Shown one piece after another: positions 1 to 64,000 of a DNA stretch of 64,000 nt. The position numbers were made by a program, and so were the translations under genes. Positions within the stretch are counted from its first letter, which is position 1. Every line of letters begins with the position of its first letter. Origin of the DNA: Pycnococcus provasolii (lineage: Eukaryota; Chlorophyta; Pseudoscourfieldiophyceae; Pseudoscourfieldiales; Pycnococcaceae); assembly GCA_938743325.2 (NCBI GenBank), contig OW568874.1, forward strand, positions 434,001 to 498,000, read 5' to 3'. The notes beneath the pieces are model-generated. The model was not told the DNA's origin, made no database searches, and saw nothing but the letters and a program-made list of their open reading frames with translations.

Positions 1-2
1 TG

Positions 3-1664
3 AACGCGCCGACGCCATTGTGGATGGTTACAAAGGTTGTTCAAGAAAGGAAGAGTAACCCAGAGTTAAATCAACGAGAACTTTCAGATAAGGTTGGTCT
101 TCCACGCACAACAGTTCGGGGCATTCTCCAACAAGAACAAGATGGTGGCGCCCTGCGCATCCGCACGTCCTTCGGTGAAGATGGCCGTGAGAGGATCCTG
201 ACGGTGGAGCAAGAGAAGTTGTTGTTGGAAGTTGCGGACGGTGCTCCGTACATTCCTGATGTTAAGCTTGTGCCTATGGCGCAAGCGAAGGACAACGCCT
301 TTCCCGACTTGTCTAGGCGAACTCTGTACAACTATTTGTACGTGTACTGCACACCTCCGTTTGTGATCAAGCAGACGGACGGAACAACACTAGAAAAAAA
401 CCACGTTCGCGTGTTCGACATGCACCTCGGGTACGTCGAGGGTTTTGTGAAGTGGCGCAAGTCGAATGGCGACGTCCTTATCTTCTACTTGGATGAGTTT
501 CCTATCGCTGTTCCGTGGTGGCCGACGCACGGCAGGACGAGGAGAGGGACAACATTGCACGCAGACGCGGCGTACCGTACGACAAAGCATTCCGCGATCA
601 TGTGTGTGGGAGAGCAACACCGCATTCTTAAAGCTTTCCTTTACAAAACCGCCGTCAACGACGACAAGTACGTGGACTTCATGTTGAAAAATCAGGCCAC
701 GGATGATGCCTGCCCGTCCTTTGGTGGCGAGGCACTCGTGACGAGGCTCAAGAAAATCGCCGATGAAACAAAACAACGCGTACTCCTGCTCGTGGACCGG
801 CTAGGCACGTCCGGCACGAAGCACTACCCGGACAAGCAGCACTTCAACCGAAAGGTGAAGACGTCGTTTTCGCGGGATAATGGCCTCGGGTACGCGCACC
901 TGCCAGTGAAAGGCTATCTGTTCGACCCCATCGAGCCGGCGAACGGCTTGATCCAGCGCTTCGTTGAGACGAAGTGGTTTTCAGAGACGCCACGAACGAC
1001 GTCGTGGGGGCACGTCGTGCCAGGCCCGGCAGACTTTGCCGAAGCCGTTGCGGCTTTCAAAGCCGCAATCTGCGACACGAACGACCAGGGAAAAAAAAAC
1101 CCGTTCCCTGGATTTTATCGGTGGCGTCAGTTCAGTTTGGCGGCAAAGAAGGTGTGGGAAAAGAACGCGCACGCGCAAAAGGCAATCGCAGACCGCAAAA
1201 AAACACCAAAGGCACAGAGGTGGACGTGGGATCCAGAACGTGCGTGGGAACACGACTTCCCCTCGCGGTGGGAGGGTCTTCGGGACGACGTACCTGAGGA
1301 AAGCATGCCGCGCACTGTGCCACCACCGCCACCTCCAGCTGGCGATGTGCCTCCGCCACCACCGTTGCCATCTGAACAAGCTGTGCCACCGCCGCCACTG
1401 CCGCCACCTCCAGGTGTGCCACCGCCGCCGCCGCCACTGCCAGATTCGAAGGGGAAGCGGAAAGTCGAATGGGCGGAACTGCTGGAGTCTGAGACTGAGT
1501 CGGATCAGTCTGATGGGGACTCTGAAGGAAAGGGTCCCGGGCAGACAGGGAATCGGGCCGGTCCCTCTATTTTCACCCGATCAAGGGGGAGGTCTGATCT
1601 AGCCTCGCTCGCCCAGGCCGCCGAGGTTGCGTCTGGCGACGACGTAGTGTTGTACGGTGACTGA
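3..1664 (+). mobile_element. IS630/Tc1/mariner-like DDE transposase, cut by the left edge
   Basis: The reading frame is open to the left edge; the first ATG is at 24 but coding probably starts outside the window. The N-terminus has a helix-turn-helix-like segment (LSDKVGLPRTTVRGIL). The DDE nuclease core shows FYLDEFPIAVPWW (Asp codon at 492), LLLVDRLGT (Asp codon at 795) and FDPIEPANGLIQRF (Glu codon at 933), matching the three acidic motifs of the IS630/Tc1/mariner superfamily. The spacing between the second and third acid is about 45 residues, longer than the classical 34. The transposase is followed by an unusual tail: four polyproline runs (about 1315-1440), a basic KGKRK patch that could be a nuclear signal, and an acidic Ser-rich end. 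TGTAA follows the stop at 1675. I could not identify terminal inverted repeats. The frame is intact over 550 codons, so this is a recent copy or a domesticated gene. Confidence 0.72.
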
Positions 1665-2112
1665 TAATTTTTGTAACCAAATGAGGCCTAACATAGGTTC
1701 CGTGGAGAACAAACGGCGTCCAAAACAACCCCGAAACGGTGAAGTTATCGGGTGGGCGAGCAGTTCTTTCCAGGATACTATGTACGGTGTGGGCTGATAT
1801 CAGGCGAACAACAAACACGCAGAAAAATGATGGGGGGACTGTATGTGCTCTCGAATGTGTCGTATCGTAGCGGAATTCATCCTGTTACTGTTTGGGGGTT
1901 GGCGGCACCTGTTGGCGGCAGTCGTTCGGGGTTGGGAGTTCGGGGTTGGGAAGAGGGGATCCCCCGTTGCACGTATTCTTGTGATCGGGAGGGGAGGTCG
2001 CCGCCTCCCTTCCGCCTTCCTTCGGGGCCTTCGGGGAGGGGTGGCGGCCGCCTCATCCTTCCCTCTTCATCGTTCATTCTTCCCACTCACTCGACTTCAC
2101 GCGAACGATACG
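1665..2112. other. Spacer between the transposase and PNO1
   Basis: This stretch is GC-rich in its second half, with GGGGATCCCCC near 1956 and purine/pyrimidine runs (about 1990-2060). It probably holds the 3' UTR of the transposase and the promoter and leader of PNO1. Open frames here run on into PNO1 but have no conserved content. No gene or RNA is recognised. Confidence 0.4.
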
Positions 2113-2820
2113 ATGGCGTCGGCGATGATGACAGATGTGTCTACATCAGAAGCTTTGATGGTGGGACCTCATTCTTCGAATTCATCACAAAAGGGGAAAG
2201 TGTCATCAGGACAGCCCCCTCAAAAAATAACGTTTCGTCGTATTCCTGTACCTGCACACCGCATGACCCCGTTGAAAAATAGCTGGATGGACCTCTACGT
2301 TCCCGTCACGTCGCGTATGAATTTACTCATGAGAATGAACCTTGTGAAGAAATGTGTGGAACTGAAAATGCCGAAAGTGAACGTGGATAACTCAACCTCC
2401 ACCTCCTCAGAGGGGGGTAAAGCGAAACAGGCGAAACCTCCGCCAGAACCTTCCGCGCTCCAGAAATGTGCGGACTTCGTCGCGGCGTTCCTCCTTGGAT
2501 TCGAAGTCAGAGACGCACTCGCACTGCTCCGTCTCGATGACCTGTACGTCGAGAGATTCGAAGTGAAGGATGTCAAGACGCTGCGCGGAGAACACATGGC
2601 GAGGTGCATCGGACGTCTCGCAGGACGAAACGGCGCGACGAGATTCACGCTCGAGAACGCGACGCGAACTCGCATCGTCGTCGCCGACACGCACATTCAC
2701 ATCTTGGGAAGTTACGCGAACATCAGGGTGGCTCGTGACGCCATATGCAGCTTGATTTTGGGAAGTCCGCCGAGTAAGGTGTTCGCGAGACTAAGGGCGG
2801 CGGCTGCAAGGCTCAACTGA
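2113..2820 (+). CDS. PNO1: PNO1/Dim2, KH-domain 40S ribosome assembly factor
   Basis: The protein has 235 residues from the ATG at 2113. PNO1 (yeast Dim2/Rrp20) is a nucleolar and cytoplasmic RNA-binding factor that partners with the Nob1 nuclease in maturation of the 3' end of 18S rRNA. The family signature is complete: PAHRMTPLKNSWMDLY, RMNLVKKCVELK, an ALQKCADFVAAFLLGFEV block, ALLRLDDLYVERFEVKDVK, and the KH domain ending in THIHILGSYANIRVARDAI and SLILGSPPSK. Length agrees with the family. The frame extends upstream to 1843, but that part is low-complexity and unlike the family, so 2113 (MASAMMTD) is the chosen start. TGTAA lies 20 bases past the stop. It is convergent with the methyltransferase gene that ends at 2924. 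Confidence 0.95.
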   Translation: MASAMMTDVSTSEALMVGPHSSNSSQKGKVSSGQPPQKITFRRIPVPAHRMTPLKNSWMDLYVPVTSRMNLLMRMNLVKKCVELKMPKVNVDNSTSTSSEGGKAKQAKPPPEPSALQKCADFVAAFLLGFEVRDALALLRLDDLYVERFEVKDVKTLRGEHMARCIGRLAGRNGATRFTLENATRTRIVVADTHIHILGSYANIRVARDAICSLILGSPPSKVFARLRAAAARLN

Positions 2821-2923
2821 CCACCTCATTACTCGACTGTAACGCAATACAACCTTCTTGGCAAAAGTACAAAGTATGTGTGGACGGTAAAATTACAAAT
2901 ATGTGTACACTGCAATGTACCAA

Positions 2924-3712
2924 CTATCCTTGCGTTGACTGCGGCGGCGGCGTCGCGAGCACGACGCTTATCGTGTCGCGGTGAAGCCACGCACCACCGG
3001 GCTCGACACGCACGTTCCACCCGCGGTCGGCGAGAGTTGTTAGCAGCGCGCGGTTCGCCGAGTGTCGGCCAACCGCGCCGTCGAAGCTCGCGAGGAGCAC
3101 GCCACGACCTTGCAAGCACCGTGACGCTGCATTCACGAGCTGTGGAACCACCTCCTCGTCGTAAGCCACCTCAGACGCGAGAACGACGTCCGCGCGCGGC
3201 GCAAGGTCCTTCTCATCACTCCAGTCAAAGACGTGAACGTCAACGGCGGTTGGCAAGTCCCCACAGGCGTTTGTACGCAGCAAAGGCTGGAGTTCTTCGC
3301 GGTCCGTGAGCACGACGTGAGAGGCACCGCAGTGCGCGGCGGCGATTCCGACGAGACCACACCCTGCACCTAGTTCGACGACGCGGCAGTTGGTGACGAG
3401 TTGCCGGTGTGCGTGAATGTACCGGGCAAGCGCAACAGCCGCGTCCCACACCGTGGCACCTGTGGCTGACTCTCGCTCTGTCGCGGTCAGCGAAGCCGTG
3501 TCATGGTTCGTGGCTGTGTCGTCGCACCGCGCCGCCAGGCGCGGCGCCTGTTGAATGCATATATTGAGTTGTTCGTGAACTTGGATACACAGAGATGTTG
3601 CTGCGTGGTTGACAAGCGAAGGCTCTTCCCAGATGGATGATCCCAAACTACGCCATTGAACGGCATCCCCCTCCTCCGAAGTCGAAGAAGTCTTCAACAA
3701 GGTGTCCATCAT
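2924..3712 (-). CDS. METTL21-like protein-lysine methyltransferase
   Basis: The protein has 262 residues. It is a seven-beta-strand SAM-dependent methyltransferase of family 16 (METTL21/EEF1AKMT group), whose members methylate lysines on chaperones and translation factors. SAM motif I is ELGAGCGLVGIAAA (about residue 112), followed by HVVLTDREE as the acidic loop that binds the ribose. The family-defining (D/E)xxY substrate motif appears as EVAY in DVVLASEVAYDEE (about residue 178). The N-terminal region contains GATVWDAAVALARY, which matches the family's G-x-x-x-W-x-A-A signature before motif I. The frame begins at a GTG at 3736, but the first ATG is at 3712. A GGGCCC-rich array at 3825-3877 lies just upstream and may be its promoter. 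The exact substrate cannot be told from sequence. Confidence 0.88.
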   Translation of the reverse strand: MMDTLLKTSSTSEEGDAVQWRSLGSSIWEEPSLVNHAATSLCIQVHEQLNICIQQAPRLAARCDDTATNHDTASLTATERESATGATVWDAAVALARYIHAHRQLVTNCRVVELGAGCGLVGIAAAHCGASHVVLTDREELQPLLRTNACGDLPTAVDVHVFDWSDEKDLAPRADVVLASEVAYDEEVVPQLVNAASRCLQGRGVLLASFDGAVGRHSANRALLTTLADRGWNVRVEPGGAWLHRDTISVVLATPPPQSTQG

Positions 3713-4182
3713 CACACCATACTTGATTGAGCACACACACCTGTACGGAAAGTGAAGTTAAGTGGAGGTGTGCCCGCCGCATTCCACCAACCAGATGCCG
3801 CTTTTTCAGAGGGGGACGAAGTATCCCCGGCCGGCCCGGCCCCTCCCTGGCACGGGCCCGGGCCCCCCGGGGGGCGTGCTCCGCCTCCGGCTGGTTCACC
3901 GTCGCGCTCTGCATGCGGATCATGTACGACGCGCAGATTGTGGTAAGTGTAAATAAGTCGGTGGACCTTTTCCTCCCCAAGGCGCACTCTCAGTTTGTCG
4001 TGATCACGCTGCTCACGGAGAACATCGCCGGTGTACATGTGCAGCGCGAAGCCGAGCACCGCGACGATGTGTTGCGGCGCGTACGTTGCGGCGGGGGCTA
4101 ATCCGTCGCAATGGCTCACCGCCTCCGCCTTTTGTGCCACCGGGCTCACCCTGACGAGGAGTGGCGCCACGGCCTTGACCAT
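3712..4182 (-). CDS. Small hypothetical ORF, doubtful
   Basis: The ORF encodes 156 residues from the ATG at 4182. I do not recognise it. The first 95 residues look protein-like (HIVAVLGFALHMYTGDVLRE, LRVRLGEEKVHRLIYTYHNL), while the last 50 are Gly/Pro/Ala-rich and correspond to the GGGCCC array upstream of the methyltransferase, so the C-terminus may be promoter sequence read through. It abuts the methyltransferase start at 3712 in another frame. It could be a short real gene, an upstream exon, or chance. Confidence 0.3.
   Translation of the reverse strand: MVKAVAPLLVRVSPVAQKAEAVSHCDGLAPAATYAPQHIVAVLGFALHMYTGDVLREQRDHDKLRVRLGEEKVHRLIYTYHNLRVVHDPHAERDGEPAGGGARPPGGPGPCQGGAGPAGDTSSPSEKAASGWWNAAGTPPLNFTFRTGVCAQSSMV
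3825..3877. promoter_or_regulatory. GGGCCC-rich array upstream of the METTL21-like gene
   Basis: Overlapping GGCCGGCCCGGCCCC, GGGCCCGGGCCC and CCCCGGGGGG blocks make a self-complementary GC array about 115 bp upstream of the ATG at 3712. The same motif lies upstream of five other minus-strand genes in this window, which suggests a shared promoter element resembling the plant TGGGCC/site II type. This is inference from position only. Confidence 0.4.
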
Positions 4183-4461
4183 GCTCACCACGGACCCAGC
4201 CCGCTCAAGCAAGCCGCATAAGTCAGGGATACTGGTCGGTTTCCCGTATTCTCCTTTGTGGTCCGCTGACTGCTGCTGCTGTCGCCGCCGTCCCCTTGGG
4301 ATTGTGGTCCGCCGCTGCTGCTGCTGTTGTCCACGTTTTTGTGTAAAAAGGTATGTAACTCATCACGACATGCGCCGACGGCGCTTGACAGCGCGATCTC
4401 CTCCGCTCGTTTCGAATTTTCGTGTCAGACGCTCTTTCAGTTTCTTCTCTTCATAAGAGTC

Positions 4462-4653
4462 TCAATATATATATTTGGGCATAGATAGCTTGAAGTACCC
4501 TTCATGCCGTTGGACTCGAATGTTAAACATTCTGTCGATGCCTCTCTTGTGGTCACCGATATTGAAATGTTCCCTCAGAGCTGCCATGGCGGTTGAGAAG
4601 TCAGAAGAAGGGGCCCGCCGCCCGTGCAAGCGAGTTGAATGAATGCGTTCCAA
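4462..4653 (-). mobile_element. Fossil fragment of a Ty1/Copia-like element (reverse transcriptase scrap)
   Basis: A 63-residue open stretch contains LREHFNIGD, MFNIRVQRHEGYFKL and PKYIY, resembling the Copia reverse-transcriptase segment that runs into the 'LGI-x-I ... LSQ-x-x-YI' motif. Only this short piece is visible, and no long terminal repeats or other domains were found around it. It is broken and fragmentary. Its age cannot be estimated from one fragment. Confidence 0.35.
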
Positions 4654-4828
4654 ACTTAGTTACCGGTTCTACCAGGGATCCCCGCTTCTTTGGTAGGACG
4701 GTAAACTGAATTTTGTTTGGCATTGCAGTTAAACTCAACCTTGCCTGTTCTTTTGTCGGCCGCATTTGTGAGTTTTTTTTTTTTATTTGGTATGGTCGGG
4801 GGCGTCCGGGGGGTTCCCCGCCGGGTTA

Positions 4829-6769
4829 ATGTCGACGGCCAATGATGGCACGCGACATCCATGTCTGTCAAGCTCGTTTGCAGAGTTTGCGAATCCCGTA
4901 TTTGACGTGGTGGCCGGTGAAGGAGGGGAGGACAAACACGAAGAAGAAGTCTCCTCCACCACCAGCAGCGGCGGCGGCGGCAGAAGAAGAGAAAGCGGCG
5001 TGGGTGCTTTGGTACCCGTACGACTCTCAGACGACTACACGAACAACGGCAATGGCGCGGTTCTGCAAGTGCAAACGTACGTGGAGCAGTACAACTTAGA
5101 CTCCAACTCGAACGGCGACTCGGGGAACTCGCGCGTGCGGCAGCTCGTGTACAGCATACCCGTGCAAGCTGCCGTCACGCTGCTCATCATCTTCGACGCA
5201 GTGCTCTTGGCTGTCGACCTGAGCTTAAACGTGCAGGACAAGGGCAGCTTGCAGTGGGTGGACGCCGTCACCGCCGCGATTCTAATTTTGCTTATCGGCG
5301 AGGTCGCACTCAGGTACGTCGCCGACGGACATAGCCGCTTCTGCCGAGACCTTTGGAACTTCGTTGACCTCGCGGTACTGCTTGCAAGCCTTGCGCTCGT
5401 GTTTACCGGTCTCGAGGAGGAGGGACGCATCGCCGCCGTGGGGTACTTTGGACGAACCGTGAGGCAGCTCATACGGCTCAGCCGTGTAGTCAGGCTGTTC
5501 ACACGTGCGAAGGGCGCCGCCGAGGCGCAGGCGGTGGCGGCGAGGCGCAAAATCGGAGGCAACAAGAAGCGCTTCGTGGACCAGTCGTTCGACCTCGACC
5601 TCGTGTACATTACGCCGAACATCATCGCCATGAGCTGCCCGTGCGAGGGACGGCGTGAATACTACCGCAACCCTCTCCATGAGGTGGCACGGTTCCTCCA
5701 GGAACGACACAAGCAGGCCTTTCACGTCTACAACTTTTGTCCCGAGCTGCCGTACCGCCACGAGCCACTCGGTGGCCGTGTCACCTGCTTCGACGTGCAG
5801 GACCACACGCCGCCAAGACTTGCGCAGCTTTGCCGCTTCTGCAGCGAATGCTTCGACTTCCTCATTGACAACAGCAACACGGGCGACGCCATGCTCGACG
5901 TTACGCGTGTTGCCGCGGTGCACTGCCGAGGTGGGAAAGGACGAACGGGAACAGCCGTGGCAGCATACCTTCTGTATAGCGGCCAGTGCTCGACAGCCAA
6001 CGAGGCGCTTGACCTCTTCGCGCGCAGGCGAACAGACCTAACAAAGTCGGGCAAGCTGCAGGGTGTGAAGAATCCAAGTCAGCGGCGTTATGTGCGTTAC
6101 TTCGATCAGTATCTCAAACAGCAGAGATTAGCGCTGCAGGCGAGGCTATCCACGCGAGGGGACGATGCCGCACCTCACACGACGCCCGCAGGCGTGCCAC
6201 ACCCGCTGCCGATGCCAAGTGCATGGCCAATTCGTCTCGAGCGCCTGTGCGGACGCGACGTGCTCTGCCCATCGTACTTCCCTCATGCCGACGGCCTGAG
6301 GCTGAAGGTAACGGTTTCGTGCATTTCAGACGAGAATGAGAGCGCATTTCTCGGGGATGCGGAGAGCGACGCGGGTCCTGTGATCAACGCGACCGGATCC
6401 GGATTCGACATTAATCTCGGCGGCTTCCGTGTGGCAGGTGACTTTCGTGTGAACTTGTGGAACGCTGACGAATATCGCGCCGTAGGAAAGCGGCGGAAAA
6501 AGACGATGGGTATTGTCAGACGTTTCCTCGATGCCGGCACTCCGATGGAGACAGCGGGAGGCGATGATGGCGAGGAGGAGCTTTGCACGGCTGGCAAGGA
6601 GCCTGGCATACTCGCGTTTTTCTGGGTTCACACCGCAATGATGGCCGGAAGCGGTGACACGGTTGTGCTGACGGTCGGGCAGCTCGACAAGGCAAACAAG
6701 CTGAAAAACAAGCTCATACATCCTGACGGCCAGATTGTGCTCAAACTTAAGTATGACGAAACGGTGTAA
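4829..6769 (+). CDS. Voltage-sensing phosphoinositide phosphatase (VSP/TPTE type)
   Basis: The protein has 646 residues from the first ATG at 4829. The order is an acidic and Gly-rich N-terminus, then a four-helix voltage sensor (about 100-230): S1 VQAAVTLLIIFDAVLLAVDL, S2 VDAVTAAILILLIGEVALRY, S3 LWNFVDLAVLLASLALVF, and S4 FGRTVRQLIRLSRVVRLFTR with six arginines at 3-4 residue spacing. A basic linker with RRKIGGNKKRF follows. A PTEN-like phosphatase comes next with the P-loop HCRGGKGRTGT (Cys366, Arg372), then a C2-like domain (about 458-646). In animal VSPs depolarisation activates dephosphorylation of PI(4,5)P2 and PI(3,4,5)P3. The Gly at the second P-loop position after Cys (Ala in PTEN) matches Ci-VSP. 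It is convergent with the CLC gene. TGTAA overlaps the stop. Confidence 0.93.
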   Translation: MSTANDGTRHPCLSSSFAEFANPVFDVVAGEGGEDKHEEEVSSTTSSGGGGRRRESGVGALVPVRLSDDYTNNGNGAVLQVQTYVEQYNLDSNSNGDSGNSRVRQLVYSIPVQAAVTLLIIFDAVLLAVDLSLNVQDKGSLQWVDAVTAAILILLIGEVALRYVADGHSRFCRDLWNFVDLAVLLASLALVFTGLEEEGRIAAVGYFGRTVRQLIRLSRVVRLFTRAKGAAEAQAVAARRKIGGNKKRFVDQSFDLDLVYITPNIIAMSCPCEGRREYYRNPLHEVARFLQERHKQAFHVYNFCPELPYRHEPLGGRVTCFDVQDHTPPRLAQLCRFCSECFDFLIDNSNTGDAMLDVTRVAAVHCRGGKGRTGTAVAAYLLYSGQCSTANEALDLFARRRTDLTKSGKLQGVKNPSQRRYVRYFDQYLKQQRLALQARLSTRGDDAAPHTTPAGVPHPLPMPSAWPIRLERLCGRDVLCPSYFPHADGLRLKVTVSCISDENESAFLGDAESDAGPVINATGSGFDINLGGFRVAGDFRVNLWNADEYRAVGKRRKKTMGIVRRFLDAGTPMETAGGDDGEEELCTAGKEPGILAFFWVHTAMMAGSGDTVVLTVGQLDKANKLKNKLIHPDGQIVLKLKYDETV

Positions 6770-6885
6770 GAATAGACTCACTTTAGTATTTTTTTTTCAT
6801 GTTTCAACAGGTGAAGAATAAATAAAATTATTGTTAGCTACAAAGATCTAGGGTAAGGTAGTATAGCAGTTGATTATGAGTTCGT

Positions 6886-9624
6886 TCACAGGTCCAGGGC
6901 AAACTCCGCAGGATCGTACGAGCGCGTTCCATCAGAAAAGTCCACGCCTTCGTGCTCGTTAATTCCGCGCTCGATGCGAGGGCCCATGAGATCCTTCCGC
7001 GTGATCACCCCCACGGGTCGGTTGATCTCGTCAATCACCACGAGGTAGCGCAATGCGAGATTCTGGAACACTTCGTACGCGCGCTTTATGCTGAAATGCG
7101 CATTCAGCGTGATTATGGAAGTGTCGATATGCTCCGTCAAGTCAAGCAGGGTGTCCTGCATGCCAAGCACACCCCCGCCACGACCGTCTGACATCAACAC
7201 GCCATCCTCCGCCGCAACGCCGTCCTGATGGCTGGCATCACGCCGCGTGTGGGTATGCCACGTGTTCGAAGGACCGAGCCCATTCTCGTGCTCCTGCTGA
7301 GTTTGCATGAGCGATTCCAGGTCCTCGCGATGAATAAAGCCAACGAATAGATCCCCGTGACTCGTCGTTCGCACTACGGGGAAACCTCCATGCGTTGTCG
7401 ACGCAAGCAAGCGTCGCGCCGCCAGATATCCAATCTGCTCGCGTACTGTCACAGGCTTGCCATCCTGGTGGCTACATGCAACGGTAACCGGGTAGGCGTC
7501 GAATGCGCGGCGATGCTGGGGCTCGGCGAGCTCAGGCTGCTCGGGCATGAACGGGATGCGCTTCAGATGCAGCAGCGCATCGTAAAGTGCCCTCGGGCAG
7601 AGGTATGACGCAACCGACTTGGCCGTAACGATCGCAACGAGAATGGGAAGAAGGAAGTTTGTTTCTCCACTAATCTCGATCATGATAACCGCGAGGCTGA
7701 AGGTGAGGCGCGTCACACCTCCCATGAAGCCACCAGCACCCACAAGCGCAAACACGCCGGGGTCAATCCACGCGTACGCCGGATCCTTTGCCATCAGAAA
7801 TACACCCGCCGGCGCACCCGCGGAGCCCATACCGAATAGCGCGCACAACTTGGTGAGGAAGAGGCCAAACGATCGGCCGAGGAGACTGCCAATGAAAATC
7901 ATGGGCACGAATAGGCCGCAGGCGACGGAGCTGGATGCGATCCATGCCGCACCGAGAAAGTACACCACGAGCATAATCAGCAGAGAGCTGAAAGAAAACT
8001 CTAGGTGCGTTCCTCGCGTGAGAAGGTGGCGGATCGCCTCCTCCGCCATTCCAGTTGACAGCGTGGCGAGCTCGCTATACATGCCCTGCGTTGCATTGTT
8101 CGAGCTCGCGCCCGCCGTGGACGTGCCCGTGGTTGTGGAATTCAAGTCAATCGCACTCTTTGGGCATGTGTACAGTTCCATGGACCGCTCGACGATGCGG
8201 CGCACATGTCGATTCTCGGTGGGGCACATCAGCACGCTCTCTGGATCATGCTCCGACTCTGGGTTGGCGTACACGCATCCGGAGTGCGAGCACGGCAGCA
8301 TCGCAGGCAAACTCAGGCTCATCGTGGCGAAGCAGAATGCAAACAGGCAAGGTTCGATCGCACGGTAGATTTTCGGCGCGTTGTGGAACAGCTTGCGCCT
8401 CGCCTCGTAGGCACGCAGGTTGAGGCGCGTGAAGAGCACCGCAGCATAGCCGCACAGCGCACCGAGCGCCGCCGCCGGTAAGATGGCGATTGCGTGCTGC
8501 TCGACCTCACCGTTGACGCCGAACGGCTGCCACCAGTCGTCGTCGATGGTGCCAAATACGAGCTCGCTCCTTTCGATGGCCGCTCGCCTCGCGGAGTCGC
8601 AGATAGCGCTCGTGAAAGCAGCCACGAGGCAGCACGCGAACACCTTCCACGCAAGGCTAACTCGGAAGTAGCCCGCCACCTCCTCGAACGCGAAAAGCAG
8701 TCCGCCGATGGGTGCGGAGAAAGCGACGGCTACACCCGCGGCTGCGCCCGCGACGGTGAAGTCGCGCGCATCCTTGTTGCTCGTCAAGTTTTCAAAAAAG
8801 GTTCCTAACCTCGCCATTTTCTGGCCGATACGCCGCGACAGCTGGCTTCCGAGCATGGCGCCGAGGTAGATCATCGGTCCCTCCGGGCCGACGGGTAGGC
8901 CGCTGGCGACGGCGAGCGCGGCGCTGAAGAACTTGGCGAGAAGAGTTCTCATGTCGAAGCCCCTTGGCAGCATGCTCCCGTTCAGGTACGCCATCACCTC
9001 GGGAACGCCGCTTCCTGCCGCCTCGGGGCTGACGAACACGACGATGGATGCGGCGCCGACGGCGAGGCAGGAGGCGATGAACGCGCTGAACAACCACGCG
9101 AGTGCGACGCTTCTCTGTCCGTCTTCGAGGAGCTGCTTCGTGATGCCGTGTCTCCAGTCGGCGATGACGTCGATGCACCAGTACAGTAGGAATCCTACGA
9201 GTCCGACAGCTATTCCAATTAAGACCATCATCGCCTGCCTTGAGCTATTTCTGAACGTGTGCGGCCTTGTTCTGTCCGCGAGCACAGCTCGTCGGTACGC
9301 GAGGCTGTTTGGAGGCAGGTACGTGATTCCTTCCACCTCCTCCGCCTCCGCCGTCTCCTGCGGCTGTTTGCGCCTTAAGCGGTCTCTCGGCGTGTTTTGT
9401 AACTCTGCCGCCGAACCACCTCCAGCTCCAGCTGTCCCCTCAAACGTTTCAAGCTCCACCGAAGTGGAGGAGCCACCACTATTATTATCAGCGGCACTAT
9501 TCAACCCATGGGCCTGGCCAACTCCTCCAGCTCCTCCTCCAGCTCCAGCTCCAGCGAGAGGCAGAAGCGGCAACGATTCTGCATCATCGACGCAGCGTGA
9601 CGAGTGGTCCACCACCGCCACCAT
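6886..9624 (-). CDS. CLC-family chloride/proton exchanger with CBS domains
   Basis: The protein has 912 residues from the ATG at 9624. CLC signatures are all present: GSGVPE in the first selectivity filter (Ser, as in chloride-selective members, rather than Pro as in nitrate exchangers), GPEGPM carrying the gating glutamate (Glu248), LLFAFEEVAGYF with the second Glu (315) at the 'proton glutamate' position found in exchangers but not in channels, and GLFVPMIFIG. Two CBS domains follow (about 700-770 and 830-890; the second includes LRYLVVIDEINRPVGVITRKDLMG). The extracytosolic loop with several cysteines (about 440-520) is large. The N-terminus is Gly/Ala/Ser-rich. It is most likely an endomembrane or vacuolar 2Cl-/H+ antiporter. 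The GGGCCC array at 9765-9802 lies upstream. Confidence 0.95.
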   Translation of the reverse strand: MVAVVDHSSRCVDDAESLPLLPLAGAGAGGGAGGVGQAHGLNSAADNNSGGSSTSVELETFEGTAGAGGGSAAELQNTPRDRLRRKQPQETAEAEEVEGITYLPPNSLAYRRAVLADRTRPHTFRNSSRQAMMVLIGIAVGLVGFLLYWCIDVIADWRHGITKQLLEDGQRSVALAWLFSAFIASCLAVGAASIVVFVSPEAAGSGVPEVMAYLNGSMLPRGFDMRTLLAKFFSAALAVASGLPVGPEGPMIYLGAMLGSQLSRRIGQKMARLGTFFENLTSNKDARDFTVAGAAAGVAVAFSAPIGGLLFAFEEVAGYFRVSLAWKVFACCLVAAFTSAICDSARRAAIERSELVFGTIDDDWWQPFGVNGEVEQHAIAILPAAALGALCGYAAVLFTRLNLRAYEARRKLFHNAPKIYRAIEPCLFAFCFATMSLSLPAMLPCSHSGCVYANPESEHDPESVLMCPTENRHVRRIVERSMELYTCPKSAIDLNSTTTGTSTAGASSNNATQGMYSELATLSTGMAEEAIRHLLTRGTHLEFSFSSLLIMLVVYFLGAAWIASSSVACGLFVPMIFIGSLLGRSFGLFLTKLCALFGMGSAGAPAGVFLMAKDPAYAWIDPGVFALVGAGGFMGGVTRLTFSLAVIMIEISGETNFLLPILVAIVTAKSVASYLCPRALYDALLHLKRIPFMPEQPELAEPQHRRAFDAYPVTVACSHQDGKPVTVREQIGYLAARRLLASTTHGGFPVVRTTSHGDLFVGFIHREDLESLMQTQQEHENGLGPSNTWHTHTRRDASHQDGVAAEDGVLMSDGRGGGVLGMQDTLLDLTEHIDTSIITLNAHFSIKRAYEVFQNLALRYLVVIDEINRPVGVITRKDLMGPRIERGINEHEGVDFSDGTRSYDPAEFALDL

Positions 9625-9764
9625 ATCACTCACCACAAACAACGTTCGAGTTCACGGAGGATGTTTGTTGATGACGCGCGAGGGCACGCTCCGGAGGGCA
9701 CCGTGGCGCTGGGTTTGGAACGAAAATACTACTGTACGGGGATCCGTCTGTGATCACAGGTTTT

Positions 9765-9802
9765 GGTTGGGTGTGGGCCCCGGGCCCGGCCCGGGCCCAA
9801 CC
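9765..9802. promoter_or_regulatory. GGGCCC palindromic array between divergent genes
   Basis: GGTTGGG, GGGCCC, CGGGCCCGG, CCCGGGCCC and CCAACC read outward in mirror fashion, making a nearly perfect inverted repeat. It lies 141 bp upstream of the CLC start and 159 bp before the ATG of the divergent unknown gene. It is a candidate bidirectional promoter element; the role is inferred. Confidence 0.45.
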
Positions 9803-9960
9803 AAGAGCCTGCGACGGAGCTCGCACCGAGCCCGTGCGACGCCCTGCGCCAACTCCTCCTCCACCGCGACTCGCGCCGAAGCGTCAAGGCGGTCTTCCTC
9901 GCGCACTTCCCTGTGCAGGAGAACGGTGGCGTGCCGGCCTCGCCGCTCGCGTCGAGTGCG

Positions 9961-10734
9961 ATGAGCATGGCGTTCCTGCGAGACACCATGGGCGTCAACA
10001 CGTCGAACGCCGCTGTGTGCGTCGACCTGTGGCCGCACATCCTCGACGCGAACAATGCAGGTGAGCCAAGTGCTGCTAAGAGTGCTAAGAGAGCTGGAGC
10101 TGGAGCTCCAGCTGCACTCAAACGGGGCATGCGTCCAGCTGGTGGGCTTGGGCATCACGCACTGGACAACAACTCGCCTAAGCGGAGTTCCTCCAGGTCG
10201 CTGTCGTGCACGTACACGCCCCTCTTGAACAGGAGGATTGTGACCGGCGACGCGGCAACGTTGCACATTGTTGCATGTGCCCAAGCGCCTTCGCAAGGGG
10301 GCACGCAGCACGACGAGTGGCGTGGGGACGCGTTCGCCGAGATCCGTCGGCTGACGACGACGCACCTCGTTGAGGAACTTGGGCTCGTCAATGGCCCAGC
10401 GCAACTGCACGCGGTCGTCGCGTTGGGGAAGTTTGCGTACTGGGCCGTCACGACGGCGTCAGGCGTGACTCGGAGCCTGCGCGTCGGGGGCTGGCAGGAG
10501 GAGACGTGCTTCGGCCACGTTCCGTTTCAGGCAGGCAGGCACGCAGAGTTCGAGGAGACAATGCGAGCAGGGCATGACGCCGTCGAGCGGTGGCTGCTCA
10601 CAGCGAGCCCGTTCGTGTATCCGTACGGCCGTGGGCGCCATCGGGAACATGCCGTATGTTCGATGGAGTTCGATGATGATGGAGGTGACGGAGGTGGAGT
10701 TCGGTGGAGTTCGATGATGGAGGGAGTTCGATGA
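9961..10734 (+). CDS. Unknown protein, divergent from the CLC gene
   Basis: The protein has 257 residues from the ATG at 9961, which is the first ATG after the GGGCCC array. I do not recognise a family. The frame is open from 9754, and the codons before the ATG read like protein (LRQLLLHRDSRRSVKAVFLAHF), so the true start may be a non-ATG codon or lie in an upstream exon. Recognisable stretches are MAFLRDTMGVNTSNAAVCVDLW, a basic KRSSSRS segment, HLVEELGLVNGPAQLHAVV and FAYWAVTTASGVTRSLRVGG. Codons are GC-rich at third positions like neighbouring genes. The last 30 residues are encoded by imperfect repeats of GATGATGGAGGTGACGGA and look low-complexity. There are no signal peptide or membrane segments. 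Confidence 0.5.
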   Translation: MSMAFLRDTMGVNTSNAAVCVDLWPHILDANNAGEPSAAKSAKRAGAGAPAALKRGMRPAGGLGHHALDNNSPKRSSSRSLSCTYTPLLNRRIVTGDAATLHIVACAQAPSQGGTQHDEWRGDAFAEIRRLTTTHLVEELGLVNGPAQLHAVVALGKFAYWAVTTASGVTRSLRVGGWQEETCFGHVPFQAGRHAEFEETMRAGHDAVERWLLTASPFVYPYGRGRHREHAVCSMEFDDDGGDGGGVRWSSMMEGVR

Positions 10735-11006
10735 TGGAGGTGACGGAGTTGACGGACAACACTACACCACACTACTCTACAGTTACTACACTACAGTCGA
10801 CCGACACCAGATACTAGTACAGTCGGGAAACCAGCCCTCGAACCTAACTCAAGAGGGGATCCCGGGGAGGGGTAGAATCCCTCCCAGGGAAACCTCCGGA
10901 GCTCCGGAGGTTTGGTTCTACCGTAGTGGGGAAAAGTAACGCACCCCTTGGGCCTTGCCCCGTTTGCGATTCCGATTCCGCACCTCTTATTTAATATTTT
11001 TATTTT
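10735..11006. other. Spacer with nested inverted repeats upstream of DJ-1
   Basis: The spacer starts with short direct repeats continuing from the preceding gene, then carries a structured block at 10850-10925: GGGGATCCCGGGG, a GGAGGG/CCCTCCC hairpin and a perfect 24-bp palindrome. A short AT-rich leader then precedes the DJ-1 ATG. No ORF with conserved content is seen. Confidence 0.5.
10871..10922. repeat. Nested inverted repeat with a perfect 24-bp palindrome
   Basis: The core at 10890-10913 is AAACCTCCGGAG followed immediately by its exact reverse complement. It is enclosed by an outer inverted pair, GGTAGAATCC at 10871 and GGTTCTACC at 10914, with one base of difference. It could be the footprint of a small non-autonomous transposon, or a regulatory cruciform or protein-binding site 100 bp before the DJ-1 start. 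Confidence 0.7.
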
Positions 11007-12665
11007 ATGAAGATGGCCCCCCTTCAAGCCATGGAGTTCACCTCAGGAGGAGCTCCACCACTCGTCGAAGCTCTGGCCCCTCCCACCGTTGTTATACCTG
11101 TCGTCTCCGGCGTGTGCTCCGTTGAAGTTTCCGTCTTAACGGATATATTAAGGCGAGGTGCCGTGCGTGTTATACTGGCTTCGTGTTCGTGTTCTGGTGT
11201 GGTGTGTGATGATTCTTCCTCATCTTTCTCGAATTTGAAACCACCAACTTCGAAGAATAAAACAATCACGTGTACGCGTGGTCTTAAAATCACCGCAGAC
11301 ACAACCATCGAAGAGGCTATTGCTGAAGGGGGAAGGTCGCCTTTCGCAGCTGTTGCCGTACCTGGAGGTATGCCCGGGGCGGCGAAACTTGCAAACTGCA
11401 AGACACTCGTGAACGAACTCGTTCGCAGACACAAAAACAAAGCGCTTGTCGCAGCGCAGTGCGCTGCGCCAGCCATCGTGCTCGCACCACTCGGAATACT
11501 CGACGGCGCTGAGCTCGCGTGCGTCTCCCCAGCATTCGAAGACCAGCTGCCCCAAGGAGTCAGCGTGCCGCTTAAGCCGCTCAACAGGCAACAGAGGGAG
11601 GATGTCGAGAACCCCGTGCCCGAGCATATACGCGAGGCGTACCTCAAGCTGCAGCCGCCGAGGGAGAAGGAGGATGTGCACTTCGACGAAAAGACGAACG
11701 TGCTCACCGCACGAGGCGTAGGTGCCGTCACGGAGTACGCATTCAAGCTGCTCAGCCTCGTCAAGGGCGAGCACGTCGCCGCCGAGGTGAAGTTCGCCAT
11801 GGCTGGTTGGGACGCCTCGCCGGACGGCAAGGTGCCTTGCATGGCGCGCTACTACCGTCCAGGCGCGCGCGACCCGCGCGGAATATACGACGCGGATGAC
11901 GAGGAGTTTCGCAACCCAGACTGCTCGGTGCTTGTGCCGCTCGCATACGGGTCGGACGTTGCAAACGCCGTCGTGCTTGTGGACCTCCTTCGCCGCGCGA
12001 ATGCGGAGGTTGTCCTGGCCAGCATCGAGGCAACACGCGAGATTGTGGGCGTGCGTGGCCTGCGCGTGACGGCGGACTGCGACATCGAGAGCTGCACGAG
12101 CCGCACGTGGGATGCCGTGATCTGCCCCGGCGGCCAGCCTGGAACAAGCCGCCTTGCGTCCAATCGACACGTCGTCGACCTGCTCACGCAGCAGCGCGAT
12201 TCCATGCGCATGCACGGGGCGATGGACGAGGGCGGCGCTGTGATCCTCGCGCCGAACGGCCTGCTCGATCGCCGCGTCGTCGTCTACGACAGCGGCGAGT
12301 CGGATCCGAGGTACGACGCGATCGTCGCCGAGGAGGGCGAGGTGGACCCTTCGATGGTCCCGTACGGCAGACTTCGACGGCGCTTCGGAACGCCGTCGGA
12401 CGGGCCCGTTCGCGTTTCGTGCAATCGCGCATACGCGCATGCCGTTCCAAAAGCTCTCAAGCACGAGACGAAGTACGATCCGAGCGAATTTCTCGTGACG
12501 GTGGACGGCCCATGCGTGACTTGCCGTGGTGCCGGCTGCGCGTTCGAGATGGCGTGCACGGTTGCTTCGTACGTGCTGTGCCACGATGGCGTGGATGAGA
12601 CGAGCTGGATGGATCGCGTTCTGTCGGACCTCACGTGCCCGCGGCACATGGCGTTTTTTGCTTAA
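11007..12665 (+). CDS. Tandem DJ-1/PfpI-domain protein (plant DJ-1 type)
   Basis: The protein has 552 residues from the ATG at 11007 and contains two DJ-1/PfpI domains in tandem, the arrangement of plant DJ-1 homologues. Domain 1 (about 25-250) has the TVVIPVVSGVCSVEVSVLTDILRR start, VPGGMPGAAKL and the nucleophile elbow VAAQCAAPAIVLAPLG with the active cysteine at residue 152. Domain 2 (about 305-540) has LVPLAYGSDVANAVVLVDLLRRA, CPGGQPGTSRL and ends in VTVDGPCVTCRGAGCAFEM, but its elbow reads DEGGAVILAPNGLL with no cysteine. DJ-1 proteins act as glyoxalases/deglycases and oxidative-stress protectants. Here probably only domain 1 is catalytic and domain 2 is structural. There is no clear transit peptide. 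TGTAA occurs twice after the stop. Confidence 0.92.
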   Translation: MKMAPLQAMEFTSGGAPPLVEALAPPTVVIPVVSGVCSVEVSVLTDILRRGAVRVILASCSCSGVVCDDSSSSFSNLKPPTSKNKTITCTRGLKITADTTIEEAIAEGGRSPFAAVAVPGGMPGAAKLANCKTLVNELVRRHKNKALVAAQCAAPAIVLAPLGILDGAELACVSPAFEDQLPQGVSVPLKPLNRQQREDVENPVPEHIREAYLKLQPPREKEDVHFDEKTNVLTARGVGAVTEYAFKLLSLVKGEHVAAEVKFAMAGWDASPDGKVPCMARYYRPGARDPRGIYDADDEEFRNPDCSVLVPLAYGSDVANAVVLVDLLRRANAEVVLASIEATREIVGVRGLRVTADCDIESCTSRTWDAVICPGGQPGTSRLASNRHVVDLLTQQRDSMRMHGAMDEGGAVILAPNGLLDRRVVVYDSGESDPRYDAIVAEEGEVDPSMVPYGRLRRRFGTPSDGPVRVSCNRAYAHAVPKALKHETKYDPSEFLVTVDGPCVTCRGAGCAFEMACTVASYVLCHDGVDETSWMDRVLSDLTCPRHMAFFA

Positions 12666-13037
12666 GCATCGGACCTATATTTTGTGTAAATCAAAACCCG
12701 TGTAAAAACCCCAAACCCCAGATTCATTTTCCCCATGTCATCATGGCGTCATTTTGATATTTTTCGTTCGGTTGCACCCAGAAAAATCCGGCCCCACTTT
12801 TTCTCCCTCCTATATATTGTAGCTTCCTCCCTTCCCCCCTTCGTCGCCCTTCCCACCCGACTGGAACGTCCGGGGTGCCCGCCTGTAGCACACACGTGTC
12901 CACCCCTTTCATTCTCCTTGTCATTCTTTCTTTCAACACAAGTCACACACCACACCACACCACACCAATTCACTTCACTTTGAACACAGATCACTGCTCT
13001 GCTGTCACTCACCACTCTTGCTTGAACATCTCTCACC
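12666..13037. other. Spacer and leader before the cystatin-like gene
   Basis: The first part holds two TGTAA signals for the DJ-1 transcript. A TATATATTG stretch near 12811 could serve as a TATA-like core. The last 150 bases are pyrimidine-rich and end in ACACCACACC repeats (12945-12970) before the ATG. No coding sequence is recognised. Confidence 0.4.
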
Positions 13038-14264
13038 ATGGCGACGACAATGATGGCGACAACAATGATGGTGATGATGATGCCGATCCATCTTGGCAGT
13101 AATGCACAGGAGATCGTGGGAGGCTACTCGCCGAGCGCCGCGCCCGATGTGCCTGACGATATCCTCGCGGCGATTCGAAACAAGATGTTTGGCTCTACGT
13201 CAAATACTACGACGCAGCAAATGCCCGTTGTTTGCTCGTACGAAACGCAGGTGGTGGCTGGCACGAATCATAAAGTTACGATTGCGCCAACTCAGCAAGA
13301 TTGTGGCAAAGAAGGAGAGACGGCAACCTTCACGGTGTTCGAGCCTCTGCCGTCGTCCCCTGACACGACGCTACAGGTAAAGCTCATGAATCCTGCTGCT
13401 ACTACCTCTATGCCACCGGATGCAGAGGAGGAGGAGGACAACGAGGAGGAATTTGACGACAACGAACTCGCACTCGCAAATGAACGTAGTGGCGTGTCCA
13501 CAAGACAGGGTAGTGTTGGTGGCTTCCCAGGAGGTGGTGGTGGCTTCCCAGGTGATGATAGCTTTGTGCCCCCCCTGCCTTCCCCTGCCTTCCCAGGAGG
13601 TGGTGGTGGCTTCCCAGGTGATGATAGCTTTGTGCCCCCCCTGCCTTCCCCTGCCTTCCCAGGTGGTGGTGGTGGCTTTCCAGGTGGTGGTGGTGGTGGC
13701 TCGTCACGTTGCAATCCATTTCGAGATCCGAATTGTCTGGGGAACGCGATTTCGAATTGCGTGATGAACGGCATCTCGGTGGGTGAAAACATTGGTGCAA
13801 CGGCGTGCGCGGAGATGCGCAGTACGTGCGCGCCTCGACAAGGCGTTGGTGCTTATCAGTCGTCAGCTGGTAACATTGTGCTTGAGATTCTGTGCAACAC
13901 GGCAGATGTGAATAGCTGCGTCGCGAGCTACGAGAATACTCTACGCGGATACTGCAAGGCTCTGTGGAATACGGATTGTGGGCGTCGCGTCGCTAAGAAG
14001 TACTACCAGTACTGCCGCGTCGACGGCCCGACGATCGGCCCTGATCCGACGAGGCCCCCGCGTCCTCCTCACCACGGCGGCGGCGGTGGCCATCATCATC
14101 ATCATCGTCGCCACCACTGCAAGCGCGAAGGGGATATGATCTTTGGCACATCCACGGCGATTCAGGAATGTCGTGCGGCAGACTGTAGCTGTGCGAGTTA
14201 CACGCCGTTTCCGGGGCGCACGTGCATAGGGACGCCGAAGGGCGAGAGGCTGAGGTGCGAGTGA
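13038..14264 (+). CDS. Secreted cystatin-like protein with Gly-rich repeats and Cys/His-rich tail
   Basis: The protein has 408 residues. A Met-rich hydrophobic N-terminus (MATTMMATTMMVMMM) looks like a signal peptide. Residues about 25-120 form a cystatin-like domain: Gly-Gly near the mature N-terminus (EIVGGYSP) and the cysteine-protease-binding loop QVVAG in SYETQVVAGTNHKV. The C-terminal Trp hairpin of classical cystatins is not evident. An acidic linker (EEEEDNEEEFDDNE) follows, then two near-identical 22-residue repeats built on GGGGGFPGDDSFVPPLPSPAF (13529-13660). The C-terminal half is Cys-rich (about twelve Cys between SSRCNPFRDPNC and CRVDG), followed by a Gly/His patch (HHHHH) and a final Cys-rich segment. 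The protein is probably extracellular or cell-wall associated. Inhibition of papain-like proteases is inferred from QVVAG only. Confidence 0.72.
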   Translation: MATTMMATTMMVMMMPIHLGSNAQEIVGGYSPSAAPDVPDDILAAIRNKMFGSTSNTTTQQMPVVCSYETQVVAGTNHKVTIAPTQQDCGKEGETATFTVFEPLPSSPDTTLQVKLMNPAATTSMPPDAEEEEDNEEEFDDNELALANERSGVSTRQGSVGGFPGGGGGFPGDDSFVPPLPSPAFPGGGGGFPGDDSFVPPLPSPAFPGGGGGFPGGGGGGSSRCNPFRDPNCLGNAISNCVMNGISVGENIGATACAEMRSTCAPRQGVGAYQSSAGNIVLEILCNTADVNSCVASYENTLRGYCKALWNTDCGRRVAKKYYQYCRVDGPTIGPDPTRPPRPPHHGGGGGHHHHHRRHHCKREGDMIFGTSTAIQECRAADCSCASYTPFPGRTCIGTPKGERLRCE

Positions 14265-14452
14265 CGAGCACTACCGGGTTACGGGTAGGAGGGCGTGTGC
14301 GTGACATATCAGTCCAGCAGTTGGTTCTAGTGGTACACAGGGAAATCAGGTTGTGATGAGGGATAAAAAAAAAGAGTAAAAGTTGCCCCCTCCGTTTCTC
14401 ACTCTCCACCAGGTCCCAGATTTGTTGCGGGAATGGAAATCACGGTGGCGGC

Positions 14453-15004
14453 ATGCCGGTGAGCGCTTTGCTCTCGCCCGCCCTGCGCGCACTCGCACAG
14501 CGCTCCTTTCCTCTCGACGACGTTATTGCAACGTACGCGTACGAGCTCGCAGACGCAGCTCTCACAGACCTGGGACTCGGCTCTTCAGGTGCCGCCAACA
14601 TGCACGCCGTCTCCCGCAATATCTCGCGGCAAGCACAGGATGCACGCGTGACGCGTCGCCTTGCCGAGGTGGACACCCAGCTCGCGCCGATGTGTGGAGA
14701 AGGTGTCCGCGGCAGTGGCACGCACGCGCACGATGAGACAGGCGCGCGCGCGTTCGTGCGAAGTTTGCACGCACTGGTTGTGGATGCTTTGGCAAACGAT
14801 GGCGTGCCGTCGACGGTGGTGAGTGAGGCTGGCGAGCGTCTCAGACGGAGGTTGAGACGAGACGTTGTGCACGGTGGTGGCGAGCAGCAGATTGAAGGCA
14901 ACTTTGTCGACGACGACGAGGACGATGCTAGTCCACGCACAATTCTCACGCAAATCAAGCAAGTGCAGCAACGTGCGCTGCAACCTAACACGTCGTCGTC
15001 GTGA
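14453..15004 (+). CDS. Unknown small protein, Arg-rich with acidic C-terminal patch
   Basis: The protein has 183 residues from the ATG at 14453. No family is recognised. The plus frame is preferred over the equally long minus frame because the latter is Ser/Pro/Arg-rich as expected for an antisense shadow. Predicted helices include LDDVIATYAYELADAALTDLG, AFVRSLHALVVDAL and GERLRRRLRRDV, followed by an acidic FVDDDEDDAS patch and RTILTQIKQVQQRAL. It is tandem with the cystatin-like gene (189 bp apart) and convergent with the TPR gene ending at 15066. There are no membrane segments. Confidence 0.5.
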   Translation: MPVSALLSPALRALAQRSFPLDDVIATYAYELADAALTDLGLGSSGAANMHAVSRNISRQAQDARVTRRLAEVDTQLAPMCGEGVRGSGTHAHDETGARAFVRSLHALVVDALANDGVPSTVVSEAGERLRRRLRRDVVHGGGEQQIEGNFVDDDEDDASPRTILTQIKQVQQRALQPNTSSS

Positions 15005-15065
15005 GTGAAGTTTTTTGTGATTGTACTTTACTTTTTTGTCCTTTATTACACCATTCAATAATGTA

Positions 15066-16241
15066 TCAGCTGCGATTACGCACGTTGTCGATCGCCGTCG
15101 CCGCCACCGCTGGCCAAAGGCGTCTCGTGACTTCTCCAGAGTCGTAGAGGACACACGGACTTGCACTCCCCGCAAGCCCAGGGATGCCAGCGTCATCGCA
15201 CGGTAGATATGTGCCAGTGTTCAGATCCTCGCAGTTTTTATCTGTCATCATCGCTTCTGCATCAAGCATGAGTTGAGCGGTGCGGTTGACACGAGCTCGC
15301 ACTATATTCTGCGGTACGCTAGGCGGATTGGATGGCGTCGCCTCGCACAGAGAAGCCCACGTTCGTTCTGCTGTGGTAACGTCACCGTCGTCGTACGCGA
15401 TTGCCGCAATCGCCGCACGCGCGTCCCAGAATTGGTAAAGACCTTTTCCCATTGGATCCGGGCCAAGGTCGACGGAGGCAAGCTGCTCTCTTGCCTTTGT
15501 GACATTGCCAGAGGCGTACGTCACGAGGGCCATATGCAAGTCAACGCGCTGGCGCATTGTCGGCGCAGAGCCACGCAGACCAGCGGCGGGTGCGTACACA
15601 GGCACAGACAGAAAGCTCAGAGGCTGGCCTGTTCTCGGGTCAGTGTGCGACACGAGTGCGGCACGCGCTTTCGCAAACGCGTCTTGTGCCTCATCGTACT
15701 CGTTGGTGTGCATGAGAGCCAAACCAAGTCCGTCGAGGCATACAGCCACTCTCACCCAAGGCAGCGTATCGTCGTCCACCGCCTTGGGAGGCATCGAGCT
15801 CGTGCCTATTGCTGAAAGCAGATTTTTGTACGCCAGCCTCAGGTCGACCGCCGCATCCGCAAACGCACCCGTTCGTAGGTTTGTGAGTCCTCTCCCCTCA
15901 CACGCAAGCGCGACAAGCCACGTTCCGCTCTCGTTATTCTCGAGAACACCCGCCGACGCGACGTCGAGTGCCTCCGTCCACACGTCCATGGCGACGTCAA
16001 CGTCCGGTTCACGTCTTGCGTTTCTCACGAGCATGATCGCCTCGTCAAGCTTGCCAGAAGAAGAGTCCAATCTTGAGGACGCCCACGCTGGAGATCCTTG
16101 AGTAGCCGGAACGAGTCCTCCTAAGAGGAGCACGCCAGGCGACGTTACTAAAAGGCGTCGGCGACTTGTACCTTTGACGACGAGGGGTATGTGCGTGTGC
16201 GTGTGCGTGTGCGTGCGGGCCATCGCCATCATGCGCGCCAT
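15066..16241 (-). CDS. Plastid (thylakoid lumen-type) TPR protein
   Basis: The protein has 391 residues from the ATG at 16241. The N-terminus has a transit-peptide-like stretch containing a five-fold His-Thr repeat encoded by a GTGTGC microsatellite, then SRRRLLVTSPGVLLLGGLVPA and a possible cleavage after PAWA. This is the basic-plus-hydrophobic pattern of a Tat-like lumenal signal. The mature part is made of helical TPR-like repeats (KLDEAIMLVRNA, AFADAAVDLRLAYKNLL, NEYDEAQDAFAKARAAL, GDVTTAERTWASL). The conserved-looking C-terminus contains DKNCEDLNTGTYLPCDDAGIPG and RRLWPAVAATAI. It resembles the plant 'chloroplast lumen common family' of TPR proteins, whose role is not settled. The GGGCCC array at 16325-16360 lies upstream. 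Confidence 0.75.
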   Translation of the reverse strand: MARMMAMARTHTHTHTHIPLVVKGTSRRRLLVTSPGVLLLGGLVPATQGSPAWASSRLDSSSGKLDEAIMLVRNARREPDVDVAMDVWTEALDVASAGVLENNESGTWLVALACEGRGLTNLRTGAFADAAVDLRLAYKNLLSAIGTSSMPPKAVDDDTLPWVRVAVCLDGLGLALMHTNEYDEAQDAFAKARAALVSHTDPRTGQPLSFLSVPVYAPAAGLRGSAPTMRQRVDLHMALVTYASGNVTKAREQLASVDLGPDPMGKGLYQFWDARAAIAAIAYDDGDVTTAERTWASLCEATPSNPPSVPQNIVRARVNRTAQLMLDAEAMMTDKNCEDLNTGTYLPCDDAGIPGLAGSASPCVLYDSGEVTRRLWPAVAATAIDNVRNRS

Positions 16242-16324
16242 CGATCGCCGATTCCCAGAAGGGATCCAAATCCAAAATATATATATCCCCGTGTGTGGTT
16301 GGTGTTGAAACTTGAAACTCTCCG

Positions 16325-16360
16325 GTGGGCCCGGGGCCCGGGCCCGGCTCAGGGCCCGGG
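16325..16360. promoter_or_regulatory. GGGCCC array upstream of the TPR gene
   Basis: Three GGGCCCGGG-type units (GGTGGGCCCGGGGCCCGGG, then a CTCA gap, then GGGCCCGGG) lie 85-120 bp upstream of the ATG at 16241. This is the same motif type as at 3825, 9765, 29158, 37086 and 44751. A promoter role is inferred from recurrence. Confidence 0.4.
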
Positions 16361-16469
16361 ATACGCCGTTGGTCGCTTTTCCTTAACCATCGCGCCGGAA
16401 AATCTTCTTTACAATGAATTTCCATGGCCGCCGCTCTGTAAGTCTGCGCGGTGAGCACCTGTAGGCGGG

Positions 16470-17024
16470 TTGCCTGTGGGCGGGCATTCCCAACTTCGTT
16501 TCATCATGGGAAAGGGCAACGACGAGTACTACAGCGACTACGACACTGACCGCGATGGCCCGTTCAGTTGTGTTTTGGAGGCGGCCGCTTATTGTTCCGT
16601 CCGGGTTGTGGAGGTGGCCACGATGAATGAAGCAGCCAGGTACGGTGACTTGCAGGCGGGTGCGCGGAATGACAAGACGATTTCTCGTCTCGACGAGTGG
16701 CTGCATGAAATGCGCACCAGCGACGCAATGCAAAACTTCGAGTACGAGCTGCGCGACGTCGACGGCAACCTCGTGATCTGCAAAGGCGCGTGGTTTCTCG
16801 TCGATGGTGGATATCACCGCTGGGTGGACCACATCTGTGGGTACATAATAAGAACCCTCAGATTAAGTTTTGTTACTTTCAAACTTTTATTCAAAACCAA
16901 AAAGGTGACCGCGTTCGACCTATTCATGTGCACCACCTCCCGGTTGCGCTGCTTCAATGAACAACGTCGTCGGAACCATATGAGCGGCTTGCCCATACGC
17001 TGCGAGGGGGACCGAAAAATTTGA
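16470..17024 (+). mobile_element. PIF/Harbinger-like DDE transposase remnant
   Basis: The first 125 residues match the nuclease region of Harbinger-type transposases: AARYGDLQAGARNDKTISRLDEWL corresponds to the 'pG-x-x-NDk' region and GAWFLVDGGYHRWVDHICG to the 'yLivDgGYh' motif carrying the second acidic residue. From about 16840 the sequence turns AT-rich and the similarity stops; the final 60 residues (IRTLRLSFVTFKLLFKTKK onward) are unlike the family, so the element looks truncated or interrupted by other DNA there. The N-terminal DNA-binding part of the family is not seen upstream either. The next 230 bases hold another open stretch (17021-17251) with no recognised content. I found no flanking inverted repeats. 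Confidence 0.5.
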
Positions 17025-17776
17025 GCACTTTTCAGGAGTTTAAGGACGTCACAATTTGCAACCCCCCGAAAAAAGGAACCGAAACCCTCCCCCATTTTCT
17101 GCAAAACGAAGGATTCTCCGGAGAAAACCGGAAGACTACAGAAGTAGGCTTGCGGAAGAAGCTCGCGAAGAAGATCTGTGACGACGTTTGGGACAGTAGG
17201 CGTCGTGCGGCGTCCAGTAGCCACGACGCCACTGACGGAGAGAACAAGTAAGGTAGAAGTGTATTCGGTTACATGGGGAAGGGAAGGTCGGGGACCCTGG
17301 GGAAGGGGACCCGAGGAAGTCGGGACGACCGGGGAAGGTCGACCGAGACCAAGGCGTCGAAGGCTGGGAAGCCTAAGAACCGTTCACGTGATGTCCAGCC
17401 AGGATATCACGTGATCCCGTCTCCATAACGTTATCACCATGCACACGTGCGGTTTGTCCGTCATCTGGGCGTGTTCCGAGTGCGGTCCGAATTTTGCTCC
17501 TGCTGCGATTGACTCGTGTATCTGAGGAGGAGTCGGGTCGAGTGCGGTCCTCCCCAAGGACAAGTTTCCCCGAGCTCGCCCGGGGAAACTAGAACTTTTC
17601 GGTTTTCGCTCCGAACTTCGCGAGTTTAAGAAATGGCCTTACCAAACCCCTGATTCAAATCGCATATCGCAATGTGTGGTGGAAAAGAGCTCTCTTTTTT
17701 TTTGTCCGCGCGTGATCGTCATTGTCATTTGCTCCGTGAGTGAGTGATCCTGTCACCTATAGGTCTGCTGCTCTCC
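17025..17776. other. Spacer between transposase remnant and mTERF-like gene
   Basis: The spacer is GC-rich and has repeated GGGGAAGG/GGGGACC blocks (17275-17345), a strong inverted repeat at 17385-17413, and AT/T-rich sequence (about 17695-17705) before the mTERF-like gene. An open frame at 17021-17251 has no recognised content. No gene is called. Confidence 0.4.
17385..17413. repeat. Inverted repeat with G-box ends
   Basis: CACGTGATGTCC, a five-base AGCCA loop and GGATATCACGTG form a 12-bp stem with one G-T pair. Both ends are the CACGTG G-box, the core site of plant bZIP and bHLH factors. It lies about 365 bp upstream of the mTERF-like ATG and could be a dimer-binding site or the end of a transposon. 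The function is inference. Confidence 0.5.
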
Positions 17777-18400
17777 ATGTCCATGTCCACTCGAGCACTC
17801 CCTCCCTCTCGCCATACACATATGGCGCACAGACGTCACTCTCCAGGGAGTGTCACTGGAGCAGGAGCACATTCACAGTCTTTGCACCGTTTTCAGTACT
17901 CGAGGTCATCAGCAACCATCGTGCGCGCGACGACGCTCCCAGACGTGCCCGCGAAACTCCAAGCCATGGACGATGACACGCGCAAGAAGTGGGACGAAGC
18001 GACGGCGTGGCTGATCCAAGACGAGTTCGCAGGCGACGAGGAGGAGGCGAGCAAGCTTCTCGTCAAGGCGTTCGGGTGGGGTCTGCAGGGATACTGGAGG
18101 CAGTCGAAGGTGGACGAGGTGCCCGACGCGTATCGCATGCAGGAAACTGTGCAGTACTTGACGGAGGACGTGAACATGGCTGCTGCCGATGTTCCTGCTT
18201 TGGTGAAGAAGTTCCCCGAGGTGCTCGGGCTGTCACAGGAAATTATGCAGGACAACGTCTCTGTCTTGGTGAAGGAGTGGAAGATGAACGCCGACCGCGT
18301 CGCGGCAACAATCAAGCGCAAGCCTCAAGTGCTCGGCAACACGCTCGACTGCTACGGCGACTGCGCTGGAGAGTGCAACCGTTGCTGGGTGCGTTTCTAA
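17777..18400 (+). CDS. Small plastid-targeted mTERF-like protein with C-terminal four-Cys motif
   Basis: The protein has 207 residues from the first ATG at 17777 (the frame opens at a GTG at 17744). The first 55 residues are Ser/Arg/His-rich with no acidic residue, typical of a plastid transit peptide. The core contains mTERF-like helical units: VPALVKKFPEVLGLSQEIMQ, VSVLVKEWKMNADRVAATI and KRKPQVLG, where the 'fPevLg/kPqvLg' signature repeats. Before them is LLVKAFGWGLQGYWR. The C-terminus is CYGDCAGECNRCWVRF, four cysteines at positions that could bind a metal. mTERF proteins act on organellar transcription or RNA; this one is far shorter than standard mTERFs. The function is uncertain. Confidence 0.68.
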   Translation: MSMSTRALPPSRHTHMAHRRHSPGSVTGAGAHSQSLHRFQYSRSSATIVRATTLPDVPAKLQAMDDDTRKKWDEATAWLIQDEFAGDEEEASKLLVKAFGWGLQGYWRQSKVDEVPDAYRMQETVQYLTEDVNMAAADVPALVKKFPEVLGLSQEIMQDNVSVLVKEWKMNADRVAATIKRKPQVLGNTLDCYGDCAGECNRCWVRF

Positions 18401-18457
18401 GCACTCGCTCGAATTCCCATTGATATTGTTACCCAAAAATGTTTTTAAATTAATAAT

Positions 18458-21400
18458 TTATTTCTTGGCGCGCTTCGCTTCTGGCTCATCCTTCTGTTTG
18501 TTCTCCTCCTGCTGCGCAAGCTCGTCGGTGCCACCGCTGCTGCAAACCGCGTACACATCGCGGGCAGCGCACACGATATCCTCCGGGAGAAGCGCGGCAA
18601 TCAAGTCAGAGGATGAGGTAGACTGAGGTAGAGGTACGAGAAGGCGATGGGGAAGTGCGGATCGCTGCAATGTGACGCGTGCGTGATACAGAAGCGCATC
18701 TGTATCACGATTGCCCATGATGAGCAAGGCACGATGAGCATGATTCGACGACGAAGTGGATTCCTCCCCCTCGCCAATGCTGCTGTCTGACGAGGACAGC
18801 GTAATCTCTATCGTTATCGACGGCGCACTCGTCGTCGTCGTATCGTCTTTGTTCTCAAGCAAGGTCATGTGGCACGCGGGTGGAAGCTTCTTGCGAGCCT
18901 CCTGCTGCAGTCGGTAGCCGAAAGGGTACGCCTTGCCGCATGCAGCGTCGATGTCGCGGGCATTCGCCGCCACGAGATGGTCGAGAGGACCATATCCGGC
19001 ATCCACGAGACCCTGCGAGAGCTTCGGCCCAATTCCCGCGAGCTGGCGACACTCCGGAGCACGCGTGGCAAGGAAATCGGCAATCGTCACAGCCGCGGTG
19101 GCACCGCCGGCGGGAGATCGAGGTCCTAGCGCACCGCGGCGTATCAGGCAGGCGGCTGCGGGCCGATGCCATATGCGGTGCAAGCAAGCACGGCGAAGCA
19201 AGAACACGTTCGCGACGTACGCGAAGCGATTCGGCGTCGACACGCAAGCTTCGAACGCAAAGGATAGCAGCCGATCCGCGGACGCGAGCACGGCGTCAGC
19301 CTCCTGGCGCAGCGTCGAGTCGGCAAGTGTGCGTGGGCACCATGAAAGCGAGTGGTTGATGAGCACCTGCGCCTTATCGACGCTCGTGCGAAGCAGCTTA
19401 GACGCCTTTTCGCGGCTTGGTGTCTTTGGCAAGGGTGCGGCGGCGGCATCTTCGTCATCCTGCTCACGCTCCTGTCCATCGGCGGCGGCGCCATCACCTG
19501 CCGCAGCGACGCTGCTGCTTGTCGATGCCGCCGCCGCCGCCGCGTGCCTTATTAGCGACGACTGCTGCTGCTTCTGCTGCTCCGTCGTCTCCCACTGTGC
19601 GAATTCCGTCACGGCGTAGAAGCACGCGAGCGTGTCGTTGTGAATCGCGTTGAGATCTTTCTTCTCCGATCGGCGAAGGGGAACGAGATCCACGATTTCG
19701 CGCGCCGAGGAGAGTGCACGAAGGATGTCCGCCAAGCAAGCGTTTGGACGCATGTTGTGCAGAAAGTGCTCAGCCGTCTCGATCTTGATGCAGAACTTCG
19801 CAGCCAGTCGACCCACCTGAGTGCTGTCGAAGGCTTCGAGCGGAGATTCGGCATTCTTCGGGAGCACAAGGCCACCACGCACGAGTCGCTCGAGACTGCA
19901 CCTGACAAGTCGGTCGAGGCATGCATCCGGCGTCGACGTGCGAAGCTCGTTGGACGTGAAGTAAAATGAAGGATTGCGGCGCGCGCGGACCATGAGAAAG
20001 CTTCCTCGCATCCACGTCATTGCATCTGCCGCGTTCTGAACCGTTCCCAGATGGGCCTCGGCGTTCAAATGCTCAGCCACGGCGCGATGCAGGCTACTCT
20101 CCAGTATCTCACCTCCGTCGAGAAGATTGCGGTACCTCTCCGCCGACGTATCTTTCGTCAGCACGACCGCAGTGCCCGATGTGTCGAAGCCTGGACGACC
20201 CGCCCGACCGCTCATCTGCAGCACCTCGCTCGTCGCGTACGAGCTGTACGTGTGCGTATCCGCATCGTACCGTTCCGTTCCTTTGATGATCACGCACGAT
20301 GCTGGAAGATTCACACCAAGTGCAAGTGTTGTCGTGCAACAAAGGCACGGAAGATATCCAGATCGGAATAGTGCCTCGACCACGCCACGATCGCCGTCGC
20401 TCATGCCCTTTGCATAGTGGTAGCCCAAGCCTCGCAGAAGAAGCTGTGCAAGTTTGCGGTCAGACACGCTCTGACTTGCAGCTTGCAGCGCCTGCTGAAT
20501 CGCAGGTGCGAATGTGGGTACCGCGGATGACGACGCCACACCGCCACCGCCGCCGCCACGAGCTACCAGCGCGCCGCCACGTCCTCCTCCTCCACCACGT
20601 CCGCCACGTCCACCTGGCTTTGCCAGCATCACCGGCGCACGTGCAGCGCTCCCTCCTCTTCCTCCTCCTCCTCCTCCTCCCGTAGGAGCACTATGCTGCT
20701 GCTGCATTGCACTAAAGAGCGTTGATGCTGACTGTGCAATTTGATCTGCCGCAGTGGCGCACCCACGCCGCGTTGCGCTGAAGATGAGCGTTGGCTTCCC
20801 AGGCTTGGCATGCTGGCGTATGAGGTCGACGACGTGGCCGTCGAGACTCTTCTCGAATAGAAAGTCATTCTTCCAGCTTGGGACGCCGTGCACGTGAATG
20901 CTGAGCGGGCAGGGGCGATACTCGCTGCCGTATACGCGCACAATGGCGGGCACACCACTGCCGGCGTTTGTGGCACTACTAGTACCATGTTTGTCGTTGT
21001 CGCTGCAGATGCTGTCCCCGTTCTGTGAGAGCCACGCGGCAATGTCTTGAATATTTGGCACGGTCGCGCTCACGGCGACGCACCGCAGATGTGAGATGGG
21101 TTCACCGCACATCGCAGGCATTTGCGAAATCGCCTTCAGTCGTCCAATTGCCACCTCAAGCGCCGCACCACGATTGCGTTCGCCGAGGAGATGCACCTCG
21201 TCGACAAGTAGCAGACCGATGGCACCGAAGAAGCCTACAAAATCACGGTGATGGCGAGTCAGCGCGTCCCACCGCTCTGGTGTAGCTAGCAGGACATCTG
21301 CACGGCTCAATCGTGCGAGCACTGGTCGTGGGTCGTCGTCGATGACAGACAGCTCCTCCACGCGCAAGCCGAGACGTGCTCCGATCGTCGCCGACCATGC

Positions 21401-22348
21401 GCGCGCACGTTCGCCGACGAGACTGCGCGTAGGTGCGAGGTAGATTGCTTTCAGGGCACCGCACGGTGGATCGAAGCGAGTGCCATTTTCGCGAAGTTGG
21501 GCACTCAGGTAGCGAAGCAGAGCAAGCTCCAGCACAACCGTCTTGCCCGCACCCGTCGGCGCCGCAACGACAGCATTGCGGCTGCTTTCAAAAATGACGT
21601 CGAAGCTTTCGCTCTGCACTGCATTGAAGAAGGTGAAATTATCTGCATAGACGCGCTGGAATGGTGTGGGAAGACATTCGGATACCGCACGCAAGCTCTC
21701 GCTACCGCTTGCGCACCTTGTTGTTGTTTCGTCGCCAGGAGTAGTAGGATGAAACTGAGAAGGATGTTGTTGTGTCATATGCGCAAAGTTGTTGTGAAAG
21801 CTGGATGGATTTGCGGCGACAGTAGTAGTTTTGTCGTTGCTTGTTGTCAGTCGCTGTTGTTGTTGTTGTTGTTGTTGTTGTCGCGCCTTCTTCAGATCGT
21901 CGCCGGCGGTATCAATGGAGTCGGTAGCAGCCGTTGCAGTTGGTTTGATGATGTCGACTTTCTTCTTCGAGGAGTGGTAGTGCGCGTTCGTTGTTGTTCC
22001 TCCTCCTCCGCTATTCGGCGTGCGATGAAGTACGCCGCCACGCGCCTTCATCGGTGCCGGAGGTGGCTGACCGTGCTGCTGATGCGAGAGAAGAAGACCA
22101 TGTTGTTGTTGTTGCTGTCGTTGATTCATCATCAGCATGACGGGTGGGGTAGACACAGTCGCGCAATCATCGTCGTCGAGCTCCAGCACTTCCACGCCGT
22201 CTTCTTCTTCGTCGAGCTGCATGAGGTACGCGTCGAAGCGTCCACCACCTCCTCCACCACCAGTAGTAGTAGCTCTGAATCCTCCTCCTCCTCCACCACC
22301 ACCTCCTCCAGCATGACCACCGCCATCACCACCATAGCCGCGCCACAT
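18458..22348 (-). CDS. Meiotic DNA helicase MER3/HFM1
   Basis: The protein has 1296 residues from the ATG at 22348. It is an SF2 Ski2-like helicase that, in yeast, plants and animals, promotes class I (ZMM) crossovers in meiosis. The first 225 residues are Gly/Gln/His-rich. The core then starts with the diagnostic FTFFNAVQSESFDVIFES, Walker A APTGAGKT (about residue 262), DEVH box LLLVDEVHLLGERNRG, VSATVPNIQDIAAWL (motif III), a helicase C domain interrupted by a Gly/Arg-rich insertion (GGRGGRGG, about residues 555-605), LALGVNLPA and MSGRAGRPGFDTSG (motif VI). A winged helix and Sec63-type domain with helix-hairpin-helix (LAGIGPKLSQGLVDAGYG) follow. The basic C-terminus is PEAKRAKK. It is divergent from NAA25. 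Confidence 0.88.
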   Translation of the reverse strand: MWRGYGGDGGGHAGGGGGGGGGGFRATTTGGGGGGGRFDAYLMQLDEEEDGVEVLELDDDDCATVSTPPVMLMMNQRQQQQQHGLLLSHQQHGQPPPAPMKARGGVLHRTPNSGGGGTTTNAHYHSSKKKVDIIKPTATAATDSIDTAGDDLKKARQQQQQQQQQRLTTSNDKTTTVAANPSSFHNNFAHMTQQHPSQFHPTTPGDETTTRCASGSESLRAVSECLPTPFQRVYADNFTFFNAVQSESFDVIFESSRNAVVAAPTGAGKTVVLELALLRYLSAQLRENGTRFDPPCGALKAIYLAPTRSLVGERARAWSATIGARLGLRVEELSVIDDDPRPVLARLSRADVLLATPERWDALTRHHRDFVGFFGAIGLLLVDEVHLLGERNRGAALEVAIGRLKAISQMPAMCGEPISHLRCVAVSATVPNIQDIAAWLSQNGDSICSDNDKHGTSSATNAGSGVPAIVRVYGSEYRPCPLSIHVHGVPSWKNDFLFEKSLDGHVVDLIRQHAKPGKPTLIFSATRRGCATAADQIAQSASTLFSAMQQQHSAPTGGGGGGGRGGSAARAPVMLAKPGGRGGRGGGGGRGGALVARGGGGGGVASSSAVPTFAPAIQQALQAASQSVSDRKLAQLLLRGLGYHYAKGMSDGDRGVVEALFRSGYLPCLCCTTTLALGVNLPASCVIIKGTERYDADTHTYSSYATSEVLQMSGRAGRPGFDTSGTAVVLTKDTSAERYRNLLDGGEILESSLHRAVAEHLNAEAHLGTVQNAADAMTWMRGSFLMVRARRNPSFYFTSNELRTSTPDACLDRLVRCSLERLVRGGLVLPKNAESPLEAFDSTQVGRLAAKFCIKIETAEHFLHNMRPNACLADILRALSSAREIVDLVPLRRSEKKDLNAIHNDTLACFYAVTEFAQWETTEQQKQQQSSLIRHAAAAAASTSSSVAAAGDGAAADGQEREQDDEDAAAAPLPKTPSREKASKLLRTSVDKAQVLINHSLSWCPRTLADSTLRQEADAVLASADRLLSFAFEACVSTPNRFAYVANVFLLRRACLHRIWHRPAAACLIRRGALGPRSPAGGATAAVTIADFLATRAPECRQLAGIGPKLSQGLVDAGYGPLDHLVAANARDIDAACGKAYPFGYRLQQEARKKLPPACHMTLLENKDDTTTTSAPSITIEITLSSSDSSIGEGEESTSSSNHAHRALLIMGNRDTDALLYHARVTLQRSALPHRLLVPLPQSTSSSDLIAALLPEDIVCAARDVYAVCSSGGTDELAQQEENKQKDEPEAKRAKK

Positions 22349-22550
22349 AAATAAATATACTACTACTCAGCAGAGTAGTAGCAGACACACACACACAGAG
22401 AGAAACTCTATAATATTTATGTATATATAGAAGACGGACAAATAAATAATAATGATTCTTATTATTATGCCGCACTCACACACAATTATATAGCGAAGTG
22501 TGAGTGAGTGCGTGCACTTGCGTCGTCACTCACGCACGACGCCGTGTCGA

Positions 22551-22905
22551 CTGTCACACGCACACGCTGAGTCGCTGACACGCACACGCTGACACGCACA
22601 CGCACACGCACAATGCACACACACGGTTCACACAGTACTGACTCACAGTCACACAGTCACACAGACTCACAGTCACACACGCACACGCACACGCTGACAC
22701 GCAGTCACACAGTCACACAGTCACACGCACACGCAGACACAGTCACACAGTCACACAGTCACACACGCACACACAGTCACACAGTCACAAAGTCACACAC
22801 GCACACGCACACGCACACGCACACGCACACGCACACGCACACGCACACGCACACGCTGACTGCTGACACGGCACACGCACACACGCAGAGTCAACGAACA
22901 GACAG
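22551..22905. repeat. CACACG / TCACACAG minisatellite
   Basis: About 350 bases are made almost entirely of two related short units, ACACGC (for example 22800-22855) and ACAGTCAC (for example 22640-22675 and 22700-22730), interspersed with CTGACACG. The pattern suggests slippage from one ancestral CA-rich repeat. A similar GTGTGC run lies inside the TPR gene's transit-peptide codons. Confidence 0.9.
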
Positions 22906-23050
22906 CCACACGTGTGCGAAGTAAGTGCGAGAGTGAAAGGGAAGAAAAAAGTGAAGAAAAATGGCGTGGACCCTGCTCAGCCTGCTTTGTCTCGTTTTCT
23001 CTCTCGAACTCGAAGCCTGCTTTAGCAAGCCAACCCCGAACCGATTACGA

Positions 23051-23092
23051 GGTTAGGGGTTAGGGTTAGGGTTAGGGGTTAGGGGTTTGGGT
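23051..23092. repeat. Telomere-like (TTAGGG/TTAGGGG) block upstream of NAA25
   Basis: Five to six TTAGGG and TTAGGGG units in a row end in TTTGGG, about 190 bp upstream of the NAA25 ATG. Genes on both sides show it is internal, not a chromosome end. It may be a telo-box-like promoter element or an old double-strand-break repair scar. Confidence 0.65.
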
Positions 23093-23278
23093 GAAGTTTT
23101 TTTTTGGTTTCGTGTTCGGTTTTTTTCTTGTGGGTTTCTTGGAGAATTTCATTCTCGTCATCGCCGCCGCCGCCTTCTTGCCGCCGCCGCGGCGCCCTCC
23201 TGTACATACTTGTTTGCGCTGAGCCACAGCCTCGGCTCAGACAGACCGGGTTAGGTTTTTAATCACCTGTAGTCAGTC

Positions 23279-26200
23279 ATGGTGGACCGCAAGCTCTCGA
23301 TGGTGTACGCGCACCTCGACAACGGCGTGCCCAAGCAAGCGCTCAAGGCGTGCGATGCCCTCTTGAAAAAACACAACAACCCTCTGATCCACGCGCTCAA
23401 GGCCATCGCGCTCGACCGCATGGGGCGTGACGAAGACGCGCTCGCCACGGCGCGGCTCGCGCTCGCCGCCGCAACCGCGCCCTCATCCCCCTTCGTCATT
23501 GATGCACACATGTGCTCGCTCATCGCCATGACGATGCGAAGTGCGGGAGGGGAACGACAGCACAAGGCGGAGATCGCCGCGCTCTACGAAGCTGCAGTCA
23601 GCAGGGGAGGTGCCCACTTGCCCGACGACGAAATGCAAGAAATGCAGGTCAAACTGTTCGTCGCGTACGGCGAGGCGGGAGACCACGTCAAGGCGCAGAG
23701 AACAGCCATGAGCCTTCACAAGCGGACAGCCGCGCCAGAGTTCCTGGCGTGGGCGATGACGAGCCTCGTGTTCCAGTGCACGCCGACGCACGGCGTGGGG
23801 TCCGCGTGCCAGACGCCAACGCCGCCGCCAACAGCCATGCCGCTCGCACTCGCCGCGGGACTGGGAAAGAAGATTTTCACAGGAGCTGCCGCCGCCGCTG
23901 CTGCCGCAACCGAGAGCGAGCTGGAGCTGTTCGCGAGCGTTCTCGCCATGGCTGGAAAGCCGAGCGCGGCTCTGGAACTGTTGCAGAGCGACGCGGGAAA
24001 GCTGGTCAAGCTTCCCACGAAGCGTGCGATGATGCAGGCAAGCTGCGCATTTGCGGCGGGTGATCTCGATGCAGCGGCGGAATATGTCTCGGAAGTTCTA
24101 AGGCATGATCCTAATGACGTGCGCGCGTGGAATGCGATGCTGGATGCCGTTGCTCCGGACTCGATGCGCCTGCGCAGCAGCGGCGGCGGCGGATTCGACG
24201 CGTTTTCACCCGCCCTGGCAAAGGCTCTTAGAGCGCGGAAATCCCAGGCGGCGGACGGCTTACCGAGCCTAGGACCGGAGCATGCCGTGGACGTGGATTA
24301 TTCGAATGCCATTCTCAGCCTAGGAACACAGATTGATCGCCTCCGCGAACGTGTGCCCGGGGCGATTGAGCTGGTCGCATCCACCGCAGAGGCAGGATCG
24401 GCAGCATGGCCGGCTCGCCTCGTGGCACTTATGAAGCCAGAGGCGGCTCTACGTGAACTGAGACTTCGCCGCCGATGTCGACGCCTGTTGGCGCGCTTGG
24501 CAGATGCCGAGATGGCGCCGCGAATTCTTGCGACGGACGAAGATTGCATCGGCGGTGCTGCAATCGGCGCTGCATGTGATGACGATGTTGAAGAGAAGGC
24601 GCTGATCGAGGGTATCGTGGCGTACATAGGAAAGCACGGACACCTGCCGTCAATGCCGTCGGACCTTGTTGCTCTCGCCTCCGCTCTCTCGCCCAAGGGG
24701 AGAAGGATGGTGACTGCACATGCATTCGAAACGGCGACGTCCGCGGACGAGGCGGCAGCAACGGACGACGAAGCGGCAGTGCGGCGAGCGTACCGCCGTC
24801 TTGCAAATGCATGGTCGCTAGGCGTTGACCTCGGTATTGCTGTGGAAGGCGGTGCAGACGATCTGACCACGTACAACAAGGCTGCGGAAGCGGTGCGCCT
24901 TGGACGTAGGCAACTCATCCCGCCACTCGTTGAATCTTCGGCAGACCCGCGGGATCAGAAGGTTGGGGATGGGTTTGCCGCATGTGCTGCCGCTACGCTA
25001 ATTGGAGCCGCAAGAAAACGGCTAGCATCGGAAGACGAACATTCCGCAAAGCTCGGTGCGCTGGCAAGCTATGCAGCCTCCGCCGCCGCGCTGGAGGAAA
25101 TGCGCGCGAATGCTGAGTACTCCGCGGTCGTTCTCGTTCCGCTTGCATGCATATACGGATATGGACTTGGATGCCCGAAGTGCCACTCGGACGTCTTCCA
25201 GCGACTCGATGTCAAGCAAATTCAGCTCGACTCGATCGCTATTCACCTCACTTACCCCGTCTTGTGTGCATACGAGGGTCAGGTTGGTCGTGACGGGCAG
25301 GCAAAGCTTTCCGCGAATGCGTCGTCGATCGAGCTGTTCTCGGGAACGTCGGCGAGCTACTACGCTGCGAAGGTGCGCTACGTTGCGGACTCGCATATGC
25401 GCGATGAGTCGCAGTCTGTGAGCTACGCACTTGAGCACGGCAACTTTGTGCAACTGCTCGACTTTGCCAACCTGCGCTCGCGTCTCAATCGCTCGTACGC
25501 CGTTCACGCCTCAGCCGTGGAAAAGGCTATACACAGCCTCACCTCGCTTTGTCCACCGCTTACAACAGCAAAGGACTCGGCGAACTCGGCTCGTGCAATA
25601 CTCGACGACTTGGATTCGACCCTGCGACTCTCGGCAGAACCTCAGGATGCATTCGCCGAGGCTAGTCTTTCGACTCCCTGGCGATTCAACCTGGACCTTG
25701 CGCAACGCCCGCCGTGGCTGCCTCTGGGATTGGGTGGGCCTCGACAGGCGGTGATGGAGCACTGGGAGGTGGTGACAGGATCGACGACGGGCAGTGGTGA
25801 AAGCATGCACGCGGATGCTTGGAGTCTCGCCGAGGAAGAGGAAGGTGGCCCATGGCGCGGGGACTTGCACCCGCAGCTCGCCGGTGCGGTGAATGCTGGC
25901 GTCGACGCACGTGGCATGGGCTGGGGTAGCATGCGTCGTGCACGCTTCCCGCTCGAGGGGTCGACGATGCCATGCGCTCTTGCGCGCCATGGTCTTGGTG
26001 CATCGCTTGCGCGCCGCATCGCACTTGCGTATTACACGGCATCTGCGCTAGTTCGTGCTGATCAAAAGCATGTGACAGGTGGCGAGCAGGAGAACGACGC
26101 GCCGCAACCACCACCCCTTCCGGCACTTCCAGCGTCACCTTCTCGTGCATCTGGAGCGGCAGCCACATGCTCGGCAATTGACGCGTGCATCACACACATC

Positions 26201-26659
26201 GCGGCAATAGACGGCAATGTTGCCAAGGCGTTAGAGAAAGTTGTCGAATGGCTGCGGCATGCGACTTTCATTGTGGAATCACGACTTGTGCTTCGTGCAA
26301 CGACGGCGGTGGCACTTGCACCGGATATCGCCGCATTCGCGCGGCGTCTTGTATCGGAGAGCATTCCACTGCTTGACGGGGCGACAGCACTTCGTGGCGG
26401 TGACGTCAAGGCGTCGTCGGGCGAGGTTGAAAAGGTGAGGGCTGATGTATTAAGTGCGGTGGTACAAGCTACCAGCACAGTCCGCCCAGCCTTGGGAGAT
26501 GCTGCATCACTCGCTGCGTCGCTACGCGCGGCAAACTCATACGCGGTGGAAGCTGTGGACTCACCGTCCGCGTTCGACGAAGTCTGCAAGACGCTTGCGA
26601 GCGAGCATGCATCTCTCGCGGAGCTGCTCGAGCGTGACGCGAAGGCTGCATTGCAGTGA
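23279..26659 (+). CDS. NAA25: NAA25/Mdm20, TPR subunit of N-terminal acetyltransferase NatB
   Basis: The protein has 1126 residues. NAA25 is the ribosome-anchoring, non-catalytic subunit that pairs with NAA20 to acetylate N-termini starting Met-Asp/Glu/Asn/Gln. The N-terminus has the family's typical opening (KLSMVYAHLDNGVPKQALKACDALLKKHNNPLIHALKAIALDRMGR) followed by more TPR-like helices (EMQVKLFVAYGEAGDHVKAQ, AGDLDAAAEYVSEVLRHDP). The middle contains the Mdm20-type region with CPKCHSDVFQRLDVKQIQLDS and the C-terminal third is helical and Ala-rich. Length fits the family (about 950-1000 in animals and plants), slightly long because of inserted low-complexity segments (about 180-200 and 910-940). 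The start ATG at 23279 opens directly on conserved sequence. Confidence 0.9.
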   Translation: MVDRKLSMVYAHLDNGVPKQALKACDALLKKHNNPLIHALKAIALDRMGRDEDALATARLALAAATAPSSPFVIDAHMCSLIAMTMRSAGGERQHKAEIAALYEAAVSRGGAHLPDDEMQEMQVKLFVAYGEAGDHVKAQRTAMSLHKRTAAPEFLAWAMTSLVFQCTPTHGVGSACQTPTPPPTAMPLALAAGLGKKIFTGAAAAAAAATESELELFASVLAMAGKPSAALELLQSDAGKLVKLPTKRAMMQASCAFAAGDLDAAAEYVSEVLRHDPNDVRAWNAMLDAVAPDSMRLRSSGGGGFDAFSPALAKALRARKSQAADGLPSLGPEHAVDVDYSNAILSLGTQIDRLRERVPGAIELVASTAEAGSAAWPARLVALMKPEAALRELRLRRRCRRLLARLADAEMAPRILATDEDCIGGAAIGAACDDDVEEKALIEGIVAYIGKHGHLPSMPSDLVALASALSPKGRRMVTAHAFETATSADEAAATDDEAAVRRAYRRLANAWSLGVDLGIAVEGGADDLTTYNKAAEAVRLGRRQLIPPLVESSADPRDQKVGDGFAACAAATLIGAARKRLASEDEHSAKLGALASYAASAAALEEMRANAEYSAVVLVPLACIYGYGLGCPKCHSDVFQRLDVKQIQLDSIAIHLTYPVLCAYEGQVGRDGQAKLSANASSIELFSGTSASYYAAKVRYVADSHMRDESQSVSYALEHGNFVQLLDFANLRSRLNRSYAVHASAVEKAIHSLTSLCPPLTTAKDSANSARAILDDLDSTLRLSAEPQDAFAEASLSTPWRFNLDLAQRPPWLPLGLGGPRQAVMEHWEVVTGSTTGSGESMHADAWSLAEEEEGGPWRGDLHPQLAGAVNAGVDARGMGWGSMRRARFPLEGSTMPCALARHGLGASLARRIALAYYTASALVRADQKHVTGGEQENDAPQPPPLPALPASPSRASGAAATCSAIDACITHIAAIDGNVAKALEKVVEWLRHATFIVESRLVLRATTAVALAPDIAAFARRLVSESIPLLDGATALRGGDVKASSGEVEKVRADVLSAVVQATSTVRPALGDAASLAASLRAANSYAVEAVDSPSAFDEVCKTLASEHASLAELLERDAKAALQ

Positions 26660-26849
26660 AATGCTAATATCGCTCATTTAGTGATGGAATGTACTTTACT
26701 TCGTCCAGCGGTCGTCCATTCACATAAAAATTGACCTGGGTTAAAATGTACTTTTCGTAGATAAAGATTATGATTTTAAGCTTATTTCTATATCACAATT
26801 CAAGTTGAAACGCATGCCGGTCCATCCTCCCATCACACCTGTCGACGTG

Positions 26850-29096
26850 CTATCCAAGCAGCGGGGCAGCAAATGTCGCGGGTGGTGGATGCGCGTATTT
26901 TGTCATTAGAGCTTTCGTAATGTCCAACGTGGCTGCGACTACACCCTGGTCCAAGCTGCTGAGACCCATCTTTCTTCCTAGGTAGAAGCGAGAGTACACG
27001 AGCACCACTCGACTTGTATTGCCCAACTGAACCATGCTCGGGTAGTGGATTCGTACAGCACTTAGCGAGTGCTCGTCGTCAAGACTAGCGACGTGGAACC
27101 AATTGTCGCCCCCATCTTGGCTGATCGCGAGGTGCAACTTCGTGCGGCATGCGCGGCAATTCTTCAAGCCGCGGTACAGGCCAGGGGATCTGTGGTTGTT
27201 GAACGCAAGAAGGAGCTCGCCCCTCGGCCTCAGGCTCAGCATGTGCACTTTGCTGTTCGGATTTGGCACTGGCATCGCGGTTGCCTCTGACCAGTGACGA
27301 CCGTCGTCGTGGCTGACCGACTTGAATAGGCACCCCGTGGCGGAGCGGAACACCATGACGACGGTGCCATTCAGCAGCTGAGCAGCCGTGCCCTCGATGA
27401 GCTTCGTCCTTTCGTGAGTCACCCTCCCGTGAGGTCTCCAGCTCTTGCCCTCGTCGTGACTTAGGAGAACGCCCGCACTCTCTTCACCGCCGCTGTAGCA
27501 TGCCCCCATGTCGCCGTTCAAAATTGTGCAACCGCTCATGCCATCCTCCTCCTTGCGAGGACAGCTCTGATCAGGCAGTGTTATTTGCGCCTGCTCACGC
27601 CAGTACGGGAGCAGCCACGTGCCGCTCTGCAGCACGACAACGTGATTTGAGATCACCTTCGCAACACCGCCACCCGCCTCGAACGTGAGCAGCGTCTTCG
27701 AAGGACGCCACGAGTTTTGCTCCACCTCCCCGACGAGCATCGTCACCTTGATGTCCCCACCAGGCACCCACGTCGGCGCGGGTGTGTGGCAAATGTCTTC
27801 CTCCGGGCTCACGGACGACGGGCACGGCGGCGCGACACATGGCCTGCACGGCTGAGCCTTGCGGCACATGCGGCTCTCCGAGTAGAAGAGCCAGACGTGG
27901 CCGTGACGGTCGACGTGCACGACTGGACTCCAGAGAGCACCAGTCTGCTTGATTGGAACGCGCTGCGGCGGAAGCCATGCCATGCCCTCGCGGTCCTTGC
28001 TAACGCTAAACTGGATGTGCTGCATGTCGAGCCCTTCCACGGCGAGTCGTGCGGCGGACTCGTTGCCGAGGCCGGGTGCCGCTTGCCACATGGCGATGAG
28101 CCGCCCGTCCGATAGCTGGTTCACCATCGCCATGTGGGTGTACTGCGTATCCTCCGAGTAGCGGCGGATGTACCCCGCGCCGACGGCATTCACGACGTCG
28201 CCCTCGTTAAGCGGCAGCGAACCCTCGCACTCGTTCATGTACTCACACTCTGGGTGGCCCGCGAAGAAGTCTTCTTTGTTCTTGTGGTTCATGCTGTTCC
28301 AAGGTTGCTTGCAGATGGCCCACGGCGACTCGGTGATGTTCGTGAAGTTTTGCGCCTGCTCCAGCACGGTGTCCGGGTCACCACCCGTGGCAGCGACAAG
28401 CCGTGCCACCCACGGCAGCTTAGCCTCGGCGACAACAGCGTCGACAGCCGTGGAGTCACCCGCTTCCGCGGTGATTGGGCTGCCCTCCGTCTTTTCCTCC
28501 GTCTTCACCACGCCGATGCCGTGCAGCATATTCTCCACCGCGTCGTTCGTCGCGTTCTCGCCTGTAAATTGAGAGGCGACTTTCTGCTGCTCGACCCTAT
28601 CCTTGCGCGCGGCCGCCCTTCTTTCGCGTCGCGACCTTCTCGCCTCCGCCGCAGCGGCTCGTGCCTCCGCGCTCTGCCCGTTGGCACTGCTCCCTCCTGC
28701 TCCCATTCCATCTCTGCCTTCTCCGAGTTCCCTGTTGACGACTTCCGTTGAGTTTGTGTTTGACGACGACGGCTGGTTGATGTTGAGCAGCGTGAGGCAT
28801 AGCAGCACGGTGACGATCGCCGTTCTCGTCGTGCGTCTGTCCCAGGACACGCCAAGGAACCGCAACGACGAACCCGAGGAAGACCCCCCCGAGGAACCAC
28901 CACCACCACCACCACCACCACCACCACCACTCCCTAACCTTAAGGAACCACCAAGTTGAGAGGAATCACCATCTCCTTGAAGGCCATCACCACCACCACC
29001 ACCACCACTAGAGGCACCACCACCACCACCAGAGGCACCACCAACATTAACACGCGGACTACTGTAGGAACCACGAGACTTGAAGGAGTCGCGCAT
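26850..29096 (-). CDS. Type II membrane sialidase-like (BNR/Asp-box) protein
   Basis: The protein has 748 residues from the ATG at 29096. A Gly/Ser-rich cytosolic head of about 90 residues precedes one hydrophobic segment (TAIVTVLLCLTLLNI, about 90-110), consistent with a type II membrane protein. A basic Arg/Ala stalk follows. The C-terminal catalytic-type domain (about 290-745) is a six-bladed BNR sialidase-like fold. It has three Asp-boxes, SHDEGKSW, SHDDGRHW and SQDGGDNW, plus DGRLIAMWQAAPG, GALWSPVVHVDRHGHVWLFY and RTKLIEGTAAQLLNG. Cys-rich inserts (CRKAQPCRPCVAPPC) suggest lumenal or extracellular placement. The substrate may be sialic or a related nonulosonic acid; I cannot confirm the arginine triad. 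A GGGCCC array at 29158-29212 lies upstream. Confidence 0.82.
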   Translation of the reverse strand: MRDSFKSRGSYSSPRVNVGGASGGGGGASSGGGGGGDGLQGDGDSSQLGGSLRLGSGGGGGGGGGGGSSGGSSSGSSLRFLGVSWDRRTTRTAIVTVLLCLTLLNINQPSSSNTNSTEVVNRELGEGRDGMGAGGSSANGQSAEARAAAAEARRSRRERRAAARKDRVEQQKVASQFTGENATNDAVENMLHGIGVVKTEEKTEGSPITAEAGDSTAVDAVVAEAKLPWVARLVAATGGDPDTVLEQAQNFTNITESPWAICKQPWNSMNHKNKEDFFAGHPECEYMNECEGSLPLNEGDVVNAVGAGYIRRYSEDTQYTHMAMVNQLSDGRLIAMWQAAPGLGNESAARLAVEGLDMQHIQFSVSKDREGMAWLPPQRVPIKQTGALWSPVVHVDRHGHVWLFYSESRMCRKAQPCRPCVAPPCPSSVSPEEDICHTPAPTWVPGGDIKVTMLVGEVEQNSWRPSKTLLTFEAGGGVAKVISNHVVVLQSGTWLLPYWREQAQITLPDQSCPRKEEDGMSGCTILNGDMGACYSGGEESAGVLLSHDEGKSWRPHGRVTHERTKLIEGTAAQLLNGTVVMVFRSATGCLFKSVSHDDGRHWSEATAMPVPNPNSKVHMLSLRPRGELLLAFNNHRSPGLYRGLKNCRACRTKLHLAISQDGGDNWFHVASLDDEHSLSAVRIHYPSMVQLGNTSRVVLVYSRFYLGRKMGLSSLDQGVVAATLDITKALMTKYAHPPPATFAAPLLG

Positions 29097-29571
29097 GATT
29101 CACAAATGGGATCTATGGCCGCCACCTACGAGTCTAAGGTCCTCCACGGGTTTCGCGGCCGGGTCCCGGGGGGAGATCGAACTTGGAACTTCACCCTCCC
29201 GGGCCCGGGGAAGAACCCTCTTCCTATTTTAATAGGGACGCCTGAGCCTCATGGGGATACCTCTTAGAACGTGTCTCGTTGTGTTTGTGTGTGTGTGTGT
29301 ACACGTGCGGACACGCCTTTTCACATTTGGGTAGCCTTTGCTCCCCTTCCTATCCCTTTTTTTATTTTTTATACTTACACACACCTTACCCTTACCCTTA
29401 CCCTTAGGTGGCAGGCAACCTTTGGCGAGTCGAGGATGGGCACAGACAGACTTGGGTTTCTTCGCACGTGAGGTGGAAACCCTTCTATTTAAATATATAA
29501 AAGAGAGAGAGAAAGAGAAATAATTACTTCGTCTAAGGTAAGAACTTAAGGTGATCCATACGGGTAGGTGA
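29097..29571. other. Spacer between the sialidase-like and EF-hand coiled-coil genes
   Basis: It holds the GGGCCC array (29158-29212), a GTGTGTGTGTGTG run near 29287, and TACCCT repeats at 29387-29405. Short open frames have no conserved content. The right part is AT-rich and is presumably the 3' UTR of the gene ending at 29572. Confidence 0.4.
29158..29212. promoter_or_regulatory. GGGCCC/CCCGGG-rich array upstream of the sialidase-like gene
   Basis: GGCCGGGTCCCGGGGGG and CCCTCCCGGGCCCGGGG flank about 25 unremarkable bases and can pair with each other. The array lies 62-116 bp upstream of the ATG at 29096, in line with the spacing at the other GGGCCC sites. Confidence 0.4.
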
Positions 29572-32493
29572 TCACAAGTCAGGAGAGAGCAGTAAAGTCT
29601 TGCGTGCCGACGTCTCGCCGCCATTGGATGCATCCGCCGAGGATGCGGCGCCGGTGGCGATCGAGGGCACGCTCGGCGGAGGCTTGAGAAGCTGCATAAG
29701 CCCTGTGTTCTCAGCCTTTGCCATCGCATTCGTCAGACGAACCACCTCAGCTGTCCTCTTCAACGTTCCCTTGACGCGAACGAGCGCACTGCGCGTCTGT
29801 GAAATCAGCATGCGGTACGCAGCCCACGACGCCTCCACATCGCCACCCTCGCGTGACATCATGCTGCGCAGATGATCTCGCGCCAACCTCGCGCGAACAA
29901 CCATGTCGTGAACATCCTTGGGAAGCGCGCTCGCCGCCTTGGCGTCGTACACGCGATCGAGCTCAGCGCACAGAGAGTCCATCATCTCGCCGGGCTGCAC
30001 GGCGTCCTCGAGCATTTGACGAAGGCGCTGTCTGCGGCTCTCTTTATGCACCTCCATGTCCTCCGGTCTGTCCGCCACGTCAGTCATGCCCGCATCAGCA
30101 TCCATGTTCGACGTAACGACGAATGTCTTGCTGCCAAAGCCATGCTTACGCATTGCCGATACGAAAGCTTCCGCCGAAACGTGCTCATTCTCCAGACTGG
30201 ACAGATCCGGACCTTGCATGCCATCGTTGTTGTCATCCTGCTTCACGGCGGTCATCATATTCGCCGACGTGAGCTTCAGTGCCTCGCGGTAGATACGCGC
30301 TAGCGATCGGTCAGTCATCTTGCGATCCACCTGACGGACCGCCGTGCAGAACTCGTCGTAGCTCATCGTATTGCTGCCATCTGCGTCTGCCGCGCGCCAC
30401 AGCCAAAGCAACGCATCCTCCTGCTCCCGTCTCCGTCTCATCCACTCGTCCATGAAGGCGTGCATCACGAGCTCAAGCGAATACACGCCGTCGGGGTTGC
30501 GAAGGAGCGGAAGTTTGCCATGCACGAGCTCGTGCACCGCCTCAGCGTAATTTGCGTTCACGATCACGCCGCTGGAGCTCGACGCACCTCCATCCTCCTC
30601 GAGCTGTGGGTTAATGAAAACCTTAAGCACGTCGCGAGCAGCGCCGTGCACGGAGTCAGGCTTGACGAAGGGAAGTGCGCCCTCGGACGAATCCTTCATC
30701 GCGGAAGCGCCCGATGCGAACGTGCCAGGTGCTGCCTCGCCACGAGCAAGGTGCGCATAAAGTTTCACGTAGAACGAAACCGCCTCGTCTCCGGATGGCC
30801 GCGACGCACCCTCCGGGAGCTCCGCAAAGGCACAGAATTGCGTGACGAAGGTGGATTCCTTTGCCACCTTCTTCGCGCTTCTGCACAGATCAGCGACATT
30901 CTGGTCCGCAAGTCCGCGCAAGCCGAAGCGGTTCAGGTGCCACTGGTAGGCAAAATCTGCCAGGGAGCTGGGTTTCAGCCCCTCGCGCTCGTCGGTTGCA
31001 TCCGAGGTCGCCTTGTCCGCATAAATCTGCATGATGGTGCGCATCGTCCACCCGGGATTCTTGATACGCCCCTTCACCCCCTCGGCGACGTAGCTCACAA
31101 AGATGCCGAGCTCCGAGGCACGGTCGCGCTTCTTCTTCTTCTCCTTGGGCTTGTCATCCGTCGTCTCTTCGGCGGCTTTGGGCGTGGCCACCTCGTAGTG
31201 TCGGTCCGTCTGCACGCCAACATGCATCAAGTCCGGCCCAACGGTGAGCTTTTCAGCCTTCGCCTTGTTGAGCTGAATTTCGACAAAGCGCAGCCGAGCT
31301 AACACGTCGTCGCGCTCATCTGACACGCGAGACACCTCGTCCTCCATCGCGGCAGCGACGCGTCCAGCCGCGGCGTCCTTCTCCATCTCCATTTCGCCGA
31401 GTGCCGAGCGCATCGCCTCCAACTGGGCGCGCAGGTCGTCGTTCTCCGCACGCAGCTGTGCTGCCGCCGACTCATGCATTGCACGTGCCTGGCTGAGCTG
31501 TGCCTGCGTCGCCTTAAGCTCGGCAGCCATCGCCTCGTGCTCGGCGCGCGCGGTTGCGAGGTCGCCGCGCGTGAGCTGCAGTTCCGAGGACGTTCCCGCG
31601 AGCTCGCTTTTGACGTGCTGAAGTTTCGCCGCTCGCGTCGCCTCGCGTCGCTGCATTGCTTGTGCCTCGCCAACCACCACGCCGACGAGCTCGGAGAGCC
31701 GCGCTCGTATGTCCTCGACGAGCGTGCCTCTTTCGCTGACTGTGCTTCCCACTTGTCTCGCCGTCTCGCGGAGGCACATGTCGAGCAGCTCGTACTCGCG
31801 CGCGACGACGTCGAGGCTGAGGCGGTTGCGTTCGTCGATGAGCGTGTCCGCGAGCTGCCCCAGAGGCAGCAGGCGTGCGACGACGTGCGAGAGTGCCGTC
31901 GCCTCAGCCCGTCCAGCTGGCGCCGCGTGTGCCGCGAGCGCGCGTTCCCAGTCGGCACGTCTTTGCGCAAGCAGCTCGTCGCGTCGCAGGCGTGCGAGAG
32001 GGTGCACCTTCGGCGTTTTGACTCGGTTTCCCATGGTTGTCCTCGGCCCTAGTTCACTCTCTTCGTTTGCCTTGAGCGTGTGCAGTTCCGCCGTGAGCGT
32101 GTCGAGTTCGCCTCTGATGGCGTCGATGGACGCGAGCGCCTCCTCTTCCTCGTCGCCTCCCATGAGGTTTTGCATGTGTGCGTGAGGAGGTACGTGGTTC
32201 GGGGCTGTTGGTGCAAGGTTCGCTCTTGCGATGTTCTGCGACGTTCTCAGCGAGGAGACGTCTTGCGAGAAGGACGACGCCATGAGTTCGAGCGAGCCTC
32301 CGTAGGCGCGCAGGGAGGTTGCAAGGAGCGGCTCGCCGGAACCCGCACCCGTCGCCTTAAGGCTTGTGTTCATGGACGCTTGCGCGAAAGAGTTGCCTTC
32401 CGCGCGGCTGAGGAGGTTGACGTTCGGGACGCCGTCGTGGTACCCGTACGCCGTCACGGCGGCGAGCGACGCGCCGCGCGGCGGGTCGTCCAT
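29572..32493 (-). CDS. Coiled-coil protein with EF-hand, possibly cytoskeletal or ciliary
   Basis: The protein has 973 residues from the ATG at 32493. I do not recognise a named family. Residues about 115-420 are long amphipathic coiled coil rich in Ala, Glu, Arg and Leu (ARAEHEAMAAELKATQAQLSQ, HESAAAQLRAENDDLRAQLEAM). A Lys-rich KEKKKKRDR linker follows, then a helical domain (about 480-700) and an EF-hand with full Ca2+ loop DADGSNTMSYDEF (about residue 735). A second, weaker EF-like segment follows (VSAEAFVSAMRKHGFG). The C-terminus is helical and Ser-rich. Large coiled-coil/EF-hand proteins are common among axonemal and centriolar proteins of algae, but that role is only inferred. Confidence 0.65.
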   Translation of the reverse strand: MDDPPRGASLAAVTAYGYHDGVPNVNLLSRAEGNSFAQASMNTSLKATGAGSGEPLLATSLRAYGGSLELMASSFSQDVSSLRTSQNIARANLAPTAPNHVPPHAHMQNLMGGDEEEEALASIDAIRGELDTLTAELHTLKANEESELGPRTTMGNRVKTPKVHPLARLRRDELLAQRRADWERALAAHAAPAGRAEATALSHVVARLLPLGQLADTLIDERNRLSLDVVAREYELLDMCLRETARQVGSTVSERGTLVEDIRARLSELVGVVVGEAQAMQRREATRAAKLQHVKSELAGTSSELQLTRGDLATARAEHEAMAAELKATQAQLSQARAMHESAAAQLRAENDDLRAQLEAMRSALGEMEMEKDAAAGRVAAAMEDEVSRVSDERDDVLARLRFVEIQLNKAKAEKLTVGPDLMHVGVQTDRHYEVATPKAAEETTDDKPKEKKKKRDRASELGIFVSYVAEGVKGRIKNPGWTMRTIMQIYADKATSDATDEREGLKPSSLADFAYQWHLNRFGLRGLADQNVADLCRSAKKVAKESTFVTQFCAFAELPEGASRPSGDEAVSFYVKLYAHLARGEAAPGTFASGASAMKDSSEGALPFVKPDSVHGAARDVLKVFINPQLEEDGGASSSSGVIVNANYAEAVHELVHGKLPLLRNPDGVYSLELVMHAFMDEWMRRRREQEDALLWLWRAADADGSNTMSYDEFCTAVRQVDRKMTDRSLARIYREALKLTSANMMTAVKQDDNNDGMQGPDLSSLENEHVSAEAFVSAMRKHGFGSKTFVVTSNMDADAGMTDVADRPEDMEVHKESRRQRLRQMLEDAVQPGEMMDSLCAELDRVYDAKAASALPKDVHDMVVRARLARDHLRSMMSREGGDVEASWAAYRMLISQTRSALVRVKGTLKRTAEVVRLTNAMAKAENTGLMQLLKPPPSVPSIATGAASSADASNGGETSARKTLLLSPDL

Positions 32494-33027
32494 GGTGCTC
32501 TCTCTGAACTCTTCTCGAGCTGGCCGGCGAAGACTGCACTGCGTTCGAGAGGTAAAAAAAGAGGCCAGCTAAAATGGGATAAAAATCATTTAAGGGGGGC
32601 ACCCTTGTTAAAACTACATAGTTTGAGGCGGAGGTTTTCCTTCGATGTGGACTTAAAACACCATACTGTACAGGTGTCATTTGGTAGGCTTCCCTCCCTC
32701 CCTCCCTCCCTCTGACCCTCTCTCGTCGCCTTCTCAACTTCTTCCCTAGTACTATCGTAAAGGTAGACCCATTGGGATTGCCATTTGGCAAAGGGGGCTG
32801 ACCGGACTACTGTACGATAGACTGTGTGTGTGCGTTTACTGTACAAGTAATGTGTTTCATAAGGGCTGTGTGTGTGTGTGTGTGTGCTGAAAAACGTTAA
32901 ACGCACACACACACTCACACAGTAGTTTTCTTGTATCTTAAAGTTATGGAGGTGCATGAGTTTTTTACAATGTGGACCCCAAAAACAACGTGTTCCACAG
33001 GTCGGCAGCAAGTTGCAGTCTGCAGAT

Positions 33028-33114
33028 GTCCCACTTTGGTCGTAGCCACAGGTCGGGAAGAAAAACTTGGAAGACTGGAAGTGTCCCACTTTGGTCGTGG
33101 CCGCAGGTCGACAG
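33028..33114. repeat. Direct repeat, 29-bp unit, two copies
   Basis: GTCCCACTTTGGTCGT followed by RGCCRCAGGTCG occurs at 33028-33056 and again at 33086-33114, 58 bp apart, with two transitions between copies. It may be a duplicated regulatory module or a small tandem duplication. Confidence 0.7.
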
Positions 33115-33228
33115 GCAGTTCGCTCGACCGCTAGCCCTACGATAACCAGGCTCAGCCGCGCACGTCATGTCATGTGGGTCCAGGCTGCGTGATCGGGCGT
33201 TAGGGTTTCAGGGAAGTGCCTTTCCCAA

Positions 33229-33242
33229 CTAGGGTTAGGGTT
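33229..33242. promoter_or_regulatory. Telomere-like motif upstream of the SelJ-like gene
   Basis: CTAGGGTTAGGGTTA lies about 85 bp before the ATG at 33327; a related GTTAGGGTTTCAGGG lies about 30 bp further upstream. In plants the telo-box (AAACCCTA) acts in promoters; here the role is inferred from recurrence upstream of NAA25 and the HERP-like gene. Confidence 0.35.
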
Positions 33243-33326
33243 ACATCGAGGATCGAGAAAACGGCCGGGCGGGTGGAACTTGTGGCCCCGAATCAAACCA
33301 ATAATCCTCCCCTCCATGTCCCTATC

Positions 33327-34391
33327 ATGTCCATCCGTCGCATGTCAGATGGCGTGAAAGGCGCCCTCTATGGCTTGCTGATTGCCGACGCGCTTGCCAT
33401 GCCCACACACTGGTACTACGGGGGACCGCGTCAAGTCATCGCCTGCTACGGTGCGCCCATTCACACGTACGTCAAACCCTCTGAGAAACTCGCCGGATCC
33501 ATCATGAACAAGTCCGCGACGGGAGGGGGTGGGCGCGGCTCGTTTGGGGGGAGCGTGATCGGCGACGTCATCAACCACGGGAAGAAACACCTCTGGGACC
33601 CGAATGAGTCAAACCACTACCACTGCACGCTGAAAAAGGGTGAGAACACGCTCGAGGCGCAGCTCGTGCGCCTGCTCGTACGCACAATCGCGCAGAACCG
33701 AAAGTTTGATGCCAACACATTCAGAAACGAATACGTGTCTTTCATGACGACGCCGGGAACGCACAACGACGCGTACGCGTCAACCTGCCACCGCATGTTC
33801 TTTGCAAATGCCACGCGAGGTGTACCGCTCGAAGATTGCCCGGACAACGATAACCACAACGTCGACACCATCGACGGACTCGCGTTGCCGACGGTCGTCG
33901 CGCTTGCGTCGCTGCGGAGCATGTCACGTAGCGAAAGCGACCAAGCTGTTGCTCAGTGCGTTCGTGTGACGCGAAACTCAAAACCACTAGAGGCGGCGGC
34001 GGTGGCTTGGAATGGCGCGCTGCGCGCGGTGATAAACGACGGCATGCCAATGGGCGAGGCTGTGCAGCGTGCGTGCAGCGAAAGCAGAGAATTCAAGCAC
34101 GTCGCTGCGCCTGCAGGTGCTGGCAAGTTCGAGCCAATCGTGTCCTGATACTTGCCTCAGTCACTGCCGAGCGCTTTTGGCTTAGCAGTGGCATACGACG
34201 AAAAGTTTGAGGAGGGTGTTTTGGCAAATGCCAACTACGGCGGAGAGAATGTCCACAGAGGTATAGTCGTAGGTGCGCTATTAGGTGCACGCGTAGGGTA
34301 CAATAACCTGCCGTCGCACCTCGTTAGTGGGTTGGAGGCATCCGACGCGATTGCACGGGAGGTGGAAGACTTTGTCGCTAGTGTCGTCTAA
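33327..34391 (+). CDS. ADP-ribosylglycohydrolase/J1-crystallin family, probable selenoprotein J with in-frame TGA
   Basis: From the ATG at 33327 the protein would have 354 residues if TGA 34146-34148 (codon 274) is read as selenocysteine; otherwise it stops at 273. The N-terminus SDGVKGALYGLLIADALAMPTHWYYGG, the GGGGRGSFGG and GDVINHGKKHLW blocks, FMTTPGTHNDAYASTCHRMFF and NHNVDTIDGLALP match the ADP-ribosylglycohydrolase family in its J1-crystallin/SelJ branch. After the TGA the same frame continues for 80 codons with the family's conserved end: YLPQSLPSAFGLAVAYDEKF, LANANYGGENVHRG and VVGALLGARVG. As I recall the family, the TGA aligns with the Cys/Sec of the 'CYI-x-x-S-x-P' motif. Codon bias does not change across it. 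A sequencing error or young pseudogene is the alternative. The TGTAA at 34615 marks a plausible 3' end. Confidence 0.85.
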
Positions 34392-34751
34392 AGCTTGCTT
34401 ACTCCTCGTGTATAACAAGTACACATAATCGTGCTCTTGCTTCTGCAGGGCATGACGTCGTGGCTATCATCGTGCTTTGCAATGACTGTGATGGGCGCCA
34501 TGCAAAATAACCACCCGTGTGGTGTCCATGGCAAACTGCCCGGAGTCAATGTGCTTTTTACCCGCACCATCAAAGCAGAGAGGAAACGACGCAATCATGG
34601 TACTCATTTTTGCACTGTAACATATCCATAGTGAATCTATAACTTTCAGCTTCATCGGCGCGCATCTATGTAACGAACGGTGAGCGCGAATGGTGTGAAT
34701 GGACGACCGTTGGACGAAGTTAAACTCTATTACATTACTGAATGAGTGATT
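34392..34751. other. Convergent 3' regions of the SelJ-like and Trx-fusion genes
   Basis: This stretch holds the SECIS-like hairpin, TGTAA at 34615 for the plus-strand gene, and the reverse-strand TGTAA (ATTACATT at 34730) for the gene that ends at 34752. Short open frames have no conserved content. Confidence 0.5.
34484..34547 (+). promoter_or_regulatory. Candidate SECIS-like hairpin in the 3' UTR of the SelJ-like gene
   Basis: It lies 93-156 bases after the TAA stop and before the TGTAA signal. Features resembling a eukaryotic form II SECIS are GTGAT (34488-34492) facing GGAG (34542-34545), able to make tandem G-A pairs; GGGC/GCCC and GCCATG/CATGGC arms; an AAAA at 34504-34507 starting 12 bases after the TGA; and a small ACCAC/GTGGT apical helix. 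Against it are a five-base bulge in the 3' arm and a weak basal stem, so the fit is partial. Confidence 0.3.
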
Positions 34752-36887
34752 TTAGAGTTCGGCTTCACCGGCGCGCAACATGCTCTCGAATTTGTCGGCA
34801 TCTATGCCGGTGTGACGATGCACCTCAACGCCGTTGTGAAAGAGGCAGAAGGTTGGCGTGCGCGTAATCTTCAGTACGTCGCGGCACAAGTGCACTGTGC
34901 TAGAGTTTTCATTTCCATTCACACGTACGAAGCGGAACGCGTTGGAATCTGCATTCGGCACAAATTCGTCCTCTCCCTCTGACTCGCCGCTGCCGAGGTA
35001 TTGTGTCGCGTAGCGCTCGTACTTTCGCTCGAAGCTTTTGCACGGCCGGCAGAATGTCATTCCCACCTTCAGCACGGTGATGGGGGATTTGCTCTTGAAT
35101 GGCGAGTCCGTGCCTGCACCTGGCGCGTCGAATGCAGACGGCGCCTCACCCTTCTCGCCCTTCTCGAAGCGCACGCCGTTTTGATCTGCGCTCCATCCCA
35201 CGATCATGTTGAACTCCGCCTCCGACGTGATTAGTGTCACTGGGGCGTTCGTGATCTCGCTGTCCCAGAATTGGGCGAATGTGTCGAACGAGATCGCATT
35301 GCTAGGCCCACTGCCGAGCGCCAGAAGTGCCTTGGGTGGCGACGTCACGCCGATCGCCGCGAGACCATCCGTCAGCTCCTCTCGAGACAATAATCCGTCG
35401 CCGTTTATGTCCCACGAATCGAAGGCGGCGCGCAGACGGACCAAGTCCTTAAGGCTGTCAAGCTCAAGCACGTCGTTGGACGGCTCGTCGATAACCTGCG
35501 CTGGCGTGTCTCCGCCCGAAGAAACGGCTCCCTTGACCATCTCCTCCGCGGTTAGCGCACGAGGCTGGCCAGACGACTTCCCCTTTGATGCCGCGCCCTC
35601 GCTCGACGCGCGAATGGCTGCGCGCACCGCGTCTAATCCCGCAAGTGTGCGCGCCTCCACCGAAGCGGCGATGGCGGCACCTCTTACTATCGCACCCTCG
35701 GGTCGCGCGCCCGCCCTCACCACTGGCCGGCACGCGCCGAAGCGACCTGTGCAGAGCGCCGGCAGCAGCCTCTCGATGAGAAGCGAGTCTCTCACCGCAC
35801 CTCCCGTGGGCATGAGGATGAGCTCGTCAGGCCTCGCGACGTCGACGAGTCGCAGCAGGTAGTCGTCGATGAGGTGCACCCACGCAGCCCACGCGCGCAC
35901 GTCCGCAACCTGCACGCCGTCTCCCTGGTTGCTTTCATCGCACGGAACGGGCGGCACGAACGATGCCTGGCCAGGTTGGCTTGTCCACGCACCGGGGAAG
36001 CGCTCCTGCAGCTCGGCAAGGTCGCGTTCGTACGTGGCGGTGATATTTGTGTTCAAGCCGACGTTGCGCACGCGGTGCCCGTCGTTGTACAGCACGGCGC
36101 CCAGCGCGGCTCCGATGGTGCACATGAGAGTGAGCTTATTCGAGCTGCCGTCCTGCGACGGCGTAGGCGGCGTCTCACCTCCGTCTGTCTGCTGCGCACC
36201 CTCTCCGCCGACGAGCAGGTGCGTGTATCCAGCCGCCTCAGTGTGTATGACGGTGACAACGCGCCGGCAGTCTGGGAGGATGGTACGAATGATATTCCCC
36301 ACTTCTCTGTCCATGAAGTCGAACGACGGGCTGTTGACTCCAAGTCGGCGGCTGACCGCCTTGGTTATACTGCAACCGACCGGTCCCGTCCAGTTGTCGT
36401 ACTGCGCGGTAATCTTCTGCAGAGCGGCGAGCAGGTTATTTCTGAATTTTTCGCGTTCTTCCGGCGTGTCTTCGTGTTTGACGTCGTCGACCATGCCCTC
36501 GTAGTCGAGCGGCACGGATACGCCCGGCTTAAGAAATTCTCCGTTCGCGGGGTCGACGAGCGCGCCCTTGACGCTGTGCGACCTGATTTCGATGCCAAGC
36601 GTGGGTGCGTACTCGTCCATGGAGTTGAGCGCATCACGCGCAGATCCAGAGGCCACCCCAGAGGCCTCTGAGGCTAGGGCTCCCTGAGTAACTACCCGTA
36701 ACAAAGACAAAGACAAAGACCCTGAATTGGAAGCCAAGCCCCGAGAACGTGAGCCAACACAGGCAGCTAATGAATAACCACGGTGCCGCTGTGAACCACG
36801 CGCACCACGAACATGAACACGAACATGACGCGCACCCTGACCCTGACCCTGAGGTAACCCGGACAATAAGGTGGAATGCGGCGCCAT
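34752..36887 (-). CDS. Fusion: degenerate ROK/polyphosphate-glucokinase-like domain + EF-hand + thioredoxin
   Basis: The protein has 711 residues from the ATG at 36887 and a 75-residue basic, Ser/Gly-rich N-terminus that looks like a plastid transit peptide. Residues about 95-400 align with polyphosphate glucokinases of the ROK family: TLGIEIRSHSVKGALVD, DNWTGPVGCS, and RPDELILMPTGGAV near its end. Catalytic motifs are altered: the phosphate-1 loop reads IEIRSHSVKGA instead of IDIGGSGIKGA, the NDADAAG motif with the catalytic Asp reads IHTEAAG, and LGTGIG reads IGAALG, so it is probably not a sugar kinase. Next is an EF-hand (SWDINGDGLLSREEL, about 490), then a thioredoxin fold with the active site CRPC (Cys613, Cys616), MTFCRPCKSFERKY and a cis-Pro segment TRTPTFCLFHNG. 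The Ca2+ plus thioredoxin layout recalls algal calredoxin. Confidence 0.78.
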   Translation of the reverse strand: MAPHSTLLSGLPQGQGQGARHVRVHVRGARGSQRHRGYSLAACVGSRSRGLASNSGSLSLSLLRVVTQGALASEASGVASGSARDALNSMDEYAPTLGIEIRSHSVKGALVDPANGEFLKPGVSVPLDYEGMVDDVKHEDTPEEREKFRNNLLAALQKITAQYDNWTGPVGCSITKAVSRRLGVNSPSFDFMDREVGNIIRTILPDCRRVVTVIHTEAAGYTHLLVGGEGAQQTDGGETPPTPSQDGSSNKLTLMCTIGAALGAVLYNDGHRVRNVGLNTNITATYERDLAELQERFPGAWTSQPGQASFVPPVPCDESNQGDGVQVADVRAWAAWVHLIDDYLLRLVDVARPDELILMPTGGAVRDSLLIERLLPALCTGRFGACRPVVRAGARPEGAIVRGAAIAASVEARTLAGLDAVRAAIRASSEGAASKGKSSGQPRALTAEEMVKGAVSSGGDTPAQVIDEPSNDVLELDSLKDLVRLRAAFDSWDINGDGLLSREELTDGLAAIGVTSPPKALLALGSGPSNAISFDTFAQFWDSEITNAPVTLITSEAEFNMIVGWSADQNGVRFEKGEKGEAPSAFDAPGAGTDSPFKSKSPITVLKVGMTFCRPCKSFERKYERYATQYLGSGESEGEDEFVPNADSNAFRFVRVNGNENSSTVHLCRDVLKITRTPTFCLFHNGVEVHRHTGIDADKFESMLRAGEAEL

Positions 36888-37085
36888 GGAGATCAATGGA
36901 ATTTTTCAGATGAAGATGGGAATGAGAATGAGAAAAAAGGGAAGGGGGCGGAAAAGGAAAAAAGGGAAAAGGGGAAAAGATTGAAAAGATTGGCGGAAAA
37001 AAAAGGGACACACTCATCAAGCAGCACAGCGGCAGATCTAGGCTTAGGCTTAGTTTAGTGCAGGGGGAGAGATAGCCTCTGTTCG

Positions 37086-37152
37086 TAGGGCCCCTTCGTT
37101 GGTTCGACCTTCGGGGAATCCCTTGTTGGTCGTTGCTTGGTGTAGGGCCCGG
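37086..37152. promoter_or_regulatory. Two GTAGGGCCC sites upstream of the Trx-fusion gene
   Basis: GTAGGGCCCC at 37085 and GTAGGGCCCGG at 37143 lie about 200-260 bp upstream of the ATG at 36887. They share the GGGCCC core with the arrays upstream of five other minus-strand genes but are single, not tandem. Confidence 0.3.
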
Positions 37153-37679
37153 ATCGCTTTTTATGACCGACATATGAGATATCTTCTCAAGCTAACTACG
37201 TGGACGAGCCCGAGCAGCACGATCACAATATGTCAGGCACGGGTGGCGAGCAGGGAGTGGCCACGAGCAAGCTTAAGCCGCTGAACGGTACGGAGCCAGT
37301 CAGCGAGCTTATAGTGTGGCTGGCTGGGTTCGAACAGGCATATCAGCACAAGCTGCACTATGCCACATATCACACCTCCGTACCAACGACAGTGTCCTAA
37401 TCGCAGGTGAAATGCTCCACGATATGGAGCGCCTCGGCGTCAGCCACGAGAACACACCACCATACGACCCCGAGGCATACCGTCTTACCGAGGCGACAAA
37501 TACTTCATCCATTTCACCGACGACAAGACGCGACATACAGTACCGTACGTGTTAAGGTTCGGGGTTTCTTTTTGGTTTTCTATTAGGGTTTCCCTTAGGG
37601 GATCCCGGTCCTCTTTGTTTTGGATCTTTATTTGGGTTTCTTGTGGATACCTGTTGGTCTCCACTGGATATTTTTATGG

Positions 37680-37946
37680 TTTGTCTTAAGTGATAAGGTT
37701 AGCTCTGGTTGTGTATGGCCTCCAATGGTGCTAATGTTTGCGACGAGCTACGTGTTCACGACCTACTTCCTCATTCTTACGATGATCGTCATCATTTCTC
37801 TGTTTTACGGTCTTTGCGTGCTGCCCGTTCTGTTGAGCTTCGTCGGTCCTCGCGGTGTGGCCGTCGCCGAGGGAGCTGCACTCGACATTGAGAGTGCGAA
37901 GGAGGGACGGGCTAGCCCCCCCTCCCCCGTCGACGTCGCGCTGTAA
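37680..37946 (+). pseudogene. C-terminal fragment of a Patched/NPC1/RND-like membrane transporter
   Basis: The open frame ends in VFTTYFLILTMIVIISLFYGLCVLPVLLSFVGPRG, which matches the last membrane helix and the 'GL-x-x-LPVLLS-x-x-GP' ending typical of Patched, NPC1 and related sterol-sensing RND proteins. It is followed by a short hydrophilic tail (VAVAEGAALDIESAKEG) and a stop. The in-frame residues before about 37717 (MDLYLGFLWIPVGLHWIF) are hydrophobic but unlike the family, and no other part of such a 1000-residue protein is present upstream. It is either a duplicated 3' scrap or the last exon of a gene whose other exons I do not recognise. Confidence 0.5.
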
Positions 37947-38390
37947 ATGGTTACTACCGTAGTCTTCTCGAATGACGGTCAAAACTAAAACTTTCCAGTA
38001 ACTTGGAACCAAGTTGGTTCCATTTATCCATCCATTTATTTGAAAGACTTTTTTACCATGTATGTACAACAGTAGTTAAAAAAAGAAATATAAGAAATCA
38101 TTGCCTACTATCATAGGGTACTGTACTGTATTGTATTGTATGTGTTGGCGCGTTAGATAGACTAGCTTAAGTTCGAGGACGAAGAGGAGGAGGAGGAGGA
38201 GAGATGACGCAGGTAAAGTATTAGGTTGGTATGTGACATTAGGCAGGGGATTGGGCTGGGGGGGGGGGGGGGGGGATCCTTCGTTGTGTGTGAATCAGGG
38301 TGGGTGAATTTCCACCCCAGAATTTGGTTCCCCCTGAGATTTTTCACCTGCCACTTTGTCCGTTTTTGGGATTCTGCCTCCGAACGAAGA

Positions 38391-39566
38391 ATGCCGCCAC
38401 CGGTGCCGCGTACCCTCCGTCGTCCGTCGTCCCAGCCGTGTGTGCACCGCGCGTGTGTGCACCGCCGTGTGCGCGTGGCTTCGGCTTCGGCTTCGTCCGC
38501 CGAGGGGAAGTCGACCCGCGAAATGCTCGCGGAGCTGCGATCGTTACACGTAAACACCGAGTCGCTGTTTGACAGGGAATCTGTTGTAGAGGCCTGGCTC
38601 GCCCATGCGCCGAAAGACACACCACCACCAGGCGATGGCAGGGGCGAAGTCGCGTGCGACCACGTCGCTCCCATCGCGTGGAGGCAGGCGGCGTCGCTGT
38701 TTGCGGGCATCAAGACTCAGCAGGGATCGTACGCGGCACTCGAGTTGTCTTTTGACGACTCAGGAAAAAGAGGCACCTTTGTGGTGGACACCGCGGCATC
38801 GAATACGATCATTCTGCCCGCTTCGTCGGCGCGACTTGACGCAGTTGCGGTGGGCGGACCAGTCGGCGCGGGTCTTGGTGGAACTGGAACTACTCAGGGT
38901 GGACGGCGTGTTTCACTTGGGCCCGTGCGTCTCACAGACAAGGCGTCCACAAGCATTCCACTCGCGCCGCCAGGCTTACAGGCTGTGGAAATGGAGGTGC
39001 CGACGGGAAACGACACGGACGGCATTTTAGGAATTGACATGCTCAACCAGCTCGATGCTATTGAGTGGACGTGGGCGAAAGACGGCGGAACGATGCGCTG
39101 TTGGCCACTTCGGGCGCTCGAGCGGCCATCGTGGGACAAACTCCACGCTGGTTTGGAGGACTGCTCTTTAACATCGACCGCGTTTGGTTTACTTCTCGTG
39201 AAGATTCATGTCAACGGCATCGAAATGCCAGCTTTGCTAGACACGGGCGCCTGCTTCACTACGTTCAACTCGGCGGCGAGTCAAGCGTGTGGCCTTGAGA
39301 TCGATCCGACGATTGAGCCGATGTGGGTGGCTGGTGCTGGTGGCTCCCCGGTTTCCCTTGGCGTTGGTGGCCACGACGTCAGCATTAGCGTTGGTTCGTC
39401 AAAGCACGCGCCGATTTCCGACATACGGCCACTTATCGGCGATTTGCCTGCACTGTCGCAGCTCGGCTTACCAAACAGCGCACCCGGAGTTTTGTTGGGT
39501 CTGGACGTATTGATGCAAAGGCCACGCGTGGTGGTGAGCACGAGTTGGAGAAGGCTGTGGCTGTAA
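38391..39566 (+). CDS. Plastid-type aspartyl protease with two DT(G/A) motifs
   Basis: The protein has 391 residues from the ATG at 38391; the frame is open upstream but that part is poly-G-derived and not protein-like. The first 40 residues (PRTLRRPSSQP, RVRVASASASS) look like a transit peptide. Two retropepsin-like lobes follow: FVVDTAASNTIILP with Asp133 (DTA in place of DTG) and later GILGIDML, then MPALLDTGACFTTFN with Asp284 and GVLLGLDVLMQRP. Each lobe has the Asp loop plus the 'hhG-x-D' element. The single-chain two-lobed layout with a host-like N-terminus marks a cellular gene, not a mobile element. Substrate is unknown. TGTAA overlaps the stop. It is convergent with the HERP-like gene (60 bp apart). 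Confidence 0.75.
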   Translation: MPPPVPRTLRRPSSQPCVHRACVHRRVRVASASASSAEGKSTREMLAELRSLHVNTESLFDRESVVEAWLAHAPKDTPPPGDGRGEVACDHVAPIAWRQAASLFAGIKTQQGSYAALELSFDDSGKRGTFVVDTAASNTIILPASSARLDAVAVGGPVGAGLGGTGTTQGGRRVSLGPVRLTDKASTSIPLAPPGLQAVEMEVPTGNDTDGILGIDMLNQLDAIEWTWAKDGGTMRCWPLRALERPSWDKLHAGLEDCSLTSTAFGLLLVKIHVNGIEMPALLDTGACFTTFNSAASQACGLEIDPTIEPMWVAGAGGSPVSLGVGGHDVSISVGSSKHAPISDIRPLIGDLPALSQLGLPNSAPGVLLGLDVLMQRPRVVVSTSWRRLWL

Positions 39567-39625
39567 AAAATAAAAATTTTGTACGTGTTACTTAACTTTT
39601 TTAGTTGCTTTTGTATTTCCTTTCA

Positions 39626-40876
39626 TTAATCGCGTAAATCGCGCGCACCTGCTGCCGCCGCAACGCCACCACCATCACCGACGCTGAAGCCGGGAAGCAG
39701 GCTTGTGAGAAATCCTACCAGGAACACCTTCACCTCGTGCAGCACACCACGCTGAGCCGGCGCGTCAAGTCCAAGTGCAGACTGCTGAAAGGCGGCGAGT
39801 CTCCGTCCAACACCGTTGAGAGCACCTGTCTGGTGCAAATAAATCAAGACGGCGACGGCACTGAATAGCGCGAGGCGAAGCCGGCTTCCGTCCTGATTCA
39901 AGACGAGCACAAGTACAATCAGCTTGGCAATCAAGCGCAGGTCGATGCGAATGACGCGCACGTTTCCTCCAGCCGCAGCCGCGGCGGCTATGGCTGCGTG
40001 TACTGGGTCGGGCGGAATCGGACCAGGAAGGTCGGGCATAGGCGGTACGGCGGCGTTGGTCGCGGCGGGTGCGTTTGCTGACTGATCCGTGCTCATGAGC
40101 GAGTGCAACGCCGCTTCGTATGCAGCAGCATACGCCGACTCGAGGTACGGGAGGAGGTGTTCAGGCACGACTCCTGGCTGTGGCACGACGGGCAGCGGTG
40201 AGGGAGGTGGCGGTGAGAACGCGTCGTTGCTCGTGGTGACATGAGCTGCTGTATTCGTAGTAGGTGTTGTTGTTGTTGTTGATGGTGGTGGCGTTGTTGG
40301 TGTTGGTGTTGGTGTTGCAGGCGTCGTCGTTGGTGTTTTGTCCTGTGTTGGTGTGACTAATAAGTGCAGCACGAGTAGGGTATCTTCTTCGTCTTCCAAG
40401 GCGGCATCAGAGTTCGACGCGTCGGAGGACGCGAGCGACGCGGACGACGAGGATGCAGGTGTTTTTTGTTGCCCCCCTTGTTCCCCTGCTGTAGCTCCTC
40501 CCTGGGAGTGTTCGTTCTGCAACGCGTTACCAGTAGCAAGTTGTTGTCCGTTAGCTCCCCCCGAGGATCCCGAGCGAGGAAACATCGGAGAGCCATCGAA
40601 TGCGACAAACTGCTTTTCAATATTGCGCATAGATTTCGCAAGTTCAGATAAAAGCGCCGCGTCACTAAGAATCGCGCCACTGAAAATGAGCTTTTGCGCC
40701 TTCACCGAAGGATGGGACGGATAATTTTCTTCAATGAGTTTCTTCAAATCAAGAACAGAACATGATGAAAATGATACACAATTCTCAGAAACACATGACG
40801 ACGATGAGCCTGAAGATGAAGAAGGAATACATAACGTGTAATCCGACGCATACGGATTCTTTAACAACACGCGCAT
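39626..40876 (-). CDS. HERP-like ER membrane ubiquitin-domain protein
   Basis: The protein has 416 residues from the ATG at 40876. Residues 1-100 form a ubiquitin-like domain: MRVLLKNPYASDYTL, SVLDLKKLIEENYPSHPSVKAQKLIFSGAILSD, the HERPUD pattern 'LK..I...YP..P....Q.LI.SG..L.D'. A long Ser/Thr/Pro-rich disordered region follows (TTTPATPTPTPTTPPPSTTTTT), then a conserved C-terminal membrane hairpin: LRLIAKLIVLVLVLN and RLALFSAVAVLIYLHQTGAL, corresponding to the 'L..YL(Y/H)QTG' element of HERP proteins. HERP scaffolds the HRD1 complex in ER-associated degradation. A telomere-like motif sits about 145 bp upstream. Confidence 0.82.
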   Translation of the reverse strand: MRVLLKNPYASDYTLCIPSSSSGSSSSCVSENCVSFSSCSVLDLKKLIEENYPSHPSVKAQKLIFSGAILSDAALLSELAKSMRNIEKQFVAFDGSPMFPRSGSSGGANGQQLATGNALQNEHSQGGATAGEQGGQQKTPASSSSASLASSDASNSDAALEDEEDTLLVLHLLVTPTQDKTPTTTPATPTPTPTTPPPSTTTTTPTTNTAAHVTTSNDAFSPPPPSPLPVVPQPGVVPEHLLPYLESAYAAAYEAALHSLMSTDQSANAPAATNAAVPPMPDLPGPIPPDPVHAAIAAAAAAGGNVRVIRIDLRLIAKLIVLVLVLNQDGSRLRLALFSAVAVLIYLHQTGALNGVGRRLAAFQQSALGLDAPAQRGVLHEVKVFLVGFLTSLLPGFSVGDGGGVAAAAGARDLRD

Positions 40877-41020
40877 ACTGATATTCTGATACTGAGGAGG
40901 GAGGTATGGCGCCTCTTCTGGGAAACAAAACAAAACGCGACCTTCGAGGGAAAAATGGGCCCACGACGCGTTGTTCTAGGTGTTGTGACGCACCTCTCTC
41001 TCTCTCGCGGTCGGGCTCGG

Positions 41021-41039
41021 GGTTAGGGTTTAGGGTTTA
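41021..41039. promoter_or_regulatory. Telomere-like motif (TTTAGGG type) upstream of the HERP-like gene
   Basis: On the gene's strand it reads AAACCCTAAACCCTAACC, two plant telo-boxes in tandem, about 145 bp upstream of the ATG at 40876. Genes on both sides exclude a chromosome end. A promoter role is inferred from the similar blocks upstream of NAA25 and the SelJ-like gene. Confidence 0.45.
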
Positions 41040-41041
41040 CC

Positions 41042-41283
41042 ACGAGTGGTATATTATTCCCTGGGATCTTCGCCCTCGACGCCACCACCACCCACCACTC
41101 CACTTACCTCATCAGCACTCTTCGATCCTCTCTCCTTTCTCTTAACACCAAAGCCCTCCTCCACCCCCATCAACTCGCCCGCGTTATCAACTCTGTCGTC
41201 CTTCCCGCCATCACCTGCAAATTCGCAGGCATGTCACGACGCACGACCGCGTCACAGCGCCACCTTCGACCAATGTCTATGTA
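41042..41283 (+). mobile_element. Remnant of a non-LTR (LINE-like) retrotransposon reverse transcriptase
   Basis: An open frame reads TSGILFPGIFALDATTTHHS, then YLISTLRSSLLSLNTKALLH and HQLARVINSVVLPAITCKFAG. This is the pattern found after the catalytic core of LINE reverse transcriptases, where 'L...L...L..L....L....QL..V.NSVVLPA..Y...' marks the thumb region. It is about 80 residues long. It starts without a preceding catalytic FADD-type motif and ends in a stop at 41281-41283, so it is a truncated scrap. Some algal host proteins could mimic this pattern, hence the modest confidence. Confidence 0.4.
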
Positions 41284-41514
41284 ACTTACCACGTCACACA
41301 CTCCACGTAATCCTAACACACACACACAATCTCCCTCCACACCAGCGCCACCACCACCCCAGGCGTGCCCACGAGGCACGACCAGGGGACAACCGACAAC
41401 CCTAGTTGTTTTACTACCCTAACTCCACAAGGCCTGTTGGGGGATCAAGTTCGGGTTTGGTTTTATCGAGTTGCCTTCTCGGGTCTTGTTTATAGTGGAG
41501 AAGGGTAAAACCCT

Positions 41515-41650
41515 CCGAGCCCGTTTTTTGAAGGTTGGCTCTACCACTTCCTCTCAGGGTCCCCAACTGTGGTCCCCAACTAATCTGTATTCGAGCCCGT
41601 TTGATAACGAGGTCGGCTCAGCCACTTCCTCAGGGTCCCCAACTAATCTA
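41515..41650. repeat. Imperfect tandem duplication, about 60-77 bp unit
   Basis: CGAGCCCGTTT, then GGCTC(T/A)(A/G)CCACTTCCTC, CAGGGTCCCCAACT and AACTAATCT occur in the same order at 41516-41591 and again at 41592-41650. The first copy has an extra GGTCCCCAACT. It is non-coding and might be decayed transposon sequence. Confidence 0.65.
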
Positions 41651-41964
41651 ATTTATACACGCGCGCGCGCGCCACCTATATGCTATCCCGTCCTCCTCCT
41701 GACATTGCGTCCTCCTCCTGCTATTTCTCGCGCAAGGCGTTCGTCCTCCTCCTCCTGATGTCTCCTAAAGCCAAGCAGAAGCGCAAAGTCACCTCGCGGG
41801 CTGCACGCCAGCCAAGGCGCCTGCTTGCGCCGTCGGTAATCTCGGGGGATTCTTTGAGTCGACGAGCGTCTATAGTCTCGACCTGCTGTACGCCCCTACA
41901 CAAGGGGGACATGCCCGGTTTGCGTCGTCGACCGCGGCCATGCCGGCCATAATAAGAGCCGCAT

Positions 41965-42085
41965 TCGTGGTGGGCCCGCCGTGGGCCCGTTGCGGGTCCA
42001 AACCCAAGCCCGGAAAAAGGTCCCATGTTGTATCCCGGGCCCCCGTGTGCGCGAACCGACGGGGCCCGGCCCCGGGGCCTGGGGA
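41965..42085. repeat. GGGCCC/GGGTCC-rich block
   Basis: Clusters of GTGGGCCC, CCCGTTGCGGGTCC, CCCGGGCCCCCG and GGGGCCCGGCCCCGGGG resemble the arrays upstream of six genes in this window, but here no gene start lies within 250 bp. It could serve an unrecognised transcript or be the origin of the dispersed motif. Confidence 0.35.
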
Positions 42086-42299
42086 GCAACGCGTAGCGCC
42101 CAACGGTTAACCCTTTGAGCCCTATTTGCACCAACTGCTACACCCGGGGAAATTCCCGAGAGAAGTCGTTGTTACCTCTTCCGCTCCCCCATACACTGTA
42201 TCTCATTGTTTTCACTGCGGATTTCCGTGGCGGCACCGCTGCTGCCTTCGCCTTCCATTGCGTAGGCGGGCTGAGCACTGCAACTCACGGGCAGCTCGT

Positions 42300-42838
42300 C
42301 AGCGCACTTCACGCGTGAGGGGGTCGCACTGCTCGAACGACACGCGCCGATTTATTCACATTTCGCAGGCCACGTTTTTGGTGTTTTCACCTTCCATTGC
42401 TCGCGTCGCACGGACCGGCTTCCACAGCTAACTCGCACGGGCCATGGGCATATGGGAGGCTCTATTTGGCGCACCTGCACGCGCCACGGAACCTCATGAC
42501 ACTGCTCTTCCACCGCACCATGCTCATCAAGGACGGCCAAGGAGGCAGGGCGAACGAGCAGCTCGGTCTCGTGGCTCACGTGGCACGACGAGGACGGTTA
42601 CGCCGGCGTGGGTGTGCGCGTGAACGACGCGTCACCGCCCAAAGCTTTTGCCGACATACCGTCGTTACGGTGGGGTGTGCACCTCACGCATCTTCCGGCA
42701 CTCGAACGCGTCATGGCTGTGTGCGTTCTTGATGACGATCGCGCTGACGACTACAAGAGTGAGTACGAAATGCCGCACCTACTAGAACCGCAGATGTGGC
42801 TCACGGACACGCTCGCCACGGACGTGACGCGTTTGTAA
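42300..42838 (+). pseudogene. Unidentified coding remnant split over two frames
   Basis: Protein-like sequence is found in two overlapping plus frames. One contains AYGRLYLAHLHAPRNLMTLLFHRTMLIKDG (about 42445-42545); the other has SWLTWHDEDGYAGVGVRVND, FADIPSLRWGVHLTHLPALERVM and YEMPHLLEPQMWL and ends at 42838 (from about 42567). The switch near 42565 suggests a one-base slip or a tiny intron. A CAG preceded by a pyrimidine-rich stretch (TTTATTCACATTTCGCAG ending 42370) could be a splice acceptor, so this may instead be the end of a spliced gene. I do not recognise the protein. Confidence 0.35.
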
Positions 42839-43105
42839 AATGACTGTGTATACTACCAAGTGCTTTGTGTTCTGATCAAAAAATATAGGCTGCAATGCCA
42901 TTCCCTCCATTCCCCTCCGTTCCCTCTGAGTTCCCATTCCCTCCCATACCCGAACCATACCCAGGGGGGGGTCGGGGAATGGGCCAACCCAGCCTGAGAA
43001 AGTCAAATGCGGGAGGGGAGAAAAGAATTCAGGGGCCAAAGGGTTAAAAAAAACTTGTTCATTCCCTCGCTTCCGCTTCCGTGAAACTCGTTCCTCGCGT
43101 AAAGT

Positions 43106-43789
43106 ATGTGGCCGTCAGCGCGCTCCTCCGGTGCACCAGGTGCTGGTGGTCCAGGCGGTGGTGGTGGGTCCCTCGACTACGACGCCGAAGCGCGACGGCT
43201 CTGGCTGCGCCTGGGCCTTCACGAAGGCGCAGAAGCCGGCGCAGGCGTGGGTGTGCAGTCGCGCTACCACGCGCTCGACCCCATCTGGAAACACCCGCAG
43301 ACAGGGGCGCGCATCTACGTAGGAAATCAGTCTGCAGCAGCTGACGCGTCCATGCTCGCGCAGCACGGAATCACGCACGTCGTCAACTGCACGGACAACA
43401 TCCCGTGCTTTCACGAGGGGAAGGGCGCATTCCAATACTACCGCTTCGACGTCGCTTGGTGGTGGCGGCATGTCGACGGCTCGCACGCGTCCACGGCGAT
43501 GTTCGTCGCGCCCATGCTCGCGTTCGTGTACAACAAGGCGCTCTGCCAGGGACACAGCGTGCTCGTGCACTGCCTCGCGGGGGCACACCGAGCAGGAACC
43601 ACAGGAACGCTGCTTCTCATGGTGCTCGAGAACATGCGACCCAGGGAAGCGGTGACGGTGGCGAAAATGTGCAGGCCTATCATCGACCCCATCGGAAATT
43701 TCCCCGAATTTCTCAACCGCGTTGACGCCGCAGTTGCAAGCGGCGTACTTCCCACGCCAAAGGGACACAGTGCCGCCGAGACGAAGTAG
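43106..43789 (+). CDS. Dual-specificity protein phosphatase
   Basis: The protein has 227 residues from the ATG at 43106. After a Gly/Ser-rich N-terminus, residues about 60-205 form a DSP-type phosphatase: ARIYVGNQSAAADASMLAQHGITHVVNCTDN, FQYYRFDVA with the general-acid region nearby, and the P-loop VHCLAGAHRAGTTG (nucleophile Cys156, Arg162; CX5R). The 'HCLAGAHRAGT' form is typical of small atypical DSPs. Beyond the loop, AVTVAKMCRPIIDPIGNFPEFL. The substrate may be a phosphoprotein or another phosphate ester. TGTAA occurs about 85 bp after the stop. It is convergent with flavodoxin. Confidence 0.9.
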   Translation: MWPSARSSGAPGAGGPGGGGGSLDYDAEARRLWLRLGLHEGAEAGAGVGVQSRYHALDPIWKHPQTGARIYVGNQSAAADASMLAQHGITHVVNCTDNIPCFHEGKGAFQYYRFDVAWWWRHVDGSHASTAMFVAPMLAFVYNKALCQGHSVLVHCLAGAHRAGTTGTLLLMVLENMRPREAVTVAKMCRPIIDPIGNFPEFLNRVDAAVASGVLPTPKGHSAAETK

Positions 43790-43926
43790 CCACTTCTGCC
43801 AGCGTTGTGTGTGTTTGAAGAATTTGCGGAGGCAAAGACAAACGTAAAGTTGTGTGTTTTTTCTCGCCTTCCGATGTAACCTGTTTTCTCATGCTTTTTT
43901 TTTTCGTTTTATATATTTTTTTACAC

Positions 43927-44586
43927 TCACTCGAGCTCGGAGACAACCTGCGCAACCCACGCCTCTATAGCAGCTTCGCGCTCCTCAGGTTCGTCGTTAT
44001 CGTCCACGGGCAAACCGAGGAACTTGCCATTCGAGATTGCGCGGGAGCGTTGCACAGCTTCTTCGAACCCACTCGCATCCACCTTGCCCACGAGCGTCGC
44101 GCCACGCATATCAAGCATGCGCCAGACGCGCGCTAGGCCCTCGATGTAGTAGTCTCCGTATCCGACGCGGTCGCCTGTCCCGAACATGGCGCATTTTTTC
44201 CCCATCAGATCGAGCGGGTCTCCCGGCGGCGGTTGGATGGTGTCAAATTCGAGCGCGGACGGGAACTCGTTTGGGTCTTCTCCCCACTTGTAGGATGGCA
44301 TGCCAAGTACGAGACATTCAAATTCTTCGAAGTCTTGACTCTCCCGAACGTTAACGAGGGAGGCGTTGACTTTCTCGTTGTGCGAGTCAGAGTTGAGCAG
44401 TGCGACGACCTTTTCGGCGGTTTTCAGGGTAGTCCTCGAACCTGTGGTGTAGAAGACGCCGACATTCTTTTGCGCTGCGACGCATACAAGGAAGCGACAG
44501 CGACGACGACGAGGACGAGGACTATCAAGACGCACGTTACGCCTTGAAGTTGCCGCCTGCTGCAGCTGTGACGTGATGCGCGCCAT
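43927..44586 (-). CDS. Plastid flavodoxin
   Basis: The protein has 219 residues from the ATG at 44586. The first 45 residues are Arg/Ser/Gln-rich (TSRRNVRLDSPRPRRRRCRFLV), a plausible transit peptide. The mature part is a long-chain flavodoxin, an FMN electron carrier that replaces ferredoxin at photosystem I under iron limitation: VGVFYTTGSRTTLKTAEKV as the FMN-phosphate loop, LVLGMPSYKWGEDPNEF as the 50s loop, MGKKCAMFGTGDRVGYGDYYIEGL as the 90s loop with an FMN-stacking Tyr, and SNGKFLGLPVDD. The phosphate loop differs from the usual TxTGxT. A reverse-strand TGTAA lies at 43921. GGGCCC sequence is found 165-190 bp upstream. Confidence 0.9.
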   Translation of the reverse strand: MARITSQLQQAATSRRNVRLDSPRPRRRRCRFLVCVAAQKNVGVFYTTGSRTTLKTAEKVVALLNSDSHNEKVNASLVNVRESQDFEEFECLVLGMPSYKWGEDPNEFPSALEFDTIQPPPGDPLDLMGKKCAMFGTGDRVGYGDYYIEGLARVWRMLDMRGATLVGKVDASGFEEAVQRSRAISNGKFLGLPVDDNDEPEEREAAIEAWVAQVVSELE

Positions 44587-45035
44587 TCTTCTTGACGACA
44601 AGCTAATTAAAACAAGAGCTGCTGATTGGGACGATTCGGACCGGGTGGGGTGGTTTCTATCCACACAAAATTCACCAGAGAAATCTCAAATCTCACGGGA
44701 CCCGAAAGAAACCTCACGTGACCCTCAGCCCCTCCGCTCCACGCTCGCTCGCGGGCGGCCGGGCCCATCCCCGGACGTCGTCCCGGACGTCGCTATCGTA
44801 GACTAGCTAGCTGTGTCACGTTCGCTCCTAAGTATGTAGTCCTTACAGTAGTGGTAGTACTGTACTTAAGAACTAGTGGTATGTAAATAACACGTAACTT
44901 CAGCTTTAGGATATACTGTAAACCTGTCTTGAACGAAAAAGAAAAACTACATACTGTATATAAAATATTACTTCTCAAACAAGCGAACAAATGTGATCTG
45001 CGCACTTTCACTGACTGATGGGTTCATGGTGAACC
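44587..45035. other. Spacer between flavodoxin and the polycystin gene
   Basis: The left part contains the GGGCCC site (44751-44773) and two CACGTGA/TCACGTGA-like boxes (44713); the right part (44810-45030) is AT-rich with short inverted repeats such as TAGTACTGTACTTA and GTATATAAAATATT, probably the 3' UTR of the polycystin gene. No gene is recognised. Confidence 0.4.
44751..44773. promoter_or_regulatory. GGGCGGCCGGGCCC site upstream of flavodoxin
   Basis: GCGGGCGGCCGGGCCCATCCCC lies about 165-187 bp upstream of the flavodoxin ATG at 44586. It shares the GGGCCC core with the arrays upstream of five other genes on the same strand. Confidence 0.3.
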
Positions 45036-48000
45036 CTAATTGATAAGCTTGTGGGTTTCGAGCTCCACCGGAGTCTGAGGTCGGAGCCGAGAGGTCTCCG
45101 AATGATTCAAGGCTTGCTGGAATCCGCGAGGTCCACTCGATGAGCCAATCTCCTCCTCGAGCAATATCGACGAATCGTGAAGGCGGCTAACCCGTTCCGG
45201 CCAGGAGTTGAATTCGACAAATTCTTCATCGAGATGTTCAGTTTTCACTCCCATCTCCTTATACAAGTCCCGTATCATGACAGCCTTTTGTGCAGACTGA
45301 TGCGTGTTCGCCGCCTGTACATTCTTTACCTTTTCAACCTGTTCAAGCATGTAGCGCGGGTCCGATTCAAGCATTCTGACCAGTGCATTGGCACCTGTAG
45401 TTGGCTCGGTCATGTCGTCAAGATAATATAAGCTTTTGCGCATTGAGTAGCTTAAGGCACGCCACACGGCGCGTGATGCCTTCCGAAGACTGATCTGAAA
45501 TAGTCGCCCGAGCGTGAGACGTTTGCGCGGACGTCCTGAATTTGGCACCGCCCATCCTGGCACGTTGTTGATACAACGCCGCGCAATGCCACCAATTTCC
45601 ATGTTTGCACTCAGCGTATCAGAAGCCAAAGAGCACAGTCCACGCGCGTTGTCTCTCGCGCGCATCAGCACGACGTTAACAAGACCGAGTCCTGTAGATC
45701 GATTAATCTCATCACCTGGAGGGTGGCCAAAGTCCTTCACAATTTCACGGGCCATCTGCAGGCACGCCTTCTTGCCCAAGATCTTCCGCCCCTTCTCACT
45801 GAGACGAATCGACGATACCAGTGCTTCCTCATCTGGCTGATCGAGGTGTTCGAAGAGCATGACGTCCAGTACGGACAAGTCAAGGCGCGCTGATAGCTCG
45901 GCCATGCTGTCAATGTGCATCGCCTTCTGTAGTTGCATCGCTTGTGTGCTTAGACCCGATCGTGCATTCAAGACTTTATTCTTCGCTGCTTCCTTGTGAT
46001 AATACTCCTGCAGTACGAAAAAAATCTGCGAGAGCCCCAACTCACCCAACGCTCCCATGGCAGGCACCTGCAACTCCCAGCGATCTTGCTTATTCATCCT
46101 CAGGTATCGTGCCGAGTCGGACTTTAAGCCACCATCATCGCTAAAAGGTCCACTATTGCTTGATTTCTCGTGAATTTCAATGTTGCCGGAACCGTTCAAG
46201 GAACTGCTCTCCTCCCCACCGTCCGAGAAATGGAACGCGACAGCTTCGGACTCATCATTCCGTGGTGACGAAGCATCGAACGCAGCAACAAGGTCAAGCT
46301 TACGGCCGATATAGGACTCCAAGCTTTTTCGCTTTGACTCCAAGTGCTCATCAATCGTGAACAGACCACTTGATGTCGATGCATGGACCGACGTTCGGAA
46401 TCCACGAGGCGCGCCAGGCGACCCGTCGAGGAACTTTGGGTTCAGCGACAGCACGTACGCGCTAAAGTTGCGCCAGCCGAAGGTGTAGAGTACTGCACTG
46501 ATATGTGTGCGCAGTCTGGCCATCAGCGAGCCAGCTCCCAAAAGCGTACGCGCTTCTACTTCCGCAGCAGACTCCGTCGCTAACCTAAACTCGGTATTGT
46601 TACGCCGTCGCTCACGCTCCTCAGAAAATAGATCGGTGAAGATTGCAACCATGAACTGGATGATGAGGAAAAAGGTTGCTAACGGGAACACCCAGTACAC
46701 AAGCGAGATCGATAAGTATTCCTCCGCGGTCAACACCACGTTTTTATCCTTCCCGAAAAGAAGCGTATGCGTGATACCCATCACTTCGCCCAACTGGAAT
46801 TCGCCCGTAAATTCGATGGACGATAGCATCGTCCGGTACGTCTCAAGGCGGTCTCCCACGACAAGATGCAACGCGAAGCCGCATCCAACACAATACAATA
46901 ACATCACGACAGCAAGCATAAGAACAGGATCTATGGATCTCTGCATTGCGCGCATCAAAGGAAAGAATCCCTCGAAGTATCCCATGAGACGAGAGATGTT
47001 GGCAACGATCAGCATAACGATGGGTATTTGCACCATACTGTACGTGTAGTACAGCATCCCCATGTCATCGACATATTGCAAAAAATCCAAGAAAGTCTTT
47101 GCCTCAGAGGCATCACGCGACAGCTGGTGGCGGAATGCTCCAAGCGGGTACCCCTCCAATGGAGCTGGAGCATCCCCTCGTCGCCTTGGTAGCAGAATTC
47201 GAGCATCAGATGATACTTGATCGTACCAGCGATAACTACTATCGTAAGAGAGTTGCTCCGAGAAGCGAAAGTTGAAAGCGAAACGCATCGAATATCCAAC
47301 GACTAGAAGTGCGGGTGCCACAAAGTTAGTCGTTTCGCGAGCCACATCCCATACACCGATGGTGAAGGTGCGACGCACAATCACCCCAGTCTCGCGCTTG
47401 ATCTTAGCATTCTTCTTGTCAAGCATGTAAAGAAGAAAGTTGAGCAAGCTGTTCAGGCAGAGAAACAACGAGGCCGTTGCAATGGACACATCGACGGCAA
47501 ACAGGATGCGCTTCTCGCTCGAACCTTCGAAGTAATGGTCAAGAGGAATTGTGCGCAAGTCAACGTCTGGGTGGATTCCGCCGTCAGGCTGGAAGTTGAA
47601 TTTCACGCGCAGGTCCACAATCGCATTCGCCTTAGTGTGATGCATGGGAATGCGCATCGTTACGCTCTTTGTCTTTCCATCCAAGTAGCGTGCTGCTCGC
47701 AGGTACCACATCAAACGCCTAATCGCCGCCTCGCTTGCTGTGGCGTCTAAAAACACATCCCATCCTCCGCCAAGCTCTTCGTCACGATAAAACGCATAAG
47801 GTGTATTCGTTGCTGATAGTTCAGTAGTCGTATTGTAGAATACACCCATAAACTGACCAAGCTTTGGCTCATACAACAGTGGCTCTTGCTCATCGTTGTT
47901 GAGTCGAGCAGCTGCAAACATCGGGTCGACTCCATACGCGTTGACATTCTTCGCTTGAGTGCAGAAATCCTTTGGAAAATGCAACGAGTCAAATCGACCG

Positions 48001-48384
48001 CCTTTCGTACTCACTGGGCAACCAAGTTTAATCTCAGTTCTGTCCTGGTATAGCAACACCCCTCCAATGATGCGCATCGCGTCGCCAGCTCCAACAGTGC
48101 GAGGCTTGGCGTATCTTCCGTAGAAGAGCTCGGCCATCTGCATCGATTGAAAATCGTCATCCAGGGTGTTGTAGCCAGCCCAAATTTCTTCTGTGTCAAT
48201 CTTTTCCAAGTCCTTTTTATCAATCTGAAGGGGGCCCTTAGAGCTTCTTCCACCAGCGCGCAGAAGCTTACGCGCAGTCACGCGAGTAGTTGTTTGATTA
48301 TCCGTTGAAGAGGTTGTTGTTGTTGTTGTTGTTGTCGTTGTCGTTGTTGCAACTGCTGCTGTCGTGGTCGTGGTCGAAGTCGAA

Positions 48385-48430
<46 letters not shown>

Positions 48431-51400
48431 AAGTCGTGGTCGTTGTTGTCGACGACGTGTTCAGCACCTGCTGCGGTGGAAGCACCGAATAGAAGGTGTG
48501 CCGTGCACCTTGCACACCACGATTGCACTCGGGAACATTGCTTTTTGTCACCTGATCAGCACGTGCAATAACATTCAATGCCCGAGACGTGATTTCCTCG
48601 AGCTCGCGCGCTGCGTCGTCAAGAGACAGTGCGGTATTACCCGCATCGAAAGTCTCCGACAAGGTTTCGAGTGCCTGTGCAAGCGAAACTGTCAGATCTA
48701 GCAACTCCTCACCTTTTGCCAAAATTATGCTCTGCTCAACCTTCGTGGAATTGAGCATATCGTCAAACAATTCGACAACGGATGAGGCGGACGATGTGAC
48801 TGACAGGGCATCGACAAGGCTTGTCGCACCCAGCACTTCGGCACGCGAATCCTCAATTCTCCGAAGCAGTGCCTCCGTCCCTCTCTGCAGAGCCGTGAGG
48901 CGCCGCGCCTCTGCCTCAGGGCCAGATGACGGTGGACTGCTCTCGATTGCACCCACAACAACAAGATCGTCGTCTTCTTGGAGAGAGCGCGCGCGACGCC
49001 GAGACATCTTCTCAATCACAGCATTCACCGTGACCTCGCTATCACCACTCTCGGAGTTGGGAACCGCGGTGCACTCAAGAATGCGAGTGTGCCCACGCGT
49101 GTATCCTATCTTAGACGCCACATCCTCTCTCACCGCGGCGCTTTCCTCTGTCGTCGAGTCCAGAAGCGTGGAGCACCTCGTGCCATTCACGCGTACGCGG
49201 TAATTTGCCGAAGCACCTTCCACTACTCGAAACTGCACGCGATCAAGGACACCTTCACGGCCATCTTTATCGTAGGATTTCAGAACAAAGTCGTACGCAC
49301 CTGGCGCGCACAGGCCATCGACAAGAGAAGCGTCTGTGCACTCCGACGATGATCCGACTGCCACAAGAGTAGCGCTCATGTCGCCATCCACAGCGTCGAT
49401 TGCGGTAGCGATGCACTCAGGAAAACTTGCGCCTTCTACAACGCAACCACGAAGCATGCCACCTGGACTCTTCGCACCGTACAGCAGCACGAAGGGCATC
49501 TCCGCCGGGGCGCGTAGCGCCACCACTGGCCCAAATCCATCATCAACGCCGCCCGCAGATGACGGAAGACTGTTCTGGAGAGCCTCAAGCTTTTCGCAAG
49601 TCATTGTCTCGCACCGACCGTTTGGATCATTTGCTGGGCACCAGTGCTGGCCCTCTGGGCACGGTTCAATGAGCGTCACGGTTCGCACGTCACTAGCGTA
49701 AGCACCTGCAGAGTCAAATGCCATAAAGTTGATTACGAACGTTGATTGCACCGTCGCGCTCGTGTTGAGACAGCCAGCCAAACCCTTCGACTGGAACTCA
49801 TGGCCTGGACATCCAACATCCAGGCAGTCATCTGGTGGGCATGACAGCAGCTTGGCGCCAAGATCCCCGTCTTCGTTGTCCACGGCGTTCGCACCAGCCT
49901 CGCAAGGCGCCTCGTCCGACGATGCCGTGCCATCGGGGCAACGTTCGTACTTCGTGAAACGCTTCAACTTGATTGCCTTCGAGCCGATGAGCACGACGCT
50001 GGGTGGCTGATTGCTGGGGGCTGGATCAGCACCGAGAGTATCGCTGTTAGAGCCAAAATCTCCCTCGCACGGTGCGCCATCCTTCGTGCACGTCACACCG
50101 TCTGCACACCGCGTTTCCCCCGCTGAACAGCCCGCGAGAACTACAATGGTACGCTTCACCTGAGCAACATTGCCCGCGCTGTCCTCGACGACGTAGTTAA
50201 CCTCGTAGGTGCCAGCATCGCTGATGCCACAGCCTTCGAGCCCAACTTTCGCATATTCCTTATTGCATGTCATCACAAATGCCGAGAGGTCACCATCCTC
50301 TTTATCTGATGCAACAACGCCTCGGTCACACTTTGACGACAAGGGCTCGCCTGTCGGGCATTTGACGTACGCCTGCCCTGCATCGATCTCCACCTTCGCG
50401 AGGCCTTGCAGCACGATCGTTGGCGCCTCGTCTGGCTCCTTTGTGGGTGCATCTTCATCAGTGCCTACATCCACTGTTCCCGCGCTCTTACAGAATCCGT
50501 CAGACGACGAACAGCTTCCATCTTCACAAAGCACAGAGCCCTGCTCAGGACACTTGGGTGTCACCGTAATCCATCTTTGCACTTCCTCCGCGTTGTTGCC
50601 GCTCTTGTCGCCACAGTTGTAGATAACAATTGCAGGTTTGCCATCCGCAGATGGCTCACTCGTATCCACCTTATCTCCTCCACCAAACACGCTTACGCGC
50701 TCCTTGATGTCCTTCGTGCCGTCAAGGCAGACGTAGCCCGGCTCCTCGTACTTCTCGCCTTGCACAATAGACTCTGCCATCACTAGTTTGCCCGAAGTTG
50801 TGCGAGCAAGCTTGCTCTCAGAGTTTAGGGCAACAAGCGCGAGTTTCGGCGGCTCGGTGTCAACCTCAGGTTCAAATGCAGCCACGACGGGCTCATCTTT
50901 CGTCACGGTGGGCGACACTGTTGCGCAGGATCCGTACGCGCTGCAAACAGGCGGGTCGTACTCCAGGCAAAGTTTCTCACTCTGACCAGTCTGCTGAGAG
51001 GCTTCCGCGCATGCGTCGCGAACGTGCACACGACGCGTCTTCGAATCCGCCTCATTTCCCGCACTGTCGACGCAAGTGTAGATCAGCACAAAGGGCGAAG
51101 TTGCCTGCGTCGGTTTCTCAGTCTTGACTTTTGCGATGCCTTCTGGAGGTTTCACGAACAAAATGCCATCTCGGTCATCCATGCACGATGCGCCATCATC
51201 TTTATACTTCTCCATCTGGTCAACGAATACCTCCTCGTCGCCCTTCAGAGTCAGCACAGGATGAACAATATCGGGCGTCGCCGGGGGCGTCGCCGGGACA
51301 TTCTCAGCCTCTGAATCCTCCTCGCTCACATCCGGAATCGCCTCGTCGGAAACCTCCGTGACCAAACCGGGTTGCGGCGGTGGAGGAAATGGAGGTGGGC

Positions 51401-54400
51401 TTGGAGACGGCGTGCCTGGTGGAGGAGCGGGCGGCGGATTTGGAGGGGGAACGGGCGGCAAAGCTGGATTGGGTGGTGGCGGTGAAGGTATTGCAGGTGG
51501 CGGAGGTGCCGGCGGTGCCGAGGGAGGAGGTAGTGGTGGCGGCGATGGCGCAGGCGGAGGAGAAGGACTTGGCGGCAGAGGAGGAGGACTTGGCGGTTTT
51601 GGCGGTGGTGGTGCTGGCGGTGGCGGTGCTGGCAGCGGCGGCGGCGATGGCATTGGGAACGGTGGAGGTGATGGCGCCGGTGGCGGCAGAGGGCTCGTCG
51701 GTGGTGGTGCTGGCGGTGGCGGTGCTGGCAGCGGCGGCGGCGGTTGATTTGGCGGAGGGTTTGACGGTGGCTGTAGCGGAGGGTTTGGCGGTGGCGCAAA
51801 GGGTGCGGGGGGTAACGCCTGCTGCACAGATCCGCTCGCAGCTACTCCAGTGACGCCAGTGAGGCCTGCGCTTACAAGCTGAGTGGACAATGAGCCGCTC
51901 TCGATAGCACTGATAAGACTCTCCGAGATGGCGGTTGGCTTTTCCTCGGGACCGAGCGCGATACGCATCGTGACTGTGACACCAACCTGTAGCGTGTGAC
52001 GTCGTCGCGAGTCTGCGGGCGTAATGGAGGTGATGGTGATGGCGTCAGCGTCCAAGTTGAGGGTAGATGCAATGCCATTTTTAAATGCAGTCTGCTGAGG
52101 TCCCGAGAAAGTTGCCATGCTAATGCCCTGCAACGTCAGAGACGCAACGACAGATGCCACTGCTGGTGGCGGCGGTGAAGGTGGAGGAGATGGAGGTGGA
52201 GATGGAGGTGGTGAAGGTGGAGGTGAAGGAGATGGAGGTGGAGATGGAGGTGGTGAAGGTGGAGGAGATGGAGGAGGAGATGGAGGTGGTGAAGGTGGAG
52301 GAGATGGAGGAGGAGATGGAGGTGGAGATGGAGGTGGAGATGGAGGCGGTGGCGAGCTCACGTAGGAAATCACGAAGGTGCCGGGACGTGAAATACTGAT
52401 CGATGCGGAGCAAGCGTTTCCTGTGCAGTCAGTCGAGGGGATGGTGGACAGCTGCCACGAAGTAGGATTCACGGAATCGAGAATGAGCAAGTCTGGAGCA
52501 CTCGTAGATGCACTCGTGTATGGAACCTTCAAAGTTGCCGGCGCGGTAAACAGCGCGACTTGGCTTGTCACGAGCACGATCGGTGATGCGCGTGACCCAG
52601 GAAAGGATGCGGCGTCAGATTCGGCCAACTCCACCACAGCCGTTGTTTGGGCTGAATTAAACGAGTTCGCCGGAAACGTCAAAGTAACGTTGACAGGAAA
52701 GTTGCTCACTGTGGTACTAAGCGTGCCTCCTGTCGCATCAACGTCTTGAATGTCCGCCTTGAGGTACCCATTGAGCGTTGTGCATGCCGCGTCAGCGTCG
52801 TACCTACTTCGTGAATTCTGAGCGAGATGACGGCGGCGAGGGGGTGGGATGCTGTGCATTTGATCTTGAAGCCGACGACGCCTTCTTGAGCATCCAGATG
52901 GCGCGGTTGTCGGTTGTGTATACCACACTGTAAGACTGTTTGAGCAGTATACTCGCTTCTTATATCTGGTATCTGTATTCAGGCCTGTAATGCTTCCTGC
53001 GCGGTAGCCACCAGCATGGCCGTAATGCCATGACAGACGGTAGCCAGGATCTGAAGACGCCGTATCTGCTGAATTCAGGCTAACCTGGGAATTTTTAGTG
53101 AACCCAAACGAGTTACTGTCCCATTTGTACCAGTAAGCTCCGTTTTTTAACGTCGGGGAATTCGAATTGGGAAGGCTGTTCAAGTCAGACACAGAGATGG
53201 CTGCTGAGACGATATGTTTATTATCCTGCGAATCATAGGCCATGAAGAGCGCGTAAGTGTAGGCACTGCATGAATTGACTTGTGTCGTATCTGATGAATA
53301 AGAGTATGGTTGGTCAGATTGCAGCGTCCAAGAGCCCACGCTCAAGGATTCTGCTTCGCAAATGGACATCGCACCCGAGGTGCTGGTACCTAGAACTGCT
53401 GGAGGTGGAGATGGAGGTGGTGAAGGTGGTGGTGAAGGTGGAGGAGATGGAGGTGGAGGAGATGGAGGTGGAGATGGAGGTGGTGAAGGTGGAGGAGATG
53501 GAGGTGGAGATGGAGGTGGTGAAGGTGGAGGAGATGGAGGTGGAGATGGAGGTGGTGAAGGTGGAGGAGATGGAGGTGGAGATGGAGGTGGTGAAGGTGG
53601 AGGAGATGGAGGTGGAGATGGAGGTGGTGAAGGTGGAGGTGGAGATGGAGGTGGTGAAGGTGGAGGAGATGGAGGTGGAGATGGAGGTGGAGATGGAGGT
53701 GGTGAAGGTGGAGGTGGAGATGGAGGTGGTGAAGGTGGAGGAGATGGAGGTGGAGATGGAGGTGGAGATGGAGGTGGAGATGGAGGAGGGAACGGCGGTG
53801 GCGGAGGTGCCTGAAATCCAGACCCGTCATTCGCAGCACAGTACGCGATGGATGCCTTCCAGCATGCTGCACTAGCCGCTGCATTCCCCATGACGCCCGC
53901 ACATGCCGTGCAAGGGCAGTCTACGGTGCGGTATGCCACATCCGGACAATCGAAGGGGCAGGAGCCGTCCGAGTTCCAAATCGACGTCGAGCTCTGGAGC
54001 ATCTTACGTCGGGGTGCGAACGCGGATAACTTGCGATGCGCTTGCTCCGCCGTGCCACCGAGTTCAGTCGCGTTGGATGTCTTCATGCCGCGCCGAACGC
54101 TCGCTTCGACGGGAAGCTGTATAGACGCTCGTTTCGGGGTTTCGCAGTAACCCCACGCTGACGCGTTCAGCACGACTCGTGTGCCAAGCGTTCCATTCTC
54201 GGCAGCCTCACGAGCGGCGAGCACACCCTGCGAGTCAACGACGCCGCTGTCGAGCACCAGTCCCGCGGTGCGTCCCGCGGGGTCGCCGTCGACGCGAAGG
54301 TACCACTGGCCAGCTTTGAGCGTCGTCGCCTCGCTCGTTCCGCCCTCCCCCCTCGGGAAGGGCACGCCGCCAGCTGGGAACAGGCAGAGGTCGTCGTAGC

Positions 54401-55121
54401 CGGCACCTAGCCTGTCTTCGTCAATGCGGCAGAGGTTCCACGTCGCGACCTCCTGCAGCTGGTCCTCAGAGAGCGCGGGGTGGCGAAAGTCGTTCGTCAC
54501 GCGCACGAGGGTGGGCACCGCGTCCTTTGCAACACCGCAGTCCGCGCGGCACCCGAACCGATCATTTCCGTAGCTCGGTTCCTCGTACGGCTCTTCGCAG
54601 ATGCCGTCGCCACAGACGGGGTCGCGCCAGCCTGGCTGTACGGCGACTTTCAAGAGCCACGTGAGTGGGCCGTCGTGGCCGTTCACAGGCGCTCTGTCTT
54701 GTATCAGGGCGGCTGGCTTCACGTATTTGGTTATTGCGCGTTCCGTCGCTGTTCTCGCGCCATACATTTCATAAGGCCTTAGCTGCACCTGTATGAGCGC
54801 CAGGTACGTTGTTAAGAGTATGAACCACGCCACGAACCGGACGAACGGTGCGTATGTGTCGACGAGTCCTCGAAATTGCCTCGACGCGTTGACGAGCACG
54901 TCACTCCACGTGAATACGTCGTGTTTCAAGACTGCGACACGTTTTTGAGATGCGGTTTTTGCCAGCTTTGCCTGCTTCAAGTCGTTGAGGGTTGAGTAGA
55001 GCTGCGCGCTGCTCTTAAAGTCGCGCCATTCGAATGCTTTGCCCCGTGTTGTTTGAGGAGACGGCGACGACGACGACGCGTTCTTGTCGACTGACGCGGT
55101 GTATTCCGTCGGCATCTTCAT
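45036..55121 (-). CDS. Giant polycystin-like (TRPP) channel with Pro-rich and Ig-like ectodomain
   Basis: The protein has 3361 residues in one frame from the ATG at 55121. Order: cytosolic head; first membrane helix (VRFVAWFILLTTYLALIQVQL, about 95-115); Cys-rich CGDGICEEPY...CRADCG; first SPPP stretch (437-575); a globular domain with GYRLSWHYGHAGGYRAG; a ZU5-like beta domain; second SPPP stretch (924-987); a SEA-like segment; third Pro-rich stretch (1111-1252); at least five Ig-like repeats of the HYR/DUF5011 kind (GTYEVNYVVEDSAGN) alternating with CPxG...C knots (about 1300-2000); a Thr-rich run (2221-2272); the polycystin domain and six-helix channel with the pore (VMGITHTLLFGKDK, about 2780). 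A cytosolic tail of about 500 residues follows. It is probably a plasma-membrane or flagellar mechanosensory cation channel. Confidence 0.9.
51367..51790 (-). repeat. Pro-rich (PPPxP) coding repeat 3 in the polycystin gene
   Basis: On the plus strand this is an almost unbroken purine-rich GGCGGTGGTGCTGGC-type repeat; the gene reads it as PPAPPPPAP-type hinge (residues about 1111-1252). It is more degenerate than the two SPPP stretches. Confidence 0.85.
52159..52352 (-). repeat. SPPP coding repeat 2 in the polycystin gene
   Basis: Tandem GGTGGAGAT/GGTGGTGAA units on the plus strand read as SPPPSPPP on the gene strand (residues about 924-987). Such stretches are heavily hydroxylated and glycosylated in green-algal cell-wall proteins. 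Confidence 0.9.
53397..53812 (-). repeat. SPPP coding repeat 1 in the polycystin gene
   Basis: About 400 bp of GGTGGAGAT and GGTGGTGAA units with higher-order repetition (blocks of about 48-60 bp recur with little change) encode the first SPPP stretch (residues about 437-575). Long antisense frames here encode only MEVVKVEE-type repeats and are not genes. Confidence 0.92.
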
Positions 55122-56682
55122 TTCCAAGGTTCAGGTTGATATTTCTGACACAGGACGTGAACTCCTCCTGAAGCAGCGCGAAGCAACTTGGGTGGCAGCG
55201 CGAAGTTTCACCAGCACCAAGAAACAGCCGGCTTACCTTACAACAACCCACGGTGATGAGTGAAGGAACCAGAAATCCAGAAAACCTGAAATCCGAAACG
55301 TGCTTAACCTTATTTGAAACTACCCGTACCAGGAGTTTGGAAAACTCTTGCAAGAGATACGAACGGATCCGGATACAGATACGGATACGAACGGATACGA
55401 TAAGGATACGAACACGACGAGATATGATATGAGACGAATACGGACACGCACACGGATACAGATACGGATACGGACACGGATACGGATACGGATACGGATA
55501 CGGATACGGATACGGCCGCTTGCTAATCTTGCAATCAAGTCAAATGGGAAATGGTTGGCGTCTGCTGCGTGTGCAAGCCCGAAAATGAAACGAGCTCTCT
55601 TCAAGCCAAGCGAGCTCATCGCCTCATCATTTCCTCTCCAGAGCTCTCTCCAGACAGCTCATTCCCTCTCCCAGATGCGCGATCAACGCGAAACCTTCTC
55701 AAGGCCGAACTTCTTTCTTCTCTCTCTCTCGGCTGTGTCTCTTCTCTCGGCCTCTCTCTCTGTGTCTCGCTCTCTTCGGAGAGACTTCGGAGAGCTCTCG
55801 GGAGACAACAAGTCTCTGGAGACGCACACACGTGGTGACTGTTTGGCTGCCTGGTACAGTACCTGTACGGCGGCCTGCCTGTCTGGTGTGGTATTCATAG
55901 ACTATGGTACGCTTCCCAGCTCCTCCGCTCATCGGGAAACCCTGGCGCTGCGCTCATACATGCGCTCATTGCGCTGGCGCTCCCCCACACTCCCACAGTA
56001 CTCTCTCTCTCTCTCTCTCTCTTTTCTTTCTGGAAATGTCGTTCTCTTCGACTTCTCTCTCAACGTATCCTACATAACTTACTCCACCGCATAGTAGCTT
56101 GCTACCTCTAGCTAGAGTAGGCTTTAGGCGAGACCATTGGTCCGTGGTGGCCACTTGGCACCTGGTTCGCCCAAGATGGCAAGATCACCTGGCAAGATCC
56201 CAACCCCCAAACTAAAATTTACCTCCAAACCAACGGAGTCCTTGAGTGGCAGTATGGCAGTATGCGCCAGTATGTATGGCGACCAGATGTATGGACCAGA
56301 TGTATGGACCAGATGTTGGTATAGCAGCGAAGCAGCGAAGCCAACAGGACAAACTCTCCCAGTCCCAGCCAAGCCAACCAAGCAAGCAAGCAACGCAAAT
56401 ACGAAAGGACCAGCCAGACCCGTGACTCCGTGAGACACAGCCGTCCCGTTCCAGGAGTCCAGGACTCCAGGAGCCGGAGGCCGTCCCTCTAAGGTTAGGA
56501 GCCAGTCTCCTGGGTCCCGTCGGTTAACCCCTATCGCAGCGTGGTAAGTGTATCAAACCCCGAAATGGAATTCGGTTCCTTCCGGATAATTTCCCGAGGA
56601 TCTCTCCCGCCCCCTATTCCCCATTCCGCCCCTCTCCCATCGCATCGATCGATCCCGCGTATCTCATCATTCATTCCGCAGC
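55122..56682. other. Repeat-rich spacer between polycystin and kinase-FHA genes
   Basis: Contents in order: upstream region of the polycystin gene (55122-55350), a GATACG hexamer array (55356-55515), a CT-rich block with inverted TCTCTC/GAGAGA segments (55600-55800), a (CT)n run at 55998-56026, short tandem repeats GTATGGACCAGAT and CCAGTATG (56245-56320), AAGC/CAAG repeats near 56380, and TCCAGGAC-type inverted units (56450-56480). A frame at 55348-56094 is open by virtue of these repeats and is not a gene. The kinase gene leader follows. Confidence 0.5.
55356..55515. repeat. GATACG hexamer array
   Basis: Tandem copies of GGATAC are near-perfect from 55475 to 55514 and more degenerate from 55356 to 55474 (GATACGAACG, GATACAGATACG). 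A six-base period would translate to Ile-Arg or Asp-Thr repeats in any frame, but the ORFs are repeat artefacts. Confidence 0.9.
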
Positions 56683-59166
56683 ATGCCTCTGATGTCGTGT
56701 ACTCCTCCCTTGGGGAGCATGCCGTGTACTATGGCGTCGGCCATGTCAGCCATGTCACCTAGGGGCTTGCACCTTCCTCGTAGTCGTCGCTCACGTGAAG
56801 CTCCATCTCGTCACTTCTCTTGTCACTTTAAGAGTCACTTCTTGGTCCATGCACGGCCTTTGTCATCACCTTCTTCTGATTCTGCTCTTCGTACGGGACG
56901 TCCTGTGCGTCCTAGTAAGAGTGCGGAAGTTGCTCTAAAAGATGCGCTGGATCTTAACGCGTGTGCTGTCTCACCTCTTGGGCTTGCTGGGGAAGATGGG
57001 GAAGATTATGATCTTGGGGAAACCGACCTAGACATCCAAGAGGACATGCAGGGACGCACCGCGCGCGTGTTTGTCGCACGCGTCGGCGCAGCAGGACTCA
57101 AGTCGCAGTACCAGAGAAACACAACCTTGCCGCCGGGAACGCTAGTTGCAGTCAAAACGCCAATCACACCGCCCAAGTCTTTCGACACCATCGAGGAGCT
57201 GCAGCAGGAACTTGGACTCTGGCTCGCGGTGAACGGCGCGAAAAATATTGTCAGACTGCACGCCGTCTACCCGCCAGACCCCGCGACGTGGGGAACCACG
57301 GACGAACCCGTGTGCTTCATCGCGGAACTGTGCGAGGCGGGGAACGTCAGAGACGCGCTGTGCTCAAAGCAGTGGGATGACACGCCCAAAATAGACGTGC
57401 CCGCGCTCGCGCAGGATCTCGCAAGCGCCGTCGCGCAGTGCCACGAAGCCGGACTCGTGCACCGAGACATAAAGACGCCCAACGCACTCCTGACGTGGGA
57501 CTACGAGCAGGGGCGAACGGTGTGTAAGCTATGCGACATGGGGTCGGCCGTGCGCATGACGGATGCTCAGGCGGTCGCCGCGAAGTGGTGCGAACTCACG
57601 CCCGAGGAACAAAGGAGCAAACGACGCGAGCAGAAGAGAATCGGGTGGAAGCCGTCGGGTACGCTTCTTTGGATGGCACCGGAAGCTTTAACGCCGTACT
57701 GGGAAAAGCGCGACGAGGTGCTGCAGCCTGAGACTGCGGATGCCGTAATCGGGGCGGAGGCGGCGCGCGCCTCCGACGTGTGGGCTCTCGGAGTGTGCGT
57801 TTGGGAGATGCTTGCACGTCAGCTGCCTCTCCTCCCATCCGCGGGATTGCCCCCGACGCGCGACACGTGGAGAGATACGCTCGCGTCTGGCGAAAGGTGG
57901 CCATTGCCCGAAGGGACGTCATCCGAACTTGCCGCATGGCTTGCCGCATGCTGGCTTGACGACGTGGCATCGCGTCCGAGCGCCGAAGATGCTCAGACGA
58001 CGCTTGCCGCCCTCGGCGACAACTGGGACAGCAACGGCATGGTCGCCGCGACAGCGGCCGCCGCCAGGGAAGAATTGAGCCGACGCGGCCGTGCGGAGCG
58101 CTGGAAAGTGGAGCTGACGCAGTGCCACGCGAAATTCGGAGGCAGGTGCGAAATCACGGTGGACAGGGACATGCAAGCGCCTTCGGACCGACGCATCACG
58201 GCTGATGGAGAGCGCGTGGATGTCAAAACACGCGCTGCCGGCGCGCCCATGGAGGTGCGATTTTCCGGTGTCATCGTCGGCGTGCGCTCAGATTCGTGTG
58301 CGGAGGAGGTAGACGAGGCTTGGCGCGCCCTTGGTAGTCCCGAAAGTCTCGAGCCAGGCACGGCTGCCGGAGAGGGTTACGATGCCGCAGACATCGACGC
58401 GCTTGTGGATCTGCTGCCCGATCGACCCGGGTGGGCAGTGCGTGAGCGTGGCGAACCCGCATTCTTCGACATGGGAGGTTGCACGAGAGCCCCGGCGCGA
58501 CCGCGAGTTGGCGAGGCGAATCTTGAAATTGCCTTTATTGTCCCGTCTTTCCCTCGCGAATCGGGATTTATCTTGAGGTGCGTGGAAGGACACGATCTTG
58601 CCGTGCGCGTTAACAGGACAAGAATCGAGCCCGGTGAGGCTGTGAGTGTAGCTGCTGGAGATAGCATTCGTGTCGGGCGCATGCTAGTCGACCTAGCGGC
58701 GGTGCCAGACAGCGAGCTGGAGGCTGCGCAAGCGATCGCCACGATTGACGACGACGAGATTGGCGAGCCGGCGGATGCTGTGCTGCAGGAGGAGGAGGAA
58801 GAGGAGGAGGATCCCGCCACGCCTGACGACTCGAACACCAAGTCTGAAGCAGTGCTTTTGTGGGTGGATGGTGCGAGCGGCGAAGCGAAGCGACTGGAAC
58901 TTGAACCGGATATTCCCGGCGAGATCAAAATTGGACGCGATCCAATGTGCGATGTGCGATTGAGCGGGTGCGATGCGGTCAGCCGACTTCATTGCAAGCT
59001 AAAGTATGAACGCGGAGCATTTCGCATTACCGATGTTTCGGCAAATGGAACAAGTGTCAACGGCAAGAGACTCCGTTCAGGGAGGCCGCGCGCATTGGTA
59101 TCAGGTGATGAGATTAAACTCGCCACTGGAGATAAGGGCGCTCAGATAAGTTTCGTCGATGTGTAA
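56683..59166 (+). CDS. Protein kinase with C-terminal FHA domain, probably plastid-targeted
   Basis: The protein has 827 residues from the ATG at 56683. The first 80 residues are Ser/Arg/His/Pro-rich with few acids (RSRRSREAPSRHFSCHFKS), suggesting a transit peptide. The kinase domain (about 130-450) has LVAVKTP (ATP-binding Lys), catalytic loop HRDIKTPNALL (Asp262), CDMGSAV in place of DFG, and SGTLLWMAPEAL. It is interrupted by a Lys/Arg-rich insertion (EEQRSKRREQKR) in the activation segment. A middle region of beta-strand type (about 480-690) has one FHA-like segment. The C-terminal FHA domain (about 742-825) has IKIGRDPMCDVRLSG, SRLHCKLKY and SANGTSVNGKRL, matching the GR...S..H...NG signature that binds phosphothreonine. 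Kinase-FHA fusions are known (Rad53/Chk2), but with FHA in front. Substrate is unknown. Confidence 0.87.
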   Translation: MPLMSCTPPLGSMPCTMASAMSAMSPRGLHLPRSRRSREAPSRHFSCHFKSHFLVHARPLSSPSSDSALRTGRPVRPSKSAEVALKDALDLNACAVSPLGLAGEDGEDYDLGETDLDIQEDMQGRTARVFVARVGAAGLKSQYQRNTTLPPGTLVAVKTPITPPKSFDTIEELQQELGLWLAVNGAKNIVRLHAVYPPDPATWGTTDEPVCFIAELCEAGNVRDALCSKQWDDTPKIDVPALAQDLASAVAQCHEAGLVHRDIKTPNALLTWDYEQGRTVCKLCDMGSAVRMTDAQAVAAKWCELTPEEQRSKRREQKRIGWKPSGTLLWMAPEALTPYWEKRDEVLQPETADAVIGAEAARASDVWALGVCVWEMLARQLPLLPSAGLPPTRDTWRDTLASGERWPLPEGTSSELAAWLAACWLDDVASRPSAEDAQTTLAALGDNWDSNGMVAATAAAAREELSRRGRAERWKVELTQCHAKFGGRCEITVDRDMQAPSDRRITADGERVDVKTRAAGAPMEVRFSGVIVGVRSDSCAEEVDEAWRALGSPESLEPGTAAGEGYDAADIDALVDLLPDRPGWAVRERGEPAFFDMGGCTRAPARPRVGEANLEIAFIVPSFPRESGFILRCVEGHDLAVRVNRTRIEPGEAVSVAAGDSIRVGRMLVDLAAVPDSELEAAQAIATIDDDEIGEPADAVLQEEEEEEEDPATPDDSNTKSEAVLLWVDGASGEAKRLELEPDIPGEIKIGRDPMCDVRLSGCDAVSRLHCKLKYERGAFRITDVSANGTSVNGKRLRSGRPRALVSGDEIKLATGDKGAQISFVDV

Positions 59167-59299
59167 CAAAATTTCTTTAACACTATCAAAACAAAAAAGG
59201 TGGTTTGCCACGATGATAATCTTGGTGTGGAGAGCGTGTTTGAAAATTGGTGTTTGATAGTATTATATACTGCATGTAACTTCAATTTTTTACTGTACT

Positions 59300-62200
59300 T
59301 TACAATTGTGTTGGTGGTAGTTGTGGAGCCGATGCAGCAACTCCAGCACCAGCACCAGCACCAGCACCACCTCCACCTCCAGCATCAGCATCACCTCCAG
59401 CTCCAGCACCACCTCCAGCATCAGCACCAGCACCATCCTCGTCGTCGCCGCCGTCTGCGGCAGCGTTCAAATGATGAAGCTTCACATTCAAGTTCGCATT
59501 GCTCGAAATCTCGCCATTCGCAAACTCCACGAGTCGGTCGGCATATGGTGCAATATCTGGATTTTTGTAGACAGCGTCTGGGTTGTCGTTGTAATCGTGT
59601 GCAGCCTTGGCAATAGCACGGATGTCAGTCATGAAAGACTCCTTGCTGTCATAGTGCTGCTTTACGCACTTATCCTGAATTTTTTTCAGAAACATCGGAT
59701 TGGACACAAATTTGTGGTAGTCTGGCACAAGTTTCTTGGGCACAGCCTTGGTAAAGATTTCATAATCTTTGGTGAAGAAACGCGCGAGAGACAAGAGCTC
59801 GTCGTTGAACTCCTTTCTCGCCTTTTCGTACTGGCTGCTCACACCACGACTCTTTTGTCGCTGCGTCTTGCGCCCATCGCCAGGCAAACTGTAGTTCTTG
59901 GTGTAGAGCTCCGAGTCCTCCTCAGCTTTCGGGCGCTTCAGCTGTGCGGCGCTCGGCGCCCGTTGGAGCGCGACACCACTAAGTTTGAGCTTTAAACTCG
60001 GGCGCGGCTGACCGCCATCCTGCGCAGCAGGTACAGGTGCGGCAGCAGCCTCCACAGCCTCTGGAGCAGCTGCAGCGTTAGCAGTGGCACCGCCACCGCC
60101 GCCGCCGCCGCCAACAGCTTCTCCTTCACCCCGCGCTTCACGAGGGCGCTTGAAGCCGAGTTTCACGGGTGGTATCGACTGCTGCTGCTGCTGCTGCTGG
60201 GTAGATGGCGGCGGCGGCGCCACAGGATGTGTCCTTGTAGCATCACCAACTTTTTTCTTCAAGAGGTCACGTGTCGAACCGCCGCCGCCACGCGATTTGT
60301 TGAGAGCACGATTCGTTGACTTGGCACCTTTTTGATCGTCCGGTGGTAGATCTCTAGCGAACGAGGTTATCTTGAACATTTTAGACACTCCACCAATTTG
60401 AATCCTTTCCTTCCTTCCATATTTCTTGTCAATGATTGCACGCACGTCGGATACTACCATCGGCGCTACAATCGCGTACTCAGCCAGCTTCGCACTGGCC
60501 TTTTCACGAGCCTCTTCCCGCTCCGGATTGTAGCGTTCCAAAGCGGCAACGTTCTTCATGTGCACGATGTGGCGCACGCGCTCCGTTGCCTCCATTGGTT
60601 TAGCTGGTGCCGATGCAGACGCGTCGCCATTTGTACCAGACGGCTTCGAAGTAGTCCCACTAGCACCGCCAGCGAACATGGCGCGTAGCGCTTCAAAATC
60701 TGCACGCTCCTTCGCCTCCGGATCCGCCGACGGCGCGGCGGTGCGAGCATTCCCATCCTCATCCTCAGGATCGACGTCCTCCGTTTCACGTACAGGAAGT
60801 GGCGGCGGCGGATCGGTCCGTGACAGCATGCTTCGCTGCTTCGAGAAGATACGGTCCAGTGCCTGAAGCAGTTTTGTCCTTTGCTCATTTTGGCTTACGC
60901 GCTTCTCACGAGCGAAGCGGCTCGTTCCCTGCTTATCGTTGCCGCCAGCAGCAGCTTCCGATGCATATTTGCGAATTGCCCTGATGCGGTCCCAGCGCGC
61001 CATACCCTTGATCGATTCATCTGTCTCACCGTACCCTTTCAAGATCTCAACCATCTGCGGCATCGTTAGGCGGCGCAGGTCCGCGTCCGAGTTCTGGATT
61101 TGCGATGGCTGCTTGATCTGCGACTTCTTCCTCTTCTTCCCCGGCTCCTCGTCACCGCCATCCTCCGGTTCCTTGCCCTTGTCTCCTGCCGCCGATGGAG
61201 GTTGCGGTGCACCCTCCACCTCCATAGGCTCAGCAGCAGCAGTCGACACCTTGGGTGCCCTTTGTCGCGCTCTCGACGGCGCTGTTGCCTGATCACCACC
61301 CATTAACGCAAGACATGCATCGCCAGCCACGAGATGCAAAGCGGTCAGCGCCTCCTTGGAGTCATTGAGACTGCCTGGCTCGAGAGCATGCAGACCACTT
61401 CCTGCTCCTGATCTATCGCGGCCCCCGCTTCTGTCGCGCGGCACCCACGCTTTCAGCAAGTTAAAAATGTGAGGACGGCCGAACGACGGATGCTCCTCGC
61501 TGCCATAGCCGGTTCCCTTGAGCAGCCCCTTCTGGTCATGCCAAGCTTCTCGGTACTGTGTGACCCATGACCATGGGCTCATGTGCAGTTCCTCCTCGAG
61601 GCGGCGCGCTGCGCGCAGATGCGGGGGGATCGGAGTTGCAGATTTTGGCGCAGGAAGGCGCTGCCTATTCTTCATGAATCTGCGCGGCACTGCAGAAATC
61701 TCTGGGCTTGTCGACGAGGCTGCACATGGCCTAACCGTCCACTGGCTAATTGGCTGCACCCCGGAGAGCAGCGCTCGAGCTTTCCGCACGTCGTCGGTCT
61801 GTACGAGCATGCTGATGCCAACACTGCGAAGGTGCACAAGACCTGCGCGCATTGCTTCCAGGGCGCAGAGCTTCTCGAGCGAGCACGTCTCTGCAATCTC
61901 TTGGTCTTCTCGCAGGCGAAACTCCGGCTTCTTGTAGAACATGGCTTCTTTTGTTGCATAAGGCTGGATCGCATTCTCACGATTCAGAATTCTTTCCACG
62001 TGTCTTTGAGCAGACTCGCACAGGTCTGCGTAGTCCTCGTCAACAAATCGGCGGAGACTCCTGCTCTCGGTGAGATCAAGAGTGTATCCGCGCATGTGAT
62101 CATCGCGTCCTCCAGCAGCTCGCGGCTCCATGCTCTTGGTGAGAGCTTCAGAAAAGTTTGTGTCGATATCGAGATCGAGCTTCTCGTAGTGCTTCTCCTT

Positions 62201-64000
62201 GCCATTGCAAAGCCAGGGGAAGCTGCGAATGAGAGCATTCATTTCCACGCCTGGTTGGTTTTTCTTCTTGTACTCCTTGCGGAATTCTTTATACGCGTAT
62301 GCCTTGACTGCGTCTTCGTAGCACTTTGATGCTTCCTCCGTGTGCGGCTCCGGAATTTTGGGTCGCTCCAGAGGCTGGCTCTGGCCAAGCGACGCCGCCT
62401 GGTCAATTTCACGTATGTAGTATCGCCCATCCGGCCGCCGGATCAGAAGGAAGTCGTTCAGCTCCGTTGCCTCGCAGGCCACATCCGCATCTGGGTCATT
62501 CGCCAAAATATCGCCCTCCATTTTATCAGCATCGTCGTCATCGTCGTCGCCGTCAAGATTTTCAGCATCCCACTCAGCCTCCTTCGCAGCCACCGCTGCA
62601 TCCGCCGCTGCCGCCTCTCTTGCAGCCTTTTTGGCAGCCTCCCGTGCAGCAATACCGCCATGTCGGTGGTAGGTGTGCCTCGACAGAGTCGTTTCGAAGC
62701 ACGGTATCGAGTCGCCAGGGTTCATGATACCGAGCAGTGGGCCCGGCTCATCGGTAAGGGTCACGACATGACCAGGTGCCACGTCCGGTGGCGGCAGATC
62801 GGATTCGGTGTCCTGCGACGAAGCCACGGCGCTGCGTCTGTGGTATGTGACAATGTTCGCTCCCATACCAAGATTTGGAAGCAAAGGAGGTCGCTCCTCG
62901 ACCACGTGCTCGACGACGTGGCTGTATCCCACAGGCTCCTCCGCGAGACTCAGATGTCTGCTGAACGTAAAAGCGTACGGAGCGCTCTGATGGTCCGTCG
63001 CGGGTGGCCTAATGTTATGCGATCGCAGCGGTGCCACGAATGTGAAGGCAACATAGACGTGCATGTCCTTGTAGCAGTGTGGGAGGTCGCGCAGCGGCAA
63101 ATCCGCATCGAGCGTGATAGGCTCATATGGCCTTGATTTCTGCACACTGCCGAAATCCAAGCTCTGGCCTGATGTCAACCTCATCCTAAGGGCGGGTGCG
63201 CCTCTCTTCTTTTGTACGCAACGCAGGAAGAAGCGCGCGCCGGCAGACGAGTCCGCGACGCGATCTCTCACCGCCGGGTAGATATCAGGCGCGTCTGCCT
63301 TCACGCGGTTGAGTGCAGCGCCGAGCTTTTCGCTGGCTTCCTGAAAAGACGCAACTGCAGGCCGCCGACGAGTCCTTTTGCCGTCGATAGCTTGTGATGC
63401 TTGAGTGCTTTCCATCCACAGCTGCTTTAAGCTTTTGCCGACTGAGGCTTGTGGAATGTAAATCTTGTTGCCCGACACTGTACAGAGATACAGCCCAATC
63501 ACACTTACCGGCGTCATTGCCGGAGATTTGGCAGGATGCTCCACCATTCGCGGCAGCGGCGGCGGGGCAAGTCCGTGCCTCGGCCGATGCCAGAGCAGCA
63601 GCGCGTGCGCGCTGAGATGCCAGTGCACCAGGCCAAGGTAAGCGGCGACCTCGCTGTGCTTCGCTAGCGGCGCCTTGCCCTCGGACGACTTGCGTTCTGT
63701 CGTTTGCGACCCACCAGTCAGTGCGAGGAGCTCATCATCACCTTGCGTAATGGCGTACGCCTGCCTCTGTTGGTGCTGCTTCGATTGCTCCCGTTCCAGG
63801 CTAAGCGCGAGGAGAAAATCCGGGACACAGCTGAGACACGCACCATCGCCGGTCAGTACAGCTCGAGTTGTATGGAAGTCCTTCGGATTGTGGAATGCCA
63901 CGGCAAACGTTGCCGCCTGCATGTGAGCGCCGCCAATTCTCTGCGGCTGCGGGCCGAGCACAAGTGCAGGTGTCTCAGTCGCGGCACGCGAAAGCAAAGC
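59300..64000 (-). CDS. TAF1: TAF1, TFIID subunit 1 with bromodomain (5' part beyond the right edge)
   Basis: About 1565 residues are seen; the frame is open to the right edge, so the N-terminus is missing. TAF1 is the largest TFIID subunit and scaffolds TBP and TAF7. The central DUF3591-type region includes SSAGARFFLRCVQKKRGAPALRMRL, a YHRHGG block, TELNDFLLIRRPDGRYYIREID, FPWLCNGKEKHYEKLDLDID and the LHLVAGDACLALMGG segment. Charged, low-complexity linkers follow. A single bromodomain lies near the C-terminus (NDELLSLARFFTKDYEIFTKAV, YNDNPDAVYKNPDIAPYA, with the acetyl-lysine-contacting YN retained), as in plants, whereas animals have two. The tail is Gly/Ala/Asp-rich. The stop overlaps TGTAA. 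Convergent with the kinase-FHA gene, 133 bp apart. Confidence 0.88.
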   Translation of the reverse strand, partial: ALLSRAATETPALVLGPQPQRIGGAHMQAATFAVAFHNPKDFHTTRAVLTGDGACLSCVPDFLLALSLEREQSKQHQQRQAYAITQGDDELLALTGGSQTTERKSSEGKAPLAKHSEVAAYLGLVHWHLSAHALLLWHRPRHGLAPPPLPRMVEHPAKSPAMTPVSVIGLYLCTVSGNKIYIPQASVGKSLKQLWMESTQASQAIDGKRTRRRPAVASFQEASEKLGAALNRVKADAPDIYPAVRDRVADSSAGARFFLRCVQKKRGAPALRMRLTSGQSLDFGSVQKSRPYEPITLDADLPLRDLPHCYKDMHVYVAFTFVAPLRSHNIRPPATDHQSAPYAFTFSRHLSLAEEPVGYSHVVEHVVEERPPLLPNLGMGANIVTYHRRSAVASSQDTESDLPPPDVAPGHVVTLTDEPGPLLGIMNPGDSIPCFETTLSRHTYHRHGGIAAREAAKKAAREAAAADAAVAAKEAEWDAENLDGDDDDDDADKMEGDILANDPDADVACEATELNDFLLIRRPDGRYYIREIDQAASLGQSQPLERPKIPEPHTEEASKCYEDAVKAYAYKEFRKEYKKKNQPGVEMNALIRSFPWLCNGKEKHYEKLDLDIDTNFSEALTKSMEPRAAGGRDDHMRGYTLDLTESRSLRRFVDEDYADLCESAQRHVERILNRENAIQPYATKEAMFYKKPEFRLREDQEIAETCSLEKLCALEAMRAGLVHLRSVGISMLVQTDDVRKARALLSGVQPISQWTVRPCAASSTSPEISAVPRRFMKNRQRLPAPKSATPIPPHLRAARRLEEELHMSPWSWVTQYREAWHDQKGLLKGTGYGSEEHPSFGRPHIFNLLKAWVPRDRSGGRDRSGAGSGLHALEPGSLNDSKEALTALHLVAGDACLALMGGDQATAPSRARQRAPKVSTAAAEPMEVEGAPQPPSAAGDKGKEPEDGGDEEPGKKRKKSQIKQPSQIQNSDADLRRLTMPQMVEILKGYGETDESIKGMARWDRIRAIRKYASEAAAGGNDKQGTSRFAREKRVSQNEQRTKLLQALDRIFSKQRSMLSRTDPPPPLPVRETEDVDPEDEDGNARTAAPSADPEAKERADFEALRAMFAGGASGTTSKPSGTNGDASASAPAKPMEATERVRHIVHMKNVAALERYNPEREEAREKASAKLAEYAIVAPMVVSDVRAIIDKKYGRKERIQIGGVSKMFKITSFARDLPPDDQKGAKSTNRALNKSRGGGGSTRDLLKKKVGDATRTHPVAPPPPSTQQQQQQQSIPPVKLGFKRPREARGEGEAVGGGGGGGGATANAAAAPEAVEAAAAPVPAAQDGGQPRPSLKLKLSGVALQRAPSAAQLKRPKAEEDSELYTKNYSLPGDGRKTQRQKSRGVSSQYEKARKEFNDELLSLARFFTKDYEIFTKAVPKKLVPDYHKFVSNPMFLKKIQDKCVKQHYDSKESFMTDIRAIAKAAHDYNDNPDAVYKNPDIAPYADRLVEFANGEISSNANLNVKLHHLNAAADGGDDEDGAGADAGGGAGAGGDADAGGGGGAGAGAGAGVAASAPQLPPTQL

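Follow-up and report, generated by a model that had tools for sequence, protein, structure and literature searches.

The gene at positions 33327-34391 (+) of the window, i.e. the whole analyzed stretch of 64,000 nucleotides, can with high confidence be regarded as a selenoprotein gene with selenocysteine (Sec) at codon 274, whose product represents an algal subfamily of the ADP-ribosylglycohydrolase fold, most likely has a non-classical function, and is probably a sister of fish SelJ. The single-exon coding sequence comprises 354 amino acids, with TAA at 34389-34391, and its translation confirmed what a sequence-only reading had described: the sole interruption of the frame is TGA at 34146-34148 (+), codon 274, the putative Sec codon, which is followed by 80 further codons in the same frame up to TAA, and the family motifs named by that reading are found in this frame. 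The open frame alone is little proof, as open runs of at least 80 codons after TGA are common in the window (201 of 1807 TGA triplets, counted in any frame on both strands), which is G+C-rich, and as the GC3 value drops from 0.72 in the 273 codons before TGA to 0.56 in the 80 codons thereafter. The case for TGA as a putative Sec codon rests on protein conservation, rather than on the openness of the frame.

The assignment to the ADP-ribosylglycohydrolase family, which had been made from motifs, holds at the level of profiles: the PF03747 domain matches residues 12-331 (33360-34319, +) with an E-value of 1.2e-35 and 124 bits, the cut-off being 26.2, and the TGA lies inside the matched region. 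Two protein searches, with the best 120 of 846 entries taken from the first and the best 120 of 1486 from the second, together yielded 213 distinct relatives. When these were aligned jointly with P0001, Cys occupied the TGA column in 119, while 91 ended there, two were gapped and one ended at residue 252, which means that Cys is the sole residue type wherever a relative has a residue at this column. This bears out the earlier placement of the TGA at a Cys/Sec position. The 91 relatives that end at the column, among them those from Coccolithus braarudii (P0071) and Effrenium voratum (P0195), do so at residue 273 in 87 cases and are placed at 272 in the other four, three of which still have the ...VS end of the family, while P0206 is truly one residue short; as this protein stands beside the Cys protein P0022 in the tree, it may be a fragment. 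Since the second search was carried out with six shortened proteins as query, the fraction of shortened relatives is a biased frequency, and what counts is their identical end point rather than their share. Judged by such protein ends (91 of 213, with the second search favoring shortened ones), Sec-type members are probably common among the relatives. On a 137-row tree of the N-terminal part, from which P0210, P0211, P0212 and near-copies of >72% identity had been removed and in which the Sec label was set on 92 rows including P0206, the distribution of Sec-type and Cys members requires 9 changes by a quick method, as compared to 44-46 when shuffled, and Sec-type rows sit on deep algal branches.

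The Cys form of the family is found in the alga itself, as the genome search yielded just one further PF03747 match, a paralogue with Cys (TGC) in the TGA column, and the same form is found in bacteria. There, 34 of 36 loci (L017-L052, from Deltaproteobacteria in the wide sense, Verrucomicrobiota and one Planctomycetia) have Cys (TGC or TGT) at the column, and the other two stop short of it. In the aligned rows, these bacterial Cys relatives share HYH...GENT, FMTTPG, CY[VIL] and GG[DE]N...RG with the algal protein, but they have a Cys codon where the alga has TGA. One copy from a Desulfatiglandales MAG (L027, 1501-2448) has a TAA at match residue 141, away from the Cys/Sec column, and is probably broken. 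Two scans of viral contigs did not find relatives of the algal protein.

The sequence-only reading had called the protein SelJ, and in this respect its residue stands, whereas membership in animal SelJ does not follow from the trees and their marginal tests. Algal residue 274 corresponds to residue 262 of fish P0223 by BLASTP, by hhalign (98.3% probability) and by L-INS-i, and both proteins have the same fold family and the same Sec column (SCGLPGSF in fish, SUYLPQSL in the alga). Fish SelJ proteins were retrieved with a probe sequence, and among the best 120 of 269 relatives, 44 stop at the Sec column (with ends such as ...FPNT and ...TNT), 14 have Cys before GLPG, a letter that may stand for Sec as the tools used pass Sec on as Cys, and the remaining entries are mostly altered around the column. 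Public fish SelJ entries (P0216, P0225, P0229 and others) often have altered residues where Sec is expected, which probably reflects gene models that leave out the Sec codon. Fish SelJ differs from the algal protein in having YGDQ and GGCTCSR in place of HYH...GENT and GGENVHRG, and in clustering with a different set of bacterial Cys proteins.

What alternatives exist for a sister relationship with separate Sec gains? The algal protein could be a true orthologue of animal SelJ, with one ancestral Sec-containing SelJ in algae and fish, and with secondary Cys in bacteria and diatoms. The shared Sec column found by three methods, the naming of algal members as SELENOJ by Jiang et al. (PMC7539508) and the low number of only 9 changes between Sec and Cys in the N-terminal tree, whose deep algal branches carry Sec-type rows, would agree with a common origin, which we nevertheless consider rather unlikely, since two bacterial Cys groups lie between the algal and the fish clades. 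In a tree of 61 rows, fish SelJ groups with J1-like Cys proteins of bacteria (99/92) and the algal proteins with a bacterial Cys group of their own (100/98). The fish rows of this tree were misaligned near the Sec column, and the analysis was therefore repeated with full-length rows in two row sets, both of which gave the algal/fish split with 100/99; the joining of fish and J1-like proteins was weaker in the first set (83/53). AU tests of a single clade of algal proteins and fish SelJ gave p-values of 0.0438 for the first and 0.0267 for the second full-length set, and 0.0533 for the first set with the paralogue added; these tests are marginal, the grouping had been suggested by a first tree before it was tested, and the fish SelJ branch is long. 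Bacterial paralogues, 14 classical and J1-like ones, had been prepared, of which L090 was dropped from the 61-row and first full-length trees because of a wrong frame, and L091-L093 from the first full-length tree because of the longest branches. In the second full-length tree, nine of the ten fish rows are entries without Cys or Sec at the column. The animal side of these trees consisted of fish SelJ rather than cnidarian J1-crystallins, and grouping with animal SelJ/J1-crystallins is thus judged by the fish proteins. As the algal proteins join one bacterial Cys group and fish SelJ another, the trees suggest that algae and fish gained Sec separately, and the algal protein would then probably be a sister subfamily to fish SelJ that recruited Sec at the same residue.

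With regard to function, DraG/ARH hydrolases (2woc, 3g9d, 1t5j) are by profile of the same fold family as the algal protein, but they have TDD and GGDTDT where the alga has GEN and GGENVH. The motif HYH...GENT (residues 97-110; 33615-33656, +) aligns with the place of the classical ARH metal-ligand motif TDD, and GGENVHRG (residues 305-312; 34239-34262, +) with that of GGDTDT, whose second Asp, which we take to be the bridging Asp, is replaced by Val. The classical bacterial rows L070 and L071 have TDD or SDD in addition to GGDTDT, and in the alignment the algal protein thus lacks the two-metal motifs of active ARH/DraG enzymes. Tyr275, directly after Sec274, aligns in a profile alignment with Tyr217 of chain 2woc, which with a chain offset of 5 is presumably Tyr212 of R. 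rubrum DraG, so that alga and DraG have a Tyr at the adenine-stacking position in common. The five classical rows that entered the first full-length tree have no Cys at the Sec column. In characterized ARH enzymes, a two-metal centre has been described, with Asp316 as bridging residue in human ARH3, and Tyr212 of R. rubrum DraG stacks on adenine (PMC7050489). As the neighboring Tyr275 aligns with this adenine-stacking residue, Sec274 would border an ADP-ribose-type cleft, and as the canonical metal motifs are altered, an ordinary ADP-ribosyl hydrolysis by the algal protein is doubtful. Our best guess from these residues is that selenol/thiol chemistry, or a selenol-assisted binding, takes place in the ADP-ribose-like cleft.

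The altered metal ligands would also fit a crystallin-like protein with a structural role, whose selenol takes no part in catalysis. Such a role has reportedly been proposed for fish SelJ by Castellano et al. in 2005. For the algal protein it appears quite improbable, as it is hard to explain why bacterial, algal and fish members alike should have Cys or Sec at the column, and why there should be so many Sec-type ends among algae. The fact that the Cys/Sec column is common to bacteria, algae and fish and adjoins an ADP-ribose cleft residue rather argues for SelJ-like proteins being enzymes, beyond lens crystallins only. A more far-reaching reading, which we put forward tentatively, is that the algal "SelJ" constitutes a separate, old selenoenzyme family, in which Sec was gained independently at the fish residue, the selenol is catalytic in a nucleotide cleft, and the two-metal centre of this cleft was lost.

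Decoding of the TGA as Sec needs suitable machinery, and three of the components that the sequence-only reading had named for a check, tRNA-Sec, EFSec and SPS, have counterparts in the genome. Profile searches in 32.3 Mb on 46 contigs found a tRNA-Sec with the anticodon TCA (69.5 bits, cut-off 47), SepSecS, the eEFSec domain euk_SelB_III, and SelD. Moreover, four of five GPX matches and both Rdx matches in the genome contain an in-frame TGA, giving six other TGA genes in the alga (the GPX-type and Rdx-type loci L008, L009, L010, L012, L013 and L014), and in an early scan SECIS-like elements passed the filter 3' of L008, L009, L010 and L012. This suggests an active selenoproteome. Together with the conserved column and the domain that extends across the TGA, the machinery supports the reading of residue 274 as Sec, and it is very likely that this UGA is decoded in such a way.

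That the host is a green alga had been proposed along with the gene, and it is in line with the comparison of three of its light-harvesting proteins, out of 51 light-harvesting matches in the genome, with PDB entries. One of them is nearest to CP29 chains. The LHCA-type protein of L055 (1501-1980, -) has its best PDB match in LHCI-11 of 9vfj (234.8 bits), a 1048-residue chain with several matched stretches, and ordinary LHCA chains follow at 181 bits. For one protein, chains of 7yca and 9uc6 score 240-254 bits, as compared to 102 bits for the next entry, 7yca presumably being the complex of Ostreococcus tauri that contains prasinophyte Lhcp. These matches make a prasinophyte-grade green alga the likely host. 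Contig C31 carries twelve light-harvesting genes on both strands, which form two clusters (133072-142609 and 360395-366434) and have identical scores of 92.2 bits.

The weak link in the selenoprotein case is the SECIS element. A candidate of form 2, held with moderate confidence, lies at 34480-34554 (+) and consists of a GTGA core, an AA, a ministem and a 3' GGA. The TGA of the core, at 34489-34491, begins 98 nt beyond the end of the stop codon, the AA follows 12 nt past the core inside a run of four A, the GA of the 3' GGA is at 34543-34544, and the enforced helix II has an energy of -19.9 kcal/mol. The two first SECIS scans found no element here, though they found elements for other TGA genes; the candidate surfaced only when the closing helix was enforced, with a stricter filter applied next, and the later filters, looser and strict, were chosen after the candidate had been seen. 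With the strict filter, there is a match here, at three of the six other TGA genes, at none of the two Cys controls, and at five other places within the 128 kb of strand scanned, while 8 of 2000 shuffles give any match and one of 2000 a match as stable as the candidate. With the looser filter, one of the two Cys controls (L011) matches as well (-18.4), and the 128 kb of strand yield 78 passing sites, of which 21 reach -18 or better. When folded without constraints, the site favors another helix (z of the stretch as a whole, -2.19), and the SECIS fold of the candidate costs 5.4 kcal/mol more than the best fold, as compared to 0.3-2.4 in the elements of four other genes. In closeness to the best fold, the candidate nevertheless ranks first within 34301-35700. 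A rival site at 35182 has a stabler inner helix (-23.8), but it was rejected, with a TTGA core and CC, and with a fold that lies further from the best one (7.3). The Rfam model SECIS_1 gave no match at the locus (E up to 10) and none genome-wide, and is uninformative here, as it also misses the GPX and Rdx TGA genes of this genome. On balance, the element at 34480-34554 has a somewhat better than even chance of being the SECIS of this gene.

The expected 3' UTR is limited by a convergent neighbor, an ORF at 34752-36896 (-) with EF-hand-like and weak thioredoxin-like matches, the latter (PF00085, E 0.0012) being below the cut-off and near the C-terminal end. The neighbor is a possible redox partner, with no claim of a functional link.

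The moderate SECIS evidence, the lower GC3 after the TGA and the use of TGA as a stop in most genes are all points that would fit a real stop, with translation ending at codon 273 and a decaying remainder. Such a pseudogene is very improbable, because the mean identity to the 120 relatives that reach residue 331 is the same upstream (0.520) and downstream (0.523) of the TGA, because all relatives that have a residue at the TGA column have Cys in this place, because relatives end at the same residue, and because the genome has Sec machinery. Splicing is unnecessary as an explanation, and an excision of the TGA was rejected, since the read-through frame aligns without gap with the Cys relatives at this point. 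An assembly error, with base 34148 really being C or T and the gene encoding Cys, would suit the exclusive presence of Cys among relatives with a residue at the column, but hardly deserves credence, as P0002 (98% identical, from a separate record with ENA as source) has its protein end at the same residue, and P0003 (66% identical), P0048, P0071, P0116 and P0123 end there too.

We thus favor a selenoprotein in which UGA at codon 274 would be translated as Sec by tRNA-Sec and eEFSec, directed by a putative SECIS in the 3' UTR. The product would be an ADP-ribosylglycohydrolase-fold protein of an algal subfamily with Cys or, presumably, Sec at one column, which precedes the Tyr that aligns with the adenine-stacking Tyr of DraG, in the context of altered two-metal motifs. 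It would function by selenol/thiol chemistry or selenol-assisted binding rather than by metal-dependent hydrolysis, and it would make use of the same residue as fish SelJ, probably as a sister subfamily with its own Sec gain.

This kind of gene is already known, as Sec-containing algal SELENOJ has been in print since 2020: Jiang et al. described Sec-containing SELENOJ and Cys homologues in algae, named SELENOJ as one of the least widespread Sec families, and reported two Sec residues in the Alexandrium tamarense protein, the first of which is shared with several algae and animals (PMC7539508). Going by these descriptions, which are the basis of the comparison, the algal SELENOJ proteins likely belong to the same family as the protein described here, with which they have the Sec and the existence of algal Cys homologues in common. 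The passages of PMC7539508 on SELENOJ give no split into subfamilies, the main text of an Archaeplastida survey, as far as covered, has no mention of SelJ or SELENOJ (PMC6627142), and the distribution of SelJ in animals has been treated elsewhere (PMC3316567, PMC3473315). In the literature searched, we found no prior report of the green-algal gene with its context, of the breadth of Sec-type ends, of bacterial Cys relatives on both the algal and the fish side, or of Sec having likely arisen separately from that of fish SelJ.

The gene thus adds a well-supported green-algal member to a Sec-containing family, other members of which are concealed in databases by gene models that are cut at the TGA. 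If Sec arose twice at this site, the family would be a clean case of selenium being recruited in parallel. If also the tentative reading of a separate selenoenzyme family is true, there would be a new chemistry on the ADP-ribosylhydrolase fold, which selenium has improved in two lineages in parallel. With the Cys/Sec column, the family offers a single residue for functional testing.
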